A stretch of 64,000 nt of DNA from Lysobacter luteus (GTDB lineage Bacteria > Pseudomonadota > Gammaproteobacteria > Xanthomonadales > Xanthomonadaceae): contig NZ_OU015430.1 of NCBI RefSeq assembly GCF_907164845.1, positions 2,222,001-2,286,000 on the forward strand, read 5' to 3'. The notes under the pieces were generated by a model. That model did no database searches, was not told the origin of the DNA, and saw only the letters and a program-made list of their open reading frames with translations. Below are positions 1 through 64,000 of this stretch, one piece after another (position 1 is the first letter of the stretch; each line of letters begins with the position of its first letter). The position numbers and the translations under genes were made by a program.

Positions 1-143
1 GCCGGATCACCGACCACCGGGTTGAAGGCCTGACCCTGTACGACCTGCCCAACGTGCTCACCGGCGACCTGGATGCGCTGGTCAGCCGGCTGCAGTCCGA
101 GCACCAGGCCGACGAGCTCGCGCGGCTGACACGGGGCACGTGA
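1..143 (+). CDS. prfA: Peptide chain release factor 1, C-terminal end (partial)
   Basis: Only the last 46 codons lie in the window; the reading frame enters from the left edge and stops at TGA 141-143. The visible peptide begins [15 protein letters not shown] and continues with a segment containing [10 protein letters not shown]. This matches the C-terminus of release factor RF1, which recognises UAA and UAG stop codons on the ribosome and triggers peptide release. The GGQ catalytic loop lies outside the window. The stop overlaps the start of the next gene (GTG 140 or ATG 143), so the two are probably co-transcribed. Confidence 0.85.
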
Positions 144-1843
144 TGGCGCCAAGTGATCCACGCGCCGACCTGCGCGAGGCGGTGCGCCGCGAACCGCGCA
201 ACGCGCTGGCGTGGATTGTGTTGGCCGACGCCGAGCTGGATGCCGGCGATGCGTTGGCGGGGCAGTCGGCCTGCCAGCAGGCACTCGCACTCGCGCCTGG
301 CCACCCCGAGGCACTGGCACGGCTCGGGCGCGCGCACTGGCTGCAACGGCGGTTCCCCGAAGCCGTCGCCAGCCTGCAGGCAGCCGCCGGCGCCGCGCCG
401 CGCCACCCTGGGATCGCGGTCTGGCTGGGCCACGCACTGGAGGACGCCGGCGAGGCCGAGGCGGCGGCCGATGCCTACACCACGGCCCACGCGCTCGCAC
501 CGGACGAACCGCAGCTGGCGGCCTACCTGCTGGCCTGGCGCCGGCGCCTGTGCGACTGGCGCGACCTCGACACGCTGGCCACCCAGGTCCGTACCGCGGT
601 GAGCGAAGGCCGCGCGGCGATCGAGCCGTTCGCCTTCCTCAGCGAGGACAGCACCGCGGCCGAACAGCTGCAGTGCGCGCGGCTGCGGGCGGCGCCACTG
701 GCGCGCGTCATCCGGCGCCTGCCGCCCGCGCCTTCGCGTCCACCGGGCGGTCGGGTTCGCGTCGGCTTCCTCTCCAACGGGTTCGGCGCACACCCGACCG
801 GCCTGCTGACCGTGGCCCTGTTCGAAGCCTTGCGCACGGTGCCGGACATCGACCTGCACCTGTTCGCACTCAACCCGCGCGACGGCAGCCCGATCCGCCA
901 TCGCCTGGAGTCCGCCGCCCGGGTGCACGATGTCGCCGGGCGCAACCATGCCCAGGTGGCCATGGCGATCCGCGACGCCGCCATCGAGGTGCTGTTCGAC
1001 CTGCGCGGCTGGGGCGGTGGCGGTACGCCCGAAGTGCTGGCAATGCGGCCAGCGCGGGTGCAGGTCAACTGGCTCGCTTACCCCGGCACGTCCGGCGCAC
1101 CGTGGATCGATTACGTGTTGGCCGACGAGTTCGTGCTGCCGCCCGCGCTGGAACCGCACTTCAGCGAGACGGTGGTGCGACTTCCACGCTGTTTCCAGCC
1201 ATCCGACAGCACCCGCGCCCTGCCCGTCCCGCCGTCGCGCGAGGCATGCGGGTTGCCGGCGACGGGCTCGGTGTTCTGCTGCTTCAACAACAGCTACAAG
1301 CTCAACCCGGCCAGCGTGGCGCGCGCGCTCGCGGCCGTGCGTGCGGTGCCGGGCAGCGTGTTGTGGCTGCTGTCGGGGCCGGGCGACGCGGACCGCCGCC
1401 TGCGCGAGGTCGCGCAGGCCCGCGGCGTGACCCCCGAGAGGCTGGTCTTCATGCCCAAGCAGCCGCACGCGGACTACCTCGCGCGTCTGCAGCATGCCGA
1501 CCTGTTCCTGGACACCGCACCCTACAACGCACACACGACCGCGTCGGACGCGCTATGGGCAGGCTGTCCGGTGCTGACGGTGCCCGGCGAAACCTTCGCG
1601 TCGCGTGTCGCCGGCAGCCTCAACCACCACCTCGGCATGCCGGCGATGAACGTGGCCGACGACGCCGCGTTTGTGGCGCGCGCGACCGGGCTCGGCTGCG
1701 ATCCGACTGCGCTGCACGAGCTTCGTGCCGAGGTCGCTCGACGCCGGCGCGACAGCGGCCTGTTCGACATGGATGCGTTCGCCCGCGATTTCGCCGCCGC
1801 GGTGTACTCCATGGCGAACGGCCAGGCGCTCAGCCGATCGTGA
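143..1843 (+). CDS. TPR-repeat O-GlcNAc transferase-like (GT41/SPINDLY) protein
   Basis: 566 residues from ATG 143; an in-frame GTG at 140 is an alternative start. Residues about 5-140 form several alanine-rich TPR helical repeats, which usually bind protein partners. Residues about 205-555 resemble the GT41 catalytic region. Visible landmarks are GFLSNGFGAHPTG (with the His-Pro pair seen in OGTs), the VQVNWLAYPGTSG block, CCFNNSYK, and near the end HTTASDALWAGCPVLT followed by GETFASRVA. The family transfers a sugar from a nucleotide donor to protein Ser/Thr or Asn, but many bacterial members have unknown substrates. There is no signal peptide, so it is probably cytoplasmic. It starts on the prfA stop codon and its 3' end overlaps the convergent acylphosphatase by 14 bp. 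Family call is firm; substrate unknown. Confidence 0.85.
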   Translation: MAPSDPRADLREAVRREPRNALAWIVLADAELDAGDALAGQSACQQALALAPGHPEALARLGRAHWLQRRFPEAVASLQAAAGAAPRHPGIAVWLGHALEDAGEAEAAADAYTTAHALAPDEPQLAAYLLAWRRRLCDWRDLDTLATQVRTAVSEGRAAIEPFAFLSEDSTAAEQLQCARLRAAPLARVIRRLPPAPSRPPGGRVRVGFLSNGFGAHPTGLLTVALFEALRTVPDIDLHLFALNPRDGSPIRHRLESAARVHDVAGRNHAQVAMAIRDAAIEVLFDLRGWGGGGTPEVLAMRPARVQVNWLAYPGTSGAPWIDYVLADEFVLPPALEPHFSETVVRLPRCFQPSDSTRALPVPPSREACGLPATGSVFCCFNNSYKLNPASVARALAAVRAVPGSVLWLLSGPGDADRRLREVAQARGVTPERLVFMPKQPHADYLARLQHADLFLDTAPYNAHTTASDALWAGCPVLTVPGETFASRVAGSLNHHLGMPAMNVADDAAFVARATGLGCDPTALHELRAEVARRRRDSGLFDMDAFARDFAAAVYSMANGQALSRS

Positions 1844-2099
1844 AGTCCGCGCCGGCTTCGGCCGGGTCGGCATCCAGCCGTTCCAGCTCGTCAACGCGAG
1901 CCTGTGGCGGCCCCTGCCGCAGCCACGCGGCCAGCACATCGATTGCAGCGGCTCCACCGACCGCCAGCACGTCGACCCGGCCGTCGGCGCGGTTGCGGGC
2001 GTAGCCGCGCAACCCCAGCCGCTGCGCCTGCTCGCGCGTGCCGGCCCGGAAGAACACCCCCTGCACCCGGCCGCCAACGACGAAGCGCGCCGCCGTCAC
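1830..2099 (-). CDS. Acylphosphatase
   Basis: 89 residues, the normal size for this enzyme, which hydrolyses the carboxyl-phosphate bond of acyl phosphates. The N-terminal signature GRVQGVFFRAGT carries the catalytic Arg, and YARNRADGRVDV carries the conserved Asn that positions the nucleophilic water. The start is a GTG at 2099 that overlaps the stop of the upstream thioredoxin-like gene as GTGA, which points to translational coupling. Longer in-frame starts would run back through that gene and are not credible. Last gene of a minus-strand cluster with the TlpA-like and YihY genes; its end overlaps the end of the OGT-like gene. Confidence 0.88.
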   Translation of the reverse strand: MTAARFVVGGRVQGVFFRAGTREQAQRLGLRGYARNRADGRVDVLAVGGAAAIDVLAAWLRQGPPQARVDELERLDADPAEAGADFTIG

Positions 2100-2725
2100 G
2101 ACGGTGCTCCGGCGCGACCGGCAGCCGGTCCGCCGGCGGCGGCGATCGCATCCTCGATCTCGCGCGCGGTCACCGGCCCCAGCACCTTGTGCGCCACCCG
2201 GCCATCGGGCGCGATCAGCCAGGTCATCGGCAACCCGCGCGGGGTGTCGAAGTCGGCCGGCGGGTCGTAGGTATCGAGGATCGCGATCGGGTAGACGACC
2301 GGGTGGTCGGCGAGGAACTCCCGCATGGCGTCCACTTCGATGTCTTCGTAGGCGAGCCCGACCACCTCGATGTGCTCGTTCATGGCGTCGAGCGCGGAAA
2401 GCTCCGGCATCTCCTTCAGGCACGGCGCGCACCAGGTCGCCCAGAAGTTGACCACCACCCAGGTCCCCCGCCGGTCGGCCAGGTCGTAGGTCGCCCCATC
2501 CAGGGTGTCGATCCGCAACGCGGGCGTACCGGTATCGGCGCCCTTGGCCGCATCGGCGGGCTCGGGAACCGGTTTGTCCGCGACGACCGCGCCATCCACG
2601 GGCACGGACGGTGCCGCCGTTTCCCCGCCCCCGGCCGCGGTGCCGGGGCGATCGGCCGGCTGGCAACCGAGCACGGCGCCGACGAGCGCGACGAGGACGA
2701 TGTTTCGTAATGACACAGTACGCAC
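2096..2725 (-). CDS. TlpA-type thioredoxin-fold lipoprotein
   Basis: 209 residues. The N-terminus is a lipoprotein signal (hydrophobic stretch, lipobox LVGAVLGC with Cys21), followed by a low-complexity Ala/Pro/Gly linker to about residue 65. The thioredoxin fold carries WCAPC at residues 98-102 inside VVNFWATWCAPC, and a cis-Pro-like GLPMTWL later on. Members of this family are periplasmic thiol-disulfide reductants, often for cytochrome c maturation or for reducing specific partners; the partner here is not evident. It lies 3 bp after the YihY-like gene and overlaps the acylphosphatase start, so all three probably form one transcript. Confidence 0.87.
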   Translation of the reverse strand: MRTVSLRNIVLVALVGAVLGCQPADRPGTAAGGGETAAPSVPVDGAVVADKPVPEPADAAKGADTGTPALRIDTLDGATYDLADRRGTWVVVNFWATWCAPCLKEMPELSALDAMNEHIEVVGLAYEDIEVDAMREFLADHPVVYPIAILDTYDPPADFDTPRGLPMTWLIAPDGRVAHKVLGPVTAREIEDAIAAAGGPAAGRAGAPS

Positions 2726-2728
2726 GGC

Positions 2729-5047
<2,319 letters not shown>

Positions 5048-5119
5048 CCCCTTCGCAGGCCGCGTGACGGGGCCGGCGCGGCCCCGCGCCGTATAATCCG
5101 CGGCCATCCCGCACCGCGA

Positions 5120-5611
5120 ATGACCATGGACCAGCTCTGCATCGTCACCACCGGCGGCACGATCGACAAGATCTACTTCGACGACAAGTCGGACTTCCAG
5201 ATCGGCGAACCGCAGATCGGTCGCATCCTCGACGAGCTGGGCGTGGCGTTCCGCTATTCGGTGATCCCGATCCTGCGCAAGGACTCGCTGCACATCACCG
5301 ACGGCGACCGCGAACTGGTCCGCGCCACCATCGCCGCGCAGGACGCGCGCCACGTGCTGGTGACCCACGGCACCGATTCGATGGTGGCGACCGCGAAGGT
5401 GCTCGCCAGCATTCCGGGCAAGACCATCGTGCTCACCGGCGCGCTCAATCCGGCGCGCTTCCGCGGGTCGGACGCGGAATTCAACATCGGCACCGCGGTC
5501 GGCGCGGTGCAGTCCCTCCCGGCCGGTGTGTACATCGCGATGAACGGCCGCATCTGGGACCCGGCCAGCGTCCGCAAGAACGTCGACGCCAACCGGTTCG
5601 AGGCGCTGTAG
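5120..5611 (+). CDS. Short asparaginase-domain protein
   Basis: 163 residues (161 if ATG 5126 is used). It carries both threonine active-site segments of type I/II L-asparaginase: TTGGTIDKIYFDD near the N-terminus (nucleophile Thr) and VTHGTDSMVATA in the middle (Thr-Asp pair). Full asparaginases are about 320-340 residues with a second C-terminal domain that completes the active site between subunits. Here the protein ends cleanly after the N-terminal domain. The rest of the frame shows no sign of decay, so this looks like a stable small family rather than a fresh truncation. Whether it hydrolyses asparagine is open. It has its own 72-bp upstream gap. Confidence 0.75.
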   Translation: MTMDQLCIVTTGGTIDKIYFDDKSDFQIGEPQIGRILDELGVAFRYSVIPILRKDSLHITDGDRELVRATIAAQDARHVLVTHGTDSMVATAKVLASIPGKTIVLTGALNPARFRGSDAEFNIGTAVGAVQSLPAGVYIAMNGRIWDPASVRKNVDANRFEAL

Positions 5612-5618
5612 CACCCCG

Positions 5619-5645
5619 CAAAAAAAGCCCCGGCATGGCCGGGGC
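5619..5645 (-). terminator. Rho-independent terminator downstream of the M28 peptidase gene
   Basis: A perfect 8-bp stem (GCCCCGGC at 5627-5634 pairing with 5638-5645, loop 5635-5637) lies next to seven A residues at 5620-5626. Read on the minus strand this is a GC stem followed by a T7 run, the classic intrinsic terminator, about 90 bp past the M28 peptidase stop. The + strand lacks a T run, so it is not a standard terminator for the asparaginase-domain gene that ends at 5611. Confidence 0.85.
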
Positions 5646-5736
5646 GGGAGAGTTCGGTTGGGCCATATCGGCCGCCCCGCAATAAACCGTCAGGCGCGAT
5701 TGCACGCCTGTCCGGATAATTCGGCGCAAGCGACGC

Positions 5737-6402
5737 TCAGAACGTGACGCTCCAGCTGTTGATGTAACCGGTGTCGCCGCTGTAGGCGTCGTTGACCCGC
5801 AGCTTCCAGGTACCGTTGAGGGCTTCGCCGGACAGGTCGACATTGGCGGACCCGATGATGTTGTCGGCGCTGCCGCCACTGCGGTTGTGCAGGTTGTAGG
5901 TGCTGCCGTCCGGCGCCACCAGGTCCACCTTCAGGTCGCCCTTGTAGGTGTGGCGGATGTCGAGGTCCACGCGGGTGCTCGACGGGCCATTGCCACTGCG
6001 ACCGGAGACGGTGATCGGACTTTCAACCGTCGCCCGGTCGCGTATCTGGTAGTCGGCGCTGTTGGTGTAGGTCTGCTGCCCGCCACCGCCGCCGCCGCCC
6101 GTGCTGTAGTCACCGACCAGGCCGACGTTGCTGAAGCTCGAGTACGCCTTGATGCGCACGTGGTAGGTGCCCGCGGTCGGCACGGCGAAGGTGCAGCTCT
6201 CGCTGTTTCCGCTGCGGTACGGCCGGCAGTCGTAGCTGCTGTCGGTCGGTACGCTGCCACGCTTGACGTACAGGTCGGCGTCGCCGCTGCCGCCGGACAT
6301 GGTGAACACCAGGCTGGTCGCACCGGCCGGCACTTCCAGCGTGTAAACCACGTCGTTGCCCGTGGAGGCCGACAGGCCGGTGACCGGCACGCCCTTCTCC
6401 AG
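5737..6402. repeat. Direct repeat copy A: PPC plus P-domain coding module
   Basis: This 666-bp stretch encodes the C-terminal 221 residues of the M28 peptidase and aligns without a gap to 7875-8540 (constant offset 2138 bp), which encodes the C-terminus of the S8 protease. By eye 15 of 221 residues differ and most codons are identical even at third positions. Both copies lie on the minus strand in the same orientation. Confidence 0.9.
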
Positions 6403-7728
6403 GCTGCCCTCGCCCGGACCCGGCTCGCCCACGCCGGCGGTTTTGGCCAGTTCGCCGAGGAAGGCCAGCCCGAGCTTGGCCAGCGGCACGCTGCCGTGGG
6501 CCGTGCCTCCCATGCTGGCCAGCGTGTCGTAGCGGGTGTGGATGTCGTTGTTGAAGCTGGCCTCGAACATCATGGCCGCCGGGTAACCGGCACTTGTCCA
6601 CGAGGCATGGTCGGAGCAGCCGTAGCCGCACGTGTAGCTGCCACGCGTCAGGCCGAGCGGCGCGAGGTACTCGTCGAAGATGTCGCGCACGAACTGCTTG
6701 AGGTCGTTGTTGCTGTAGTCGCTGAGCAGCTGCATGTCGACGCTGGCGCCGGCGGTATGGTTGGTCATGTCCAGCTGCATCACGCCGACCACGTTCAGGC
6801 CCTGCTGCCGGAACGACTGGGCTATGGCGTTGGAGCCGCGCAGCCCCACCTCCTCGGCGGCGTAGCCCATGAACTTCACCGTGCGCCGGGGCTGCCAGCC
6901 ATCGGCCAGCGCCACGCGGACCACCTCGGTCAGGGTGGCGATGCCGGAGGCGTCGTCGTCGGCGCCGGGGGCGTCCATCGCGTCGCCGCTGCCGGCGTTG
7001 GAGACCGAGTCGAGGTGGCCGCCCAGCACGACGATCTCGCCGGGCAGCTCACTGCCTTGAATCGTGAGGATCACGGACGGCTGGCCGCCGCAGGTATCGC
7101 AATCGAAGAAGGAAACGCTGGCGTCGCTACGGCCTGCCGACAGGCTGGCCCAGGTGTCATGGATCCACTGCGCGGCGTCATGGCCGGGAGCCGAGTTGTA
7201 GTAGCGGTTGGCGTACCCGGTGGAGAGGTGGTCGATGGTGCCGCGGATGTTGGATTCGGCGACCTGCGGCAGCCACGGCCCGACGGTGGCCTGGTTGTCG
7301 ACGGTGTATCCGGCGAACGTCGTGGTGATCGCCTGCGCGCTGCGCTCCTGCGCCAGGAAGCGCTCGGCTTCGGCGCGACTGGCAAACGCGAAGTAGCCGC
7401 CGCACCGGCGTTCCACGTCGTGGACGTGGCGACCGATGTCGGGAAGCTGGTGGGCCAGCACCTGCGAGACAACCAGCCGCGCACCGGTACCGTCGCGTTG
7501 GGCGGTGGCGTCGCGGGCGATCGATTGCAGTGCACCGCGGTAGGTCTCGGCGGAGCTGACGATGTAGACCGGGGCCTGCGGGTCGCGCGCGATCGTTTCG
7601 GCCAGGTGGCGGTCAACGTGGGCGTGGGCGCCGGACGGGGCGTCGGCGGGAGCGCCAGGCTCCTGCGCGGCGGCGGCAGGCAGGGTGAGGACCGCCAGCA
7701 TGGCGGCATTGATCAGGGAACGCTTCAT
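5737..7728 (-). CDS. Secreted M28 zinc aminopeptidase with PPC and P domains
   Basis: 663 residues. A signal peptide (residues 1-21, ending AAAAQ) is followed by a propeptide-like region. The M28 domain spans about 150-430, with metal ligands and catalytic residues in the expected order: H238 (GGHLDS), D257 (GADDDASG), E292/E293 (AEEVG), D320 (QLDMT) and H397 (IHTRYD). This pattern is that of the Vibrio/Aeromonas leucyl aminopeptidases, which trim N-terminal residues from peptides outside the cell. Residues about 443-540 form a PPC domain; after a poly-Gly linker, 551-663 is a P (proprotein convertase) domain. Both are usually cut off or help folding and secretion. A good Shine-Dalgarno (AAGGAAGG) precedes ATG 7728. 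The last 221 residues are almost identical to those of the neighbouring S8 protease. Confidence 0.93.
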   Translation of the reverse strand: MKRSLINAAMLAVLTLPAAAAQEPGAPADAPSGAHAHVDRHLAETIARDPQAPVYIVSSAETYRGALQSIARDATAQRDGTGARLVVSQVLAHQLPDIGRHVHDVERRCGGYFAFASRAEAERFLAQERSAQAITTTFAGYTVDNQATVGPWLPQVAESNIRGTIDHLSTGYANRYYNSAPGHDAAQWIHDTWASLSAGRSDASVSFFDCDTCGGQPSVILTIQGSELPGEIVVLGGHLDSVSNAGSGDAMDAPGADDDASGIATLTEVVRVALADGWQPRRTVKFMGYAAEEVGLRGSNAIAQSFRQQGLNVVGVMQLDMTNHTAGASVDMQLLSDYSNNDLKQFVRDIFDEYLAPLGLTRGSYTCGYGCSDHASWTSAGYPAAMMFEASFNNDIHTRYDTLASMGGTAHGSVPLAKLGLAFLGELAKTAGVGEPGPGEGSLEKGVPVTGLSASTGNDVVYTLEVPAGATSLVFTMSGGSGDADLYVKRGSVPTDSSYDCRPYRSGNSESCTFAVPTAGTYHVRIKAYSSFSNVGLVGDYSTGGGGGGGQQTYTNSADYQIRDRATVESPITVSGRSGNGPSSTRVDLDIRHTYKGDLKVDLVAPDGSTYNLHNRSGGSADNIIGSANVDLSGEALNGTWKLRVNDAYSGDTGYINSWSVTF

Positions 7729-7826
7729 CGGACCTTCCTTGTGATGACCGCCATCCGGGCGGCTCGCGTGATTTGGATAGCGGACACCGGTCCGCCTGGA
7801 CCTCCCCCTGTTCGGTCCGCAAAGGA

Positions 7827-7854
7827 CGCGGTCCCGTTTCCGGGACCGCGTTTT
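7827..7854. terminator. Hairpin between the two protease genes, likely terminator
   Basis: A perfect 10-bp stem (7827-7836 with 7841-7850, loop TTTC) is followed on the + strand by TTTT. The flanking genes are both on the minus strand, where the hairpin lies about 25 bp past the S8 stop codon. On that strand an A4 tract precedes the stem and only a weak T stretch (GTCCTTTG) follows. It may stop S8 transcripts before the M28 gene, but the orientation is not the classic one. Confidence 0.55.
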
Positions 7855-7874
7855 GTTACCGGATTGCGCTCCGG

Positions 7875-8540
7875 TCAGAACGTGATGCTCCAGCTGTTGA
7901 TGTAGCCGGTGTCGCCGCTGTAGGCGTCGTTGACCCGCAGCTTCCAGGTGCCGTTGAGGGCCTCGCTGGACAGGTTGAGGGTGGCGTAGCCGATGATGTT
8001 GTCGGCGCTGCCGCCACTGCGGTTGTGCAGGTTGTATGTGCTGCCGTCCGGCGCCACCAGGTCCACCTTCAGGTCGCCCTTGTAGGTGTGCCGGATGTCG
8101 AGGTCCACGCGGGTGCTCGACGGGCCATTGCCACTGCGACCGGACACGCTGATCGGGCTTTCAACCGTCGCCCGGTCGCGGATCTGGTAATCGCCGCTGT
8201 TGGTGTAGGTCTGCTGTCCGCCACCGCCACCGCCGCCCGTGCTGTAGTCACCGACCAGGCTGACGTTGCTGAAGCTCGAGTACGCCTTGATGCGCACGTA
8301 GTAGGTGCCCGCGGTCGGCGCGGCGAAGGTGCAGCTCTCGCTGTTGCCGCTGCGGTACGGCCGGCAGTCGTAGCTGCTGTCGGTGGGTGCGCTGCCACGC
8401 TTGACGTACATGTCGGCATCTCCGCTGCCGCCGGACATGGTGAACACCAGGTTGGTCGCACCGGCCGGCACTTCCAGCGTGTAAACCACGTCGTTGCCCG
8501 TGGAGGCCGACAGGCCGGTGACCGGCACGCCCTTCTGAAG
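7875..8540. repeat. Direct repeat copy B: PPC plus P-domain coding module
   Basis: The second copy of the 666-bp module, encoding the C-terminal 221 residues of the S8 protease. It has no insertions or deletions relative to 5737-6402. Differences cluster near the last third of the P domain (around 7970-7995), where several adjacent residues differ. Confidence 0.9.
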
Positions 8541-10004
8541 GGTGCCGTTGCCCGGACCCGGGTCCCCCGGGTCACCCGGGTCGCCACCGGACACCGCATC
8601 GACCGCGGCCTTGGCGTTCACGATGCCGTCGCCGATGTCGCGGTCGATGGAGACCGGGAACGCCCGCAGGGTGCTCTTCAGGGTCGACTCGACCTGCGAC
8701 GGGGTCAGCGACCCGCCCGCGGCCGCCTGCATCAGCGCGACCACGCCGGCCACGTGCGGCGCCGCCATCGAGGTGCCCGACATCAGGCTGTAACCCTCGG
8801 ACGACGGCGTGGTGGCGCCGCTGTTGACCGTCGAGGCGATGTCGCTGCCCGGGGCGGCCACGTCGATCAGGCTGCCGTAGTTGGAGAAGCTCGAGCGCGC
8901 GCCGGTGCGGGTGGTCGATGCCACCGCGACGACGTTGTTGCAGCTGGCCGGGGTGAAGCCGGAGGTGTCGGCGTTGCTGTTGCCGGCCGCCACCACCACC
9001 GTCGTGCCGCGGCCCACGGCGGCATTGACCGCATTCTGGTAGCTGGCCGAGCACGCGCCGCCGCCGCCCAGGCTCATGTTGATGACCTCGGCCGGGTTGG
9101 CATTGGCCGGGACGCCGCTGACCGTGCCGCCGGACGCCCAGACGATGCCGTCGACGATGTCGGAGGTGTAGCCGCCGCACTTGCCGAGCACGCGGACCGG
9201 CACGACCTTCGCGCCGTACGCCACGCCCGCCACGCCGGAGTTGTTGTTGGTGACCGCCGCGACGGTGCCGGCGACATGGCTGCCATGCCAGCTGGAGTTG
9301 CTGGCCGGGTGGCTCCCGCCGCACTCGTTGGCGGCATACCAGTCACCCTCGTCCTGTGCGTTGCCGTCACGGCCGTTGCCGTCGCGCGCCATGCCCGAGT
9401 CGCTGATGAAGTCGTAGCCAGGCAGCACATTGGCGTTGAGGTCGCTGTGGTTGGTGATGCCGGTATCGATCACCGCCACCACGACGCCGCTGCCGTTGGT
9501 CGCATCCCAGGCCTGGTCGGCCTTGATGCCGCCCGCGGCTTCCCAGTAGTGCCACTGGTGGCTGGTGTAGTAGGTGTCGTTGGCGGTGGCGATCGGCTTC
9601 ATGATCCGGTCGACTTCGACGTACTCGACGTCCGGGTCGGCTGCCAGCTGGCGCATCAGCGCCTCGGCCTCGCTGGGGCCCAGCTTCTTGCCGGTGACCA
9701 GCACGTCGGAGCCGATCGCGGTGCGGCGCAGCTTCTTCAGCCCCAGCGCCTGCCCGTGCAGGGTGCTGTTGGCGGCCGCGTTGAGCGAGCGGTTCAGGGC
9801 CGCGGCGCTGGCGCGCTGGGCGCTGCCCTCGCGGTACTTGATGATGAAGCGGTCATTGCCGACATCCGACTGCAGGCCCGCGGTGTTGACCACACCCTGG
9901 CCCGCAGCGACGGCCGGTGCGGACGCCATCGCGGCCGCGAGGACGGCCGCGGTGGCCGCGGCGAGGGCGTGGGTGCGGAACCCGCGCAAAGAGTCTTGAG
10001 ACAT
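7875..10004 (-). CDS. Secreted S8 (subtilisin-like) serine protease with PPC and P domains
   Basis: 709 residues from ATG 10004. Signal peptide about 1-35 (ALA-rich, ending AVAAG), an inhibitor-type prodomain about 50-135, and catalytic domain about 150-470. The catalytic triad is D180 (VIDTG), H240 (WHGSHVAG) and S412 (GTSMAAPHVAG), with oxyanion N342 (AAGNS). A Gly-Asp-Pro linker (about 473-487) leads into a PPC domain (about 489-590) and a P domain (about 597-709). Such proteases are exported by type II secretion in Lysobacter relatives and degrade extracellular protein. A longer in-frame opening to 10250 lacks a signal peptide at its start, so ATG 10004 was chosen. The C-terminal module duplicates that of the downstream M28 peptidase. 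Confidence 0.93.
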   Translation of the reverse strand: MSQDSLRGFRTHALAAATAAVLAAAMASAPAVAAGQGVVNTAGLQSDVGNDRFIIKYREGSAQRASAAALNRSLNAAANSTLHGQALGLKKLRRTAIGSDVLVTGKKLGPSEAEALMRQLAADPDVEYVEVDRIMKPIATANDTYYTSHQWHYWEAAGGIKADQAWDATNGSGVVVAVIDTGITNHSDLNANVLPGYDFISDSGMARDGNGRDGNAQDEGDWYAANECGGSHPASNSSWHGSHVAGTVAAVTNNNSGVAGVAYGAKVVPVRVLGKCGGYTSDIVDGIVWASGGTVSGVPANANPAEVINMSLGGGGACSASYQNAVNAAVGRGTTVVVAAGNSNADTSGFTPASCNNVVAVASTTRTGARSSFSNYGSLIDVAAPGSDIASTVNSGATTPSSEGYSLMSGTSMAAPHVAGVVALMQAAAGGSLTPSQVESTLKSTLRAFPVSIDRDIGDGIVNAKAAVDAVSGGDPGDPGDPGPGNGTLQKGVPVTGLSASTGNDVVYTLEVPAGATNLVFTMSGGSGDADMYVKRGSAPTDSSYDCRPYRSGNSESCTFAAPTAGTYYVRIKAYSSFSNVSLVGDYSTGGGGGGGQQTYTNSGDYQIRDRATVESPISVSGRSGNGPSSTRVDLDIRHTYKGDLKVDLVAPDGSTYNLHNRSGGSADNIIGYATLNLSSEALNGTWKLRVNDAYSGDTGYINSWSITF

Positions 10005-10360
10005 TCGTGAAACCCCCGAAAAGTAACGCCGCAATCGCGGCAAAGGTTTCGTCTGGTTCCTCGCACCCGAAGCCTCCGAAGGCACTCCGTTGCACGGGCC
10101 GGACGAACGTTCGGCGAGGTCTGTCTTCCTGAACCAAGCCGAAACGCAACCTAGGGGGAGAAGTTCGGGGTCCACAACACCGCATGCGGCGAATAACGGC
10201 CCCGTAACGAAGATGAACAGACACCGTCGCCGGAGAGCCTTGCGTGGCAAGGCCCGGCGGATTCCAAATCGTTACGGTGGGGCGACAGAAATGTTGCAAA
10301 GCAGCAACATTCTGCGCAAAAACGGCAAACCCTGACCCAATGGGTCACCCTATTCCGGGT
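10005..10360. other. 356-bp non-coding region with the S8 protease leader and inverted repeats
   Basis: There is no credible gene here. It must hold the promoter and 5' leader of the minus-strand S8 protease gene and the 3' flank of sufT. An inverted repeat AATGTTGC (10290-10297) / GCAACATT (10304-10311) with a 6-nt spacer lies about 290 bp upstream of the protease start. A 15-bp palindrome TGACCCAATGGGTCA lies at 10333-10347, just past the sufT stop; read on the minus strand it is followed by T-rich sequence, so it could be a weak sufT terminator. Base composition is less GC-rich than the surroundings around 10260-10330. No promoter could be assigned with confidence. Confidence 0.6.
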
Positions 10361-10918
10361 TCAGAGCATTCCGGTTTCGAGCCGGGCAGCCTCGGACATC
10401 ATGTGCCGACCCCACGGCGGGTCGAACACCAGCTCGACATCGGCTTCGGCGACGGTCGGGATCAGCTCCACCTTGTCACGCACGTCAGATACCAGCACGT
10501 CCCCCATCCCGCAGCCGGGGGCGGTCAGCGTCATGCTGATGGCGACCAGCCGCTCGCCCGGACGCTCGGGGTGCGGAGCCACCGTGGCCTGGTAGACCAG
10601 CCCGAGGTCGACCACGTTGATCGGGATCTCGGGATCGAAACAGGTGCGCAGCTGCTTCCAGACCAGTTGCTCGACCGCCTCGTCATCGGCGCCTTCCTGC
10701 AGCTCGATCGGATCGGCCGGCTCCTTGCCGATCGCGTCGGCGTCCTGGCCGGCGATGCGGAACAGGTTGCCTTCGACGAACACCGTGTAGCTGCCGCCCA
10801 GCGCCTGGGTGATGTAGCCGACGCTGCCGGCCGGGAGGTTCACGGCGTCGCCCTGGGGCACCAGGACGGCGGGACAGTCGCGTTCGAAGCGGACGGGTTC
10901 ACTGCTGCGGGAGTACAT
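10361..10918 (-). CDS. sufT: Fe-S cluster maturation protein SufT (MIP18/DUF59 family)
   Basis: 185 residues from ATG 10918. The C-terminal half is a DUF59 domain with IPINVVDLGLVY and the cysteine-bearing TAPGCGMGDVL motif; the end VELVFDPPWGRHMMSE is typical of SufT. The N-terminal about 75 residues, with PAGSVGYITQALGGSYTVF, are the extension that separates SufT from smaller MIP18-like proteins. SufT supports Fe-S cluster assembly or delivery in the cytoplasm. Here it stands alone, without other suf genes nearby. An in-frame ATG at 10960 would add 14 residues; neither start has a clear Shine-Dalgarno. Confidence 0.87.
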   Translation of the reverse strand: MYSRSSEPVRFERDCPAVLVPQGDAVNLPAGSVGYITQALGGSYTVFVEGNLFRIAGQDADAIGKEPADPIELQEGADDEAVEQLVWKQLRTCFDPEIPINVVDLGLVYQATVAPHPERPGERLVAISMTLTAPGCGMGDVLVSDVRDKVELIPTVAEADVELVFDPPWGRHMMSEAARLETGML

Positions 10919-11020
10919 GGGCGGGGCGGCCGGAGGCGGAAACTTGAATCGGACCATTCTAGTCCAATATCGCCTGCGCGCCGTGCCCGCTATGCTGGCG
11001 CGCCGCCCCGACCCCACTGA

Positions 11021-11461
11021 ATGAGCCGTCCCGTGACCCCAGCCGCCCGCCGCACCTTCGCGCCCGTGGCGGCCCCCTTGACCGGCTGGCTGCTGCTGGT
11101 CCTCGGCGTGGCGACGTTCGTCGTGGCGTGGGTCGCGCTCGGATTCTCCAGCGGGCGGCAGCACAGTTGGATGGCAGTGCTGGGCGCGCTGGACGTGGCC
11201 CTGATGCTGCGGCTCGGGCGTTGGCGCCCGGGCAGCCTGCGCATACCCGTGGCGGTGCTGGCCACCTTCGTGATCATCGCGCTGGCCAACTGGGGCCAGA
11301 TCGCGGCACAACTGGGGAAGATGCTCGGCTACGCGCCCTGGGAGTCGGCGGTGCGACTGGGGTTCCACCACGCCTGGACCCTCACCCGGCTGGCCAACGA
11401 CGCTACCGATGTCGTCTGGTGGCTGCTGGCGGTGGTGGTGGCGGCGCTGGCCTCGCGCTGA
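11021..11461 (+). CDS. Hypothetical inner-membrane protein
   Basis: 146 residues with about four hydrophobic segments (roughly 19-42, 49-66, 73-96 and 128-144) and an Arg/Pro-rich N-terminus. No family motif was recognised. It reads toward pntB on the opposite strand, with about 10 bp between the two stop codons. The regular third-position GC bias and clean frame support a real gene. Function unknown. Confidence 0.7.
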   Translation: MSRPVTPAARRTFAPVAAPLTGWLLLVLGVATFVVAWVALGFSSGRQHSWMAVLGALDVALMLRLGRWRPGSLRIPVAVLATFVIIALANWGQIAAQLGKMLGYAPWESAVRLGFHHAWTLTRLANDATDVVWWLLAVVVAALASR

Positions 11462-11471
11462 TTGTCGGTGG

Positions 11472-12887
11472 TCAGTGGCCGCCGTCCATGGCCTTCAGCT
11501 CGCTGACCAGCGCGCCGGCCATCTCGGCCCCGTCGCCGTACAGCATCCGCGCGTTGTCGGCGTAGAACAGCGCATTCTCGATCCCCGCGAAGCCGGTGCC
11601 GCGGCCACGTTTGATCACCACCACGTTCTTCGCGTCCACCACGTCCAGGATCGGCATGCCGTAGATCGGCGACGCCGGATCGGTCCGGGCCACCGGGTTG
11701 ACCACGTCGTTGGCCCCGATCACCAGCGCGACGTCGGTCTGCCGGAACTCGGGGTTGATGTCGTCCATGTCGGTGATGAGGTCGTAGGGCACGCCGGCCT
11801 CGGCCAGCAGCACGTTCATGTGGCCGGGCATGCGACCGGCGACCGGGTGGATCGCGAACTTCACCTTGACCCCGCGTTCGACCAGCTTCTGGGTCAGCTC
11901 CCAGATCTTGTGCTGGGCCTGGGCTACGGCCATGCCGTAGCCCGGCACGATCACCACGCGCTCGGCGTAGGCCATCATCGCGGCCACGTCGCCGGCCTCG
12001 ATGGGTTTCTGCGCGCCGCTGATTTCCTGCGCCTCGCCGCCACCACCGAAGTTGGAGAACAGCACGCCGCTGATCGGCCGGTTCATCGCCCGGGCCATCA
12101 GCCGGGTCAGCAGCATGCCGGCCGCGCCGACCATGGTGCCGGCGATCACCAGCGCCTGGTTGCCAAGCACGTAGCCTTCGAACGCCACCGCCAATCCGGT
12201 CAGCGCGTTGTACAGCGAGATCACCACCGGCATGTCGGCGCCGCCGATCGGCAGCGTCATCAGAACGCCCAGCGCCAGCGCCAGCACGAAGAACGCAATG
12301 ATCACCGGCACCTCGAGCGTCGCCACCGCCCAGCCGCCGGCCACCACCATCGCGACGAACACCAGCGCGTTGAAGACCTGCTGGCCGGGGAACACGACCC
12401 TGCGGTCGAGCCGCCCGTCGAGCTTGGCCCAGGCGATCACCGAACCCGACAGCGACACCGCGCCGATCGCCGCGCCGAGCACCGCCAGCACCAGCGTGGC
12501 CATCGATGGCGAGGTGCCGGCCTGCGCGACCGCCGCCACGCCGGTGGCCATCGCCGAGAACCGCAGCAGCTCGACCGCGCCGATCGCCGCCGCCGAGCCA
12601 CCCCCCATGCCGTTGTAGAGCGCGACCATCTGCGGCATGTCAGTGATCGCGACGCGGCGTCCCGATACCCACGCCGCGCCTGCGCCGATGGCCAGCGCGG
12701 CGAGGATCAGACCGAGGTTGTCGAGTCCGAGCAGGCAGGTCGCCGCGGTCGCCAGCAACATGCCGACGCCGGCCCAGCGGATGCCGCTGCGCGCCGTGCG
12801 CGGCGAGGCCATCCGCTGCAGCCCGAGCAGGAACAACGTGGCCGCGACCAGGTAGCTCGCCGCGGCGAGCAGCCCCGCGGCGGTCAT
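11472..12887 (-). CDS. pntB: NAD(P) transhydrogenase subunit beta
   Basis: 471 residues, close to the family norm (about 460). The first about 270 residues form the membrane domain; the C-terminal third is the NADP(H)-binding domain III, with VPGYGMAVAQAQ, the KFAIHPVAGRMPGHMNVLLAE-like block and a VALVIGANDVVNPVA segment. The enzyme couples proton entry to hydride transfer from NADH to NADP+ and supplies NADPH. The start at 12887 overlaps the pntAB stop by 4 bp, so the two are coupled. The catalytic alpha subunit part (pntAA) lies 1.6 kb upstream beyond three genes on the other strand. Confidence 0.95.
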   Translation of the reverse strand: MTAAGLLAAASYLVAATLFLLGLQRMASPRTARSGIRWAGVGMLLATAATCLLGLDNLGLILAALAIGAGAAWVSGRRVAITDMPQMVALYNGMGGGSAAAIGAVELLRFSAMATGVAAVAQAGTSPSMATLVLAVLGAAIGAVSLSGSVIAWAKLDGRLDRRVVFPGQQVFNALVFVAMVVAGGWAVATLEVPVIIAFFVLALALGVLMTLPIGGADMPVVISLYNALTGLAVAFEGYVLGNQALVIAGTMVGAAGMLLTRLMARAMNRPISGVLFSNFGGGGEAQEISGAQKPIEAGDVAAMMAYAERVVIVPGYGMAVAQAQHKIWELTQKLVERGVKVKFAIHPVAGRMPGHMNVLLAEAGVPYDLITDMDDINPEFRQTDVALVIGANDVVNPVARTDPASPIYGMPILDVVDAKNVVVIKRGRGTGFAGIENALFYADNARMLYGDGAEMAGALVSELKAMDGGH

Positions 12888-13234
12888 CCGGCGTCCCCGC
12901 CCGGCTTGCCGGCGTCGTCGGCGCCCGGTTTCCGACTGGGCTTGAACATCTCAAGCATGCGTTCGGTCACCACGTAGCCACCGGCCGCGTTACCGGCTCC
13001 CAGAACCACCGCGACGAAACCGATCGCCTTCTCCAGGGTGGTGTCGGCGTGGCCGAGCACGACCATCGCCCCGACCAGCACGATGCCGTGGATGAAGTTG
13101 GAGCCCGACATCAGCGGCGTGTGCAGGATCACCGGCACGCGCGAAATGATCACGTGGCCGGCGATCGCCGCCAGCATGAAGATGTAGAGCACCGTGAACG
13201 CCTGTGCCACCGATCCGTCGCCCATCCCCGCCAC
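12884..13234 (-). CDS. pntAB: NAD(P) transhydrogenase subunit alpha, membrane part (PntAB/alpha-2)
   Basis: 116 residues. It has three membrane segments with the family motifs VILHTPLMSGSNFIHGI and AGGYVVTERMLEMF, and a short charged tail. It corresponds to the C-terminal membrane domain of E. coli PntA, which is a separate polypeptide in many bacteria. It works with PntAA and PntB in the inner membrane. Its stop overlaps the pntB start by 4 bp. Its start lies 152 bp from the divergent sigma-factor gene, so it probably has its own promoter rather than depending on pntAA. Confidence 0.92.
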   Translation of the reverse strand: MAGMGDGSVAQAFTVLYIFMLAAIAGHVIISRVPVILHTPLMSGSNFIHGIVLVGAMVVLGHADTTLEKAIGFVAVVLGAGNAAGGYVVTERMLEMFKPSRKPGADDAGKPGGDAG

Positions 13235-13386
13235 CCTGCCGTCCGGCCTGCGATGTCGCCCGCATCATAACCACGGCCGCCGCGGCGGCGCAGCCGACCC
13301 TGTCAACCGGGGGTGCCGCCGCGCGTTCCCATCCCCGCAGCAGCGCTGCCTGAGGCAGTACCGATGACTGCGTATATCCTCGAAAC

Positions 13387-13986
13387 GTGAATGCAGATGC
13401 CGACGACGACATCCATGCCGCGCCCTCCCCAGGCGCCCACGCGCCTGCCGGGAGCGCTGCGCCGCCACGCCGGGAGTACGCGTCGCTGGACCATTTCCTG
13501 GCCGGCATCGGTCCGCGTGCCTTCCGCTTCGCCGAACTCGGGCTGCGCCAGCGCGACGATGCACTCGACGCGGTGCAGGACGCCATGGTGAAGATGCTGA
13601 ATTACCAGGACCGGCCGACCACCGAATGGACCCCGTTGTTCTGGCGGATCCTGCGCAGCCGGATCGTCGACGTCCAGCGGCGTCGGACCTTCCGCCTGCG
13701 CTGGTTGGCGCCGCCGCCCGAACGCGAAGACGGCGGCCTGCCCGACTGGACCGACGAAGGGCCGGGCCCGGCGCGCGTCCACGAGGGACAGGAGGCCTAC
13801 GCGCGCCTTTCAGAGGCGATAGCCCGCCTGCCCGCGCGGCAACGCGAGGCGTTCACGTTGCGGGTGCTTGAAGAGCTGGACGTGGCCACCACCGCCGAGG
13901 TGATGGGCTGCGGCGAGGGCTCGGTCAAGACCCACCTGTCGCGCGCCCGTGCGACGCTGCAGCAGCAACTGGAGGATTGGCGATGA
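13387..13986 (+). CDS. ECF-type RNA polymerase sigma factor
   Basis: 199 residues from a GTG start at 13387; no in-frame ATG gives a complete domain. Region 2 is visible at about residues 45-105 (FRFAELGLRQRDDALDAVQDAM, with a WRILRSRIVDVQRRR block). Region 4 is at about 140-195 (LPARQREAFTLRVLEE, then a helix-turn-helix ending GSVKTHLSRARATL). The N-terminal 30 residues are Ala/Pro-rich and not conserved. It directs RNA polymerase to an unknown promoter set. It overlaps the next membrane gene (ATGA), the usual layout for an ECF sigma factor with its anti-sigma partner. The trio reads opposite to the pnt genes on both sides. Confidence 0.88.
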   Translation: MNADADDDIHAAPSPGAHAPAGSAAPPRREYASLDHFLAGIGPRAFRFAELGLRQRDDALDAVQDAMVKMLNYQDRPTTEWTPLFWRILRSRIVDVQRRRTFRLRWLAPPPEREDGGLPDWTDEGPGPARVHEGQEAYARLSEAIARLPARQREAFTLRVLEELDVATTAEVMGCGEGSVKTHLSRARATLQQQLEDWR

Positions 13987-14420
13987 GACGCGACGCCCTT
14001 CGCGACGCCCCTCGCGACTCCCACCACGACGACGCCTTCGACCGGGCCGCGCGCGACTGCCACGCGCAGGCACTGGCCCACCTGTCCGCGCCGACCCGCC
14101 GACGGTTGCGCGAGGCCCGCCAGGCACCGCGCCGCGCCGCGCCGGCGTGGCGCGGCTGGTTGGTGGGGGGAGGCACCGCCACCGCCGCGGTGGCGATCGC
14201 CATGCTGGCCATGACCCTCCACCGCCCACCGGCAAGCACGCCGCGACCGGTCGACCAGGTGGTGGCCGCCGCCGATCCGCTTGAACAAGCCAGCCGCCGG
14301 GCCAGCGCCGACAGCGAAGTCGACGAGATCCTGGCCGCGCTGGACGAGGATCCCGGCCTCTACCTGTGGCTGGCCGCCAACGACGACACCCTGCCGCCTC
14401 CTGCGGACCGACGACCATGA
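13983..14420 (+). CDS. Single-pass membrane protein, putative anti-sigma partner (DUF3619-like)
   Basis: 145 residues from ATG 13983, which overlaps the sigma-factor stop and is preceded by GGAGG (13971-13975) at good spacing; a TTG six bases upstream is a less likely start. The Arg-rich cytoplasmic N-terminus (residues 1-55, with ALAHLSAPTRRRLREAR) is followed by one membrane span (about 58-80) and an acidic periplasmic tail. The layout is that of small anti-sigma-like proteins found next to this sigma group in xanthomonads; no zinc-binding HxxxCxxC motif is present. The role as anti-sigma factor is inferred from position and topology. Confidence 0.7.
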   Translation: MRRDALRDAPRDSHHDDAFDRAARDCHAQALAHLSAPTRRRLREARQAPRRAAPAWRGWLVGGGTATAAVAIAMLAMTLHRPPASTPRPVDQVVAAADPLEQASRRASADSEVDEILAALDEDPGLYLWLAANDDTLPPPADRRP

Positions 14421-14857
14421 ACACGACCTTCCATCGCCACCTCCGCGTCGCCGCGCTCACCATGCTGTTCGCAGTCGCGCCGGCGGCGGCCGCACCCCAG
14501 GCCTTGCCGGCCTGGGACCAGTTGACCGGGGCGCAGCGCGAGCAATTGATTGCACCGATCCGCGCCCGCTGGAACGCCGAGCCGGAGCAACGCGCGCACA
14601 TGCTCGAGCGCGCGGAGCGCTGGCAGCAGCTCAGTCCCGATCAGCGAGCGCGCGCGCACCAGGGTGTCCGGCGCTGGAAACACATGTCGCCCGCGCAACG
14701 CGACGAAGCGCGGGCGCTTTATGCACGAATGCGCACGCTGGACGAAGACGGGCGCCGTGCGCTGAAGGCGAAGTGGCGCGCGATGACCGCCGCCGAACGC
14801 AAGGCCTGGGTGGCGGCGAACCCGGCACCGAAGCCGCGCGACGACTGCGACGAGTAA
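14417..14857 (+). CDS. DUF3106 family exported protein
   Basis: 146 residues from ATG 14417 (ATGA overlap with the preceding gene). A signal peptide (about 1-25, ending AAAAPQ) is followed by helical repeats with regular Trp and Arg: PAWDQLTGAQREQL, then LERAERWQQLSPDQRARA, then RRWKHMSPAQRDEA and a last KWRAMTAAERKAWV. This is the DUF3106 pattern, repeats of about 20 residues of the form W-x-x-L/M-S-P-x-x-R. The function is unknown; such proteins resemble Spy/CpxP-like periplasmic helical proteins in composition. Third gene of the sigma cassette; it ends 8 bp from the convergent pntAA stop. Confidence 0.82.
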   Translation: MNTTFHRHLRVAALTMLFAVAPAAAAPQALPAWDQLTGAQREQLIAPIRARWNAEPEQRAHMLERAERWQQLSPDQRARAHQGVRRWKHMSPAQRDEARALYARMRTLDEDGRRALKAKWRAMTAAERKAWVAANPAPKPRDDCDE

Positions 14858-14865
14858 CCCGTCCG

Positions 14866-16023
14866 TCAGGTCACGGGTGAAGCCGCCGCGGCGGCTTCTC
14901 GGGGCGACACCGGCGGTTCCGGCCACACGGTCTTCGCCAGCAGTTCGTCCTCCCAGTCGAACGCGAGCGCGCCGTCGACGAGCAGCAGGCGGGTGAAATT
15001 GAACAGGTTGCGGGCGTACATCTCGCTGGCGTGCACCGCGCCACTGCTGGCGAGGTCCAATGGCCCGGCGACGGTGACGCCGCCGGTTTCGACGGTCTCG
15101 CCCGGGCGGGTCGCCTCGCAGTTGCCGCCACTTTCCGCCGCCAGGTCGACAACGACGCTGCCCGGCTTCATGCCTTCCACCATCGCGCGGGTGATGATCC
15201 GCGGCGCGGCCCGTCCGGGCACTGCTGCCGTGGTGACCACCACGTCGACGCCTTTCAGGTGTTCGGCCAACCGCCGCTGCTGTTCGGCCCGCTCCTCGTC
15301 GGTCAGCGCGCGCGCATAGCCGCCCTCGCCCGCCGCAGTTACGCCCAGGTCGAGGAAGCGTGCGCCAAGCGACCCGATCTGCTCGCGGGTTTCGGGCCGC
15401 ACATCGAAGCCCTCGACCTGCGCGCCCAGCCGCCGGGCGGTGGCGATCGCCTGCAGGCCGGCGACACCGGCACCGATCACCAGCACCTTCGACGGCCGGA
15501 TCGTGCCGGCGGCGGTGGTCAGCATCGGGAAGAACCGTGGCGCCAGCCCGGCCGCGACCAGCATCGCCTTGTAGCCGGCCATGCCCGCCTGCGAACTGAG
15601 CACGTCCATCGCCTGCGCGCGCGTGGTGCGCGGCAGCCGCTCGAGGGGGAACGCAATCAGGCCACGACTGCGGATCGCCTCGGCGCGCTCCGGCTCGGCC
15701 TCGGGTGCAAGCACGCCGATCAGGACCGCGCCTTGCCGCATGCGTGAGAGTTGCGCCGGCGCGGGCGGCTGCACGCACAGGACGATGTCGGCGGCTTCCA
15801 GTGCCTGCGCAATATCGGCAACCGGCTCGGCACCCGTCTCGGCGTAGGCCTCGTCGGTGAACCCGGCAGCCAGCCCGGCGCCGCGTTCGATCCGGATGCG
15901 CGCGCCCGCGGTCGCCAGCTTGCGCGCCGTTTCAGGTGTCAGCGCGACCCGACGTTCGCCCGGCGCGGTCTCGCGGGGCACGCCGATGGTCACCGGTGTG
16001 TCGGATGCTGCGGCCATGCACAC
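14866..16023 (-). CDS. pntAA: NAD(P) transhydrogenase subunit alpha, NAD-binding part (PntAA/alpha-1)
   Basis: 385 residues (379 if ATG 16005 replaces 16023). It has the alanine-dehydrogenase/transhydrogenase N-terminal domain (IGVPRETAPGERRVALTP) and a Rossmann nucleotide-binding domain with VLVIGAGVAGLQAIATARRLGA at about 190-210, followed by GFDVRPETREQIGSLGARF. It binds NADH and donates hydride to NADP+ on PntB. It normally sits directly before pntAB and pntB; here a three-gene cassette on the opposite strand separates them. The end is convergent with the DUF3106 gene. Confidence 0.93.
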   Translation of the reverse strand: MCMAAASDTPVTIGVPRETAPGERRVALTPETARKLATAGARIRIERGAGLAAGFTDEAYAETGAEPVADIAQALEAADIVLCVQPPAPAQLSRMRQGAVLIGVLAPEAEPERAEAIRSRGLIAFPLERLPRTTRAQAMDVLSSQAGMAGYKAMLVAAGLAPRFFPMLTTAAGTIRPSKVLVIGAGVAGLQAIATARRLGAQVEGFDVRPETREQIGSLGARFLDLGVTAAGEGGYARALTDEERAEQQRRLAEHLKGVDVVVTTAAVPGRAAPRIITRAMVEGMKPGSVVVDLAAESGGNCEATRPGETVETGGVTVAGPLDLASSGAVHASEMYARNLFNFTRLLLVDGALAFDWEDELLAKTVWPEPPVSPREAAAAASPVT

Positions 16024-16062
16024 GCTCCCTGACGAGGTCGGGGCATCGTAGCGAATGGGGTG

Positions 16063-16083
16063 CGCCGGCGCGATGCGCCGGCG
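16063..16083 (-). terminator. GC-rich hairpin directly after the DUF1631 gene
   Basis: CGCCGGCG at 16063-16070 and again at 16076-16083 (self-complementary arms, 5-nt loop) abut the DUF1631 stop codon at 16084-16086. There is no T tract, so termination is only suggested by position. Confidence 0.35.
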
Positions 16084-18504
16084 TCAGTGTTGCCCGACCG
16101 CCCGGTCCAGCTGCTGGCGCACCTGGCGCATGGCCTGCTCGAACGCGGTCGGCTCGCAGCCCAGTTGCAGGCGGCCGGCCGCATGCAGGCTGGCCAGCTC
16201 CTCGACCGAGGCGACCAGCACCCGCAGGCCACGGCGGTTGACCAGCAGGCGGCGCGCGGTCAGCGGGCTGACCCACGCCACCTTGGCGTCCACGCTCTCG
16301 CCATGGATGTCGGTCATCTGCAACCACTCGCCCGGTTCGAGGGCGCGCATCTGCTCGGCCATCGCCGGGTCGAAACGCAGGGTGTCGGTGCCACCGGCGA
16401 CCCATAGTCCTCGCTCGGCGTCGTCATCATCCGGGGTGGCCGGCGGCGCGTCGTGCAGGTCGCGCGGGGCGTGCGGGTAGATCAGCCCCTTCACCAGGAC
16501 CGCCAGGCCATGCTCGGCGGCGCTGTGGTCGAGGCCGGAGCTGCCCAGGCAGGCGATGATCGCCGGCTGCAGCGCCAGCAGGCGCGTCGCCAGGTCGCGT
16601 CCGCGGCCTTCGGATGCAATCCGATCGGCATCCACCAGCGCGTCACCCAGGGCGATGGCCTCGCGGTAGCGCTCGCTCTCGCCACCCTCGCGCAGCAGGA
16701 CCTGGACCAGGTGGTGGCGCCAGGAACCGGTGAGGAATTCGGCAACCCCGCGGCTCAGCGGCGGCGCGGCCAGCCGGCGTGCGAGGACGCTGTCCGCCTG
16801 CTCGCGCGCGTTCGACAGCCGCTCGCGGCCGAACGTGGCCTTGGCGGCGCGCTCGGCCTGCAGCTCGATGCGACGGCGCTGCTGCTGCAGCAACGCGTCC
16901 AGCTCGGCGTGCGCGGTCTCGAAGATCGCAAGGTCCTCGTTGTACTCGGCGACCACCCGCTGCGACGCGGCCGCGGCGCGGTCCAGCAACTCGCGTTCCT
17001 GCGGGGTCTCGCCCTTGTTGCCGGCGCAGGCCTCGGTGATCGCATCCAGCAGGCGCCGCGCCGGATGCGCGGGCTGCACGAACAGGCTCTGGTCGGTCAG
17101 GGCCACCTTGACGAACGGCAGCACCAGACGCGCATACAGCCGGCGGGCACGGTCCTGCAAGTGGTGGCTCTGGAACAGCGAGTCGAACAGCAACGCGACC
17201 AGGTCGATCGCATCCTCCTCGTCGCCGCTGAAACGGATGTGCTCGGGATCCAGGCCCAACCGGCGGGAGCCGTCGTTGAGCTGGTCGCGGATCGCGGTCG
17301 CCAGTCGGCCGGAACCGGCCAGCGCCCGGGCGAAGACGTCGGAAGGCTCGCCCTGCAGCAGCGAGGCGACGCTGACGACCTCGTCCACCCGCAGTTCGCG
17401 GCGCGAACCCGGTTGCTGCACGGGTGCGCCGGTGGCGGGCGTCGTGGGCGCCATGCGGCCATCGCGCCAGGCGTGGAGCATCTGCCGCAGTTCGCCGAGC
17501 TCGGCGCTGGTGGGTGCAGCCCGGTCGCCAGTACCCGGGTGGCCGGGCTGGCCCGGCTGGCCGGGCGCCGAGCCCGCGGTGCCATGCCCCATTTCGGCGC
17601 CGTAACCGCCACCGGTTCCGGTTCCGGTGCCTGCTCCCGTACCTGCTGCGCCGCCCTGGCCACCCATGCCGTAACCGGTGGCGCCGGCAGCGTCGGGATT
17701 CCATCCGGCGGACTGGCCTCCGGCGACGCCGGCCTGTCCGGGAACTGGTCCCCCGCCGTGCCCGTAGGTATCGGCATAGGGCGAGTCAGTGGGCCCCGTG
17801 GGCGCCGGAGACGGGATCGGCCGACGTATGGTCGGCGCCGCCGGCGGCTGCTCGACGCTGCCACCGAAGCCGCTGCGGGCAAGCAGTTCGTTGACCTGCG
17901 CGTAGAACTCGCCGAGCACCTTGCCCAGCTCGCGCTCGTAATGGCCGAACAGCAGCGCGCGCAGCGCCGCGGGGATCTGCTCGTCGGTGAAGGTCTCGAC
18001 GAAGGCATCGGCCAGCCGGGTCGGACCCACCGGATTCGGGATCGGCGGAAGGCCGAGCACGGTCGTGACGACCTGGAGGCGGCCGCGCAGTTGCTCGAGC
18101 ATCGCCTTGAAACGGTGGCCCAGCGACTCGGCGAGGTTCTGCCCGGCCAGGTGGAAGTCGATCTGGCTCTCGTCGATCAGCCCCAGCGGCAGCTCGCCGC
18201 GGTTGCGGATGCGCAGCGCGCGGAACTCGTCGAAGCCCTGCCCGACGTTCTGCCGGTAGCGCATGACATGGGCCGACTGGTGCTGGCGGAGCACCCAGAG
18301 TGCGGCCTGGTTCTGGTACAGCAACTGCGGCGCGTCGCGCCCGTCGTCGTCATGGACCGCGGTCTTCAGTGCTTCTTCGATGTCCGGATACAGGGTGGCC
18401 GGCAATCCGCCCAGCAACTCGAGCGCGAGGCGTTTGACCTCTTCGAGCACGCGCATCGGGTCGGTACGCGAAGTACGAGCCGAATCAAGCGGTTGAATGG
18501 ACAC
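16084..18504 (-). CDS. DUF1631 family protein
   Basis: 806 residues, the size range of DUF1631 proteins (often mislabelled as thymidine phosphorylase). The N-terminal third (to about 215) and the C-terminal half (about 330-800) are helical and conserved in style. Between them, about residues 215-330, is a Pro/Gly/Thr-rich low-complexity linker with runs such as GTGAGTGTGTGGGYG. The C-terminus resembles a PilZ-like or other small beta domain (GEWLQMTDIHGESVDAKVAW). No enzymatic motif was recognised and function is unknown; in related bacteria the family has been linked with cyclic-di-GMP or surface traits only loosely. Divergent from the nitroreductase gene with a 108-bp shared upstream region. 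Confidence 0.8.
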   Translation of the reverse strand: MSIQPLDSARTSRTDPMRVLEEVKRLALELLGGLPATLYPDIEEALKTAVHDDDGRDAPQLLYQNQAALWVLRQHQSAHVMRYRQNVGQGFDEFRALRIRNRGELPLGLIDESQIDFHLAGQNLAESLGHRFKAMLEQLRGRLQVVTTVLGLPPIPNPVGPTRLADAFVETFTDEQIPAALRALLFGHYERELGKVLGEFYAQVNELLARSGFGGSVEQPPAAPTIRRPIPSPAPTGPTDSPYADTYGHGGGPVPGQAGVAGGQSAGWNPDAAGATGYGMGGQGGAAGTGAGTGTGTGGGYGAEMGHGTAGSAPGQPGQPGHPGTGDRAAPTSAELGELRQMLHAWRDGRMAPTTPATGAPVQQPGSRRELRVDEVVSVASLLQGEPSDVFARALAGSGRLATAIRDQLNDGSRRLGLDPEHIRFSGDEEDAIDLVALLFDSLFQSHHLQDRARRLYARLVLPFVKVALTDQSLFVQPAHPARRLLDAITEACAGNKGETPQERELLDRAAAASQRVVAEYNEDLAIFETAHAELDALLQQQRRRIELQAERAAKATFGRERLSNAREQADSVLARRLAAPPLSRGVAEFLTGSWRHHLVQVLLREGGESERYREAIALGDALVDADRIASEGRGRDLATRLLALQPAIIACLGSSGLDHSAAEHGLAVLVKGLIYPHAPRDLHDAPPATPDDDDAERGLWVAGGTDTLRFDPAMAEQMRALEPGEWLQMTDIHGESVDAKVAWVSPLTARRLLVNRRGLRVLVASVEELASLHAAGRLQLGCEPTAFEQAMRQVRQQLDRAVGQH

Positions 18505-18604
18505 GGAAGCGTTCCCCGGACAGAAAGTGACGCGACGGGTCGGTCAGGACGTGGGTCGGAGCATAGTGGCAATATGGGTCAATGACCCCGCGTCGTCACG
18601 AACC

Positions 18605-18620
18605 TGTGACCCATGTCACC
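18605..18620. promoter_or_regulatory. CRP/Clp-like site overlapping the nitroreductase start codon
   Basis: TGTGA-CCCATG-TCACC matches the CRP-family consensus TGTGA-N6-TCACA at 9 of 10 positions. It spans the ATG at 18613 and lies about 100 bp upstream of the DUF1631 start on the other strand. Xanthomonads encode Clp, a CRP relative with the same site preference. Only the match is seen; binding is inferred. Confidence 0.4.
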
Positions 18621-19245
18621 CAATGACCACCATACGCCCGTCCCGCGGGCGTTTTCCATTCCGCCGCCCGATTCAGTATCGGACCCGCTGGCGGCCCTCG
18701 ACGGCCGGCTTTCGGTGCCCGCGATCCAGCTCCAGGCCCCCGGCCCGGACGACGCCACGCTGCTGCGGTTGCTGCGCAGCGCGGTCCGGGTGCCCGACCA
18801 CGGCAAGCGCGTGCCGTTCCGCTACATCACCCTGCGCGACGAGGCCCGCAAGGTCTTCGGCGAGCGTCTGGCGGAGCGCCACCACGTGGTCGACCCCGAC
18901 GTCAGCGCGGCGGTGCTCGACAAGGACCGCAGCCGCTGGCTGCATGCGCCGGTGATCGTGGTGGCGGTCGCGCGGCTCGGCCCCGACGCCAAGATTCCCG
19001 AGCGCGAGCGCCTGCTCACCGCGGGGTGCACCTGCTTTGCGCTGCTTCAGGCGGCGCAGGCGGTCGGCTTCCGCGGCTGCTGGCTGACCGGCTGGGCCGC
19101 CTACGACCGCGAGGTTGCCCGGATGCTGGGGCTGCAGGACGACGAGCACGTGATCGGTTTCATCCACCTCGGGACGCCGAAGATCGACGTGCCCGAGCGC
19201 GAGCGCCCCGACCCGGCCGACCTGCTGGTCCAATGGCGACCGTGA
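18613..19245 (+). CDS. Nitroreductase family protein (YdjA-like)
   Basis: 210 residues. The core starts at about residue 25 (LAALDGRLSVPAIQLQ) and carries the FMN-binding RSAVRVPDHGKRVPFRY segment and the C-terminal GLQDDEHVIGFIHLGTP motif, as in YdjA/TdsD-type nitroreductases. These enzymes use NAD(P)H and FMN to reduce nitro compounds or quinones in the cytoplasm; the natural substrate is unknown. ATG 18613 is the only usable in-frame start, although it lacks a clear Shine-Dalgarno and the first about 24 residues look unconserved. The stop overlaps the start of the following exonuclease gene. Confidence 0.87.
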   Translation: MSPNDHHTPVPRAFSIPPPDSVSDPLAALDGRLSVPAIQLQAPGPDDATLLRLLRSAVRVPDHGKRVPFRYITLRDEARKVFGERLAERHHVVDPDVSAAVLDKDRSRWLHAPVIVVAVARLGPDAKIPERERLLTAGCTCFALLQAAQAVGFRGCWLTGWAAYDREVARMLGLQDDEHVIGFIHLGTPKIDVPERERPDPADLLVQWRP

Positions 19246-20180
19246 TGGACGGTGACGTCCGCGCCGGGCACGCGCCGGTCAACACGCTTTACCTGGTCGA
19301 TGCCAGCCTCTACGTGTTCCGGGCCTGGCACTCGATGCCCGACGATTTCCGCGACAGCGACGGCTGGCCGACCAATGCGGTCCACGGCTTCGCCCGTTTC
19401 CTGCTGGAGCTGCTGGACCGGACCCGGCCACAGCACATCGCGATCGCCTTCGACGAGGCGCTGGACTCGTGTTTCCGCAATGCGCTCTACCCGGCCTACA
19501 AGGCCAACCGCGAGCCCGCGCCGGAGGAACTCAGGCGCCAGTTCGGACAGTGCAAGGCGTTGTGCAACGCGCTCGGGCTCAGCGTGCTGGCCCATGTCGA
19601 GTACGAGGCCGACGACCTGATCGGCAGCGCCTGCCACCGCGCGCGCCGCCACGGGTTCCGGTCGGTGATCGTGTCGGCGGACAAGGACCTGTCGCAATTG
19701 CTTGGCGAGCACGACGAGCAGTGGGACTTCGCCCGGGGCCAGCGCTGGGGCGCGGTCGGGGTGCCGGCGCGCCATGGCGTGCAGGCGCACCAGCTGGCCG
19801 ACTACCTCGGCCTGACCGGTGATGCGGTCGACAACATCCCCGGCGTGCCCGGCATCGGCGCCAAGACCGCGGCCGCGCTGCTGGCGCACTTCGGCAGCCT
19901 GGATGCCTTGCTGGAGCGGGTCGAGGAAGTGCCTTTCCTGCGCCTGCGGGGCGCCGCAAGCTGCGCGGCCCGTCTGCGGGCACACCGCGCGCAGGCGCTG
20001 TTGTGCCGGCAACTGGCGACCATCGCCTGCGACGTGCCACTCGACGGTGCGGACGCCCACTTCGCCCGCAATGCGGCCGATGGCGGGCAGCTGGGTCGGC
20101 TGTGCGACGCGCTCCGCTTCGGACCGATGACGCGCCGGCGCCTGCACGAGGCCGCCGGCGTCGCGTTCGCCCCGGCCTGA
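19245..20180 (+). CDS. 5'-3' exonuclease / flap endonuclease (PolA N-domain family)
   Basis: 311 residues from ATG 19245, which overlaps the nitroreductase stop (TGATG); an in-frame ATG at 19233 is possible. The N-terminal domain has LYLVDASLYVFRAW, FDEALDSCFR and the acidic metal cluster around VEYEADDLIGSA and VSADKDLSQLL. A helix-3-turn-helix DNA-binding segment follows (DNIPGVPGIGAKTAAALLAHF). It matches the stand-alone relatives of the DNA polymerase I 5' nuclease domain, which remove RNA primers or flaps. No polymerase domain is attached. It shares the reading direction with the nitroreductase and the NUDIX gene. Confidence 0.88.
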   Translation: MDGDVRAGHAPVNTLYLVDASLYVFRAWHSMPDDFRDSDGWPTNAVHGFARFLLELLDRTRPQHIAIAFDEALDSCFRNALYPAYKANREPAPEELRRQFGQCKALCNALGLSVLAHVEYEADDLIGSACHRARRHGFRSVIVSADKDLSQLLGEHDEQWDFARGQRWGAVGVPARHGVQAHQLADYLGLTGDAVDNIPGVPGIGAKTAAALLAHFGSLDALLERVEEVPFLRLRGAASCAARLRAHRAQALLCRQLATIACDVPLDGADAHFARNAADGGQLGRLCDALRFGPMTRRRLHEAAGVAFAPA

Positions 20181-20225
20181 GCGGCGGCGGTGTCGCGGAC
20201 GCCGTGGCCGGTTAGGATCACCGGC

Positions 20226-20777
20226 ATGAGCGAGCACGAAGACGACACCCCCGAAATCCTCTACGAAGGCCCCTGGCTGCGCATGGTCCGGCGCGGCCGC
20301 TGGGAGTACGCCGAGCGCACCCACGGCAACGGCATGGCGGTGATCATCATCGCGGTCACGCCCGACGACGAGGTCCTGTTCGTCGAGCAGTTCCGGGTGC
20401 CGCTGGGCCGTCGCACGATCGAGATGCCGGCCGGCCTGGTCGGCGACGACCACGCCAACGACACCCTGGAGGCCGCGGCCCATCGCGAGCTCATCGAGGA
20501 GACCGGCTGGCAACCGGCGCGCTTGGACGTGCTGCTGGTGGGGCCGACCTCGTCGGGCATGAGCAGCGAGCGGATCGCCTTCGTGCGGGCGCTCGACCTG
20601 ACCCGCGTGGGTGAAGGTGGCGGCGTCGACAACGAGGACATCACCGTGCACACGGTGCCGCGTTCGCAGGCACCGGCCTGGCTGATGCGCAAGCAGGCCG
20701 AAGGCTTCGAGCTGGACCTCAAGCTGTGGGCGGGGCTGTGGATGATCGACCACAACCCCGACGGCACGCCGGCCTGA
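20226..20777 (+). CDS. NUDIX hydrolase, ADP-ribose pyrophosphatase type
   Basis: 183 residues from ATG 20226. The Nudix box spans about residues 74-97 and ends RELIEETGW, with the metal-binding Glu residues intact; the usual first Glu of the G-x5-E element is Asp here. The upstream MPAGLVG and the downstream tail ELDLKLWAGLWMI fit the ADP-ribose/NDP-sugar hydrolase branch. It would cleave nucleoside diphosphate derivatives to a nucleoside monophosphate. A second NUDIX gene (nudE) lies 40 kb away. It follows the exonuclease by 45 bp on the same strand. Confidence 0.87.
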   Translation: MSEHEDDTPEILYEGPWLRMVRRGRWEYAERTHGNGMAVIIIAVTPDDEVLFVEQFRVPLGRRTIEMPAGLVGDDHANDTLEAAAHRELIEETGWQPARLDVLLVGPTSSGMSSERIAFVRALDLTRVGEGGGVDNEDITVHTVPRSQAPAWLMRKQAEGFELDLKLWAGLWMIDHNPDGTPA

Positions 20778-20861
20778 GCCGGTAGCGCTCGCCACGCCGG
20801 ATCCCGTGCGCCACGCGGGCGTCGCGCCGACGCCCGTTGACGGCCGCGATGGGGACGCGCG

Positions 20862-21803
20862 TCAGGCGAACGCGTCGGTCGCGCGCACCAGCGCGTCGAC
20901 CGTCTCGGCCTCGAACGCCGAGTGTCCCGATGCCGGGGTGATCACCAGTTCCGATTTTGGCCAGGCCTTGTGCAGGTCGGTCGCGTTCTGCACCGGGCAG
21001 ACCACGTCGTAGCGGCCATGCACGATCACGCCCGGGATGTCGGCGAGGTTGCCGGCATCGCGCAACAGCTGGTCGTCGACCTCGAAGAACCCGCTGTTGA
21101 CGAAGTAGTGGTTCTCGATGCGCGCGAACGCCAGCGCGAACTGCGGGTCCTCGTGGCTGTTGGCAAAGTCCTCGTCGATATGAAGGAAGCTGGTGGCGCC
21201 TTCCCACACGCTCCAGGCCTTGGCGGCGGCGAGGCGGGTCTTGTCGTCGTCGCTGGTCAGGCGGCGGTGGAACGCGCTGATCAGGTCATGCCGCTCGGTC
21301 ACCGGGATTGCCTTGATGTAGTGCTCCCAGGCTTCCGGGAACAGCCGGCTGGCACCCTCCTGGTAGAACCATTCCAGTTCCCAGCGGCGCAGCATGAAGA
21401 TGCCGCGCAGGACCAGTTCGGTGACCCGCTTGGGGTGGGTCTCGGCATAGGCCAGCGCCAGGGTGGAGCCCCAGCTGCCGCCGAACACCTGCCAGCGGTC
21501 GATGCCCAGCTTGACCCGCAGCGTCTCGATGTCCTCGACCAGGTGCCACGTGGTGTTGTCGACCAGGTCCGCATGCGGGGTGGAGCGGCCGCTGCCGCGC
21601 TGGTCGAACAGCACGATCCTGTACTTCTCCGGGTCGTGGAAGCGACGCATCTTGTCGCTGCAGCCGCCACCCGGCCCACCGTGCAACAGCACCACCGGTT
21701 TGCCTTCCGGGTTGCCGCACTGCTCGTAGTAGAGCGTGTGGCGCTCGTCGACGGGGAGGGTACCGGTGTCGTAGGGCTGGATCTCGGGATACAGACTGCG
21801 CAT
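20862..21803 (-). CDS. pip: Prolyl aminopeptidase (S33 family)
   Basis: 313 residues, typical for proline iminopeptidase. An alpha/beta-hydrolase fold with HGGPGGG oxyanion loop, DQRGSGRSTPHA, the nucleophile elbow GGSWGSTLAL, the acid near VHGRYDVVCPV, and the catalytic His in TPASGHSAFE. It releases N-terminal proline from peptides in the cytoplasm. Its stop lies 84 bp from the end of the convergent NUDIX gene. It precedes no obvious operon partner; prmC ends upstream on the same strand with a 30-bp gap, so co-transcription from prmC is possible. Confidence 0.95.
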   Translation of the reverse strand: MRSLYPEIQPYDTGTLPVDERHTLYYEQCGNPEGKPVVLLHGGPGGGCSDKMRRFHDPEKYRIVLFDQRGSGRSTPHADLVDNTTWHLVEDIETLRVKLGIDRWQVFGGSWGSTLALAYAETHPKRVTELVLRGIFMLRRWELEWFYQEGASRLFPEAWEHYIKAIPVTERHDLISAFHRRLTSDDDKTRLAAAKAWSVWEGATSFLHIDEDFANSHEDPQFALAFARIENHYFVNSGFFEVDDQLLRDAGNLADIPGVIVHGRYDVVCPVQNATDLHKAWPKSELVITPASGHSAFEAETVDALVRATDAFA

Positions 21804-21833
21804 GCCAGGGCTCGGTGCGGTGGGCCGCCCAGT

Positions 21834-22685
21834 CTAGCCGCGCGGTGCGCGCGTCGCAGCCGGGCCGGGATGCCGGCCCAGGGTGACGCGGTCGCGGTGC
21901 TCGAGGTCGGTGGCGGTGGCGACCGCCTCGAACCCGGCAGCCTCCAGCAGCGCGCGCACGGGCGGCCCCTGGTCGAAGCCGTGTTCGACCAGCAACCAGC
22001 CGCCCGGCACGAGGTGCGCGGGGGCGTCGGCGGCGATCGCCCGGATCGCGTCGAGGCCATCGACGCCCGACGCGAGCGCGGTGGGCGGCTCGAAGCGCAG
22101 GTCGCCGTGCGCCAGGTGCGGGTCGCCTTCGGCGATGTACGGCGGGTTGCTGGCGATCAGGTCGAACCGTTCGCCTGCGAGCGGCGCGAGCCAGTTGCCG
22201 TGGCGGAAGGTGACGTTGCCGACCCCCAGCCTCGCCGCGTTGCCGGCGGCCACTTCGAGCGCGGCGACGCTGGCATCGGTGGCGATCACCTCGGCCCCGG
22301 GCCGCTCGAACGCGAGTGCCAGCCCGATGGCGCCCGTACCAGTGCCCAGGTCGGCCACGCGCAGCGGACGGTCGCTGGGCATCCGCTCGAGCGCGAGCTC
22401 GACCAGCAGTTCGGTTTCCGGGCGCGGGATCAGCGTCGCCGGGCCGACATCGAGATCGAAGCGCCAGAAGCCCCGCCGGCCCGTGAGGTAGGCGACCGGC
22501 ATGCCATCGCGGCGTCGAGCGAGCAATGCGTCGAACGCTGCTGCACCGGCCTCGTCGAGCTCATCGTCGCCGTGCGCGTAAAGCCAGCTGCGCGGCCGGC
22601 CCAGCACGTGGCACAGCAGTGCCTCGGCGTCGCCGGGCTCAAGCCCGGTGCGGGCGTCGCGGAGAATGGCGTCGATGCGCGGCAT
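21834..22685 (-). CDS. prmC: Release factor glutamine methyltransferase PrmC
   Basis: 283 residues from ATG 22685 ([12 protein letters not shown]). The N-terminal helical domain is followed by a SAM-dependent methyltransferase domain with [16 protein letters not shown] and the substrate-binding NPPY motif ([12 protein letters not shown]). The segment [11 protein letters not shown] is characteristic. The enzyme methylates the Gln of the GGQ motif in release factors RF1 and RF2; prfA lies 21 kb away in this window rather than adjacent as in E. coli. A longer in-frame opening toward 23066 is antisense to the M1 peptidase and was rejected. Confidence 0.95.
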
Positions 22686-22754
22686 GGAACGGGTCGGGTT
22701 GGCGGCATGCAGGGCCGGCCATCCTACGCGGGGAGACGGGCGCTTTGCGGCCAA

Positions 22755-22785
22755 GGGACGGGGGCGACGCGGCCGCCTCCGTCCC
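22755..22785 (-). terminator. Candidate terminator hairpin after the M1 peptidase gene
   Basis: Twelve paired positions (22755-22766 with 22774-22785, one G-T pair, 7-nt loop) lie 13 bp past the M1 peptidase stop on the minus strand. There is no clear T run after it, so it may terminate weakly or act as a transcript-stabilising stem. Confidence 0.4.
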
Positions 22786-22797
22786 GGCTCGTCGGGC

Positions 22798-25500
22798 CTA
22801 CTCGATCGGCTGCCCCATGCGCGCGGACCTGGCGGCGGCGCACAGGCCGATGCCTTCGACCGTCTGCCGCAGGTCCAGCGGTCCACCCTCGATGGTCTCC
22901 ATGCGCTTGGCGAAGCGCTGCTGCAATGCTTCGGCTTCCGCGGTGCTGCACATTCCGGCCGCGTAGGCACTGGCGATGGCCGAACCGCCCGGAGCCATCT
23001 TGGCCTGCAGTGCGTCGTAGTTGGCCTCCAGCCACTCACGCAGCGCGGCGCGGTTTTCCGGTTCACCGGCCTGGCTGAAGATCACGTAGTAGATCTCGTT
23101 GAGCCGCAGCAGGCCCGGCTCGAGCACGAACGCACGCGCCCGCTCGGCCAACGCGGGGTCGGTCACGCTGCCCATGGCCGACAACAGTTCGCGCCGGATC
23201 ACCGCGTCCTGGCTGGCGCGCAGGTGCTTCTCGGCGAGGTCGAACGCGGCCGGGCCGCCATCCTGCACCGCCACCGACACCGCGGTGTCACGCAGGTCCT
23301 GCACGACCGCGTCCGGATCCAGCTTGCCGTCGCCGCCCAGGCCGAGCACCGCGTTGCCACGCTGGACGAAGTCGGAACGCACCGCCGGGTCCTCGAGCGT
23401 TTCGGCGAAGTAGCCGATCAGGGTGCTGCGCAGCAGGCGATCGTCGTCGCTCTCACCGTCCTTCGACACCATGCCCAGCGACTGCAACCGCGGCCGGTAG
23501 ATGTCGGCGAAGCGGGCGCGCAGCGCCGCACGCGACGCCTCGTCGGTCAGCAGGTGGTCCTCGATCCAGCCGACGTTGCCCATGCCGGCGGTGGCCGTCT
23601 GGCGCGACCGGGCGGTCGCGAACTGCGGCAGTGCGGCGATCATCTGCGCGACGGTCAGCTCGCCGGCGCCATATGCCGCGGCGGCCGAGTCGGCGTAGAC
23701 GCGCTGTTCGCGCTCGTCGAGGTCGGCGAATGCGCCCGACAGCGCCTGCTGCCACTTCGGCGCCAGTGCGAACCGGTAGTAGCCGTCGCCGTGCGCGTTC
23801 GGCATCACCCACGCGGGGCAGGACTGCGCCTGCTCCAGCTCGAACCGCGCCTGCGCGCCCTCGACCAGGCCGCACTGCTCGTGCACGGTGCCGTCGGCGG
23901 CGTAGCGCACGCACATCGGGATGCCCCAGGCCTGCCCGGCGCTGGCGGTCGAACCCAGCGGCAGGTAGCGCTGCTGCTGCAGCACCAGCGCCGGCGCTTT
24001 GCCATCGGCGCAGTCGACATCGACCTTGACCATCGGCACGCCGGGCTGGTCGATGAAGCTCAGGAAGGCGCGCTTGACGCCTTCGGGTTCATCGCTCTGC
24101 GCGGCGATGGCATCGATCAGGTCGGTGCTGGTCGCGTTGCCACGGGCGTTGGCCGCCAGGTACGCACGCACGCCATCGCGGAACGCCTCCTCGCCGACGT
24201 AGTTCTCGAACATCGACAGCACCGCGCCACCCTTCTGGTAGGTGATGCCGTCGAACGCCGACGAGATCTCGGTGAAGTTGCTGATCGGCTGGTGGATGCG
24301 GCGGGTGCTGGCCAGGCTGTCGGCACCCATCGCGCGCAGACCGCCCTCGAGGATGTTGCGGTCGGTGTGGAAGTCGGGCTGCAGCTGGCCGGTGATCTTG
24401 TTGCCCATCCAGGTCGCGAACGCCTCGTTGAGCCACAGGTCGTCCCACCACTCCATCGTGACCAGGTTGCCGAACCACTGGTGGGCGAGTTCGTGCGCGC
24501 TCACGCCCCAGAAGCTCTGCCGCTGGCCGACCGATGCGTCCTCGTCGATCAGCATCAGGGTGTCGCGGTAGATGATCAGCCCGGCGTTCTCCATCGCGCC
24601 GGCGCCGAAGTCCGGCGCGGCGACGTTGTCGAGCTTGGCGAACGGGTATGGCGTGCCGAAGTAGTCCTCCATCGCATGGATCATCGGTGGGGTGTTCTCC
24701 AGCGAGTAACGCATGCGGGCGCCCTGCCCCTTGGCCGCGACCCCGCGCAGCGGCACTGGCGTGGTGCGCGGGCCGTGCGGTGCGATGTCCTGCCCCACCG
24801 GTACGTCCCACGGGCCGACCACGAACGCCAGCAGGTAGCTCGGCAGCGCTTCGGTCCGCTTGAAGGTGACCTTCTTCCAGCCGTCCGCGAGGGTTTCGGT
24901 GCTGACCTCCGGGCCGTTGGACAGGGCGACGTCGTCGGCCGGGACGATCAGGGTCACGTCCCAGGGCTGCTTGAAGCTCGGCTCGTCGAAGCCGGGAAAA
25001 GTGCTGCGCGCGCCCAGCGGTTCCATCTGGGTGACCACGTAGTCCTCGCCGTCCGGCTTGACCCGGTAGGCGCCCATCAGGTTGCCGTAGGGCGCCTCGA
25101 AAGCGATCTCGATGTCGACGTCGCCGGCCGGGATGGTCCCGGCAGCCGCCAACTTCAGCACGCCCGAGACGTGCACCTGCTCGGCCTCCAGCGCGATGCG
25201 GCGGCCGTCCGGGAGCACCGCCTCGGCGCTGCGGATGTCGAGGTCCCGCCCATGCATCCAGACGACGTCGGTCGGTCGGGCGACATCCGCATGGATCACG
25301 GTGCGGCCGGAGAAGCGCTCCTGGCCCGGGTCGAGCCTGAGCTCCAGTTCGACCAGCCCGGGCACCACCGTGCGGGGCAACTGGCCCGTCGGTACCGCGG
25401 CGTCGGTCGTGTCCGTCGCGACGTCGGCCTGGGCCATTGCTACGGAAGGAGCGGTCAGCGCCAGCGCGACGGCGCAGGCGATATGGCGGATGCGAAGCAT
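22798..25500 (-). CDS. M1 family zinc aminopeptidase, exported
   Basis: 900 residues. A signal peptide (1-23, ending AMAQA) points to the periplasm. The exopeptidase motif GAMEN is at 301-305. The zinc site HELAH-x18-E is complete: H336, E337 (catalytic), H340 and E359 in [11 protein letters not shown]. The C-terminal half is the ERAP1-like helical domain. It removes N-terminal residues from peptides, probably those made by the secreted proteases. It differs from cytoplasmic E. coli PepN by its signal peptide. It is divergent from ahpC with a 260-bp shared upstream region. Confidence 0.93.
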
Positions 25501-25598
25501 GGCGTTCCCCGGCTGGATGACTGGCCGACCTTAACGGGCCGGGGCGGTCGCGCACGCATGACGATCGTCATGGGCGGCCTGCTCGCATGTGCCTAACA

Positions 25599-25629
25599 CC
25601 CGGCGACCCATGCTTTACGGGTCGCCGGG
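25599..25629. promoter_or_regulatory. Strong inverted repeat upstream of the ahpC OxyR site
   Basis: CCCGGCGACCC (25599-25609) and its exact complement (25619-25629) form an 11-bp perfect stem with a 9-nt loop. It lies 10 bp before the OxyR-like site and between two divergent genes. There is no T run on either strand. It could be a regulator site, a cruciform or a transcript hairpin; the sequence alone does not decide. Confidence 0.5.
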
Positions 25630-25639
25630 CGCGGTATCG

Positions 25640-25676
25640 ATAGATGAAACCTATCAATACAATTCCATCAATCGAT
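25640..25676. promoter_or_regulatory. OxyR binding site upstream of ahpC
   Basis: ATAG-N7-CTAT-N7-ATTC-N7-CGAT, with exact 7-bp spacing, matches the OxyR consensus ATAG-N7-CTAT-N7-ATAG-N7-CTAT at all positions of the first two blocks and partly in the last two. It lies 85-120 bp upstream of the ahpC start, a normal place for activation. OxyR is encoded 2.4 kb downstream in the same locus. The whole stretch is AT-rich compared with its surroundings. Confidence 0.82.
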
Positions 25677-25760
25677 TTTACGAAAGCGATAGGCGGACCT
25701 AACATGGCCCCCATCGACTCACCCACCCCTCCCAACCACCCATAGAGAAGGAACCGACGC

Positions 25761-26324
25761 ATGTCCCTGATCAATACCGAAATCAAGCCGTTCAAGGCCC
25801 AGGCCTTCAAGCAGGGCAAGTTCATCGAAGTGACCGAAGCCGACCTGAAGGGCAAGTGGTCCGTGGTCGTGTTCTACCCGGCCGACTTCACCTTCGTCTG
25901 CCCGACCGAGCTCGAGGACCTGGCCGACAAGTACGAGGAGTTCAAGAAGCTCGGTGTCGAGATCTACAGCGTGTCGACCGACACCCACTTCTCGCACAAG
26001 GCCTGGCACGACACCTCCGAGGCGATCAAGAAGGTCAACTACACCATGCTGGCCGACCCGACCGGCACGATCACCCGCAACTTCGACGTGATGATCGAGG
26101 AAGAGGGCCTGGCCCTGCGTGGCACCTTCGTGATCAACCCGGAAGGCCAGATCAAGCTGTGCGAGATCCACGACAACGGCATCGGCCGCGACGCCAGTGA
26201 GCTGCTGCGCAAGGTCAAGGCTGCCCAGTACGTCGCCAGCCACCCGGGCGAGGTGTGCCCGGCCAAGTGGCAGGAAGGCGCCGAGACCCTGAAGCCGTCG
26301 CTCGACCTGGTCGGCAAGATCTGA
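25761..26324 (+). CDS. ahpC: Alkyl hydroperoxide reductase subunit C (typical 2-Cys peroxiredoxin)
   Basis: 187 residues. The peroxidatic Cys47 sits in [12 protein letters not shown] and the resolving Cys166 in [10 protein letters not shown]. The enzyme reduces hydrogen peroxide, organic hydroperoxides and peroxynitrite in the cytoplasm, and is recycled by AhpF. A strong Shine-Dalgarno (AGAAGGA at about 25746-25752) precedes ATG 25761. It is the first gene of the ahpC-ahpF-oxyR cluster known from Xanthomonas, downstream of the OxyR site. Codon use is strongly biased to the most GC-rich synonyms, as expected for a highly expressed gene. Confidence 0.98.
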
Positions 26325-26332
26325 CCCCCGGC

Positions 26333-26357
26333 GCGCCCCGGCCTCCCGCCGGGGCGC
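26333..26357 (+). terminator. GC hairpin between ahpC and ahpF (attenuator or partial terminator)
   Basis: A 10-bp perfect stem (26333-26342 with 26348-26357, loop CTCCC) begins 8 bp after the ahpC stop. It has no T run. In this position such stems often protect or partly terminate the upstream message so that ahpC is made in excess over ahpF. Confidence 0.5.
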
Positions 26358-26489
26358 TCCCCGCCGCCTGGTGTTTGCAAAAGCGGCCTGCGCTGTCGCC
26401 GGTTTCTCCCTCCCGGCTCCCTCCCCCGGCCCAGGCCGCTCCTGCAAACGCCCACACCCTCCCCGAATCCACGCACTGGAGCCATTGCC

Positions 26490-28067
26490 ATGCTCGACGC
26501 CAATCTCAAGGCCCAGTTGTCGGCCTACCTGGAAAAGCTGACCCAGCCGATCGAGCTGGTCGCCTCCCTCGACGACAGCGACAAGTCGCGCGAACTCGAC
26601 GCGCTGCTGTCGGACATCGCCTCGCTGTCGGACAGGATCACCCGGCGCGACGGCGATGACGCGCGCAAGCCGTCGTTCGCGATCAACCGCGCCGGCACCG
26701 ACGTCGGCGTGCGCTTCGCCGCGATTCCGATGGGCCACGAGTTCACCTCGCTGGTGCTGGCGCTGCTGCAGGTCGGCGGCCACCCGCCCAAGATCGAGGA
26801 GGAACTGGCGAACCAGGTCCGCGACCTCGAGGGCGAGTTCCATTTCGAGACGTTCATGTCGCTGTCCTGCCAGAGCTGCCCGGACACGGTGCAGGCGCTG
26901 AACCTGATGAGCGTGCTGAATTCCAACATCCACCACGTCGCCATCGACGGCGCGCTGTACCAGGACGAGGTCGAGGCGCGCGAAGTGATGTCGGTGCCGA
27001 CCGTGTTCCTCAACGGCAAGCCGTTCGACCAGGGCCGGATGACGATCGAGCAGATCGTCGCCCGGCTCGACACCGGCGCCGCCGAGCGCGAGGCCGGGAA
27101 GATCAGGGCCAAGGACGCGTTCGACGTGCTGGTGGTCGGCGGCGGCCCGGCCGGCGCGGCGGCGGCGATCTACGCCGCGCGCAAGGGCATCCGCACCGGC
27201 GTCGCAGCCGAGCGCTTCGGCGGCCAGGTGCTCGACACGCTCGCGATCGAGAACTTCATCTCGGTGCAGTACACCGAGGGTCCCAAGCTCGGCGTGGCGC
27301 TGGAGCAGCATGTCCGCGAGTACGACGTCGACGTGATGAACCTGCAGCGCGCAACCGCGCTGGTTCCGGCCAGCGAGCCCGGCGGTCTGATCGAGGTGCA
27401 GCTCGAGAACGGCGCCTCGCTCCGGTCGCGCAGCGTGATCCTGTCGACCGGTGCACGCTGGCGCCAGATGGGCGTGCCCGGCGAGGAGCAATACCGCAAC
27501 AAGGGCGTGGCCTACTGCCCGCACTGCGACGGCCCGCTGTTCAAGGGCAAGCGCGTGGCGGTGATCGGCGGCGGCAACTCCGGCGTGGAGGCGGCCATCG
27601 ACCTGGCCGGCATCGTCGAGCACGTCACCCTGATCGAGTTCGACACCCGCATGCGTGCCGACGAGGTGCTGCAGCGCAAGCTCCGCAGCCTCGGCAACGT
27701 CGACATCCTGCTCAACGCGCAGACCACCGAGGTGCTCGGCGACGGCCAGCGGGTCACCGGACTGGTCTACAGGGACCGCAGCTCCGGCGAGTCGCAGACG
27801 GTCGAGCTCGCCGGCATCTTCGTCCAGATCGGCCTGCTGCCCAACACCGAGTGGTTGAAGGGCACGGTGGAGCTGAGCCCGCGCGGCGAGATCGTGATCG
27901 ACGAGCGCGGTGCGACCTCGGTCCCGGGCGTGTTCGCCGCCGGCGACGCGACCACGGTGCCGTACAAGCAGATCGTGATCGCGATGGGCGCCGGATCGAC
28001 CGCCGCGCTGAGCGCGTTCGACCACCTGATCCGCACCTCCGCGCCCGAGCAGCAACAGGCCGCCTGA
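26490..28067 (+). CDS. ahpF: Alkyl hydroperoxide reductase subunit F
   Basis: 525 residues. The N-terminal tandem thioredoxin-fold domain (about 1-200) carries the CxxC centre C127/C130 ([12 protein letters not shown]). The thioredoxin-reductase-like part binds FAD and NADH ([19 protein letters not shown] near 215; [17 protein letters not shown] near 360) and has the second redox centre C343/C346 ([12 protein letters not shown]). Electrons pass from NADH through FAD and both CxxC pairs to AhpC. GGAG at about 26476-26480 serves ATG 26490. The 165-bp gap from ahpC contains a GC hairpin. Confidence 0.98.
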
Positions 28068-28116
28068 GCCTTCGCCGCGACCCGTCCGTGCGGGTCGCGG
28101 CCCGGCCGACCACGCC

Positions 28117-29031
28117 ATGAACCTGCGCGACCTCAAATACCTGGTTGCCCTGGCCGACCACCGGCACTTCGGCCGCGCGGCGGCGGCGTGCTTCGTCAGC
28201 CAACCGACCCTGTCGACCCAGATCCGCAAGCTCGAGGACGAGCTCGGCGTCGCACTGGTCGAGCGGGCGCCGCGACGGGTGATGCTCACGCCGGTTGGAC
28301 TGGACATCGCCCAGCGCGCGCGCCGGGTGATCGCCGAGGTCGAGCAGATGGGCGAGATCGCCCGGCGCAGCCAGGACCCGGAGGCCGGCACGGTCAAGCT
28401 CGGCCTGTTCCCGACCCTGGCGCCCTACCTGTTGCCGCATGTACTGCCCGGCGTGCGCAAGCGCTTCCCGCGGCTGGAACTGCTGCTGGTCGAGGAGAAG
28501 ACCGACCAGATCCTGGAGCGGCTGCGCGATGGTCGCCTGGATGCCGGCATCCTTGCGTTGCCGCTGCACGACGAGCAGCTCCACCTCGAACCCCTGTTCG
28601 ACGAACCCTTCGTGCTGGCGGTACCGGCCGACCACGCTCTGGCCGGGCAACGCGACCTTGCGCTGGACGCACTCGACGACCGCCACCTGCTGTTGCTCGA
28701 GGAGGGCCACTGCCTGCGCGACCAGGCGCTGGAGGTGTGCCGGATGGCCGGCGCGGACGAGCGCGACGGATTCCGTGCCACCAGCCTGGAGACCCTGCGG
28801 CAGATGGTGGCCGCCGGGGTCGGCATCACGTTGTTGCCGGTGCTGGCGGTGCAGCCGCCGGTGCCGCCCTCGCCGGACATCGCACTGGTGCCGTTCCAGG
28901 GCAGCGCGCCGCACCGGCGGATCGCGATGGTGTGGCGCAGGAGCTCGGCGATGGACGGCTTCCTCCGGCAGTTGGCCGAGGAGTTCCGCGGGTTGTCGCC
29001 CGGGTTGCTTGAGCCGCCCGCCGCCGGCTGA
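28117..29031 (+). CDS. oxyR: LysR-type peroxide sensor OxyR
   Basis: 304 residues. The winged helix-turn-helix occupies residues 1-60 (ALADHRHFGRAAAACFVSQPTL). The redox pair is Cys199 (LLEEGHCLRD) and Cys208 (ALEVCRMAG), the same numbers as in E. coli OxyR, where a disulfide between them activates the protein. It senses peroxide and activates ahpC through the site upstream. It lies 49 bp after ahpF on the same strand. The orfX that follows oxyR in some Xanthomonas strains is absent; the next gene is on the other strand. Confidence 0.97.
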   Translation: MNLRDLKYLVALADHRHFGRAAAACFVSQPTLSTQIRKLEDELGVALVERAPRRVMLTPVGLDIAQRARRVIAEVEQMGEIARRSQDPEAGTVKLGLFPTLAPYLLPHVLPGVRKRFPRLELLLVEEKTDQILERLRDGRLDAGILALPLHDEQLHLEPLFDEPFVLAVPADHALAGQRDLALDALDDRHLLLLEEGHCLRDQALEVCRMAGADERDGFRATSLETLRQMVAAGVGITLLPVLAVQPPVPPSPDIALVPFQGSAPHRRIAMVWRRSSAMDGFLRQLAEEFRGLSPGLLEPPAAG

Positions 29032-29055
29032 CGCACGCTACGGACAGCGGTGCGG

Positions 29056-29322
29056 TCAGGCCGGAAGCACCCCGTCGACCCAGTCCCCTTCCGCTTGGGG
29101 ATCGGCCGCCGCGGCGCCCAGCCCGACCGACTCGACCACCTCGCGTGCCGCCGGCCACGCCGACGCGGGCACGCAGACCTGGACCACGCCGAACAGCGGC
29201 AACTCGCCCATTCCGCCAACCAGCGCCTCTCCTTTGAGGAACACCGGGATCTCCGCCGCTTCCAGCGCGTGGCGGATCAGGTGCGCATCGATGATGTTGG
29301 CGGCGTCGTACACGACCTTCAT
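29056..29322 (-). CDS. DUF2007 family protein
   Basis: 88 residues from ATG 29322. The sequence opens MKVVYDAANIIDAHLIRHAL and continues AEIPVFLKGEALVGGMGELP, the DUF2007 (putative signal transducing protein) pattern, a small ferredoxin-like fold. Function unknown; distant relatives bind PII-like or other regulatory partners, but nothing here shows that. It is convergent with oxyR (25 bp between stops) and divergent from glnS. A longer in-frame opening to 29565 runs antisense to glnS and was not used. Confidence 0.8.
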   Translation of the reverse strand: MKVVYDAANIIDAHLIRHALEAAEIPVFLKGEALVGGMGELPLFGVVQVCVPASAWPAAREVVESVGLGAAAADPQAEGDWVDGVLPA

Positions 29323-29416
29323 GGCGTTCTCCGGCGGGTCAACCGCGAGGATACGCCCGCCCGCGTGATCGGCAGGGCGGCTAAACTGGCCGCTTCCCCT
29401 CGCCTGTTGCCGACGC

Positions 29417-31180
<1,764 letters not shown>

Positions 31181-31205
31181 CCCGGATCCGCACAGGAGTT
31201 TGGTG

Positions 31206-31685
31206 ATGACCGACCGTTCCCCCCTCCGCAACCGCCTGCTGGCACTCGTCTTCGGCGCGTGCGCGCTGGTGCTGACTGCCTGTGCGGCACCCACCACCAG
31301 CGCCGGCAACTCGCCAGCCAACGCACCCGAGGCGACGCAACCCACGGCTGGCGACGCGGCCGATGCGGTCGCCCCACCGCCTCGCTCGACCCCGTTGCCC
31401 CCGCGCATGATCGAGCGGCCCGCGGCCGGCGCCGGCCAACCCGTAGGCACCGTGCAGGTGGACCGCAGCTGCAGCACCGACGCCGACTGCACCGTCAAGA
31501 ACGTCGGCAACTGCTGCGGCCATTACCCCGCGTGCGTGAACGTCAACAGCCCCACCGACCCCGAGGGGGTGCAGGCCGCATGCGCGAAGAGCGGCATGGC
31601 GTCGGTCTGCGGCTTTCCGGCGATCAGCAGCTGTCAGTGCGTGCAGGGCCAGTGCCAGGGCGACAGCCGGGCCCTGCTCGACTGA
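31206..31685 (+). CDS. Cys-rich lipoprotein
   Basis: 159 residues from ATG 31206, with AGGAG at about 31192-31196. The signal ends in a lipobox (LVLTAC, Cys25). A Pro/Ala-rich linker runs to about residue 82. The C-terminal domain of about 75 residues has ten cysteines, in patterns CSTDADC, NCCGHYPAC, and a closing SSCQCVQGQCQ, consistent with several disulfides in the periplasm. It resembles eight-cysteine-cluster domains, but the family cannot be fixed by eye. Its stop overlaps the start of the deaminase gene (TGATG), a tight link between an envelope protein and a cytoplasmic enzyme. Confidence 0.78.
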   Translation: MTDRSPLRNRLLALVFGACALVLTACAAPTTSAGNSPANAPEATQPTAGDAADAVAPPPRSTPLPPRMIERPAAGAGQPVGTVQVDRSCSTDADCTVKNVGNCCGHYPACVNVNSPTDPEGVQAACAKSGMASVCGFPAISSCQCVQGQCQGDSRALLD

Positions 31686-32260
31686 TGCTGTACGCGCAGA
31701 TCCACCTGACGCTTCCGCCCTGGGTGCATGAGGCCGTCGACACCACGCTTGCCTATACCGGTGACGCCGACAAAGTGGCGCTGGCGATCGACCTGTCGCG
31801 ACGCAACATCGAGGCACGCACCGGCGGACCGTTCGGCGCCGCGGTGTTCGGTCGCGACGACCGCATCATCGCGGTCGGGGTCAACCGCGTGGTGCCGCAC
31901 AACTGCTCGCTGGCCCATGCCGAGACGATGGCATTCATGCTGGCCCAGCAGCGCACCCAGCGTGCACGCCTCAACGAGCTGGAACCGGGCGTGCCCGCAG
32001 GCCCCATCACCCTGGCCACCTCGGCCCAGCCATGCTGCCAGTGCTACGGCGCCAGCTTCTGGGCCGGCATCGACCGGCTGCTGATCGGCGCGCGCAGCGA
32101 GGACACCGAGGCACTGACCGAGTTCGACGAAGGCCCGCTGCCGGCGGACTGGGTCGGCGAGCTGGAGCGCCGCGGGATCGAGGTCGTGCGCGACCTGCTC
32201 CGCGACGAGGCACGCGACGTCCTGCGCGCCTACGGCGAACTCGGCGGCGTGAATTACTGA
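31685..32260 (+). CDS. Nucleoside/guanine deaminase family (CDA fold)
   Basis: 191 residues from ATG 31685. The zinc site is complete: HAE in SLAHAETMAF and the PCxxC pair in SAQPCCQCYG, and GGPFGAAVF fits the substrate pocket of the guanine/adenosine deaminase branch. It removes an amino group from a purine or pyrimidine base or nucleoside; the exact substrate is not clear. An N-terminal about 35 residues and the C-terminal 60 residues with ELERRGIEVVRDLLRDEA are longer than in TadA-type enzymes, so a tRNA role is unlikely. Translation is coupled to the upstream lipoprotein. Confidence 0.85.
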   Translation: MLYAQIHLTLPPWVHEAVDTTLAYTGDADKVALAIDLSRRNIEARTGGPFGAAVFGRDDRIIAVGVNRVVPHNCSLAHAETMAFMLAQQRTQRARLNELEPGVPAGPITLATSAQPCCQCYGASFWAGIDRLLIGARSEDTEALTEFDEGPLPADWVGELERRGIEVVRDLLRDEARDVLRAYGELGGVNY

Positions 32261-32327
32261 GGTGGCGGGGGCCTGCTCGCCAGCGACGCGACTATCGCGT
32301 CCCCGGCCGCTGCTGCACACTGGCGGC

Positions 32328-33383
32328 ATGACCGACGCCCTGTTCTGCTGGTGCCGCGCCGGCTTCGAACCCGAACTCGCTGCCGAACTCACCGAACGCG
32401 CGGCCCTCGCCGGCCAGCCCGGCTACGCGCGTGCCGAGCGTGGCGCCGGCTTCGTCGAGTTCATCGGCGAGGATGGCGCCGCCCTCACGCGTGCCTTGCC
32501 GTTCGAGCGACTCGTGTTCGCCCGGCAGAAGCTGGTGCGCCTGGCCGACCTGCGGGGGCTGGACCCGACCGACCGCATCACCCCGCTGCTGGACGCGCTG
32601 GAAGCACTCGGCCCGACCGCACCGTTCGGCGACCTCTGGCTCGAGCACCCCGATTCCGACACCGGCAAGCCGCTGGCCGGGCTCGCGCGCAGCTTCGGCA
32701 ACGCGCTGCGACCGGCGCTGCGCAAGGCGGGCCGGCTGACCGCCCAGGACGATCCCCGCCGGCCGCGCCTGCACGTGATTTTCCTGAGCGGCCACCACAT
32801 CGTGCTGGCCACCAGCGATCCGGACGACAGCTCGCCTTGGCCGCTGGGCATCCCGCGGCTGCGCATGCACCCCGATGCGCCCAGCCGTTCGGCGCTGAAG
32901 CTCGAGGAAGCCCTGCTGACCCTGCTCGACGATGACGAGCGCGAGCGCCTGGTCCGCGACAACATGCAGGCCGCCGACCTCGGCGCCGCTCCCGGTGGCT
33001 GGACCTGGGTGCTGATGCGCCACGGCATGAAGGTCACCGCGGTCGACAACGGACCACTGCGGCAGGCCCTGCTGGACAGCGGCCGGGTCGACCACCTGCG
33101 CGAGGACGGCTTCCAGTGGCAGCCGCGCCGCCGCCTGGACTGGATGGTCTGCGACATGGTGGAGCAGCCGCGCCGCGTCGCCGACCGGATGGCCACCTGG
33201 TTCCGCGAGGACTGGTGCCGGCACGCGATCTTCAACCTCAAGCTTCCGATGAAGAAGCGCTGGGAAGAAACGCGCATCTGCCTGGAAGCGTTCGAGCACC
33301 AGGCGCACCGGCCGCTGGTGGTGCGCGCCCGGCAGCTCTACCACGACCGTGAGGAGATCACGGTGTTCGCCAGGCCGCGCTGA
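32328..33383 (+). CDS. rlmM: 23S rRNA (cytidine-2'-O)-methyltransferase RlmM
   Basis: 351 residues from ATG 32328, close to the family length (about 350-365). The N-terminal THUMP-like domain covers about 1-185. The Rossmann methyltransferase domain contains the SAM motif ADLGAAPGGWTWVLMRHG near 222-240, and VTAVDNGPL. The C-terminal KLPMKKRWEETR and HDREEITVF are typical. It methylates C2498 of 23S rRNA before ribosome assembly. It is 67 bp downstream of the deaminase gene on the same strand. Confidence 0.95.
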   Translation: MTDALFCWCRAGFEPELAAELTERAALAGQPGYARAERGAGFVEFIGEDGAALTRALPFERLVFARQKLVRLADLRGLDPTDRITPLLDALEALGPTAPFGDLWLEHPDSDTGKPLAGLARSFGNALRPALRKAGRLTAQDDPRRPRLHVIFLSGHHIVLATSDPDDSSPWPLGIPRLRMHPDAPSRSALKLEEALLTLLDDDERERLVRDNMQAADLGAAPGGWTWVLMRHGMKVTAVDNGPLRQALLDSGRVDHLREDGFQWQPRRRLDWMVCDMVEQPRRVADRMATWFREDWCRHAIFNLKLPMKKRWEETRICLEAFEHQAHRPLVVRARQLYHDREEITVFARPR

Positions 33384-33515
33384 CGCCCGCGCCGAACCGG
33401 ACAGCGCCATTCAGCTGCGCGCAGGCCGGGGTTCAGCGCGCATTGGCCAGTTACACGGCGGGTTGACCCCACAGACCACAGGATCGCCCCTCTTCCCACC
33501 CGTGAGGGCTGCTCC

Positions 33516-34337
33516 ATGAACAACCGGACCCATGTACTGACGCTCGCGCTGCTTGCCGCGCTGGGCACCAGTGGCGCTGTGATGGCGCAGGACACGATGA
33601 GTGATGCCGAGGCCAAGGCCGAGGCGACCGCGGAGGCGGAGGTCGCGCTGGAAGCGGCCAAGCAGGCCAGGCTGAAGGCTGAGGCGGCCCAGGAGGCGGC
33701 GATCGTCGCCGAATCCATCAGTGACACGCCCGCCGCCAGCCTGCGCGGCGAACTCGCCGCCGAAGCGACTGCCGAGATAGCCGACCAGGCCTCGATCGAC
33801 GCCCAAGCTGCCGCCATCGATGCGTCGCGCGCCGCCGAGGACGCGCAGGCGCAGAAGAATGCCGCCGAGCTGGGTGCGCAGCAGCGCGCGGCGGCCGCCG
33901 GCGCCCGTGAGGCCGCGGCGCGCGCGCGTATCGCCGGAGCCGTGGCCGACGACGCGACCGAGGTGGCGACCGCCGCCGCACTGGCTACCGCCGATGCCAC
34001 CGTCGCTGCGCCCGCCGTGCCTGCAGTACCAGCGGTCCCGGCTGATCCGGGCGTTGCGGGTGTGCCTGCCGTGCCGGCCATGCCGGCGGTTCCCGCGGTG
34101 CCGGCGGTAGCGCCAGTGCCCGCGCCGGTCGTCGATGTCGCGGTGAAAGCCGATCTCGAGCATAAGCCCACCCCGCCGATGGTCGACTTCGTCAGCGTCG
34201 ACCTCGATGGCGACGGCGGCATCAGCCGTTCGGAAGCCAGTGCGGACGCACGGCTGACGGCGCGGTTCGACACGCTCGACGCCGACCGCAACGGGCTGTT
34301 GAGCGAGGCAGAACTGGATCACCGCACCGCGGATTGA
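33516..34337 (+). CDS. Exported Ala-rich EF-hand protein
   Basis: 273 residues. A signal peptide (1-24, ending VMAQD) leads into a helical region of about 115 residues almost entirely Ala, Glu, Lys, Asp and Arg (coiled-coil-like), then a linker of PAVPAVPA-type repeats (about 166-208). The C-terminal about 60 residues hold two EF-hand loops, DLDGDGGISRSE and DADRNGLLSEAE, with Ca2+ ligands at positions 1, 3, 5 and 12. It is probably a periplasmic or cell-surface calcium-binding protein. EF-hand proteins of this sort are common in Lysobacter relatives; the function is unknown. It starts 132 bp after rlmM and likely has its own promoter. Confidence 0.82.
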   Translation: MNNRTHVLTLALLAALGTSGAVMAQDTMSDAEAKAEATAEAEVALEAAKQARLKAEAAQEAAIVAESISDTPAASLRGELAAEATAEIADQASIDAQAAAIDASRAAEDAQAQKNAAELGAQQRAAAAGAREAAARARIAGAVADDATEVATAAALATADATVAAPAVPAVPAVPADPGVAGVPAVPAMPAVPAVPAVAPVPAPVVDVAVKADLEHKPTPPMVDFVSVDLDGDGGISRSEASADARLTARFDTLDADRNGLLSEAELDHRTAD

Positions 34338-34367
34338 CCAACCGCCCCGCGTGTTGGAGTCTCCCGG

Positions 34368-34388
34368 CGCCCCGCCCCGTGCGGGGCG
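34368..34388. terminator. GC hairpin between convergent genes
   Basis: CGCCCCGC (34368-34375) and GCGGGGCG (34381-34388) form an 8-bp stem with loop CCCGT, between the EF-hand gene stop (34337) and the hydroxylase stop (34404). There is no T tract. It may serve both convergent transcripts. Confidence 0.4.
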
Positions 34389-34403
34389 TCGTCGTGTCCG
34401 GGG

Positions 34404-35594
34404 TCAGATCCCGGCGGCGTGGCGCCACAGCGCGCGCGTCAGCGGCCCCACCTTGCCGGCCGCACCAAGCAGCCTTCCGCGCAACAGCGTTGGCGCCAGC
34501 GCATCGTTCGAGAACAGCCGGTTGATACCCTCGAATGCAAAGGCCGACAGCGCATTGTCGCTGCGCCGCGCACGCGCCCAGCGTTGCAGCCGCGCCGGAC
34601 GACCGACGTCGCCACCGCGACAGATGGGTTCGGCCAGCGCCGACCGCAACGCGGCCACGTCGCGCAAGCCGAGGTTCACGCCCTGCCCGGCCAGCGGGTG
34701 CACCGCGTGCGCCGCGTCGCCCACCAGCACAACCCGGCCGGCCACCTGGCTGCGTGCCAGTTGCCGGCGAAGCGGGAATGCGGCACGGCTCGAGGTCGCC
34801 ACCAAGCCGCCGAGCGGGCCGTCGAACGCATGCGCGAGCTCGGCCAGGAACGCAGGCTCGTCCACCGCCAACAGCCGCGTCGCCTCGGATTCGGGCAGGC
34901 TCCATACGATCGAGCTGCGTGGCCGCCCGGCGTCGTGGGTACAGGGCAGGAACGCCAGCGGACCGCCAGGAAGGAACCGCTGCCAACAGGTCGCCTGGTG
35001 CGGCTGCTCGTGGTCGATGTAGGCGACCAGGCCACGCTGGCCATAGTCATGCCGCGGTGCCTCGATGCCGGCCATGGCGCGCACCGGCGAGTCGGCGCCG
35101 TCGGCCGCGACCACAAGCCGCGCGCGCAGGCGCCGGCCCGATTCGAGCGCAAGCACGGCGCCGTCGTCATCCTGCTCCAGCGCGGTTGCGGCGTCCGGGC
35201 AGTGCAACTCGACCCCCGCACCCGGCAGCGCGGCCCACAACCGGTCGACCAGCAGACCATTCTCGACGATCCAACCAAGTTGCGCCTGCCCGAGGCGATC
35301 GGCGTCGAACACCAGCTCGCCGCCACCGGCGGCATCCCAGATGCGCATCGCGCGGTAGGGCTGCAGGCGCGCGGCACGGATCGAGTCCCACACGCCCAGG
35401 TCGTCCAGCAGCGCGGCGTTGTCCGGTGCGAACGCGTAGACCCGCAGGTCCGGCGCGGACGCCTGCCAGCGCGCGGGCTCGCGCGATTCCACCAATGCCA
35501 CCCGCAATCCGTCGCGCGCAAACGCCAGTGCGGTCGCCGCACCGACCACGCCGGCACCGACCACCACGACGTCGAGCATCGGCTGCCGGCTCAT
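34404..35594 (-). CDS. UbiH/UbiF/VisC family FAD-dependent hydroxylase
   Basis: 396 residues from ATG 35594, which overlaps the stop of the upstream hydroxylase (ATGA). Landmarks are the FAD Rossmann motif VVVVGAGVVGAATALAFARDG, the DG motif (VVAADGADSPVRAMAG) and the second FAD motif VLVGDAAHAVHPLAGQGVNLGLRD. The family adds hydroxyl groups to the ubiquinone ring; this copy could be UbiF or UbiI/VisC-like, and the two cannot be told apart by eye. The start 24 bp further upstream (35618) is possible but less likely. It is convergent with the EF-hand gene. Confidence 0.88.
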   Translation of the reverse strand: MSRQPMLDVVVVGAGVVGAATALAFARDGLRVALVESREPARWQASAPDLRVYAFAPDNAALLDDLGVWDSIRAARLQPYRAMRIWDAAGGGELVFDADRLGQAQLGWIVENGLLVDRLWAALPGAGVELHCPDAATALEQDDDGAVLALESGRRLRARLVVAADGADSPVRAMAGIEAPRHDYGQRGLVAYIDHEQPHQATCWQRFLPGGPLAFLPCTHDAGRPRSSIVWSLPESEATRLLAVDEPAFLAELAHAFDGPLGGLVATSSRAAFPLRRQLARSQVAGRVVLVGDAAHAVHPLAGQGVNLGLRDVAALRSALAEPICRGGDVGRPARLQRWARARRSDNALSAFAFEGINRLFSNDALAPTLLRGRLLGAAGKVGPLTRALWRHAAGI

Positions 35595-36868
35595 CCGGCC
35601 AGCCCCGGGGCCCGGCACAACGCCGGCACGTCACCGCGATATCCCAGCGCGCCGCCGACCAGGGCCGCCTGCAAGGCGGGCAAGCGGTCGAGCGCGAACA
35701 GGCCGAGGCCGCGCAAGGGCCGCATCACGCCGGCCGGATTGGCGGTCACCCGTGCCAACCCGTCGGAGAACGCCAGCGTGCGACTGCGGTCGGCGTTGCG
35801 CCGTTCGACGTAACGCGCCAGCAAGGCGGCATCGCCAGGGTCGGATGCACCGGCATCTTCGACGGTATCGCCATCGTGCCGGCGCGGAGCGACCAGCTCG
35901 GCCAGCGTGAGTGCATCGCGCAGGCCGAGGTTGAAGCCCTGTGCGCCGACCGGATGGATGGTCTGGGCGGCGTTGCCGATCAGCACCGCCCGCTCGGCGA
36001 CCTGCTGACGCGCGACCACGCGCGCGATTGGATAGACGCTGCGCTGGCCACAAGCGATGAACCGTCCGACGCGCCAGCCGAAAGCGTCCTGCGCGCGTTC
36101 CAGGAATCCCGCTTCATCCAGGGCCGCGACCGCGCCGGCATCCTCCCGTGCGACGCCGTGGATCAATCCGTAATGCCCGTCCCCGCGCGGCAGCAGCGCA
36201 GTCGGACCGTCGTCGCCGAGTCGCTCGTAGGCGGTACCGTCGGACGTGCGGGCCGCCCGCATGCGCGTGACGAACAGGCTCTGTCCGTAGTCGTGTCGGT
36301 CCACCTCGATGCCCAGCGCGGCACGTACCGCGCTGGCGGTGCCGTCCGCGCCAACCAACAGCCGCGTGCGCAGCACGCGTTCACCGGCATCGTCGGCGAC
36401 GGTGACGGCGCGGTACCCGTCCTCCACTGCGCCGAGGTCGACGAAGCGCATGGGCCGGTAGCGACGGAGACCACCCAGTTCCGCCAGCCGCGCTTCCAAC
36501 GCCTCGCCGAAATCACGCGCGACCACCACCCGACCGAACACCTCGCGGCCGTAATCGCGCGCGTGCATCACGCTGCGACCGAAGTCGCCGCGGCGACTTA
36601 CATGGATGCGCTCGATCGGGCCACCCGGCGTGCGCAGCTTCTGCATCACCCCGAGTGCGGTCAGCGCATTGACCGTCGCCTCGCCGAAGCTCAGGTTGCG
36701 CTCGTCGAACACCGCCGGCAGCGATCCCGGTGCGGCCGCCTCGAGCAGGCCGACATCGAGCCCGCTGTGTTCCAGCGCGATCGCCAGGCTGGCGCCCACC
36801 AGGCCACCGCCGACGATCAGCACGTCATGGGTCGCGGGGTGGTCCGCGGAAGGGGGAAGGTCAGCCAT
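35591..36868 (-). CDS. ubiH: UbiH-type 2-octaprenyl-6-methoxyphenol hydroxylase
   Basis: 425 residues. FAD motifs: VLIVGGGLVGASLAIALEHSG near residue 16, LVGADGTASAVRAALG (DG motif), and VLIGNAAQTIHPVGAQGFNLGLRD. The last fits the UbiH branch best, where NAAQ replaces DAAH. It acts in aerobic ubiquinone synthesis at the membrane. The downstream hydroxylase overlaps it by 4 bp, so two successive ring hydroxylations are made from one transcript. The assignment as UbiH is by motif and order and not certain. Confidence 0.83.
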   Translation of the reverse strand: MADLPPSADHPATHDVLIVGGGLVGASLAIALEHSGLDVGLLEAAAPGSLPAVFDERNLSFGEATVNALTALGVMQKLRTPGGPIERIHVSRRGDFGRSVMHARDYGREVFGRVVVARDFGEALEARLAELGGLRRYRPMRFVDLGAVEDGYRAVTVADDAGERVLRTRLLVGADGTASAVRAALGIEVDRHDYGQSLFVTRMRAARTSDGTAYERLGDDGPTALLPRGDGHYGLIHGVAREDAGAVAALDEAGFLERAQDAFGWRVGRFIACGQRSVYPIARVVARQQVAERAVLIGNAAQTIHPVGAQGFNLGLRDALTLAELVAPRRHDGDTVEDAGASDPGDAALLARYVERRNADRSRTLAFSDGLARVTANPAGVMRPLRGLGLFALDRLPALQAALVGGALGYRGDVPALCRAPGLAG

Positions 36869-36911
36869 TGCGCTATGCTAACGGCTCCTGCCGGCCTGCT
36901 CCCAGACACTG

Positions 36912-37487
36912 ATGAACCGTCCCGTTGCCTCCTCGATCTTCGCTCCCGGCCCGCTGGTGCTCGCCGCCCTGATCGTGCTCGCCGCGCTGACCCGCGTGCT
37001 GCCGCATCCGCCGAATTTCTCGCCGGTGGCGGCCATCGCGCTGTTCGGCGGCGCCTACTTCGCCAACCGCAGCTGGGCGCTGATCGTGCCGCTGGCCGGT
37101 CTGTTCGTGTCCGACCTCGTGCTGTCGTCCATGCACGGCGGTCTTTACGCGCAGTGGTTCTCCGGCGCCGGCATCTGGCTGGTGTACGGCTGCATCGCGC
37201 TGACCACCCTGATGGGCTTCGGCCTGCGCGGGCGGGTCGGCGGCGGCCGCGTGCTGGGCTACTCGCTCGCAGGTGCGGTGCTGTTCTTCACCGTGACCAA
37301 CTTCGGTGCCTGGCTCGGCAACCCGATGTATTCGCAGGACCCCGCCGGACTGATGGCGGCCTACGTTGCCGGCATTCCGTTCTTCCAGTGGTCGCTGGCC
37401 GGCACGCTGTTCTATTCGGCGGTGCTGTTCGGTGGCTTCAGCCTGCTGCGTTCGCAACTGCCGGCGCTCCGCACCCAGACGGTCTGA
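36912..37487 (+). CDS. DUF6580 family putative transport membrane protein
   Basis: 191 residues with five or six hydrophobic segments. It opens with a conserved-looking block LTRVLPHPPNFSPVAAIALF and GGAYFANRSWAL, and has LGNPMYSQDPAGLMAAY between later helices. This is the DUF6580 family, described as putative transport proteins related in size and topology to substrate-binding S components of ECF transporters. The cobalamin adenosyltransferase gene begins 2 bp after its stop, which suggests it imports cobalamin or a precursor; that is inference from position. It is divergent from ubiH with 43 bp between starts. Confidence 0.78.
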   Translation: MNRPVASSIFAPGPLVLAALIVLAALTRVLPHPPNFSPVAAIALFGGAYFANRSWALIVPLAGLFVSDLVLSSMHGGLYAQWFSGAGIWLVYGCIALTTLMGFGLRGRVGGGRVLGYSLAGAVLFFTVTNFGAWLGNPMYSQDPAGLMAAYVAGIPFFQWSLAGTLFYSAVLFGGFSLLRSQLPALRTQTV

Positions 37488-37489
37488 GC

Positions 37490-38044
37490 GTGGGCAACCG
37501 CCTGTCCAAGATCTACACCCGGACCGGCGACGGTGGCAGCACCGGGCTGGGCGACGGCAGCCGGGTCGGCAAGGATTCGCTGCGCGTCACCGCATACGGC
37601 ACCGTCGATGAAGCCAACTCGACGATCGGGCTGATCCTCGCCAGCGAGGTAGCCGACGACGTACGCGTGCTGCTGACCGCGGTGCAGCACCAGCTGTTCG
37701 ACCTGGGGGGCGAGCTGTGCATCCCCGGCCACGCCGCCATCAGCGACGAGGACGTCACCCGGCTGGAACAACATCTGGACCGCTTCAACGCCGACCTGCC
37801 AGTCCTGCGCGAGTTCATCCTGCCCGGCGGCGGCGAAGCGGCGGCACGCTGCCACATCGCCCGCACCGTGGTGCGCCGCGCCGAGCGCGAGACCGTCGCG
37901 CTTTCGCGGGTGGAGCCGGTACGGCCCGAGGCCGTGCGCTACCTCAACCGCCTGTCGGACCTCCTGTTCGTGCTCGCACGGGTACTCGCCCGCGCCAGCG
38001 GCCATGGCGAAGTGCTGTGGGACCACGAGCGGCGCAAGGGCTGA
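37490..38044 (+). CDS. Cob(I)alamin adenosyltransferase, PduO type
   Basis: 184 residues from a GTG at 37490, directly after the DUF6580 stop. The N-terminal motif SKIYTRTGDGGSTGLGDGS is the ATP-binding signature of PduO-type enzymes, followed by RVTAYGTVDEANSTIG. The C-terminal RTVVRRAERETVAL and LNRLSDLLFVLARVLAR complete the family pattern. It transfers the adenosyl group of ATP to cob(I)alamin, giving coenzyme B12. No cobalamin biosynthesis genes are near, so it probably works with imported corrinoids. Confidence 0.93.
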   Translation: MGNRLSKIYTRTGDGGSTGLGDGSRVGKDSLRVTAYGTVDEANSTIGLILASEVADDVRVLLTAVQHQLFDLGGELCIPGHAAISDEDVTRLEQHLDRFNADLPVLREFILPGGGEAAARCHIARTVVRRAERETVALSRVEPVRPEAVRYLNRLSDLLFVLARVLARASGHGEVLWDHERRKG

Positions 38045-38078
38045 ATCGGTCCACCGGTCCGTCCGGATCACCCTGCCG

Positions 38079-39026
38079 GTGAACGTGCCCCGGCTCTACA
38101 CCCATGACGCCTGCCTGTCGCACCTGGCCGGCACCGCCCATGTGGAACGGCCGGCACGACTGGCTGCCGTGATCGACGCGCTTTCGGCCGCATTCCCGCA
38201 GTCGCGCTGGCACGACGCGCCGCGCGCGACCCGCGCCGAACTGCTGCGCGTGCATGGCGATGCACTCGTCGCGCGGGTGCTGGACACGGCCTGTCCGCTT
38301 GGGGCGACCCCACTGGCGCTGGACGCCGATACCCTGCTCGGCCCCGGCTCCGCCGAGGCCGCGCTGCGGGCCGCCGGCGCCGGCATCGCCGCAACCGACG
38401 CGGTACTGGCCGGGGAGGTAGCGAGGGCGTTCTGCGCCGTGCGTCCGCCCGGACACCACGCCACCGGTTCGGTCGCGATGGGGTTCTGCCTGTTCAACAA
38501 CATCGCGCTCGCCGCGGCGCACGCGTGCGACCGGCACCGGCTGGAGCGCATCGCGATCGTCGACTTCGACGTCCACCACGGCAACGGCACCGCCGACATC
38601 TTCCACTCCGATCCCCGGGTGATGTACCTGTCGTCCCACCAGGCGGCGCTGTATCCGGGCACCGGTGCGTCCCACGAACGCGGGGTCGGTAACACCGTCA
38701 ACGTGCCGCTGCCGGCCGGCGCCGGCAGCGACGCGTTCCGCACGGCGTGGTGGGAGCAACTGCTGCCGGTCGTCAATGCCTACCGGCCGCAGCTGCTGCT
38801 GATCTCGGCCGGCTTCGATGCCGACGCGCGTGACCCACTCGCCGCGCTGCAGGCCACGCCCGATGACTTCGGCTGGCTGACGCGCGAACTGGTGGCAGTT
38901 GCCGACCGGCATGCGTCGGGCCGGGTCGTGTCGATGCTGGAAGGCGGGTATGACCTCGATGCGCTGCGCGAGGGAGTCGTTGCGCACGTCGATGCACTGG
39001 CTGGCAGGAAAATTGTCGGCGCGTGA
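38079..39026 (+). CDS. Histone deacetylase family (acetylpolyamine/acuC-like) hydrolase
   Basis: 315 residues from GTG 38079 (another GTG at 38085). No in-frame ATG gives a usable N-terminus. The zinc and catalytic motifs are present: VRPPGHHATGSVAMGFC, FNNIALAAAHA, and DFDVHHGNGTADIF; the C-terminal GGYDLDAL fits. Bacterial members deacetylate acetylpolyamines, acetoin metabolites or protein lysine; the substrate here is unknown. It follows the adenosyltransferase by 34 bp on the same strand and probably shares its transcript. Confidence 0.87.
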   Translation: MNVPRLYTHDACLSHLAGTAHVERPARLAAVIDALSAAFPQSRWHDAPRATRAELLRVHGDALVARVLDTACPLGATPLALDADTLLGPGSAEAALRAAGAGIAATDAVLAGEVARAFCAVRPPGHHATGSVAMGFCLFNNIALAAAHACDRHRLERIAIVDFDVHHGNGTADIFHSDPRVMYLSSHQAALYPGTGASHERGVGNTVNVPLPAGAGSDAFRTAWWEQLLPVVNAYRPQLLLISAGFDADARDPLAALQATPDDFGWLTRELVAVADRHASGRVVSMLEGGYDLDALREGVVAHVDALAGRKIVGA

Positions 39027-39161
39027 CCACAGCGGCATCGCTGGCCGTCTTCATCGGCTCTGCGCAAACATGAATGTTCCCGTCAGGCCTCCTTGGGCCG
39101 CGTTGCCGCCACCCCGGCGATGCGGCAAGCTAGCGGCCGTTTCCGACCAACGGATGGCCGC

Positions 39162-41507
39162 GTGCATCCCAGCTTCCGCCTGCTCCCGTTATCGCTGTGC
39201 ATCGCGGTGGCCCTTCCGGCATACGCGGCCGAAGACGTCGAGGACTGGGGGCTCTGCCCGATAGAGGACGCCGTACCGGCGTTCGCCGACGTTCCGGTGT
39301 CTGACGCGGTCCCGGAAGAGGATCGCACCACCCTGCCGACCGACATCGCCGGCGACGCGCTCAACGCGACCCAGGAAGACAGCGCGGTGTTCCAGGGCAA
39401 CGTCGAGCTCAGCCGCGGCGACCAGTTCCTCGGCACCGACAAGCTGACCTACCACAGCGAGGAAGGCACCTACGTCGCCGAAGGCAGCGTGCGCTACCAG
39501 GATGCCGGCATGCGCATCGTCGCCGAGCGCGCACATGGCGACCAGGAAGCCGACACCCACGTCATCGAGGACCTGCGCTACCAGCTGACCCGGCGACGCG
39601 GCAACGGCGGAGCCGAAAGGATCGAGCTGGAAGGCGACCAGGGCGCGCTGATCGGCTCCACCTACTCCACCTGCCCGCCGTCGCAGCGGTCGTGGGAGCT
39701 GCGCGCGCAGCGCATCGACATCGATACCGCCGAAGGCCTGGGCGTCGCCCGCAACGCGACGGTGCGCATCGGCAAGGTACCGGTGCTGTACGTCCCGTGG
39801 CTGATGTTCCCGATCGACGACCGGCGCCGCACCGGTCTGCTGTGGCCGTCGATCCGCATGTCCAGCCGCAACGGCTTCGACTGGCGGCAGCCGGTCTACC
39901 TCAACCTCGCGCCGAACTACGACGCCACCCTGACCCCGCGGATCATGACCGAGCGCGGCGTGCAGCTTGGTGGCGAGTTCCGCTGGCTGTACCCGGGCGG
40001 TCGTGGCGAGTTGTGGGGCGAATGGATGCCCAAGGACAAGCTTCCCGAGGACGAGCCCGAGCGCTACCTCGCCGGCCCCGAGCAGGGTTTGCCGACCGAC
40101 AACCGCGGGCAGTTCCGCTTCAAGGGCGTGCACAACCTGGGCAGCCATTGGCACGCAATGGCCAATGTCGGCTGGGTCAGCGACACGCATTACCTGGAGG
40201 ATTTCAGCAACAGCCAGTTCGCCGTGTCGGCGTGGAACCTGCGCAGCGAGGTCGGCCTGTTCGGACGCGGCCTGTACTGGGACGCCGGGCTGATGGCCGA
40301 CCACAACCAACTCGCCGACTACACACTTACCGAAAGCAACCTGCAGTACGACCGGATGCCCCGCGCGTTCGTCAACTGGGCGCAGCCGTTCGGTGACTGG
40401 CTGGAGCTGGGGGTGAATGCCGAGGCGGTGCAGTTCCACCACGACGTCCGCGACGAAGGCAGCCGGATCGACCTCAAGCCCTATGTCGCCATGCCGCTCG
40501 AGGGCAACGGCTGGTTCGCGACGCCGAAGGTCGCGTGGCGCCACACCAGCTACAAACTGGACGACGCGTTGGCGGCGGCCAACGGTGGCGACGCCTCGCC
40601 GACCCGCAGCCTGCCGATCGCCTCGCTCGATGCCGGGCTGTTCTTCGACCGCGAGTTCGTGTTCCGCGACGAAGACTGGTTGCAGACCCTTGAGCCGCGG
40701 ATCTACTACCTCAATATCCCGTACGAGGACCAGTCGAACCTGCCGATCTTCGACACCGGGCCGATGACCTTCAGCTGGGGGCAACTGTTCCGCGACAACC
40801 GCTACACCGGTCCGGACCGCCAGGTCGACGCGAACCAGTTGACTACTGCCCTGACCACCCGCCTGATCAGCCGCGAGGACGGCCGCGAGCGCCTGACCGC
40901 CAGCATCGGCCAGATCCACTACTTCGAGGACAGCCAGGTGGTGGCGCCCAACGAGCAGCCGGTCGAGCGGGGCGAGTCGGCCTGGGTGGCGGAGCTGGGC
41001 GTCTCGCCGAGCGACCGCTGGAGCATCAACGCCGCCTACCAGTGGGACCCGAAGTACCGCCGGCAGGACCTCGCCAGCATCCGTACCCGCTACCTGATCG
41101 GCGACACCGGCGTGGTCAACCTGGGCTACCGCTATCGGCGCGGGCTGACCGAACAGGTCGACCTGTCGTTCCTGTACCCGGTCAACCAGAACTGGAGCGT
41201 GGTCGGTCGGTACTACTACTCGATCGAGGACCGCAAGCTGATCGAGTCGATCGCCGGCGTGCAGTGGGAAAGCTGCTGCATGGCCGTGCGCCTGGTCGGC
41301 CGCCGCTACATCCGCGAGCGCAACGGCGACCTGGACGACTCGCTCCGCCTCGAGTTCGAGCTCAAGGGCCTGGGGTCGGCCGGCCAGAAATCCGAGGAAA
41401 TATTGAGCCGTGCTATTCTCGGATACGATCGTGAAGATCTGTATCTAGTGCCGCCCTCCACCGTGGACGCCGGCAATTTCGACAACTCCCTCGATCCGAT
41501 TCCATGA
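39162..41507 (+). CDS. lptD: LPS-assembly protein LptD
   Basis: 781 residues from GTG 39162. This start is chosen because it gives a clean signal peptide (HPSFRLLPLSLCIAVALPAYA) and matches the xanthomonad protein; TTG 39093 and ATG 39120 would add an unlikely N-terminal extension. After WGLCP (first Cys) comes the periplasmic beta-jellyroll (about 65-200, with FQGNVELSRGDQFLG and GSVRYQDAG), then the 26-strand outer-membrane barrel. The second Cys lies in TYSTCPPSQ and the Cys pair in QWESCCMAVR, the disulfide partners needed for function. It inserts lipopolysaccharide in the outer leaflet with LptE. Its stop overlaps surA by 4 bp, so chaperone and client are co-translated. Confidence 0.95.
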   Translation: MHPSFRLLPLSLCIAVALPAYAAEDVEDWGLCPIEDAVPAFADVPVSDAVPEEDRTTLPTDIAGDALNATQEDSAVFQGNVELSRGDQFLGTDKLTYHSEEGTYVAEGSVRYQDAGMRIVAERAHGDQEADTHVIEDLRYQLTRRRGNGGAERIELEGDQGALIGSTYSTCPPSQRSWELRAQRIDIDTAEGLGVARNATVRIGKVPVLYVPWLMFPIDDRRRTGLLWPSIRMSSRNGFDWRQPVYLNLAPNYDATLTPRIMTERGVQLGGEFRWLYPGGRGELWGEWMPKDKLPEDEPERYLAGPEQGLPTDNRGQFRFKGVHNLGSHWHAMANVGWVSDTHYLEDFSNSQFAVSAWNLRSEVGLFGRGLYWDAGLMADHNQLADYTLTESNLQYDRMPRAFVNWAQPFGDWLELGVNAEAVQFHHDVRDEGSRIDLKPYVAMPLEGNGWFATPKVAWRHTSYKLDDALAAANGGDASPTRSLPIASLDAGLFFDREFVFRDEDWLQTLEPRIYYLNIPYEDQSNLPIFDTGPMTFSWGQLFRDNRYTGPDRQVDANQLTTALTTRLISREDGRERLTASIGQIHYFEDSQVVAPNEQPVERGESAWVAELGVSPSDRWSINAAYQWDPKYRRQDLASIRTRYLIGDTGVVNLGYRYRRGLTEQVDLSFLYPVNQNWSVVGRYYYSIEDRKLIESIAGVQWESCCMAVRLVGRRYIRERNGDLDDSLRLEFELKGLGSAGQKSEEILSRAILGYDREDLYLVPPSTVDAGNFDNSLDPIP

Positions 41508-42844
41508 AGAAATTTTTCGCGTGTGTCCTCGCCGCCACGCTGCTGTCGGCGACCGTGCAGGCGCAACAGGTGCAGCCGATCGATGGCATCGCCGTGGTGG
41601 TCGACGAAGGCGTCATCCTGCAGAGCGAGCTTGACCGGGCGGTCGGCAACATCCGTGCCCAGTACGCCGGTCGCGCCGCGCAGCTGCCCCCGCCGGACGT
41701 GCTCGAGCGGCAGGTCGCCGAGCGCCTGGTGCTGCTCAAGCTGCAGGTCGCGCGAGCCGAGGCCACCGGCGTGCGCGTCAGCGACCAGGAGGTCGACCAG
41801 GCCATCGCCGGCATCGCCGGGCAGAACCGCGCGAGTGTCGAGCAGTTGCGTGCCCAGCTGGCCGCCGACGGCACCTCGTTCGACCAGTTCCGCGACTCCA
41901 TCCGCGACGAACTGCTGGTCCAGCGCCTGCGCCAGCGTTTCGCCCAGACCCAGGTGTCGGTGAGCGACGCCGAGGTGGACGCGGCTCTCGAGGCGCAGCA
42001 GGCCACCGGCCAGCAGTACCACCTGGCACATATCCTGGTCGCGCTGCCCGAGGGCGCCACGCCCGAGCAGATCGCCACCGGCGAGGAAAAGATCCTCGGC
42101 ATCAAGAGCCTGCTCGACCGGGGCGAGATGGATTTCGCCGCCGCCGCGGTGCGCTACTCCGACAGTCCGAACGCGCTGGAAGGCGGCGACCTGGGCTGGC
42201 GCGGCGAGAACGAGATCCCGGCCGCGTTCGCGAACCTGGTCCGGCAGATGGCCCCGGGACAGGTCACCGCACCGATCCGCGGTCCCAGTGGCTTCCAGCT
42301 CCTGCAGCTGGTCGAGACCCGTGACGCCGGCCAGGGCGGCCCCAGCGTCGTCACGCAGGTCCGCGCCAGCCACATCCTGATCCGGGTCGACGAGAACACC
42401 AGCGCCGCCGAAGCCAAGGCCCAGGCTGACACGCTGCACGCGCGCATCGTCGGCGGCGCCGACTTCGCCGCGCTCGCCCGCGAGCACTCCGAGGACCCCA
42501 GTTCGCAGGCCGCTGGCGGCGACCTGGGCTGGTTCACGCCGGACCAGTTCGGCCCGGATTTCGGCGCCCAGGTGTCCGCGCTCGCCGATAGCGCCGTGTC
42601 GACGCCCTTCCGCACCCAGGCCGGCTGGCACATCGTGCAGCGCACCGGCACCCGCGAAGCGGATGTGGGCAACGAGAACCAGCGTGCGCAGGCCCGCGAG
42701 ACGATCGGCCGACGCAAGCTGGAAGAAGAGTGGAACCAGTTCCTGCGCGAGATGCGTGGCGAGGCCTTCGTCGACTTCCGCACGGGCAACGCGACCGCCG
42801 ACGCCGCGGAAACCGCGCCGGAAGCCCCGGCCACCGGCGACTGA
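41504..42844 (+). CDS. surA: Periplasmic chaperone / peptidyl-prolyl isomerase SurA
   Basis: 446 residues. A signal peptide (1-21, ending VQAQQ) is followed by the SurA N-terminal chaperone domain (about 22-165) and two parvulin domains, which begin near YHLAHILVALPEG (about 170) and VRASHILIRVDENTS (about 285). The C-terminal helix (EEWNQFLREMRGEAFVDF) is typical. It escorts unfolded outer-membrane proteins, including LptD, through the periplasm. It overlaps lptD by 4 bp and precedes pdxA with 2 bp. The C-terminal about 20 residues are Ala/Glu/Pro-rich. Confidence 0.96.
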   Translation: MKKFFACVLAATLLSATVQAQQVQPIDGIAVVVDEGVILQSELDRAVGNIRAQYAGRAAQLPPPDVLERQVAERLVLLKLQVARAEATGVRVSDQEVDQAIAGIAGQNRASVEQLRAQLAADGTSFDQFRDSIRDELLVQRLRQRFAQTQVSVSDAEVDAALEAQQATGQQYHLAHILVALPEGATPEQIATGEEKILGIKSLLDRGEMDFAAAAVRYSDSPNALEGGDLGWRGENEIPAAFANLVRQMAPGQVTAPIRGPSGFQLLQLVETRDAGQGGPSVVTQVRASHILIRVDENTSAAEAKAQADTLHARIVGGADFAALAREHSEDPSSQAAGGDLGWFTPDQFGPDFGAQVSALADSAVSTPFRTQAGWHIVQRTGTREADVGNENQRAQARETIGRRKLEEEWNQFLREMRGEAFVDFRTGNATADAAETAPEAPATGD

Positions 42845-42846
42845 CC

Positions 42847-43863
42847 ATGCGACCACCCCGGCTCGCGCTGGTCCCGGGTGAACCGGCCGGCGTCGGGCCG
42901 GAGCTGTGCGTCCGCCTCGCGCAACGCCCGCGCGACTATTCCCTGACCGCTTTCGGCGACCGCGACACGTTGCAGTCCGCCGCCGACGCGCTAGGCCTGC
43001 CGCTCGTCATGACGCCGCCCGACAGCGCGGACGATCGTGCCGGCACGCTGGCCCTGGTCGAGGTTCCCAACGCCACCCCGGTCCGGTTCGGCCAACCCGA
43101 TCCGCTCAACGCGCGCGCCGTGATCGACGCCTTGCTGGCAGCCGGCGCCGGCTGCCTGGACGGGGGGTTCGACGGCGTGGTCACCGGTCCGGTGCACAAG
43201 GCCGCGATCAACGCCGGAGGGATCGCCTACAGCGGGACCACCGAGTTGCTGGCCAACCAGGCTGGCTGCGGCGTGGTGATGATGCTGGCGAACCCGACCA
43301 TGCGGGTCGCGCTGGCCACGACCCACCTGCCATTGCGGCAGGTTGCCGATGCGATCACCACACAATCGCTGCGACACGTATTGCTCACGCTGCACGACGC
43401 GCTGCAACGCGACTTCGGCATCGACACACCCACGATCGCGGTGCTCGGCCTGAATCCCCACGCGGGCGAGGACGGCGTCCTGGGCGACGAGGAGATCCGG
43501 GTGCTGCAGCCGGTCATCGAATCACTGCGCGGCGAAGGCTTGCGCCTGCTGGGACCGCTGCCAGCCGATACCGCGTTCCTGCCGGCCCGGCTCGCCCAGG
43601 TCGACGCGGTGCTCGCGATGTACCACGACCAGGGCCTGCCGGTACTGAAGTTCAGTGGGTTCGAATCAGCCGTCAACCTCACGCTCGGCCTGCCCTACCC
43701 GCGCGTTGCGGTCGACCACGGCACCGCGCTGGACCTGGCCGGCAGCGGCGCGGCAGATCCCTCAAGCCTGTTCGCGGCGGCCGATACCTGCGCCAGGATG
43801 GCTGCAACGCGGCTCGCACACCGGCATGACCCCGCCGGCACCGCCCACGGAGCCTGCCAATGA
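42847..43863 (+). CDS. pdxA: 4-hydroxythreonine-4-phosphate dehydrogenase PdxA
   Basis: 338 residues from ATG 42847. It carries the PdxA signatures PGEPAGVGPELCVRLA at the N-terminus, FDGVVTGPVHKAAINAGG, LGLNPHAGEDGVLGDEE and MYHDQGLPVLKF with the metal-binding His/Asp residues. It oxidises 4-phospho-hydroxy-L-threonine in the pyridoxal 5'-phosphate pathway. The place in the lptD-surA-pdxA-rsmA-apaG-apaH operon is the same as in E. coli. It overlaps rsmA by 4 bp (ATGA at 43860). Confidence 0.97.
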   Translation: MRPPRLALVPGEPAGVGPELCVRLAQRPRDYSLTAFGDRDTLQSAADALGLPLVMTPPDSADDRAGTLALVEVPNATPVRFGQPDPLNARAVIDALLAAGAGCLDGGFDGVVTGPVHKAAINAGGIAYSGTTELLANQAGCGVVMMLANPTMRVALATTHLPLRQVADAITTQSLRHVLLTLHDALQRDFGIDTPTIAVLGLNPHAGEDGVLGDEEIRVLQPVIESLRGEGLRLLGPLPADTAFLPARLAQVDAVLAMYHDQGLPVLKFSGFESAVNLTLGLPYPRVAVDHGTALDLAGSGAADPSSLFAAADTCARMAATRLAHRHDPAGTAHGACQ

Positions 43864-44660
43864 GCAACGCACGTTTCAGCGAGCCCCCGAAGAAGCACCT
43901 GGGCCAGAACTTCCTGCACGAGCGGACCGTCATCGATCGCATCGTGCAGGCGGTGAACCCCAAGCCGGGCGAGCGCCTCGTCGAGATCGGCCCCGGCCAG
44001 GGCGCGATCACGTTTCCGCTGTTGGACCGCCACGGGCGGCTGACCGTCATCGAGTTCGACCGCGACCTGATTGCGCCGCTGACCGAAGCCGCCCGATCGC
44101 ACGGCGAGCTGACCGTGATCCACCGCGATGTACTCAAGGTCGACTTCAGCGAGCTTGCGCGCGATACCCCTGACGGACGCATCCGGCTGGTCGGCAACCT
44201 GCCGTACAACCTCTCCTCGCCCATCCTGTTCCATGCGCTCGACCACGCTGCCGCGATCAGCGACATGACTTTCATGCTGCAGAAGGAAGTCGTCGAGCGC
44301 ATGGCGGCCGGTCCCGGAAGCAAGGTCTACGGCCGCCTGAGCGTGATGCTGCAGGCCTATTGCACCGTCACGCCGCTCTTCACCGTTCCGCCGGGCGCGT
44401 TCCGGCCACCACCGAAGGTCGATTCCGCCGTGGTGAGGCTGGTGCCGCGGCCGGCCGACAGCATCGGTATCGACGACCCGGCGACGTTCGCGCGTGTAGT
44501 CCGCGACGCGTTCGGCCAGCGCCGCAAGACGCTGCGCAACGCGCTTTCGCAAGTGTGCGACTCGGCGGCGATCGAGGCCGCCGGGATCCGTCCGGACGCA
44601 CGTGCCGAGCAGATCGCGGTCGCCGATTTCGTGCGCCTGGCCAATTCGCTCCCGCACTAG
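43860..44660 (+). CDS. rsmA: 16S rRNA (adenine1518/1519-N6) dimethyltransferase RsmA (KsgA)
   Basis: 266 residues. SAM motifs: KHLGQNFLHERTVIDRIV at the start, LVEIGPGQGAITFPLL, and the catalytic LVGNLPYNLSSPILFHAL block. The C-terminal domain includes FRPPPKVDSAVVRLVP and FGQRRKTLRNALS. It dimethylates two adjacent adenines in helix 45 of 16S rRNA, a late quality check of the 30S subunit. It overlaps pdxA by 4 bp. A strong inverted repeat separates it from apaG. Confidence 0.97.
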   Translation: MSNARFSEPPKKHLGQNFLHERTVIDRIVQAVNPKPGERLVEIGPGQGAITFPLLDRHGRLTVIEFDRDLIAPLTEAARSHGELTVIHRDVLKVDFSELARDTPDGRIRLVGNLPYNLSSPILFHALDHAAAISDMTFMLQKEVVERMAAGPGSKVYGRLSVMLQAYCTVTPLFTVPPGAFRPPPKVDSAVVRLVPRPADSIGIDDPATFARVVRDAFGQRRKTLRNALSQVCDSAAIEAAGIRPDARAEQIAVADFVRLANSLPH

Positions 44661-44680
44661 CGCGCTGCAGTGATGGGGAC

Positions 44681-44714
44681 GACATGCGCGACGCAACCAC
44701 GCGTCGCGCATGTC
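44681..44714. promoter_or_regulatory. 14-bp perfect inverted repeat between rsmA and apaG
   Basis: GACATGCGCGACGC (44681-44694) and its exact complement (44701-44714) flank the 6-nt loop AACCAC. It lies 20 bp past the rsmA stop and 32 bp before the apaG start. No T run follows, so it is not a standard intrinsic terminator. A TACACT at 44735-44740 could be a -10 element for apaG-apaH. The stem could act as an mRNA stability element, attenuator or operator. Confidence 0.6.
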
Positions 44715-44746
44715 CGCTTCACCCCGGCTCGACTTACACTGTCCGC

Positions 44747-45130
44747 ATGGAACGCAGCACCGACTACGCCTTCGACATCGACGTCGCCACCCGCTACCTC
44801 GACGAGCAGTCCGAGCCCGGGCAGGACCGCTACGTGTTCGCCTACACCATCACCATCCGCAACACCGGCACTGTCCCCGCGCGGCTGCTGTCACGCCACT
44901 GGCTGATCACCGACGCCACCGGCAAGGTGCAGGAAGTCCGCGGCGATGGCGTGGTCGGCGAGCAGCCCCGGCTGCGTCCGGGCGAGGGGTTCGAGTACAC
45001 CTCCGGCGCCGTGCTCGAGACCGACCTGGGCACCATGGAAGGCAGCTACTCGGTCGAGGCCGACGACGGAACCGTGTTCGACGCGCCTATCCCCGCGTTC
45101 ACCCTGGCCGTGCCGCGCACGCTGCACTGA
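44747..45130 (+). CDS. apaG: ApaG domain protein (Co2+/Mg2+ efflux family)
   Basis: 127 residues, the family length. The single fibronectin-type III-like ApaG domain is visible with YVFAYTITIRNTGTVPARLLSRHW, the LRPGEGFEYTSGAVLETDLG block and a closing FTLAVPRTLH. The biochemical role is unclear; mutants in other species are affected in cobalt resistance and in related phosphonucleotide metabolism. It lies 7 bp before apaH. An 86-bp gap with a strong inverted repeat divides it from rsmA. Confidence 0.94.
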   Translation: MERSTDYAFDIDVATRYLDEQSEPGQDRYVFAYTITIRNTGTVPARLLSRHWLITDATGKVQEVRGDGVVGEQPRLRPGEGFEYTSGAVLETDLGTMEGSYSVEADDGTVFDAPIPAFTLAVPRTLH

Positions 45131-45137
45131 GGCCGAC

Positions 45138-45998
45138 ATGACCGTCTGGGCCATCGGCGACCTGCAGGGCTGTTACGACGCAACCCAGCGGTTGCTCGAG
45201 AAGATCGCGTTCGACCCGGCGAAGGACCGGCTGTGGTTCTGTGGCGACCTGGTCAACCGTGGCGGCCAGTCACTGGAGACCTTGCGACTGGTGCATTCCC
45301 TGCGCGACAACGCGACCGTGGTGCTTGGCAACCACGATCTGTCGCTGCTGGCAATCGGCGAGCGCCGCGAAGAGGAACAGCGCAAGGTCAATCCCGACCT
45401 GCAGCGGGTGGTTCTCGCCGAGGACCGCGACACGCTGCTGCCGTGGTTGCGCCGGCAGAAGCTGGTACATGTCGACCGCGGGCTGGGCTGGATGATGGTG
45501 CACGCCGGCCTCGCGCCGAAGTGGACCACGCAGCTCGCCGAAAAGCACGGCCGCGAGATCGAGGAGCGCCTCCAGGGCGACCAGTACCAGCGGCTCCTCA
45601 AAAACATGTACGGCGACGGGCCGGTGTGGAACCCGCGGCTGGGGGGGATCGACCGCCACCGCGCGATCATCAACATCTGCACGCGACTGCGGTACTGCTC
45701 GCCGCGCGGGCGCATCTCCTACGAGGACAAGGGCGTGCCGGGTACCCAGCCGGCCGGCCTGTATCCCTGGTATGCCGTGCCCGGCCGGGCCGAGCGTGAC
45801 CTCAGGATCGTCTGCGGGCACTGGTCGGCGCTCGGGCTTTTCATCGGGCACGGGGTGCACGCAATCGACACCGGCGCGGTCTGGGGCGGAAAGCTCACCG
45901 CGTTGCAACTCGATACCGACGAACTGCGCATCGTGCAGGTGGCGGGGCGGGACGTCCCGGCCAACCCGCCCAAGCCGAGGCATCGTCCGCGGCGCTGA
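45138..45998 (+). CDS. apaH: Symmetrical bis(5'-nucleosyl)-tetraphosphatase ApaH
   Basis: 286 residues. The metallophosphoesterase motifs are GDLQGCYDATQ, GDLVNRGGQSLE and GNHD, with VCGHWSALG further on. The enzyme splits Ap4A into two ADP and also removes Np4 caps from RNA. It closes the lptD operon and is convergent with folA, with 30 bp between the stops. A GC-rich inverted repeat (GCAGCGGC-type) sits in that gap. Confidence 0.96.
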   Translation: MTVWAIGDLQGCYDATQRLLEKIAFDPAKDRLWFCGDLVNRGGQSLETLRLVHSLRDNATVVLGNHDLSLLAIGERREEEQRKVNPDLQRVVLAEDRDTLLPWLRRQKLVHVDRGLGWMMVHAGLAPKWTTQLAEKHGREIEERLQGDQYQRLLKNMYGDGPVWNPRLGGIDRHRAIINICTRLRYCSPRGRISYEDKGVPGTQPAGLYPWYAVPGRAERDLRIVCGHWSALGLFIGHGVHAIDTGAVWGGKLTALQLDTDELRIVQVAGRDVPANPPKPRHRPRR

Positions 45999-46028
45999 GG
46001 TATCCGGGGATCGCAGCGGCAGCCGCTG

Positions 46029-46559
46029 CTACTTGGGCGCGGGGATTCGCCGGTACTCGACGAACTCGAACGCAGAGGCATGCCTGGCGTCCGTAACGTG
46101 CGTCTCGCGCGCGACGACGTCCCACTGCGCCGGGTCGAACGACGGGAAGAACGCGTCCGCCCCCTCGACCGTGAGGTCCACGTGGGTCAGGTGCATGCGC
46201 GTGGCATCCGGCAGGCACAGCGCGTAGACCTCGCCGCCACCAATGACGCACAGCTGCGACGCACCGTCGTCGGCGGCAATGGCGACCGCCTGCGCAACCG
46301 CGGCCACGGCCTGCATGCCTTCGAACGGCACCGCGCCCGAACGCGTCAGCACAAGATTGCGGCGCCCGGGCAGCGCGCGCCCGAGCGACTGCGCGGTCCG
46401 CCGCCCCATCAGCACCGGCTTGCCTAGCGTCAGCGCCTTGAAGCGCTTGAGGTCGTCGGGCAACCGCCACGGCAGGCCATTGTCGCGTCCGATCGCACCG
46501 TTGCGGTCGAGCGCGGCGATCAACGCCAGTTCAACCGTCGGGTCCACCACCGGCGTCAA
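46029..46559 (-). CDS. folA: Dihydrofolate reductase
   Basis: 176 residues. It has the conserved N-terminal [23 protein letters not shown] with the substrate-binding Asp, the NADPH-binding [22 protein letters not shown] region and [14 protein letters not shown]. It reduces dihydrofolate produced by thymidylate synthase. Its start overlaps the thyA stop by 4 bp, so the recycling enzyme is coupled to the enzyme that generates its substrate. Last gene of lgt-thyA-folA. Confidence 0.97.
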
Positions 46560-47350
46560 ACCGCGACCGGCGCCTTGATCGCCGGGTGCGGGTCATAGCC
46601 TTCGATGGCGATGTCGTCGAAGCCGAACGCGAAGAGGTTCGTCACCGCCGGCGCCAGCTTCAGTGTCGGCAATGGCCGCGGCGCACGCGTGAGTTGCTCG
46701 CGGGCCTGTTCGTAGTGGTTCGAGTACAGGTGGGCGTCGCCCAGGGTGTGTACGAAGTCGCCGACACCCAGCCCACAGGCCTGCGCCACCATGTGGGTCA
46801 GCAGGGCGTAGCTGGCGATGTTGAACGGCACCCCGAGGAAGATGTCGCCACTGCGCTGGTACAGCTGGCAGCTGAGCTTGCCGTCCACGACGTAGAACTG
46901 GAACAGCGTATGGCAGGGCATGAGGGCCATCTGCGGCAGGTCGGCGACGTTCCATGCCGATACGATCAGCCGGCGCGAGTCGGGGTTGCGCTTGATCTCC
47001 TCGACCACCCAGCGGATCTGGTCGATCTCGACGCCGTCGGCGCCGGCCCAGCGCCGCCATTGCTTGCCATAGACCGGGCCGAGCTCGCCGGACGCGTCAG
47101 CCCACTCGTCCCAGATGCTGACCTTGTGCTCCTTCAGGTAGGCGACGTTGGTCTCGCCGCGCAGGAACCACAGCAGCTCGTGGACGATCGAGCGCAGGTG
47201 CAGCTTCTTGGTGGTGACCAGCGGGAACCCGGCATTGAGGTCGAACCGCATCTGCCAGCCGAACACCGAGCGGGTGCCGGTGCCTGTGCGGTCGGACTTC
47301 TCGGTGCCGTGGTCGAGGACGTGGCGCAACAGGTCCAGGTACTGTTCCAT
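46556..47350 (-). CDS. thyA: Thymidylate synthase ThyA
   Basis: 264 residues, identical in length to E. coli ThyA. The nucleophile is Cys146 in [12 protein letters not shown]; the folate and dUMP-binding [14 protein letters not shown], the [11 protein letters not shown] block and [20 protein letters not shown] are all present. It methylates dUMP with methylene-tetrahydrofolate. It follows lgt by 7 bp and overlaps folA by 4 bp, a common order in proteobacteria. Confidence 0.98.
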
Positions 47351-47357
47351 TGTCGCC

Positions 47358-48242
47358 TCAGGCCTCCTGTCCGGAACCGGCCGCCGGTTGCGCCTGCAGG
47401 GTGGGCTGGCGACGCGACAGCCCCAGCCAGAACAGGCCGACCAGCACCAGCGGAATGCTCAGCAGCTGGCCCATGGTGAGCCAGCCGAACGCGAGATAGC
47501 CGATCTGGGCGTCGGGTTCGCGCACGAACTCCACCGCGAACCGGAACACGCCGTACAGCAGCGCGAACATGCCAGCCACTGCGTAGCGCGGCCGCGGCCG
47601 GCTGGAGAACCACCACAGGATGCAGAACATCACCAGCCCCTCGAGCACGGCCTGGTAGAGCTGCGACGGATGCCGGGCGAACGGGTCGAGCGCACCGGTG
47701 GCGAACTCGGCCTGAAGCCGCTCGCCGGTCCAGCCGGAGAACTCCGGCGCGCGCGGGAACACCACGCCCCAGCCCTCGTCGGTGTGCTTGCCCCACAGCT
47801 CGCCGCCGATGTAGTTGCCCAAGCGCCCGAAACCGAGCCCCGCCGGCACCAGCGGTGCGACGAAGTCGGCAACGTCGAAGAAGTGCAGGCGCTGGCGCCG
47901 TGCCCACCACCACATCGCGGCCAGCACGCCCAGCAGGCCGCCGTGGAAGCTCATGCCGCCTTCCCAGATGCGCAGCAGCATCAGCGGATCGCGCAACAGG
48001 TCGCCGAATCCGTAGAACAGCACGTAGCCGATCCGGCCGCCGAGCACCACGCCGAGCATGCCGTAGAACAACAGGTCGCCGAACCCCTGCTCGGTGACGC
48101 CGGGCAGCCGCCCTTGGCGCACGCGGCGGCGGCCGAGCCACCAGGCCAGGCCGAACCCTATGAGGTACATGATCCCGTACCAGTGCACCTGCAACGGTCC
48201 AAGACTTACGGCGACCGGGTCGATCTGGTGGAGGATGGTCAT
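47358..48242 (-). CDS. lgt: Prolipoprotein diacylglyceryl transferase Lgt
   Basis: 294 residues with about seven membrane segments. The conserved active-site segment [11 protein letters not shown] with the essential His is at about residue 95, and [18 protein letters not shown] with NYIGGELWG follows, as does the [18 protein letters not shown] motif. It attaches a diacylglyceryl group to the lipobox cysteine of lipoproteins, such as the TlpA-like, LemA and Cys-rich lipoproteins in this window. It leads the lgt-thyA-folA transcript. Confidence 0.97.
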
Positions 48243-48312
48243 GGGGCTCTGGGCTGGCCGGGGCAGCGGTCATTGTGCCCGACCACCGCCCGCGATGGTG
48301 CCCGCGCCGGAC

Positions 48313-48801
48313 TCACAGGATGTGCGGGACGTTGGGCAATTCGTCGTGATCGACGGTGTCGGGGTCATCCGGGAAATGCGCGGCGATGATGTCCGATAGC
48401 GCCTCGATGCCAGCCAGCACCGCGGCTTCGGGTTCGCCCGCGCGCAGCCGCTCCTCGACCAGCTGGCAGGCGCCGCGCCACTGCGCATCGCTCACCAGTC
48501 CGTCGAAGCCACGGTCGGCGACGATCTCGATCCGGTGGTCGGCCAGCAGCAGGTAGAGCAGCACGCCGTTGTTGGCGCGCGTGTCCCAGACACCCAGCCG
48601 GGCGAACGTCTCGTTGGCGCGGTCGCGCGCGGTGGTGCCCGCCATGATCGCGCGCATCGGCAACGCGGCGTCGACCGCGAAGCAGATCTCGCCGGTGTGG
48701 CGCAGTTCGCTGGCGGCGATCGCCGCAGTGATCCGCTGCAGCGTCGCGGCCGGGAACAACCGCCGCGCGGACGGTGCGAACAGGTGCTTGAGCCAGCGCA
48801 T
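48313..48801 (-). CDS. TPM-domain protein (TPM phosphatase family), cytoplasm-facing
   Basis: 162 residues from ATG 48801, 10 bp after the stop of the larger TPM-domain gene. The TPM fold carries SELRHTGEICFAVDAAL, NNGVLLYLLLADHRIEIVADRG and ACQLVEERLRAGEPEAAV. The N-terminus MRWLKHLFAPSARRLFP lacks a signal peptide or is weakly amphipathic. Related proteins (Psb32, YgcG) are linked with photosystem repair or membrane stress; the function here is unknown. It belongs to the lemA-tpm-tpm cluster. Confidence 0.8.
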   Translation of the reverse strand: MRWLKHLFAPSARRLFPAATLQRITAAIAASELRHTGEICFAVDAALPMRAIMAGTTARDRANETFARLGVWDTRANNGVLLYLLLADHRIEIVADRGFDGLVSDAQWRGACQLVEERLRAGEPEAAVLAGIEALSDIIAAHFPDDPDTVDHDELPNVPHIL

Positions 48802-48811
48802 CAATCCGTCC

Positions 48812-49759
48812 TCACCAGCTTCCGGAGGCGCCACCGCCCCCGCTCATGCCACCACCGCCGCCCCAGCCGCCACCGCCGAAGCCACCACCGCCACCGAAGC
48901 CGCCGCCACCGCCGAATCCACCGCCCCCGCCCCAGCCGCCGTAGCCACCCCAGCCACGGTCGGCGGCAAAGCGCCCGCCGGAATTGCTGGCCAGCCCGAA
49001 CAGCAGGCCGAAGACCGCGGCGATACCGCCGAACAGCAGCGACGACAGCAGCCACGCCACGCCTCCGGCCGCGAGCGCCGTGCCGATGCCGCGGATGCCC
49101 CGCGGCGCAACCCCGAGTACGCCGCGTGCGACCTGGGCCACGATGAAGGCGGCGAACAGGGCGAACAACCAACCGCCGCCTTCACGCTCGCCACGCGGTG
49201 CGGTCGCCATGGGTTCGGGCAGCGGCTCGCCGTCGATCAGTCCGGTCAGCACCGCCGTCGCGTCGACGATGCCGCCGGCGTAGTCGCCTGCCCGGAAGCG
49301 CGGCACCACGTATTCCTGTATCACCCGTATCGCGGTCGCATCCGGGATTGCGCCTTCAAGTCCGTAACCAACCTCGATCCGGACCCGCCGGTCGTCCTTG
49401 GCCACCACCAGCAGCACGCCGTCGTCGACCTTCTCGCGACCCAGCCGCCATTGGTCGTAGACGCGCACCGCGTACTGGGCGATGTCCTCCGGCTGGGTGG
49501 TCGGAACGACCAGTACCTGCAGCTGGGCGCCCTTGCGCTGCTGCAGCGCGAGCGCCTGCGCCTCCAGCTGCTGCCGGGTCGCCGCGTCGAGGGTGCCGGT
49601 CGTGTCGACGACCGGCGAGTCCAGCGCAGGGATCGGCGCGAGCTGCTGGGCGGCGGCCGGCAGGCACGCCAGCCACAGCAGCGCCGCCGCCCACCACGCG
49701 AGCCATCCGCAGCCGGCGCGTCGTCCCGGGCTCCACTTGCGGTCAGGCGACACCGTCAT
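48812..49759 (-). CDS. YgcG-like TPM-domain membrane protein with Gly-rich tail
   Basis: 315 residues from ATG 49759; ATG 49783 is also possible. A signal peptide (to about residue 37, ending PAAAQ) leads to a TPM domain (about 40-180) with PVVDTTGTLDAATRQQLE, GAQLQVLVVPT, DDGVLLVVAKDDRRVRIEVG and IPRF-type segments. Two membrane spans follow (about 198-260). The last about 50 residues are almost pure Gly with Phe/Trp/Tyr, ending SGSW, a feature of YgcG proteins. The lemA gene upstream (38 bp away) is its usual partner, so the two probably act together at the inner membrane. Function unknown. Confidence 0.84.
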   Translation of the reverse strand: MTVSPDRKWSPGRRAGCGWLAWWAAALLWLACLPAAAQQLAPIPALDSPVVDTTGTLDAATRQQLEAQALALQQRKGAQLQVLVVPTTQPEDIAQYAVRVYDQWRLGREKVDDGVLLVVAKDDRRVRIEVGYGLEGAIPDATAIRVIQEYVVPRFRAGDYAGGIVDATAVLTGLIDGEPLPEPMATAPRGEREGGGWLFALFAAFIVAQVARGVLGVAPRGIRGIGTALAAGGVAWLLSSLLFGGIAAVFGLLFGLASNSGGRFAADRGWGGYGGWGGGGGFGGGGGFGGGGGFGGGGWGGGGGMSGGGGASGSW

Positions 49760-49796
49760 GTCCGCACCGGGCAGGACCCGCATGCCATCGGCGCGC

Positions 49797-50441
49797 TCAG
49801 CCGCCCGTCGGAGCGGGCTGCTGCGGGACAGGCTGCTGCTGCGGCGGCGGGGCCTGTGGCGCTGGCGCCGGCGCACCGAAGTCGACCTGCGGCGGCTGCT
49901 GGATCTGCTGCTCGTTCTCGACGCTGAAGTTCGGCTTGGTGTCGTAACCGAACACCATCGCGGTCAGGTTGACCGGGAACCGGCGGATGTAGGTGTTGTA
50001 GTCCTGCACCGCCTCGATGTAGCGCTGGCGCTCGACCGTGATCCGGTTCTCGGTGCCTTCCAGTTGCGCCTGGAGCTGCAGGAAGTTCTGGTCGGCCTTG
50101 AGCTGCGGGTAGTTCTCGCTGACCAGCAGCAGGCGTCCGATGGCACTCTGCAGCTGCCCCTGGGCCTGCTGGAACTGCTCGATCGAAGCCGGGTCGTCGG
50201 CATTGACGTTGATCGAGCCGACCCGCGACCGCGCCTCGGTGACCTGGGTCAGTACCTGCTGCTCATGGGCCGCGTAGCCGCGCACGGTCGCCACCAGGTT
50301 GGGCACCAGGTCCGCGCGGCGCTTGTAGACGTTGAGCACCTGCGACCAGGCCGCGCTGACGGCCTCGTCCTTCTGCTGGATGGTGTTGTAGCCGCAGCCG
50401 CTCAGCAACCCGGCGAGCAGCAGGACGAGCAAGATCCGCAT
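49797..50441 (-). CDS. lemA: LemA family lipoprotein
   Basis: 214 residues from ATG 50441, with GGAG upstream. A lipoprotein signal (lipobox LLSGC, Cys16) is followed by the LemA helical domain: GYNTIQQKDEAVSAAWSQ, YKRRADLVPNLVATVRGYA, and the conserved YPQLKADQNFLQLQAQLEGTEN-type block and RYIEAVQDYNTYIRRFP. A C-terminal Pro/Gln-rich tail of about 35 residues is added. LemA proteins are membrane-tethered helical bundles of uncertain function, usually next to TPM-domain genes, as here. Confidence 0.92.
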   Translation of the reverse strand: MRILLVLLLAGLLSGCGYNTIQQKDEAVSAAWSQVLNVYKRRADLVPNLVATVRGYAAHEQQVLTQVTEARSRVGSINVNADDPASIEQFQQAQGQLQSAIGRLLLVSENYPQLKADQNFLQLQAQLEGTENRITVERQRYIEAVQDYNTYIRRFPVNLTAMVFGYDTKPNFSVENEQQIQQPPQVDFGAPAPAPQAPPPQQQPVPQQPAPTGG

Positions 50442-50537
50442 GGCGCGACTCCGTTCGGGACAGATGGCCGGCATTGCAGCACCGGCACCGTCCGCGCGCA
50501 ATGGGCATGGCGTGAAGCGCCCTGCCCGTCACGGGGC

Positions 50538-51278
50538 TCAGGCATCCATGCCGACCCGGCGCAGCGCGGCACGGCGCTTGGCCCACAGGTTGAGCATCTC
50601 AACCATTGCCGAGAAGCCCATCGCGCCGTAGATGTAGCCCTTCGGGATGTGCAGGCCGAAGCCGTCGGCGACCAGGTACGCGCCGATCAGCACGATGAAG
50701 GCCAGCGCCAGCATCTTGATGGTCGGGTTGCGCTCGATGAACTTGCCCAGCGGGGTCGCCGCCAGCAGCATCACGGCGACCGCCAGCAGGATCGCGCAGA
50801 CCATGATCCACGTCTGGTTGGCCATGCCGACCGCGGCGATCACCGAGTCGAGCGAGAACACGATGTCGATTACCGCGATCTGCGCGATGACCATCCAGAA
50901 CGACGTCACCGGGCGGGTGTGGATGTCCTCGGCCTCGGCTTCGCCAATGATCGCGTCCTTGATCTCCATCGAGCCCTTCACCAGCAGGAAGGCGCCGCCG
51001 AGGATCAGCACCAGGTCGCGCACCGAGATGCCCTGGCCGAACAGCTGGAACAGGTCGCTGGTCAGGCCGGCCAGCCACGCCAGCGTCAGCAGCAGCGCGA
51101 TGCGCGTGATGCAGGCCACGGCGATGCCGAACTTGCGGGCCACCTCGCGCCGATGCGGCGGCAGCTTGCTGACCGCGATCGAGATGAAGACCAGGTTGTC
51201 GATGCCGAGCACGATCTCGATCGCGCTCAGGGTGACGAGGGTGATCCAGACTTCCGGATCCATCAGCATTTCAATCAC
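50538..51278 (-). CDS. TerC family inner-membrane protein
   Basis: 246 residues with seven or eight membrane spans. It has the TerC landmarks AIEIVLGIDNLVFISIAV (with Asp in the first span), FSLDSVIAAVGMANQTW and LVADGFGLHIPKGYIYGAM. Family members export metal ions such as Mn2+ and some load metals on exported proteins; tellurite resistance is only a historical name. It starts 22 bp after dgkA on the same strand and precedes lemA after 96 bp. Alternative in-frame Met codons lie at 51269 and 51263. Confidence 0.92.
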   Translation of the reverse strand: MIEMLMDPEVWITLVTLSAIEIVLGIDNLVFISIAVSKLPPHRREVARKFGIAVACITRIALLLTLAWLAGLTSDLFQLFGQGISVRDLVLILGGAFLLVKGSMEIKDAIIGEAEAEDIHTRPVTSFWMVIAQIAVIDIVFSLDSVIAAVGMANQTWIMVCAILLAVAVMLLAATPLGKFIERNPTIKMLALAFIVLIGAYLVADGFGLHIPKGYIYGAMGFSAMVEMLNLWAKRRAALRRVGMDA

Positions 51279-51300
51279 GGGCGTTTCCCAGCAGGAGCAG

Positions 51301-51681
51301 TCAGAGCAGGCGGGGGACGAGCAGCAGCCCCCAGGTCAGCAACACGTTCAACATCAGCACGAACACCGCGGCGGAGCCCATGTCCTTGGCCCGGCCGGCG
51401 AGCTCGTGGAACTCGGGGCCATACCGTTCGATCAGTGCCTCGATCGAGGAATTGAGCAGCTCGACGCTCAGCACCATCAGCATCGAACCGATCATCAGCA
51501 CCCGCTCCACCGGCGTCTCGCCCAGCCAGCAGGCCAGCGGGGCGAGCAGGACGAACAGGTAGACCTCGAGCCGGAACGACGATTCGTGGAGCCACGCCGC
51601 CGCCAGTCCCTGGATCGACCACTTCGCCGCCTTCAGCATCCGCGCGGGGCCGCGCGGCAGGTGCCCGACCTGGTCGGCCAT
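51301..51681 (-). CDS. dgkA: Diacylglycerol kinase DgkA
   Basis: 126 residues, with three membrane helices. The catalytic surface motif is RMLKAAKWSIQGL and later FRLEVYLF, VEL-L-NSSIEALIE and the essential GRAKDMGSAAVF segment. It phosphorylates diacylglycerol left over from membrane-derived oligosaccharide or LPS modification, recycling it to phosphatidic acid. It precedes terC by 22 bp. It is divergent from the VOC gene. Confidence 0.96.
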   Translation of the reverse strand: MADQVGHLPRGPARMLKAAKWSIQGLAAAWLHESSFRLEVYLFVLLAPLACWLGETPVERVLMIGSMLMVLSVELLNSSIEALIERYGPEFHELAGRAKDMGSAAVFVLMLNVLLTWGLLLVPRLL

Positions 51682-51914
51682 CAGGCGCGCGCTCCGCAGC
51701 CACGCCCGGCGCCTGGCGCCGGGCGACCGTGATCGGACCTTGGATCAACGCGAATCGACATCGGTCTGGCCAGCGGCGGTCGGGGCGGAACGGACCCCGG
51801 ATTTTGCCACAACCCCGCCAGCGCGTCCTTCGCGCGGAGATAGCGTATGCAGGTCTAGCGTTCTCGGTCCGGCGCGGGGGATTCTGCGTCATCACCAACC
51901 AGGGAGGCGTCACC

Positions 51915-52400
51915 ATGGCCGTCAGCACCATTCCCGAGGGGTACCACACTGTCACCCCCTATCTCATCGTCGACGATGCCAGCGCGGCCATCGACTTCTA
52001 CCAGCGTGCGTTCGGCGCGCACGAGCTGTTCCGGTTGCCGATGAAGGACGCTTCCGGCCGTGATCGCGTCGGCCACGCGGAGATCCGGATCGGCGACTGC
52101 AACCTGATGCTATCGGACGAATGGCCGGACATGCAGGCGCTCGGCCCGACCGCCCGCGGCGGCACCACGGTCAGCTTCATGGTCTATGGCGACGACGTGG
52201 ACCGGGCCTACCAGCAGGCGCTGGACGCCGGCGCCACGGCCGAGCGGCCGGTCAAGGACGAGTTCTGGGGTGACCGGATGGGCTCGGTGATCGACCCCTA
52301 TGGCCACAAGTGGACGCTGGCCACCCACATCGAGGACGTGCCGCCGGAGGAGATGGAGAAGCGGATGAAGGCCTGGAGCGAGCAGCAGCAGGGCGGTTGA
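51915..52400 (+). CDS. VOC (glyoxalase/bleomycin-resistance, PhnB-like) superfamily protein
   Basis: 161 residues from ATG 51915, with the Shine-Dalgarno AGGGAGG (51901-51907). Two beta-alpha-beta-beta-beta units are visible, opening HTVTPYLIVDDASAAIDFYQ and closing WGDRMGSVIDPYGHKWTLATH, the PhnB/YnaD-like arrangement. The His and Glu metal-ligand positions are not obvious, so it may be a binding protein rather than an enzyme. An in-frame opening back to 51729 lacks conserved sequence and was rejected. It lies between dgkA and an isoaspartyl peptidase on the minus strand. Confidence 0.85.
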   Translation: MAVSTIPEGYHTVTPYLIVDDASAAIDFYQRAFGAHELFRLPMKDASGRDRVGHAEIRIGDCNLMLSDEWPDMQALGPTARGGTTVSFMVYGDDVDRAYQQALDAGATAERPVKDEFWGDRMGSVIDPYGHKWTLATHIEDVPPEEMEKRMKAWSEQQQGG

Positions 52401-52418
52401 GCGCCAGGCCGGTCCTCG

Positions 52419-53438
52419 CTAGTCCTCGAAGATCGCCACGCCGCGGCTGCCGTCCGGACGGATCCACGCGCGGTACATCGTTCCGCTGTTGAAGGGCATG
52501 GCGATGTTGCCGTCCACGTCCAGCGCGATCGCGCCGCCATCGCCGCCCGCCGCGGTGACGACGCGGTTGACCACCTCCTCGGCGGCATCCACCAGCGCGT
52601 CGCCGCGATAGGCGACGCGCGCGCAGATGTCGTGGGCGACTGCGTTGCGGATGTAGAACTCGCCCCAGCCGGTGCCCGACACGCCACAGCGCGCGTCGGC
52701 CCAGGTGCCGGCGCCGATCACCGGCGAATCGCCGATGCGGCCCCACTTCTTGTTGGTCATGCCACCGGTGCTGGTCGCCGCGGCGATGTGGCCGTGGCGG
52801 TCGAGCGCGACCGCGCCAACCGTGCCGAAATACTGGCCATGCGGCGCTTCGCCGACGGCGGCCTGCCGCTGCGCCTGCTCGAGCGCGCGGCGGCGGCGGT
52901 CGGTGTCGAACCAGTCGTTGGGCACCCGCTCGATCTCGGGGCGGGAATCGGCGAACGCTTCCGCGCCGTCACCGGCGAGCATCACATGCGGGGAGTGCTC
53001 CATCACCGTGCGCGCAAGGGTGATCGGGCTGCGCACGGTGGTCACGCCGGCGACGGCGCCGGCGCGGCGGGTATGGCCTTCCATGATCGATGCGTCGAGT
53101 TCGTGCCCGCCCTGGGCGTTGAACACCGCGCCCTTGCCGGCGTTGAAGCGCGGCGACTCCTCAAGCACGACCACCGCGGCCTGCACCGCATCCAGCGCGG
53201 TGCCACCCGCGGCAAGGATGCTATGGCCCGCCTCCAGCGCGCGTTCGAGGTCGGCGCGGGCGGCGGCTTCGTCCTCGGCGGACAGCGACGCGCGCGCCAC
53301 GTAGCCGGCGCCGCCGTGGATCACCAGCGCGGTCTTCGGCTGCGCGGCGTCCTGCGGCGGGTCGGCGGGGGCATCGGCGGACTGGGCGTGGGTATTCATC
53401 GCGATGGCAAGCAGGGACAGCAGCAGCAACGAGCGCAT
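52419..53438 (-). CDS. Exported isoaspartyl peptidase / L-asparaginase (Ntn hydrolase)
   Basis: 339 residues from ATG 53438. A signal peptide (1-19, ending HAQSA) indicates the periplasm. The sequence shows HGGAGYVARA, ALDAVQAAVVVLEESPRFNAGKG-type alpha-chain motifs and the autoproteolysis site Gly205-Thr206 (FGTVGAVALD), where Thr206 becomes the N-terminal nucleophile. Further down GRIGDSPVIGAGTWAD is conserved. It hydrolyses isoaspartyl dipeptides and asparagine. This is a different fold from the short asparaginase-domain gene at 5.1 kb. It is not in an operon with its neighbours. A Met at 53453 would add five residues. Confidence 0.93.
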   Translation of the reverse strand: MRSLLLLSLLAIAMNTHAQSADAPADPPQDAAQPKTALVIHGGAGYVARASLSAEDEAAARADLERALEAGHSILAAGGTALDAVQAAVVVLEESPRFNAGKGAVFNAQGGHELDASIMEGHTRRAGAVAGVTTVRSPITLARTVMEHSPHVMLAGDGAEAFADSRPEIERVPNDWFDTDRRRRALEQAQRQAAVGEAPHGQYFGTVGAVALDRHGHIAAATSTGGMTNKKWGRIGDSPVIGAGTWADARCGVSGTGWGEFYIRNAVAHDICARVAYRGDALVDAAEEVVNRVVTAAGGDGGAIALDVDGNIAMPFNSGTMYRAWIRPDGSRGVAIFED

Positions 53439-53493
53439 GGGCGGAGTATCCACGTGACCTGCGGTCGAGGATAACGCGCCGCCACGCCCGGCA

Positions 53494-54729
53494 TCACTGC
53501 TGGCGCAGCGCCTCGATCGGGTCCAGCAGCGAGGCCTTGCGCGCCGGGTAGTAGCCGAAGAACAGCCCGGTCGCGATCGAGAAACCGGCCGCCAACCCGA
53601 CCACCTGCGCGTTCAGCACCACCGGCAGCGAGCCGAATCGGCCGACCAGCAGCGCGCCGGCCACGCCGATCGCGATGCCGAGCACGCCGCCGATCAGCGA
53701 GATCAGCATCGCCTCGGCGAGGAACTGCCGGCGGATGTCCGATGGCCCCGCACCGACCGCCATGCGCAGGCCGATCTCGCGGATCCGCTCGGTCACCGAC
53801 ACCAGCATGATGTTCATGATCCCGATGCCGCCGACGACCAGCGAGATGGTTGCGACCGCCGCCAGCAGCAGCGACATCAGGCGGGTGGTCTGGGTGCGCG
53901 TGGCGACGATCTCGGCGATGTTGCGGACGCGGAAGTCATCGTCGGCGCCGGGCTTGATGTCATGGCGCTGGCGCAGCAGCGATTCGATCTCGCCCTGGAC
54001 CCAGCCCAGGTCGTCGGCCTTGGCGACGCCGACCGCGATTTCCTGCACCGCGCCGGGCGGCAGCGCCATCGCCCCCATCAGGCGCCGGCGGGCGGTTTCC
54101 AGCGGCACCAGGATCACGTCGTCCTGGTCCTGGCCGAAGCCCCCCTGCCCCTTGGGCGCGAGCACGCCGACCACGGTGAACGGCACCCGCCCCACCCGGA
54201 TCGATTGACCGATCGCATCCTCGTCGCCAAACAGCGACCGGCGCACGGTCTCGCCGAGGATCACCGACTTGCTGCTGCCGCCGTAGTCGCCCCCGTCGAA
54301 CTCCGCGCCCGCGTCCAGGCTCCAGCTCTCGAGCGCGAAGTAGTCCGGCTGCACGCCGTACCAGGTCGCCGACCAGTTGTTCTCGGCGTACACCAGTTGC
54401 GCCGAACCGCGCAGGGTGGCGGCGACGTACTGCACCTCCGGGATCTCCTCGCGGATCGCCTCGGCGTCGTCCTCGGTGATGGTGTAGAAGCTGGACGCGC
54501 TCATCCGTACGCCGCCCGGACCGCGCCCGGCATTGGAGCCGATGTCGAGGCGGTTGGAGCCCAGGCCCGACACCAGCTTGTCGATCTCCGACTGGGTGCC
54601 CTGCCCGACCGAGACCATGACGATGACCGCGGCGATGCCGATGATGACGCCCAGCGAGGTCAGCGCGCTGCGCATCCAGTTGCCGCGCAGGGCGAAGATC
54701 GCGGTACGCAGGACTTCCACGAAATCCAT
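53494..54729 (-). CDS. MacB-type ABC transporter permease
   Basis: 411 residues with the FtsX/MacB architecture: N-terminal membrane span (about 20-45, RSALTSLGVIIGIAAVIVM), a periplasmic domain of about 220 residues, and three C-terminal spans. The conserved end is GGIGIMNIMLVSVTERIREIGLRMAVGA, then YYPARKASLLDPIEALRQQ. Unlike E. coli MacB it has no ATPase domain; that is a separate gene, whose stop overlaps its start (TGATG). It would power a tripartite export system through mechanotransmission. The outer-membrane TolC-like partner is not in the window. Confidence 0.93.
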   Translation of the reverse strand: MDFVEVLRTAIFALRGNWMRSALTSLGVIIGIAAVIVMVSVGQGTQSEIDKLVSGLGSNRLDIGSNAGRGPGGVRMSASSFYTITEDDAEAIREEIPEVQYVAATLRGSAQLVYAENNWSATWYGVQPDYFALESWSLDAGAEFDGGDYGGSSKSVILGETVRRSLFGDEDAIGQSIRVGRVPFTVVGVLAPKGQGGFGQDQDDVILVPLETARRRLMGAMALPPGAVQEIAVGVAKADDLGWVQGEIESLLRQRHDIKPGADDDFRVRNIAEIVATRTQTTRLMSLLLAAVATISLVVGGIGIMNIMLVSVTERIREIGLRMAVGAGPSDIRRQFLAEAMLISLIGGVLGIAIGVAGALLVGRFGSLPVVLNAQVVGLAAGFSIATGLFFGYYPARKASLLDPIEALRQQ

Positions 54730-55445
54730 CAGGCGGCTCCCGTCGTGGGGGGCTGCTCGTGCAGCTCGCCATCGCGCATCACGAAGGTGCGGCCGGCATG
54801 CGCGGCCACCTCGGCATCGTGGGTGATCAGCACGATGGTGTGGCCCTCCGACTGCAGTCGCTTGAACAGCGACAGGATCTCCTCGCCGGTATGGCTGTCG
54901 AGCGCGCCGGTGGGCTCGTCGGCCAGCAGGATCGGTGGCTGGTTGATCAGCGCCCGCGCGATCGCCACGCGTTGCTGCTGGCCACCGGACAGTTCGCTCG
55001 GCCGGTGCGACTCGCGACGCGCCAGGCCGACCGCGGCCAGTGCCTCGTGCCCGCGCTGCTGCCGCTCCTCCCGTGGCACGTTGGCGTAACCCATCGGCAT
55101 CAGCACGTTCTCCAGCGCCGTCATGCGCGGCAGCAGGTTGAAGCCCTGGAACACGAAGCCGATCTTGTCGCGGCGTAGCGCGGCGCGCGCCTCGGCGTCG
55201 AGGGTGGCGACGTCGATGCCGTCGCACAGGTAGCGGCCCGCCGTGGGGGTATCCAGGCAGCCGATCAGGTTCATGAGGGTCGACTTGCCCGAGCCCGACG
55301 GCCCCATGATCGCGACGAACTCGCCGCGCCGGATCCGCAGGTCGACCCCGTGCAGGGCGACCACCTCGGCCTCGGTGCCGGGCGCGTAGACCTTGGCCAG
55401 ACCGTGGGTCTCGATGACCGCGTCGGCCATGTCCGGCGCGCTCAT
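54729..55445 (-). CDS. ABC transporter ATP-binding protein (MacB/LolD type)
   Basis: 238 residues from ATG 55445 (ATG 55430 also possible). Walker A GPSGSGKS, Q-loop VFQGFNLLPRMTALEN, signature LSGGQQQRVAIARALI, Walker B PILLADEPTGALD and switch His in LITHDAEVAAH are all present. It belongs to the MacB/LolD export ATPase group and pairs with the permease encoded next. Its start overlaps the stop of the adaptor gene by 4 bp, and its own stop overlaps the permease start by 1 bp. Confidence 0.95.
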   Translation of the reverse strand: MSAPDMADAVIETHGLAKVYAPGTEAEVVALHGVDLRIRRGEFVAIMGPSGSGKSTLMNLIGCLDTPTAGRYLCDGIDVATLDAEARAALRRDKIGFVFQGFNLLPRMTALENVLMPMGYANVPREERQQRGHEALAAVGLARRESHRPSELSGGQQQRVAIARALINQPPILLADEPTGALDSHTGEEILSLFKRLQSEGHTIVLITHDAEVAAHAGRTFVMRDGELHEQPPTTGAA

Positions 55446-56953
55446 CTGGCGCCCGGGCGCTCGGTGCCGACGATGGCGGCGTCGCCCTCGGCGACCGCAC
55501 CGGACACCTCGGTGAAGGAGCCGTCGCTCGCTCCGACGCGCACCGTCACCAGCTTTGGCGCGCCGTCGACCAGCAGGTACAGCGGCGCGCGGCGGGCCGC
55601 GGCGAGCGCCGCCAGCTCGCGGTCCCACGTGGCCTGCTGGGTCTCCGACAGGGTCGCCCGGAAGGCGGCGAACTGCTGGGCCAGGCGCTCCTGCATGCGC
55701 TGTCGCATCGCGTTGCCGTCCGGTGCGTCGCGGTTGCCTCCCGCGCCGCCGCGTCCGCCGAACATCGACGGGCCACCGGTCGTGGCCGGTGCCGCGGTGC
55801 GGGCCGCGGTCCGCTCGCGCAGGGCGGTTGCGGCGGCGTCGAAGGCCGCCTGCTGGGTGGCATCCAGCTCCATGCGTCCCGCCAGCCGGGCGAGGTCTTC
55901 CACGGGTCCGCCGCCGCGTGTACCCGGCGTTGCCGTAGCGGACATCTGGTCGTCGGCCGGCTTGAAGCGCAGCGCCGCATTGGGCACCCGCAACACGTCG
56001 TCGCGCCGACTGACTTCGATCTCGGCGTTGGCAGTCATGCCCGGCAGCAGCCGCTGGTCGGGGTTTTCGACCGCGACCACCACCGGGTAGGTGATCACGT
56101 TGCTGGTGTTGGTTGCCGACAGGCGCACCTGTTGCACGGTGCCGCGGAACTGGCGGTCGGGGAACGCATCGACGCTGAAACCGACGTCCTGCCCGGGTTC
56201 GACCTGGCCGATGTCGGCCTCGTCGATCGCCAGCACGATCTCCATCTTCGACAGGTCTTCGGCGATCTGGAAGAGCACCGGCGCCTGCAGGCTGGCGGCG
56301 ACGGTCTGGCCGGGCTCCACCGTGCGGGTCAGCACCACGCCGTCCACCGGCGAGCGGATCACGGTGCGGTCGAGGTTGAGCCGGGAGGTCCGGGTCGACG
56401 CGAGTTGCTGGGTGATCTGCGCGCGAGCGGCTTCCACCTGTGCGCGGGCCTGGTCGCGGGATGCGCGTGCGAGGTCGATGTCGCTGGTGGCCACCAGCTG
56501 GCGCGAACCCAGTTCGGCTTTCCGGGCGTAGTCGGCCTCGGCGTTGCGCAGAGACGCCTGCGCGGTCGCCAGGCCCGCCCGGGCCGCCGCGGCGGAGGCG
56601 TTGCCCTGGGCGATCTGTGCTTCGTAGGTGCTCGGGTCGATCCGCGCCAGCACCTGCCCCTGGCGCACCTGGTCGTTGAAGTCGGCGAGCACCTCGGTGA
56701 CCTGGCCGGAGATCTGGCTGCCGACATCGACCGTGGAGATCGCCGCCAGTGTGCCGGTCGCCGAGATGCCGACCCGGATATCGCCGCGCTCGATCGGCGC
56801 GGTCCGGTAGCCACTGGCGCTCGGGCCGGCGTCGCGCTGGAACCAGGCCAGCGCCGCGAGCACGACCAGCACCGCGGCCACCGCGACGATAAGCAGGCGA
56901 CGGCCGCGTGGGCGCGAACGGGAGGGCGAGGGGGTGGGTCGGGGTGTGCTCAT
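55442..56953 (-). CDS. MacA-like periplasmic adaptor with a Spy-like insertion
   Basis: 503 residues from ATG 56953, about 100 more than typical MacA proteins. It has an N-terminal membrane anchor (about 19-38), lipoyl halves around SQISGQVTEVLADFNDQV and RTVIRSPVDGVVL, a long alpha-hairpin of Ala-rich heptads (about 110-195) and a beta-barrel domain up to LRVPNAALRF (about 330). Residues about 337-456 are inserted in the membrane-proximal domain. They contain two LTxxQ-like elements (LDATQQAAF at 363-371 and LSETQQATW at 435-443), a Gly-rich loop and Arg/Gln-rich helices, reminiscent of Spy/CpxP chaperones. The normal fold resumes at APLYLLVDGAPKLVTV. It links the MacB-like pump to an outer-membrane channel. 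Confidence 0.85.
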   Translation of the reverse strand: MSTPRPTPSPSRSRPRGRRLLIVAVAAVLVVLAALAWFQRDAGPSASGYRTAPIERGDIRVGISATGTLAAISTVDVGSQISGQVTEVLADFNDQVRQGQVLARIDPSTYEAQIAQGNASAAAARAGLATAQASLRNAEADYARKAELGSRQLVATSDIDLARASRDQARAQVEAARAQITQQLASTRTSRLNLDRTVIRSPVDGVVLTRTVEPGQTVAASLQAPVLFQIAEDLSKMEIVLAIDEADIGQVEPGQDVGFSVDAFPDRQFRGTVQQVRLSATNTSNVITYPVVVAVENPDQRLLPGMTANAEIEVSRRDDVLRVPNAALRFKPADDQMSATATPGTRGGGPVEDLARLAGRMELDATQQAAFDAAATALRERTAARTAAPATTGGPSMFGGRGGAGGNRDAPDGNAMRQRMQERLAQQFAAFRATLSETQQATWDRELAALAAARRAPLYLLVDGAPKLVTVRVGASDGSFTEVSGAVAEGDAAIVGTERPGAR

Positions 56954-57072
56954 CGGGTCCGCGCTACGGGAAGGTCGGACTGGCAACGCACTTGCGAGGG
57001 CGCGGTTGACGTCGCGGCGCAAGCGCCGAGGTGGGGTCGCGCCATCCATTCACCCGCCGCGCTGGCGAGGAC

Positions 57073-58359
57073 CTACCCCTTGAAGCGGATGGTCGCGATC
57101 GTGCCCCGCCCGATCTCGCTTTGCAGGTGCAGCGGCCAGCCCATCCGGTCGCCGAGCCTGCGCGCGATGGACAGCCCCATGCCACTGCCGGACTCGCGGG
57201 CCGGGTCGCCCCGATAGAACGGGTCGAACGCACGCGAGAGCGTCTCCGGGTCCATCCCGATGCCGCTGTCGCGGACCTCGATCCGGTCCACTTCCAACCG
57301 TATTTCGATCTGCCCGTGGTCGGTGAAGTGGGCGGCGTTGCTGAGCAGGTTGCCGAGCATCACCGCGAGCACGTGCGGGGGCCCGAACAGCCGCGGCGAG
57401 CCGTTGTCGATGACCTCGATGGCGACCGGCTTGGAAGCCAGCAGCGGACGCACCCGCTCGACCTGGTCATCGACGATGTCGCGGACCTCGAACTCCGCGC
57501 TCTGCGGAGCGATGTCGGCCTCGCGCGCCAGTATCAGGAACGCGTCGATCACCGCCTCCATGTCGCGCCCGGCACGCTGCACGCGTGCAAGCGACCGCAG
57601 CGTCCGCGGCGAGGTGTCGGGATCGCCAAGCATCATGTCCGTCGCGACCCGGATGACCGTCAACGGCGTGCGCAACTCGTGGCTCGCATCGCGGGTGAAG
57701 TCGCGCTCGCGCTCGACGAAGTCGGCGACGCGCTCGGCCAGGCCCACCAGCGCGCGGGATAACCGGTGCACCTCGCTGCCCGCATCAGGCGGCAGCCGGC
57801 GCGGCTTGATCGCCTCGGTGTCGGGGTCGCGCGGATCCCACTTGGACACCTCGTCGGCCAGCCAGCTGACCGGCACCACCAGCCGCTTGGAGGTGCGGTA
57901 GGTCAGCCACGAGATCAGGTAGGTCGCCAGCAGCGAAAGCAGCAGCGAGACCAGCGCGGTGACCAGGATCGCCCGGTCGATGTGGCTGGCATCGAAGGTG
58001 AGGTAGAACGTCCCCTCCGGGCGGCGGTCGACCAGTACGTCGAGGTGGTCGGTCGAACCGAACAGCTGGCGCTGGTACATCCCCGGCGCGGACTCGCGCA
58101 GCTCGCGCGGCACGTGGCGATCGCCCGGCTGGCCGGGTACCACGTAACCGGTCATCCTCGACGTGCGGGGGAGCGGGTAGGTCGGGCTGGCCTCGCGGCC
58201 GGTCCAGAACAGGTCGGCCTCGCGCTGCATCCGCTCCACCACGATGCCGTGGCGCACGCCCATGCCCGCCAGCAGTACGCCAGCGGTGATCACGATGCTG
58301 CCCAGGATGGCCTGCAGGATGAAGGCCAGCTTGATCCTGCGCGGAAGACCCTGGGTCAT
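57073..58359 (-). CDS. Two-component sensor histidine kinase
   Basis: 428 residues. Membrane spans at about 11-32 and 128-152 flank a periplasmic sensor of about 95 residues. A HAMP-like region leads to the dimerisation domain with phospho-acceptor His227 (DASHELRTPLTV), then the ATPase domain with N-box NLLSNAAHFT, G1 VRDSGIGMD, and G2 GSGMGLSIARRLG. It starts 16 bp after the response regulator gene. The next gene downstream is the MacA-like adaptor, so the pair probably controls the efflux genes. The signal it senses is unknown. Confidence 0.94.
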   Translation of the reverse strand: MTQGLPRRIKLAFILQAILGSIVITAGVLLAGMGVRHGIVVERMQREADLFWTGREASPTYPLPRTSRMTGYVVPGQPGDRHVPRELRESAPGMYQRQLFGSTDHLDVLVDRRPEGTFYLTFDASHIDRAILVTALVSLLLSLLATYLISWLTYRTSKRLVVPVSWLADEVSKWDPRDPDTEAIKPRRLPPDAGSEVHRLSRALVGLAERVADFVERERDFTRDASHELRTPLTVIRVATDMMLGDPDTSPRTLRSLARVQRAGRDMEAVIDAFLILAREADIAPQSAEFEVRDIVDDQVERVRPLLASKPVAIEVIDNGSPRLFGPPHVLAVMLGNLLSNAAHFTDHGQIEIRLEVDRIEVRDSGIGMDPETLSRAFDPFYRGDPARESGSGMGLSIARRLGDRMGWPLHLQSEIGRGTIATIRFKG

Positions 58360-58375
58360 GGAACGTGCACTGCCT

Positions 58376-59086
58376 TCACTCGGGCGGCTGTGAAATGTCC
58401 GCCACGCGGTAGCCGGCCGACTGCACGGTGTGCAGCAACTGCTTGTCGAAAGGCTTGTCGATGGTCTTGCGCAGGTTGTACAGATGGCTGCGCAGCGTGT
58501 CGGAATCCGGCAGGCCGTTGCCCCAGATCTCGCGCTCGATCTCCTGGCGGCTGACCACGCGCGGCGATTCGCGCATCAGGATGGTCAGCAGGCGCAGGCC
58601 GATCGGGGAAAGCTGCAGCTCGCTGCCGCCGCGGGTGACCCGCAGGCTGGCCGGGTCGAGCACCAGGTCCGCCACCTTGAGCACCTCGCCGCCGACCTGG
58701 CGACGCTCGCGACGGATCAGCGCGCGCAGGCGGGCCTCCAGTTCCTGGATCGCGAACGGTTTGGTCAGGTAGTCGTCGGCGCCGGCGGACAGGCCGGTCA
58801 GCTTTTCGTCGAGCGTGTCGCGCGCGGTCAGCATCAGCACCGGCGTGGACTTGCGCGCTTCCTCGCGCAGGCGCTTGCACACTTCCACGCCGTCCAGGCG
58901 CGGCAGCATGAGGTCGAGCACGATTACGTCGTAGCTGTTCTCGGCGGCCAGGCGGTAACCATCGAGACCATCGGCGGCGAAGTCGACCTCGAAGCCACGG
59001 CTCTCGAGGTACTCGCCCACCATTTCGGAAATGTTGCGATTGTCCTCCACGATGAGGACCAGACCACCATCACGCGTGCCCTGCAT
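58376..59086 (-). CDS. OmpR/PhoB-type response regulator
   Basis: 236 residues. The receiver domain has acidic residues E14/D15 (LIVEDNRN), phospho-acceptor Asp58 (DVIVLDLMLPRLDGVEV) and the Lys of YLTKPF. The C-terminal winged-helix domain contains GLRLLTILMRESPRVVSRQEIE and SHLYNLRKTIDK. It activates or represses genes by binding direct repeats. It heads the kinase/adaptor/ABC transporter run, with a palindrome and CCTTCAC repeats upstream. Upstream on the same strand lies mazG, 75 bp away. Confidence 0.95.
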   Translation of the reverse strand: MQGTRDGGLVLIVEDNRNISEMVGEYLESRGFEVDFAADGLDGYRLAAENSYDVIVLDLMLPRLDGVEVCKRLREEARKSTPVLMLTARDTLDEKLTGLSAGADDYLTKPFAIQELEARLRALIRRERRQVGGEVLKVADLVLDPASLRVTRGGSELQLSPIGLRLLTILMRESPRVVSRQEIEREIWGNGLPDSDTLRSHLYNLRKTIDKPFDKQLLHTVQSAGYRVADISQPPE

Positions 59087-59099
59087 TGGGTTGCCTCCA

Positions 59100-59149
59100 C
59101 CTTCAGTTTTGTGAAGGCTGCCGATCCGCAGGTAGACGCACCGTGAAGG
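59100..59149. promoter_or_regulatory. CCTTCAC repeats upstream of the response regulator gene
   Basis: A palindrome CCTTCA-N6-TGAAGG spans 59100-59117. Read on the minus strand, CCTTCAC occurs at 59117-59111 and again at 59149-59143, a 32-bp period. OmpR-family regulators bind direct repeats of about this size, so this may be an autoregulatory site. The repeat is seen; the function is inferred. Confidence 0.45.
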
Positions 59150-59161
59150 CGTTGCTGAACG

Positions 59162-59986
59162 TCAACCGGGACGCCGCTCGCGCGCCTTCACGCGTTGCCA
59201 GACCGCTTCCTGTTGCTCCAGTGAGCGGGTCGACAGCGGCCGCTGTTCCTCTTCCGCCAGCGCTTCCATGGCGCGGAAACGCCGCTCGAACTTGCCGTTG
59301 GCGCGGCGCAGCGCGTTGCCGACATCCACGCCTGCGTGGCGCGCCAGGTTGGCCGCGACGAACAGCAGGTCGCCGATCTCGTCTTCGAGGCGATCGCGCG
59401 CGTCCGGATCACCGGCCGACAGCGCATCGAACTCAGACCGCACCTCGTCGATCTCCTCGTGCAGCTTGGCGATCACCGGCGCCGGACCGGGCCAGTCGAA
59501 GCCGACCCGTGCCGCGCGCTTCTGCAGCTTCACCGCACGCTGCCACTCCGGCAGGCCGCGCGAAATCCCGGCCAGCGCCGACGTGTCTTCCGCCCCCGCC
59601 GCTTCGCGCTCGCGGCGCTTGTGCTCCTCCCACGCCACGGTCTGCGCATCGGCATCAGCGACCGCCTCGTCGCCGAACACGTGCGGATGCCGGCGCACCA
59701 TCTTGTCGCTGATCGCGGCCACCACGTCGTCGAAGTCGAACGCGCCCTGCTCCTGCGCCATGCGTGCATGGAAGACCACCTGCAGCAACAGGTCGCCGAG
59801 CTCGTCGCGCAGGTCGCCCAGGTCGTTGCGGTCGATCGCGTCGGCGACTTCGTACGCCTCCTCGATTGTGTACGGCGCAATCGTGGCGAAGGTCTGCTCC
59901 ACGTCCCAGGGGCAGCCGGCCTCCGGGTCGCGCAGACGCACCATGATGTCGAGCAGGCGCCGGATGTCGCGGTCGGGCGCGGTCAT
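59162..59986 (-). CDS. mazG: Nucleoside triphosphate pyrophosphohydrolase MazG
   Basis: 274 residues with two MazG domains. The first (about 5-110) holds PWDVEQTFATIAPYTIEEAYE, the EExxE-type metal site and DELGDLLLQVVFHARMA; the second (about 150-260) holds KLHEEIDEVRSEFDAL and EDEIGDLLFVAANLARH. It hydrolyses all NTPs and removes damaged nucleotides; in E. coli it also tunes ppGpp. It follows cysQ by 4 bp and closes the nudE-cysQ-mazG group. Confidence 0.96.
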   Translation of the reverse strand: MTAPDRDIRRLLDIMVRLRDPEAGCPWDVEQTFATIAPYTIEEAYEVADAIDRNDLGDLRDELGDLLLQVVFHARMAQEQGAFDFDDVVAAISDKMVRRHPHVFGDEAVADADAQTVAWEEHKRREREAAGAEDTSALAGISRGLPEWQRAVKLQKRAARVGFDWPGPAPVIAKLHEEIDEVRSEFDALSAGDPDARDRLEDEIGDLLFVAANLARHAGVDVGNALRRANGKFERRFRAMEALAEEEQRPLSTRSLEQQEAVWQRVKARERRPG

Positions 59987-59990
59987 GCGG

Positions 59991-60791
59991 TCACAGGCCG
60001 GCCCAGCGGCGCCACGGCAGCGCGGGGTCGCCGAGCGCGATGAACTCGCCGTTGAGCAGGCTGTCGCGCTGGTTGTAGCGGAACGGCCGCCCCTGCAGGT
60101 CGATCACGCAACCGCCGGCGCCTTCCAGCACGGCCTGCGCGGCGGCAGTGTCCCACTCGCTGGTCGGGCCGAAGCGCGGGTAGACGTCGATGTCGCCTTG
60201 GGCGATGGCGCAGAACTTGAGCGACGAGCCCAGCCCGACCGGCTCGGTCCGGCCCATGCGTTCGATGAAATCGTTGCTGCGCTGGTCGCGGTGCGAGCGG
60301 CTTGCGGCGACGCGCAGTGGCGCCGTCGGTGGTCGACGCGTCGACACCGGCCGGTCATCGCCATCGCCGTCGCGCCGGAACGCGCCCAGCGCCGCGCCGC
60401 CGTGCCACAGCGCTCCGGTGACCGGTGCCTGCACCACGCCGAACGTCGCCACGCCATCCTCGATCAGCGCAATGTTGACGGTGAACTCGCCGTTGCGCTT
60501 GACGAACTCCCGGGTGCCGTCAAGCGGGTCGACCAGCCAGAAGCGAGCCCACTCGCGGCGTTGCGCGGTGGTGATGCCTGCCGACTCCTCCGACAGCACC
60601 GGGATGCCGGGGTCCAGCCGTGCCAGGCCGTCGACGATGCAGTGATGCGCGGCAAGGTCGGCGGCGGTGAGCGGCGAGCGGTCGTCCTTGTGGCGGACCG
60701 CGAACTCGCTGTCGTAGACCTCGAGGATCCTGCCGGCGGCTTCGCGCGCGACCGCAATGGCGCCTTCGCGCAGTGTCACGTCGTTCGTCAT
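59991..60791 (-). CDS. cysQ: 3'(2'),5'-bisphosphate nucleotidase CysQ
   Basis: 266 residues from ATG 60791. The inositol-monophosphatase-fold metal site is present: EESAGI, DPLDGTREFVKRNGEF (two Asp and Glu/Thr ligands), and TSEWDTAAAQAVLEGAGG near the end. It converts PAP (from sulfate assimilation and holo-ACP formation) to AMP. Its start overlaps the nudE stop by 4 bp. A longer in-frame opening to 60893 runs inside nudE and was not used. Confidence 0.95.
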   Translation of the reverse strand: MTNDVTLREGAIAVAREAAGRILEVYDSEFAVRHKDDRSPLTAADLAAHHCIVDGLARLDPGIPVLSEESAGITTAQRREWARFWLVDPLDGTREFVKRNGEFTVNIALIEDGVATFGVVQAPVTGALWHGGAALGAFRRDGDGDDRPVSTRRPPTAPLRVAASRSHRDQRSNDFIERMGRTEPVGLGSSLKFCAIAQGDIDVYPRFGPTSEWDTAAAQAVLEGAGGCVIDLQGRPFRYNQRDSLLNGEFIALGDPALPWRRWAGL

Positions 60792-61333
60792 TTGTTTCGC
60801 AACCACTCTCTTGCAATGAACAGCGCCGCGATGCTGCGGCCCTCGGAAAAATCCTCGCGCAGGATCAGCTGGTCGAGCGCGTCCAACCTCCACGGCACCG
60901 GCTCCAGCGGTTCTGGCTCGTCGCCTGGCAGCCGCTCGGGGTACAGGTCGCGTGCCAGCACGAGGTGGGTGACGTGGCTCATGTAGGTCGGCGCCAGCGT
61001 GAGTTCACGCAGCGCCAACAGCGAGCGCGCCCCATAACCGGCCTCTTCCTTGAGCTCGCGATCGGCCGCCTGCAGCGGCGTCTCGCCGGCATCGATGCGG
61101 CCTTTCACCAGCCCCAGTTCGTAGCGGTGGACGCCGGCGGCATACTCGCGCACCAGCAGCACCGTTTCCGCATCGAGCATCGGCACGACCACCACCGCAC
61201 CGTGTCCGCGGCCGTGCAGGCGCTGGAACTGGCGACGCTCACCGTTGCTGAATTCCAGGTCGACATGGTCGACCCGGTACGGACCGGTCTCCTCGGTGAC
61301 CACCCGGTGGATGACCGGCAACGCCCGGCTCAT
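60788..61333 (-). CDS. nudE: ADP compounds hydrolase NudE
   Basis: 181 residues. The Nudix box is complete: GRIDAGETPLQAADRELKEEAGY with G-x5-E-x7-RE-x2-EE-x-G spacing. Further landmarks are VVPMLDAETVLLVREYAAG and LTLAPTYMSHVTHLVLARDL, as in E. coli NudE, which hydrolyses ADP-ribose, NADH and Ap3A. It is the first gene of nudE-cysQ-mazG, an operon of three nucleotide-metabolite sanitation enzymes, and is divergent from bioA (65 bp between starts). Confidence 0.95.
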   Translation of the reverse strand: MSRALPVIHRVVTEETGPYRVDHVDLEFSNGERRQFQRLHGRGHGAVVVVPMLDAETVLLVREYAAGVHRYELGLVKGRIDAGETPLQAADRELKEEAGYGARSLLALRELTLAPTYMSHVTHLVLARDLYPERLPGDEPEPLEPVPWRLDALDQLILREDFSEGRSIAALFIAREWLRNK

Positions 61334-61398
61334 CGCCGGCGCTCCCCGGCCATGGGTGCCGGCAGGCCGCGCGACCGGCGACAGGGGATAATGGCGGG

Positions 61399-62829
61399 AT
61401 GCAGAAGACCAGTCACGATGCCGCGATGCTAGCAGAGCAACATCGCACCCCTTCGTCCGCCGAGGCCTGGCGCGACCGCGACCTGGCGGTGCTTTGGCAC
61501 CCGTGCACGCAGATGAGCGAGCACCCCGACACCCTGCCCCTGCTGCCGATCGAGCGCGGCGAGGGACCGTGGCTGATCGGCCGCGACGGCCGGCGCTACC
61601 TCGACGCGGTGAGCAGTTGGTGGGTCAACCTGTTCGGCCACGCCGAGCCGCGCATCGGGGCGGCGATCGCCGCGCAGGCGACCACGCTGCAGCACGTGAT
61701 CCTGGCCGGCTGCTCGCACGCGCCGGCGGTCGAACTGGCCGAGCGCCTGCTGGCGATCGCACCGCGGGAGCCCTCGCGGCCGCCGCTGTCGAAGGTGTTC
61801 TACGCCGACAACGGCTCGGCCGGGGTCGAGGTCGCCTTGAAGATGGCGTTCCACTGGTTCCGCAACCGCGGCGAGCCGCGCCGGACCAAGTTCGTTGCAC
61901 TCGAGGGTGGCTACCACGGCGAGACGCTCGGTGCACTGGCGGTCGGCGACGTGCCGCTGTACCGCCGGGTCTACGCGCCGCTGCTGTGCGAAGCGCTGTT
62001 CACCCCTTCGCCCGATGCGTACCTGGCACGCGACGGACAGAGCGCCGCCGACCACGCCGAGGACGCCGCCGACGCGCTCGCGCGGCTGCTCGACCACCAT
62101 GCTGGCGAGGTCTGCGCGATGATCCTCGAGCCGCGCGTGCAGTGCGCCGGTGGCATGCGCATGCACAACCCGGTCTACCTCAAGCGCGTGCGGGAACTGT
62201 GCGACGTCCACGGCATCTTCCTGATCGCCGACGAGATCGCGGTCGGGTTCGGTCGCACCGGCACCATGTTCGCCTGCGAGCAGGCCGGCATCGCCCCCGA
62301 CCTGCTGTGCCTGTCCAAGGGCCTCACCGGGGGCAGCCTGCCCCTGGCCGCCGTACTGGCGACCCAGGAACTGTACGACGGCTTCCTCGACACGTCCCGC
62401 GAGAAGGCCTTCCTGCATTCGCACAGCTACACCGGCAATCCGCTGGCCTGCGCGGCGGCACTCGCCACGCTGGACATCTTCGCGTCCGACGACGTGGTCG
62501 AACGCAACCGCGGCACCGCCGCGAAGATGGCGTCGCTGGCGGCGCCGCTGGCCGCGCACCGGCATGTCGCCGACGTCCGCCAGGCCGGCATGATCGTGGC
62601 ATTCGAACTCGCACGCGACGGCAACCGCGCCACTCCGTTCGACGCCGCGGCGCGGGTCGGTCTGCACGCCTACCGCGCCGCGCTCGACCGCGGCGTGCTG
62701 CTGCGTCCGCTGGGCGACGTCCTTTACTGGATGCCGCCATACACCATCGACGACGACGCGCTGGCGCTCATGGCCGAGACGACCTCGGCGGTCATCGACA
62801 TCGCGACGGAGCAGGCCTCATGCGGCTGA
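61399..62829 (+). CDS. bioA: Adenosylmethionine-8-amino-7-oxononanoate aminotransferase BioA
   Basis: 476 residues (about 45 longer than E. coli BioA, mostly at the N-terminus). PLP-enzyme landmarks include LWHPCTQMSEH, SSWWVNLFGHAEPRI, FYADNGSAGVEVALKMAFHW, ADEIAVGFGRTGTMFACEQ and the PLP lysine in LCLSKGLTGGSLPLAAV. It forms 7,8-diaminopelargonate in biotin synthesis, using SAM as amino donor. Its last codons overlap the rsmE start by 10 bp. The other bio genes are not in the window. An alternative start is ATG 61426. Confidence 0.96.
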   Translation: MQKTSHDAAMLAEQHRTPSSAEAWRDRDLAVLWHPCTQMSEHPDTLPLLPIERGEGPWLIGRDGRRYLDAVSSWWVNLFGHAEPRIGAAIAAQATTLQHVILAGCSHAPAVELAERLLAIAPREPSRPPLSKVFYADNGSAGVEVALKMAFHWFRNRGEPRRTKFVALEGGYHGETLGALAVGDVPLYRRVYAPLLCEALFTPSPDAYLARDGQSAADHAEDAADALARLLDHHAGEVCAMILEPRVQCAGGMRMHNPVYLKRVRELCDVHGIFLIADEIAVGFGRTGTMFACEQAGIAPDLLCLSKGLTGGSLPLAAVLATQELYDGFLDTSREKAFLHSHSYTGNPLACAAALATLDIFASDDVVERNRGTAAKMASLAAPLAAHRHVADVRQAGMIVAFELARDGNRATPFDAAARVGLHAYRAALDRGVLLRPLGDVLYWMPPYTIDDDALALMAETTSAVIDIATEQASCG

Positions 62830-63557
62830 CCCGGCTGTACGTCGACCTGCCGTTGCCGCCGGACGCTGAAGTCGCGCTGCCGGAAGGACCGGCGGGGCAC
62901 CTCACCCGCGTGCTCCGGCTGGGGCCCGGGGACGCATGCGTGCTGTTCAATGGCGACGGCTTCGACCGCGCCGCGACGGTGGCGTCGGTCGGCAAGCGCG
63001 AGGTCCTCGTCCGCATCGGCGAGGCGACCGTGGCCGACCGCGAATCGCCGCTGCGGATCGGGCTGCTGCAGGGCATCGCACGCGGCGAGAAGATGGACCT
63101 CATCCTGCAGAAGGCGACCGAGCTCGGCGTCGACCACGTGATCCCCGTGAGCTCGCAACGCAGCGAGGTCAAGCTGGACGCGGCGCGGGCCGACAAGCGG
63201 CTGGCCCACTGGCGAAGCGTGGTGGCCGCCGGCTGCGAACAGAGCGGGCGCGCGCGGGTGCCCACCGTCTCATCGCCGGCGCCACTCGCCGCCGCGCTGG
63301 ATGGCTTGCCCGCAGGTGGCCTGCGGTTGTTGCTGGATCCCGCGGGCGGGCTAGCGCTGCCGACGCTGGCGGTCGAGGCCGGCCAGCCGGTGTACCTGGC
63401 GGTCGGGCCGGAGGGTGGATGGTCGCCGCTCGACCGCGAGCAACTGCATGCAGCGGGCTTCCAAGGGCTGCGCCTGGGGCCGCGCATCCTTCGGACGGAA
63501 ACCGCCGGACTGGCGGCGATCGCGGCCCTGCAGGCGCGCTTCGGCGATCTGTGCTGA
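62820..63557 (+). CDS. rsmE: 16S rRNA (uracil1498-N3)-methyltransferase RsmE
   Basis: 245 residues from ATG 62820, overlapping bioA by 10 bp. The N-terminal PUA-like domain holds LPEGPAGHLTRVLRLGPGD. The SPOUT methyltransferase domain has GEKMDLILQKATELGV, the AVGPEGGWSPLDRE motif and the knot ending LRLGPRILRTETAGLAAIAAL. It methylates U1498 near the decoding centre of 16S rRNA. It is convergent with the CheW-domain gene (33 bp between stops). Confidence 0.96.
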   Translation: MRLTRLYVDLPLPPDAEVALPEGPAGHLTRVLRLGPGDACVLFNGDGFDRAATVASVGKREVLVRIGEATVADRESPLRIGLLQGIARGEKMDLILQKATELGVDHVIPVSSQRSEVKLDAARADKRLAHWRSVVAAGCEQSGRARVPTVSSPAPLAAALDGLPAGGLRLLLDPAGGLALPTLAVEAGQPVYLAVGPEGGWSPLDREQLHAAGFQGLRLGPRILRTETAGLAAIAALQARFGDLC

Positions 63558-63589
63558 GTCGCCCCGGGACGACCGGCGGCTTAGGTGCT

Positions 63590-64000
63590 TTACGCGGCTT
63601 CGGCGAGCGCGTCGGCGATCAGCTGCTCGATCGCTTCCAGGTCCGGCACGTAGGCGTCGTCCTGGTTGAGCATGACCTTGGCGGTGACGGCCGCCGGCAG
63701 GTTCTCGGTCTCCTCGACCAGCAGGCCGGCGCGCGACACGGTGACCAGGCGCGGGAAGCCTTGGGTCAGCATCGCGAAGAACGGGGTCGGCGAAGTACCG
63801 CCGAGTGCCTTGAACACCAGCACCTTGCTGCCCAGGCCGCCCTGTTCGTCGGCAATGCCGGCCAGGCGCGAGAAAGACACCAGCGGCAACTGCCAGCCAC
63901 GCCAGCGGATGCGCCCGAGCAGCCAGGCCGGGGCGTTCTCCACCGGTTCGGGCTCGGCGTAGGAGAGCACCTCGGCGATGGTCGCGTTGGGCAGCAGCAG
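63590..64000 (-). CDS. CheW-domain chemotaxis/type IV pilus signalling protein (partial)
   Basis: The frame is open to the right edge, so the N-terminus is missing; at least 136 codons are visible, and the stop is at 63590-63592. The visible peptide opens LLLPNATIAEVLSYAEPEP and continues NAPAWLLGRIRWRGWQLPLVSF, which is a CheW core (hydrophobic strands around a Trp-rich turn). The C-terminal DLEAIEQLIADALAEAA is an acidic tail. CheW proteins link chemoreceptors to CheA kinases. The size and style would fit ChpC or another CheW-like component of the twitching-motility Chp system, but its partners are outside the window. Confidence 0.82.
   Translation of the reverse strand: MLLPNATIAEVLSYAEPEPVENAPAWLLGRIRWRGWQLPLVSFSRLAGIADEQGGLGSKVLVFKALGGTSPTPFFAMLTQGFPRLVTVSRAGLLVEETENLPAAVTAKVMLNQDDAYVPDLEAIEQLIADALAEAA

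What the first reader, a model, noticed from the sequence alone, without database searches (positions are those of the whole stretch)
5737..8540. Nearly identical PPC + P-domain module shared by two tandem proteases of different catalytic families
The M28 zinc aminopeptidase and the neighbouring S8 serine protease end with the same 221-residue module. The two 666-bp copies align without gaps, differ at 15 of 221 residues by eye, and most codons are identical. The catalytic parts are unrelated, so this is module transfer or ongoing gene conversion, not simple gene duplication. The copies are direct repeats 2138 bp apart; recombination between them would delete the M28 gene but leave an intact S8 gene, a simple route to loss of one activity.
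Basis: seen in the sequence. Interest (0 to 1): 0.6.

Follow-up and report, generated by a model that had tools for sequence, protein, structure and literature searches.

The report
Neighbouring proteases share homogenised tails
Two neighbouring secreted proteases with unrelated catalytic parts carry almost the same C-terminal tail, most likely because the cell copied one tail over the other, and related bacteria show the same thing with other pairs of proteases.

Summary
The M28 and S8 genes end in gap-free 666-nt copies (5737-6402 and 7875-8540, minus strand) with 33 nt and 15 residue differences, 2138 bp apart. The copies agree at 103/115 fourfold sites (0.90), against 108/159 (0.68) for the M28 catalytic domain between this genome and congener G009. 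Congener G003 has the same tandem at the same locus with tails only 71% identical, so the likeness arose after the tandem. In the whole-tail tree grouping by catalytic type is rejected (AU p 0.003 and 0.02); with the P-domain alone it is not (p 0.26).
The pattern recurs. Of 22 M28 genes that share their locus with a tailed protease of another class, 12 have a tail closer to that neighbour's than to any tail of another sampled genome; 9 of these 12 are alike at synonymous sites too. In 10 of 22 the closest tail is in another genome. Some pairs are homogenised in one domain only, and identity falls with distance. Six beta-proteobacterial M4/M28 pairs show no such likeness.
Best reading: episodic intragenomic gene conversion confined to the tails. 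The predicted M28-deletion allele was not seen; congener G009 lacks S8 instead.

The parts
5737..7728 (-). M28 zinc aminopeptidase-like gene, 663 aa, second of the tandem; N-terminus looks like a signal peptide (inference)
   Evidence: Pfam M28 3.3e-34 at residues 219-405; LapA equivalog model matched but below its cut-off (186.9 vs 600 bits)
6514..7074 (-). M28 catalytic domain (Pfam span)
   Evidence: residues read as metal ligands (labels recalled) are invariant in 10 of 10 aligned relatives
5737..6402 (-). Tail copy 1 (PPC + Gly linker + P-domain + stop), 666 nt
6148..6348 (-). PPC domain of M28 protein (Pfam span)
   Evidence: PF04151 9.2e-22; nearest solved structure by sequence 2luw, 3.1e-27
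5740..5976 (-). P-domain of M28 protein (Pfam span)
   Evidence: PF01483 1.9e-20
7875..10004 (-). S8 subtilase gene, 709 aa (MSQDSLRG..., ATG at 10004-10002), first of the tandem
   Evidence: Pfam S8 6.7e-60 (run on an extended frame from 10142); start read from the sequence
8640..9494 (-). S8 catalytic domain (Pfam span)
7875..8540 (-). Tail copy 2 (PPC + Gly linker + P-domain + stop), 666 nt
8286..8486 (-). PPC domain of S8 protein (Pfam span)
   Evidence: PF04151 3.9e-21
7878..8114 (-). P-domain of S8 protein (Pfam span)
   Evidence: PF01483 6.2e-20
7729..7874 (-). 146-bp spacer between S8 and M28, with a perfect 10-bp hairpin with GAAA loop at 7827-7850
   Evidence: sequence; fold z-score -3.9 (stretch 7729-7880)
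7889..10027 (-). Segment absent from the syntenic locus of congener G009: the S8 gene from 23 nt upstream of its start to all but its last 14 nt
   Evidence: collinear alignment breaks at 10028 and 7888

Best explanation
The tandem S8 and M28 genes encode proteases, probably exported, whose catalytic parts are unrelated but whose C-terminal PPC + P-domain tails are homologous. Because the tails are direct repeats about 2.1 kb apart, homologous recombination copies one tail over the other (ectopic, intragenomic gene conversion). Tracts can extend only as far as homology does, so the tails evolve in concert while the catalytic parts do not. In this genome the last large event came after the split from congener G003 and, by tail divergence against ortholog divergence, probably after the split from G009; a small patch (alignment codons 195-204) escaped or was rewritten later. 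The same process acts episodically on other neighbouring protease pairs (M4-M28, S1-S8, S1-M28, M14-M28) in Lysobacterales. Shown: the excess similarity at synonymous sites, within-genome pairing, dependence on proximity, domain-limited tracts in relatives. Inferred: conversion as the physical mechanism, its direction (unresolved), export, and the benefit. The tail is taken to be an accessory folding, stability or substrate-binding module that works on several catalytic parts, so overwriting it is tolerated or useful.
For: (1) Tail pair: fourfold identity 103/115 = 0.90 and same codon at 189 of 206 positions with the same residue, against 108/159 = 0.68 and 213/281 for the M28 catalytic domain G000-G009; chance of the same codon from codon usage 0.63. 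(2) The same syntenic tandem in G003 has tails 70.9% nt, fourfold 0.54. (3) Whole-tail tree of 10 rows: G000 pair 100/99; AU rejects the genus M28 tails together (p 0.0034), G000 S8 + G003 S8 (p 0.021) and G000 M28 + G009 M28 without S8 (p 0.0001). (4) Quartets: G027 and L. penaei, each M4-M28, tails 99.7% and 97.8% within genome, 86.5-86.9% between; G031 and G016 P-domains 92.5% and 96.1% within, 74.8-79.3% between. (5) 12 of 22 M28 genes with a tailed protease of another class in the locus are closer in the last tail domain to that gene than to any other genome's tail; in 9 of the 12 fourfold identity is 0.83-1.00. P-domains with nearest relative in the own locus on another class: 28 of 99, shuffled mean 1.3, maximum 7 in 2000. 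(6) Proximity: adjacent different-class P-domains median 85.7% (n 25), same genome other locus 69.3% (n 24). (7) Mosaics: Dokdonella fugitiva PKD 93-100%, PPC 63-82%, P 97-100%; G016 and G031 P homogenised, PPC not.
Against: 10 of 22 M28 tails are closest to another genome's tail, 9 of these 10 to another M28; over all tails the nearest relative lies in another genome for 59 of 99 P-domains and 52 of 79 PPC domains. Three of the 12 positive pairs (L078, L080, L102) have fourfold identity of only 0.68-0.75, so they are old or unproven; the whole A. oryziterrae (L080) tail pair has 75/116 = 0.65. With the P-domain alone AU rejects neither the three genus M28 copies as one clade (p 0.259) nor G000 S8 + G003 S8 (p 0.254). 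One event plus drift fits this pair as well as repeated conversion. YN00 gives dS 0.33 against 0.12 by NG86 for the pair, so its age is uncertain. Loci were chosen around M28 hits and best module hits, not at random; pairs are not independent. Very high identities in draft genomes could be inflated by assembly.
Confidence: 0.8

Rival explanations
1. One-off tail transfer here: in an ancestor of this species a single recombination replaced one tail by the other and the copies have drifted since, with no recurring homogenisation at this locus. (Overlaps with the best reading, which claims recurrence for the order, not for this pair.)
For: Differences are spread evenly apart from one patch (longest identical run 84 nt, P 0.32).
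Against: Separate homogenised pairs in other genomes and domain-limited mosaics show that events recur in the order; the small patch (8 differences in 30 nt, P 0.007) hints at more than one event here.
Confidence: 0.35
2. Interspecies import: the S8 gene or the pair came by horizontal transfer from a relative with homogenised tails.
For: S8 differs less between G000 and G003 (81.1% over the gene) than the flanks and M28 do (73-79%), and the S8-M28 block is absent between nearly contiguous flanks in 3 congeners.
Against: Locus and flanks are collinear with G009 at 82.5-83.2% and the M28 catalytic domain is 85.9% identical, which fits vertical descent of M28; no closer donor tail appears among the sampled genomes.
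Confidence: 0.12
3. Strong purifying selection or codon constraint keeps the two tails alike without recombination.
For: dN/dS is below 1 for the pair (NG86 0.031/0.121).
Against: Synonymous sites are homogenised too: 0.90 at fourfold sites against 0.54-0.76 in the other comparisons among the eight genus tails; the same two genes in G003 have diverged freely.
Confidence: 0.02
4. Simple tandem duplication of a whole gene with later divergence of the catalytic half.
For: Tandem, same strand.
Against: S8 and M28 are different Pfam families; the M28 tail type differs between species (PPC+P, PKD+P, PPC+unnamed domain, FG-GAP, none) while the catalytic domain is conserved.
Confidence: 0.01

Closest known systems
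Porphyromonas gingivalis RgpA / Kgp / HagA shared adhesin domains (PMC5266723, passages seen)
   Same: Accessory domains of secreted surface proteins with identical repeats within and between genes, combined modularly, hard to assemble; gene conversion is named as a route to variation in that species
   Different: Different phylum, secretion system (type IX) and domains (cleaved adhesin, DUF2436); the gingipain catalytic parts are related to each other (recalled) and the genes are not a tandem pair (recalled). Here PPC/P tails move between neighbouring proteases of unrelated classes
Concerted evolution of tandem paralogues by gene conversion (general, recalled)
   Same: Within-genome pairing, dependence on proximity, homogenised synonymous sites
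   Different: Here only an accessory C-terminal module is homologous; the genes as wholes are not paralogues
Laboratory exchange of the C-terminal PPC domain between Stenotrophomonas keratinases KerSMD and KerSMF (PMC4720410, abstract seen; PMC4906391, passages seen)
   Same: A PPC tail can be replaced or cut and the protease stays active, with changed activity and stability
   Different: Engineered, between two homologous proteases; no P-domain mentioned in what I saw
Subtilases with PPC and/or P-domain tails (PMC2605481, passages seen)
   Same: The architectures themselves (subtilase-PPC, subtilase-P_proprotein, subtilase-PA-PPC-P_proprotein) are listed there
   Different: The passages seen say nothing on neighbouring genes sharing near-identical tails

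Membership tests
Concerted evolution by gene conversion | Copies within a genome closer than orthologous copies between species, synonymous sites included | tested here: met
   the P-domain alone is inconclusive for the genus; 3 of 12 positive pairs elsewhere are weak at synonymous sites
Concerted evolution by gene conversion | Stronger between near neighbours than between distant copies of the same genome | tested here: met
   P-domain p 2.8e-8, PPC p 0.024 (pairs not independent; 12 of the 24 distant P pairs are from G023); exceptions: G016 M28 with an M4 on another contig P 96.7%, G009 M28 with a distant S8 PPC 88.2%
Concerted evolution by gene conversion | Patchy tracts inside the homologous stretch | tested here: met
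   for G016, G031, D. fugitiva, G009; in the window itself one patch only
Concerted evolution by gene conversion | Non-reciprocal transfer with known donor and recipient | tested here: inconclusive
   site patterns split (of 32 differing codons G009 M28 matches the M28 copy at 14 and the S8 copy at 12)
LapA-type M28 aminopeptidase (NF045908) | Score above the curated equivalog cut-off | tested here: not met
   186.9 of 600 bits; it is an M28 peptidase, not shown to be LapA
Peptidase family M28 | Pfam model above gathering score, metal-ligand positions kept | tested here: met
   118.7 vs 21.3 bits; H138, D157-159, E192-193, D220, H274 of the alignment invariant in 10 of 10 rows (ligand roles recalled)
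Peptidase family S8 | Pfam model above gathering score | tested here: met
   203.3 vs 21.8 bits
Type II secreted protease | Export by the type II system | not testable with these tools
   GspD is present above cut-off in this genome (520.4 vs 351.35 bits); no export data

The most novel reading that the evidence does not exclude
Lysobacterales keep their secreted-protease clusters as a 'one tail, many catalytic heads' system: a cluster shares one tail type, recombination joints tend to fall in inter-domain linkers, and tails are rewritten from neighbour to neighbour repeatedly, so that proteases of unrelated classes share the same targeting or substrate-binding surface and improvements spread through the cluster.
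Probability: 0.3. Interest if true: 0.65.

Novelty: new variant of a known kind. Interest (0 to 1): 0.5.

Why it matters
Gene conversion is usually described between whole paralogues. Here it appears to work between genes that share only an accessory tail, recurs with different catalytic partners in one bacterial order, and sometimes covers a single domain. It gives a natural counterpart to domain-swap experiments, warns that trees or transfers inferred from the tails of secreted proteases can mislead, and asks what the PPC/P tail does that makes sharing it tolerable or useful.

Tried and rejected
Literature: five searches for this phenomenon (search listings only, open-licence PMC library) listed no report of it that I recognised. 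One search (Caldicellulosiruptor CBM modules as a parallel) gave only loosely related papers and was not pursued. led to the P. gingivalis parallel, to the Stenotrophomonas papers.

G009 lacks the S8 gene instead; the ends of that gap (10027 and 7889) do not lie one in each tail repeat, as crossing-over between the window's repeats would require, and its length (2139 bp) being close to the repeat spacing (2138 bp) is taken as coincidence.

Donor and recipient in this genome: the site patterns do not decide.

Several separate tracts in the window copies: longest identical run not unusual (P 0.32); one cluster of differences is (P 0.007). These P values come from 5000 uniform shuffles of 33 differences.

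Control outside the order: six beta-proteobacterial M4/M28 pairs with PPC on both have 41.5-52.2% nt identity within the pair, against 59-95% in the three between-species comparisons made for each class. In one of the six (L141) the genes are divergent, not tandem on one strand.

Structure prediction was not run: family models were enough and it would not test recombination.
Full report
OBSERVATION. The window lies on the single 2.77-Mb contig of its genome, G000. On the minus strand an S8 subtilase gene (10004-7875) is followed after 146 bp by an M28 peptidase gene (7728-5737). Pfam finds S8 + PPC + P_proprotein in the first and M28 + PPC + P_proprotein in the second. The last 666 nt of both genes align without gaps with 33 nt differences (95.0%), 15 amino-acid differences and 17 synonymous codon differences. 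They are direct repeats spaced 2138 bp.

IS IT MORE THAN CONSERVATION? Yes. At fourfold sites the two tails agree at 103 of 115 (0.90), and among 206 positions with the same residue 189 have the same codon; chance from codon usage is 0.63. For the M28 catalytic domain between this genome and congener G009 the figures are 108/159 (0.68) and 213/281. dS for the tail pair is 0.12 by NG86 (0.33 by YN00) against 0.44 by NG86 for that ortholog pair.

THE SAME LOCUS IN THE GENUS. Ten genomes of the genus are held. G003 has the same S8-M28 tandem in the same place (collinear flanks), but its two tails are only 70.9% identical with fourfold identity 0.54. G009 has M28 without S8: the collinear alignment jumps from window 10028 to 7888. 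At the junction 12 of 14 nt match the last 14 nt of S8, a short match that suggests loss of S8 there. The other 7 genomes have no close M28. In 3 of them (G004, G005, G007) both flanks are present 316-589 bp apart, so both genes are absent from the locus; in the other 4 the SufT-side flank aligned but nothing of S8, M28 or the far flank did in the fetched stretch (about 4.4 kb only for G008). Since G003 already carries PPC+P on both genes, what happened in this genome was replacement of one homologous tail by the other, not the first gain of a tail.

TREES. In the whole-tail tree of 10 rows the G000 pair is joined with support 100/99. Holding the three genus M28 tails together is rejected (AU p 0.0034), as are G000 S8 + G003 S8 (p 0.021) and G000 M28 + G009 M28 (p 0.0001). 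With the P-domain alone in a 64-row tree, all 19 M28 copies as one clade is rejected (p 3.75e-109), but the three genus M28 copies (p 0.259) and the two S8 copies (p 0.254) are not. The groups were named after seeing earlier trees. In the PPC tree G003 S8 pairs with a distant S8 of the same genome (90/95) and, more weakly, G009 M28 with a distant S8 of G009 (83/65), while the P-domains of those distant S8 genes go with S8 genes of other genomes: PPC and P have separate histories. The S8 catalytic domain of the window is 86.2% identical to a distant S8 paralogue of the same genome (L061) whose tail is only 77.5% identical.

HOW WIDESPREAD. The order is inferred from record titles, most of which are Lysobacteraceae and relatives; L102 is titled only Gammaproteobacteria, and L090 is titled as an actinobacterium. 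Neighbouring proteins of different class with near-identical tails include G036 S1-S8 99.0% over 696 nt; G027 M4-M28 98.7% over 668; Lysobacter penaei M4-M28 97.8% over 668; L. chinensis M4-M28 98.2% over 566; Dokdonella fugitiva 1183-aa protein and M28 89.5% over 1051 (classes). Of 27 M28 genes with a PPC or P tail, 5 have no other-class gene with that domain in the locus. Of the other 22, 12 are closer in the last tail domain to such a gene (in each of the 12 the gene next door) than to any other genome's tail; 10 are closer to another genome's, 9 of these to an M28. For G016 an M4 tail on another contig of the same genome is slightly closer still (96.7 against 96.1%). In 9 of the 12 fourfold identity is 0.83-1.00; in 3 (L078, L080, L102) it is 0.68-0.75, so those are old or unproven. 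Among 99 P-domains, 28 have the nearest relative in their own locus on another class; with locus labels shuffled within class the mean is 1.3 and the maximum 7 in 2000 shuffles (relatives of the same genome and class set aside). Counting all relatives, the nearest is in another genome for 59 of 99 P-domains and 52 of 79 PPC domains. Adjacent different-class P-domains have median identity 85.7% (n 25), same locus further away 78.6% (n 20), same genome other locus 69.3% (n 24, half of them from G023), other genome same class 72.0% (n 1002). For PPC the contrast is weaker: 78.1% (n 17) against 68.7% (n 22), p 0.024. Pairs share genomes and are not independent, so p values are indicative.

CLEANEST CASES. 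G027 and L. penaei both have M4-M28 with a tail of PPC plus an unnamed PPC-like domain (Pfam PPC E 7e-4, under the cut-off). Within genomes the tails are 99.7% and 97.8% identical (fourfold 118/118 and 112/119), between genomes 86.5-86.9% (fourfold 0.69-0.71); the orthologous catalytic domains have fourfold identity 0.58-0.59. So two tails were homogenised separately in two species. G031 and G016 show the same for the P-domain. L. chinensis M4-M28 is homogenised (fourfold 99/102) but its comparison partner Arenimonas oryziterrae is not at synonymous sites (75/116). G021 and L086 show the opposite pattern: tails follow the class (all).

MOSAICS. In D. fugitiva PKD (93-100%, edge window 79%) and P (97-100%) are homogenised while the PPC between them is not (63-82%). 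In G016 and G031 only P is; in G009 PPC, not P, is alike between M28 and a distant S8. Edges often fall at inter-domain linkers (read from 20-codon windows, so rough).

CONTROL. Six beta-proteobacterial M4/M28 pairs carry PPC on both but share only 41.5-52.2% within the pair, less than between species for the same class. Homogenisation is thus not an automatic result of having tailed neighbours.

MECHANISM AND FUNCTION. Most likely homologous recombination between direct repeats, resolved as conversion, makes the tails alike from time to time. The genome has a type II secretin (GspD 520 bits, over cut-off), and a passage of PMC6789491 says that Stenotrophomonas serine proteases StmPR1-3 are secreted by a type II system. 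In Stenotrophomonas keratinase, swapping or cutting the PPC domain changes activity, substrate preference and stability without abolishing activity (PMC4720410 abstract; PMC4906391 passages). The nearest solved structure by sequence to the PPC part is 2luw, deposited as a metalloprotease. An interchangeable substrate-binding or stabilising tail is therefore plausible but untested here.

VERDICT. Real, and best explained by episodic gene conversion restricted to accessory tails of unrelated neighbouring proteases; a new variant of a known kind. Open: direction, rate, benefit, and whether events still happen in this species.

Noticed in passing
window 7827-7850 (within 7729-7874): Perfect 10-bp hairpin with GAAA loop between the S8 and M28 genes; the spacer folds better than all 200 shuffles (z -3.9). 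May attenuate read-through or protect the S8 transcript.
   Followed up: partly
window 7889-10027 vs L035 around 8030-8036: Congener G009 lacks the S8 gene at this locus; 12 of 14 nt at the junction match the end of S8, suggesting a deletion.
   Followed up: yes
window 5120-5611: A 163-aa asparaginase-like ORF (name from reading the sequence) next to the tandem, about half the usual length (recalled); that flank aligns up to 5604-5607 in G004, G005 and G007.
   Followed up: no
L042, L077, L049, L071 C-termini: An unnamed C-terminal domain of about 100 aa (CxGC...GWL+GP...FDLELYRW...) after PPC in M4, M28, S1 and S8 proteases; only a sub-threshold PPC match in Pfam for the one copy tested.
   Followed up: partly
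L072:7215-8035 and 10973-11793: Two large neighbouring proteins of G016 share 821 nt of tail at 98.4%; the one scanned (L072:5160-8135) has no recognised protease domain.
   Followed up: partly
L098:3958-7509: 1183-aa Dokdonella fugitiva protein with homogenised PKD and P but an unrecognised N-terminal part; only a weak M4 hint (E 0.13).
   Followed up: partly
L047:7097-10036: M28 protease of G016 with an FG-GAP tail instead of PPC/P; the same genome has another M28 of this kind in L043.
   Followed up: no
L090: A contig titled Arsenicicoccus bolidensis (an actinobacterium) carries an M28 gene 62% identical to the query; possibly contamination or transfer.
   Followed up: no
window 5887-7905 and 7773-10010, plus strand: Long antisense open frames (672 and 745 aa) over both protease genes, probably a by-product of G+C-rich codon usage.
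   Followed up: no
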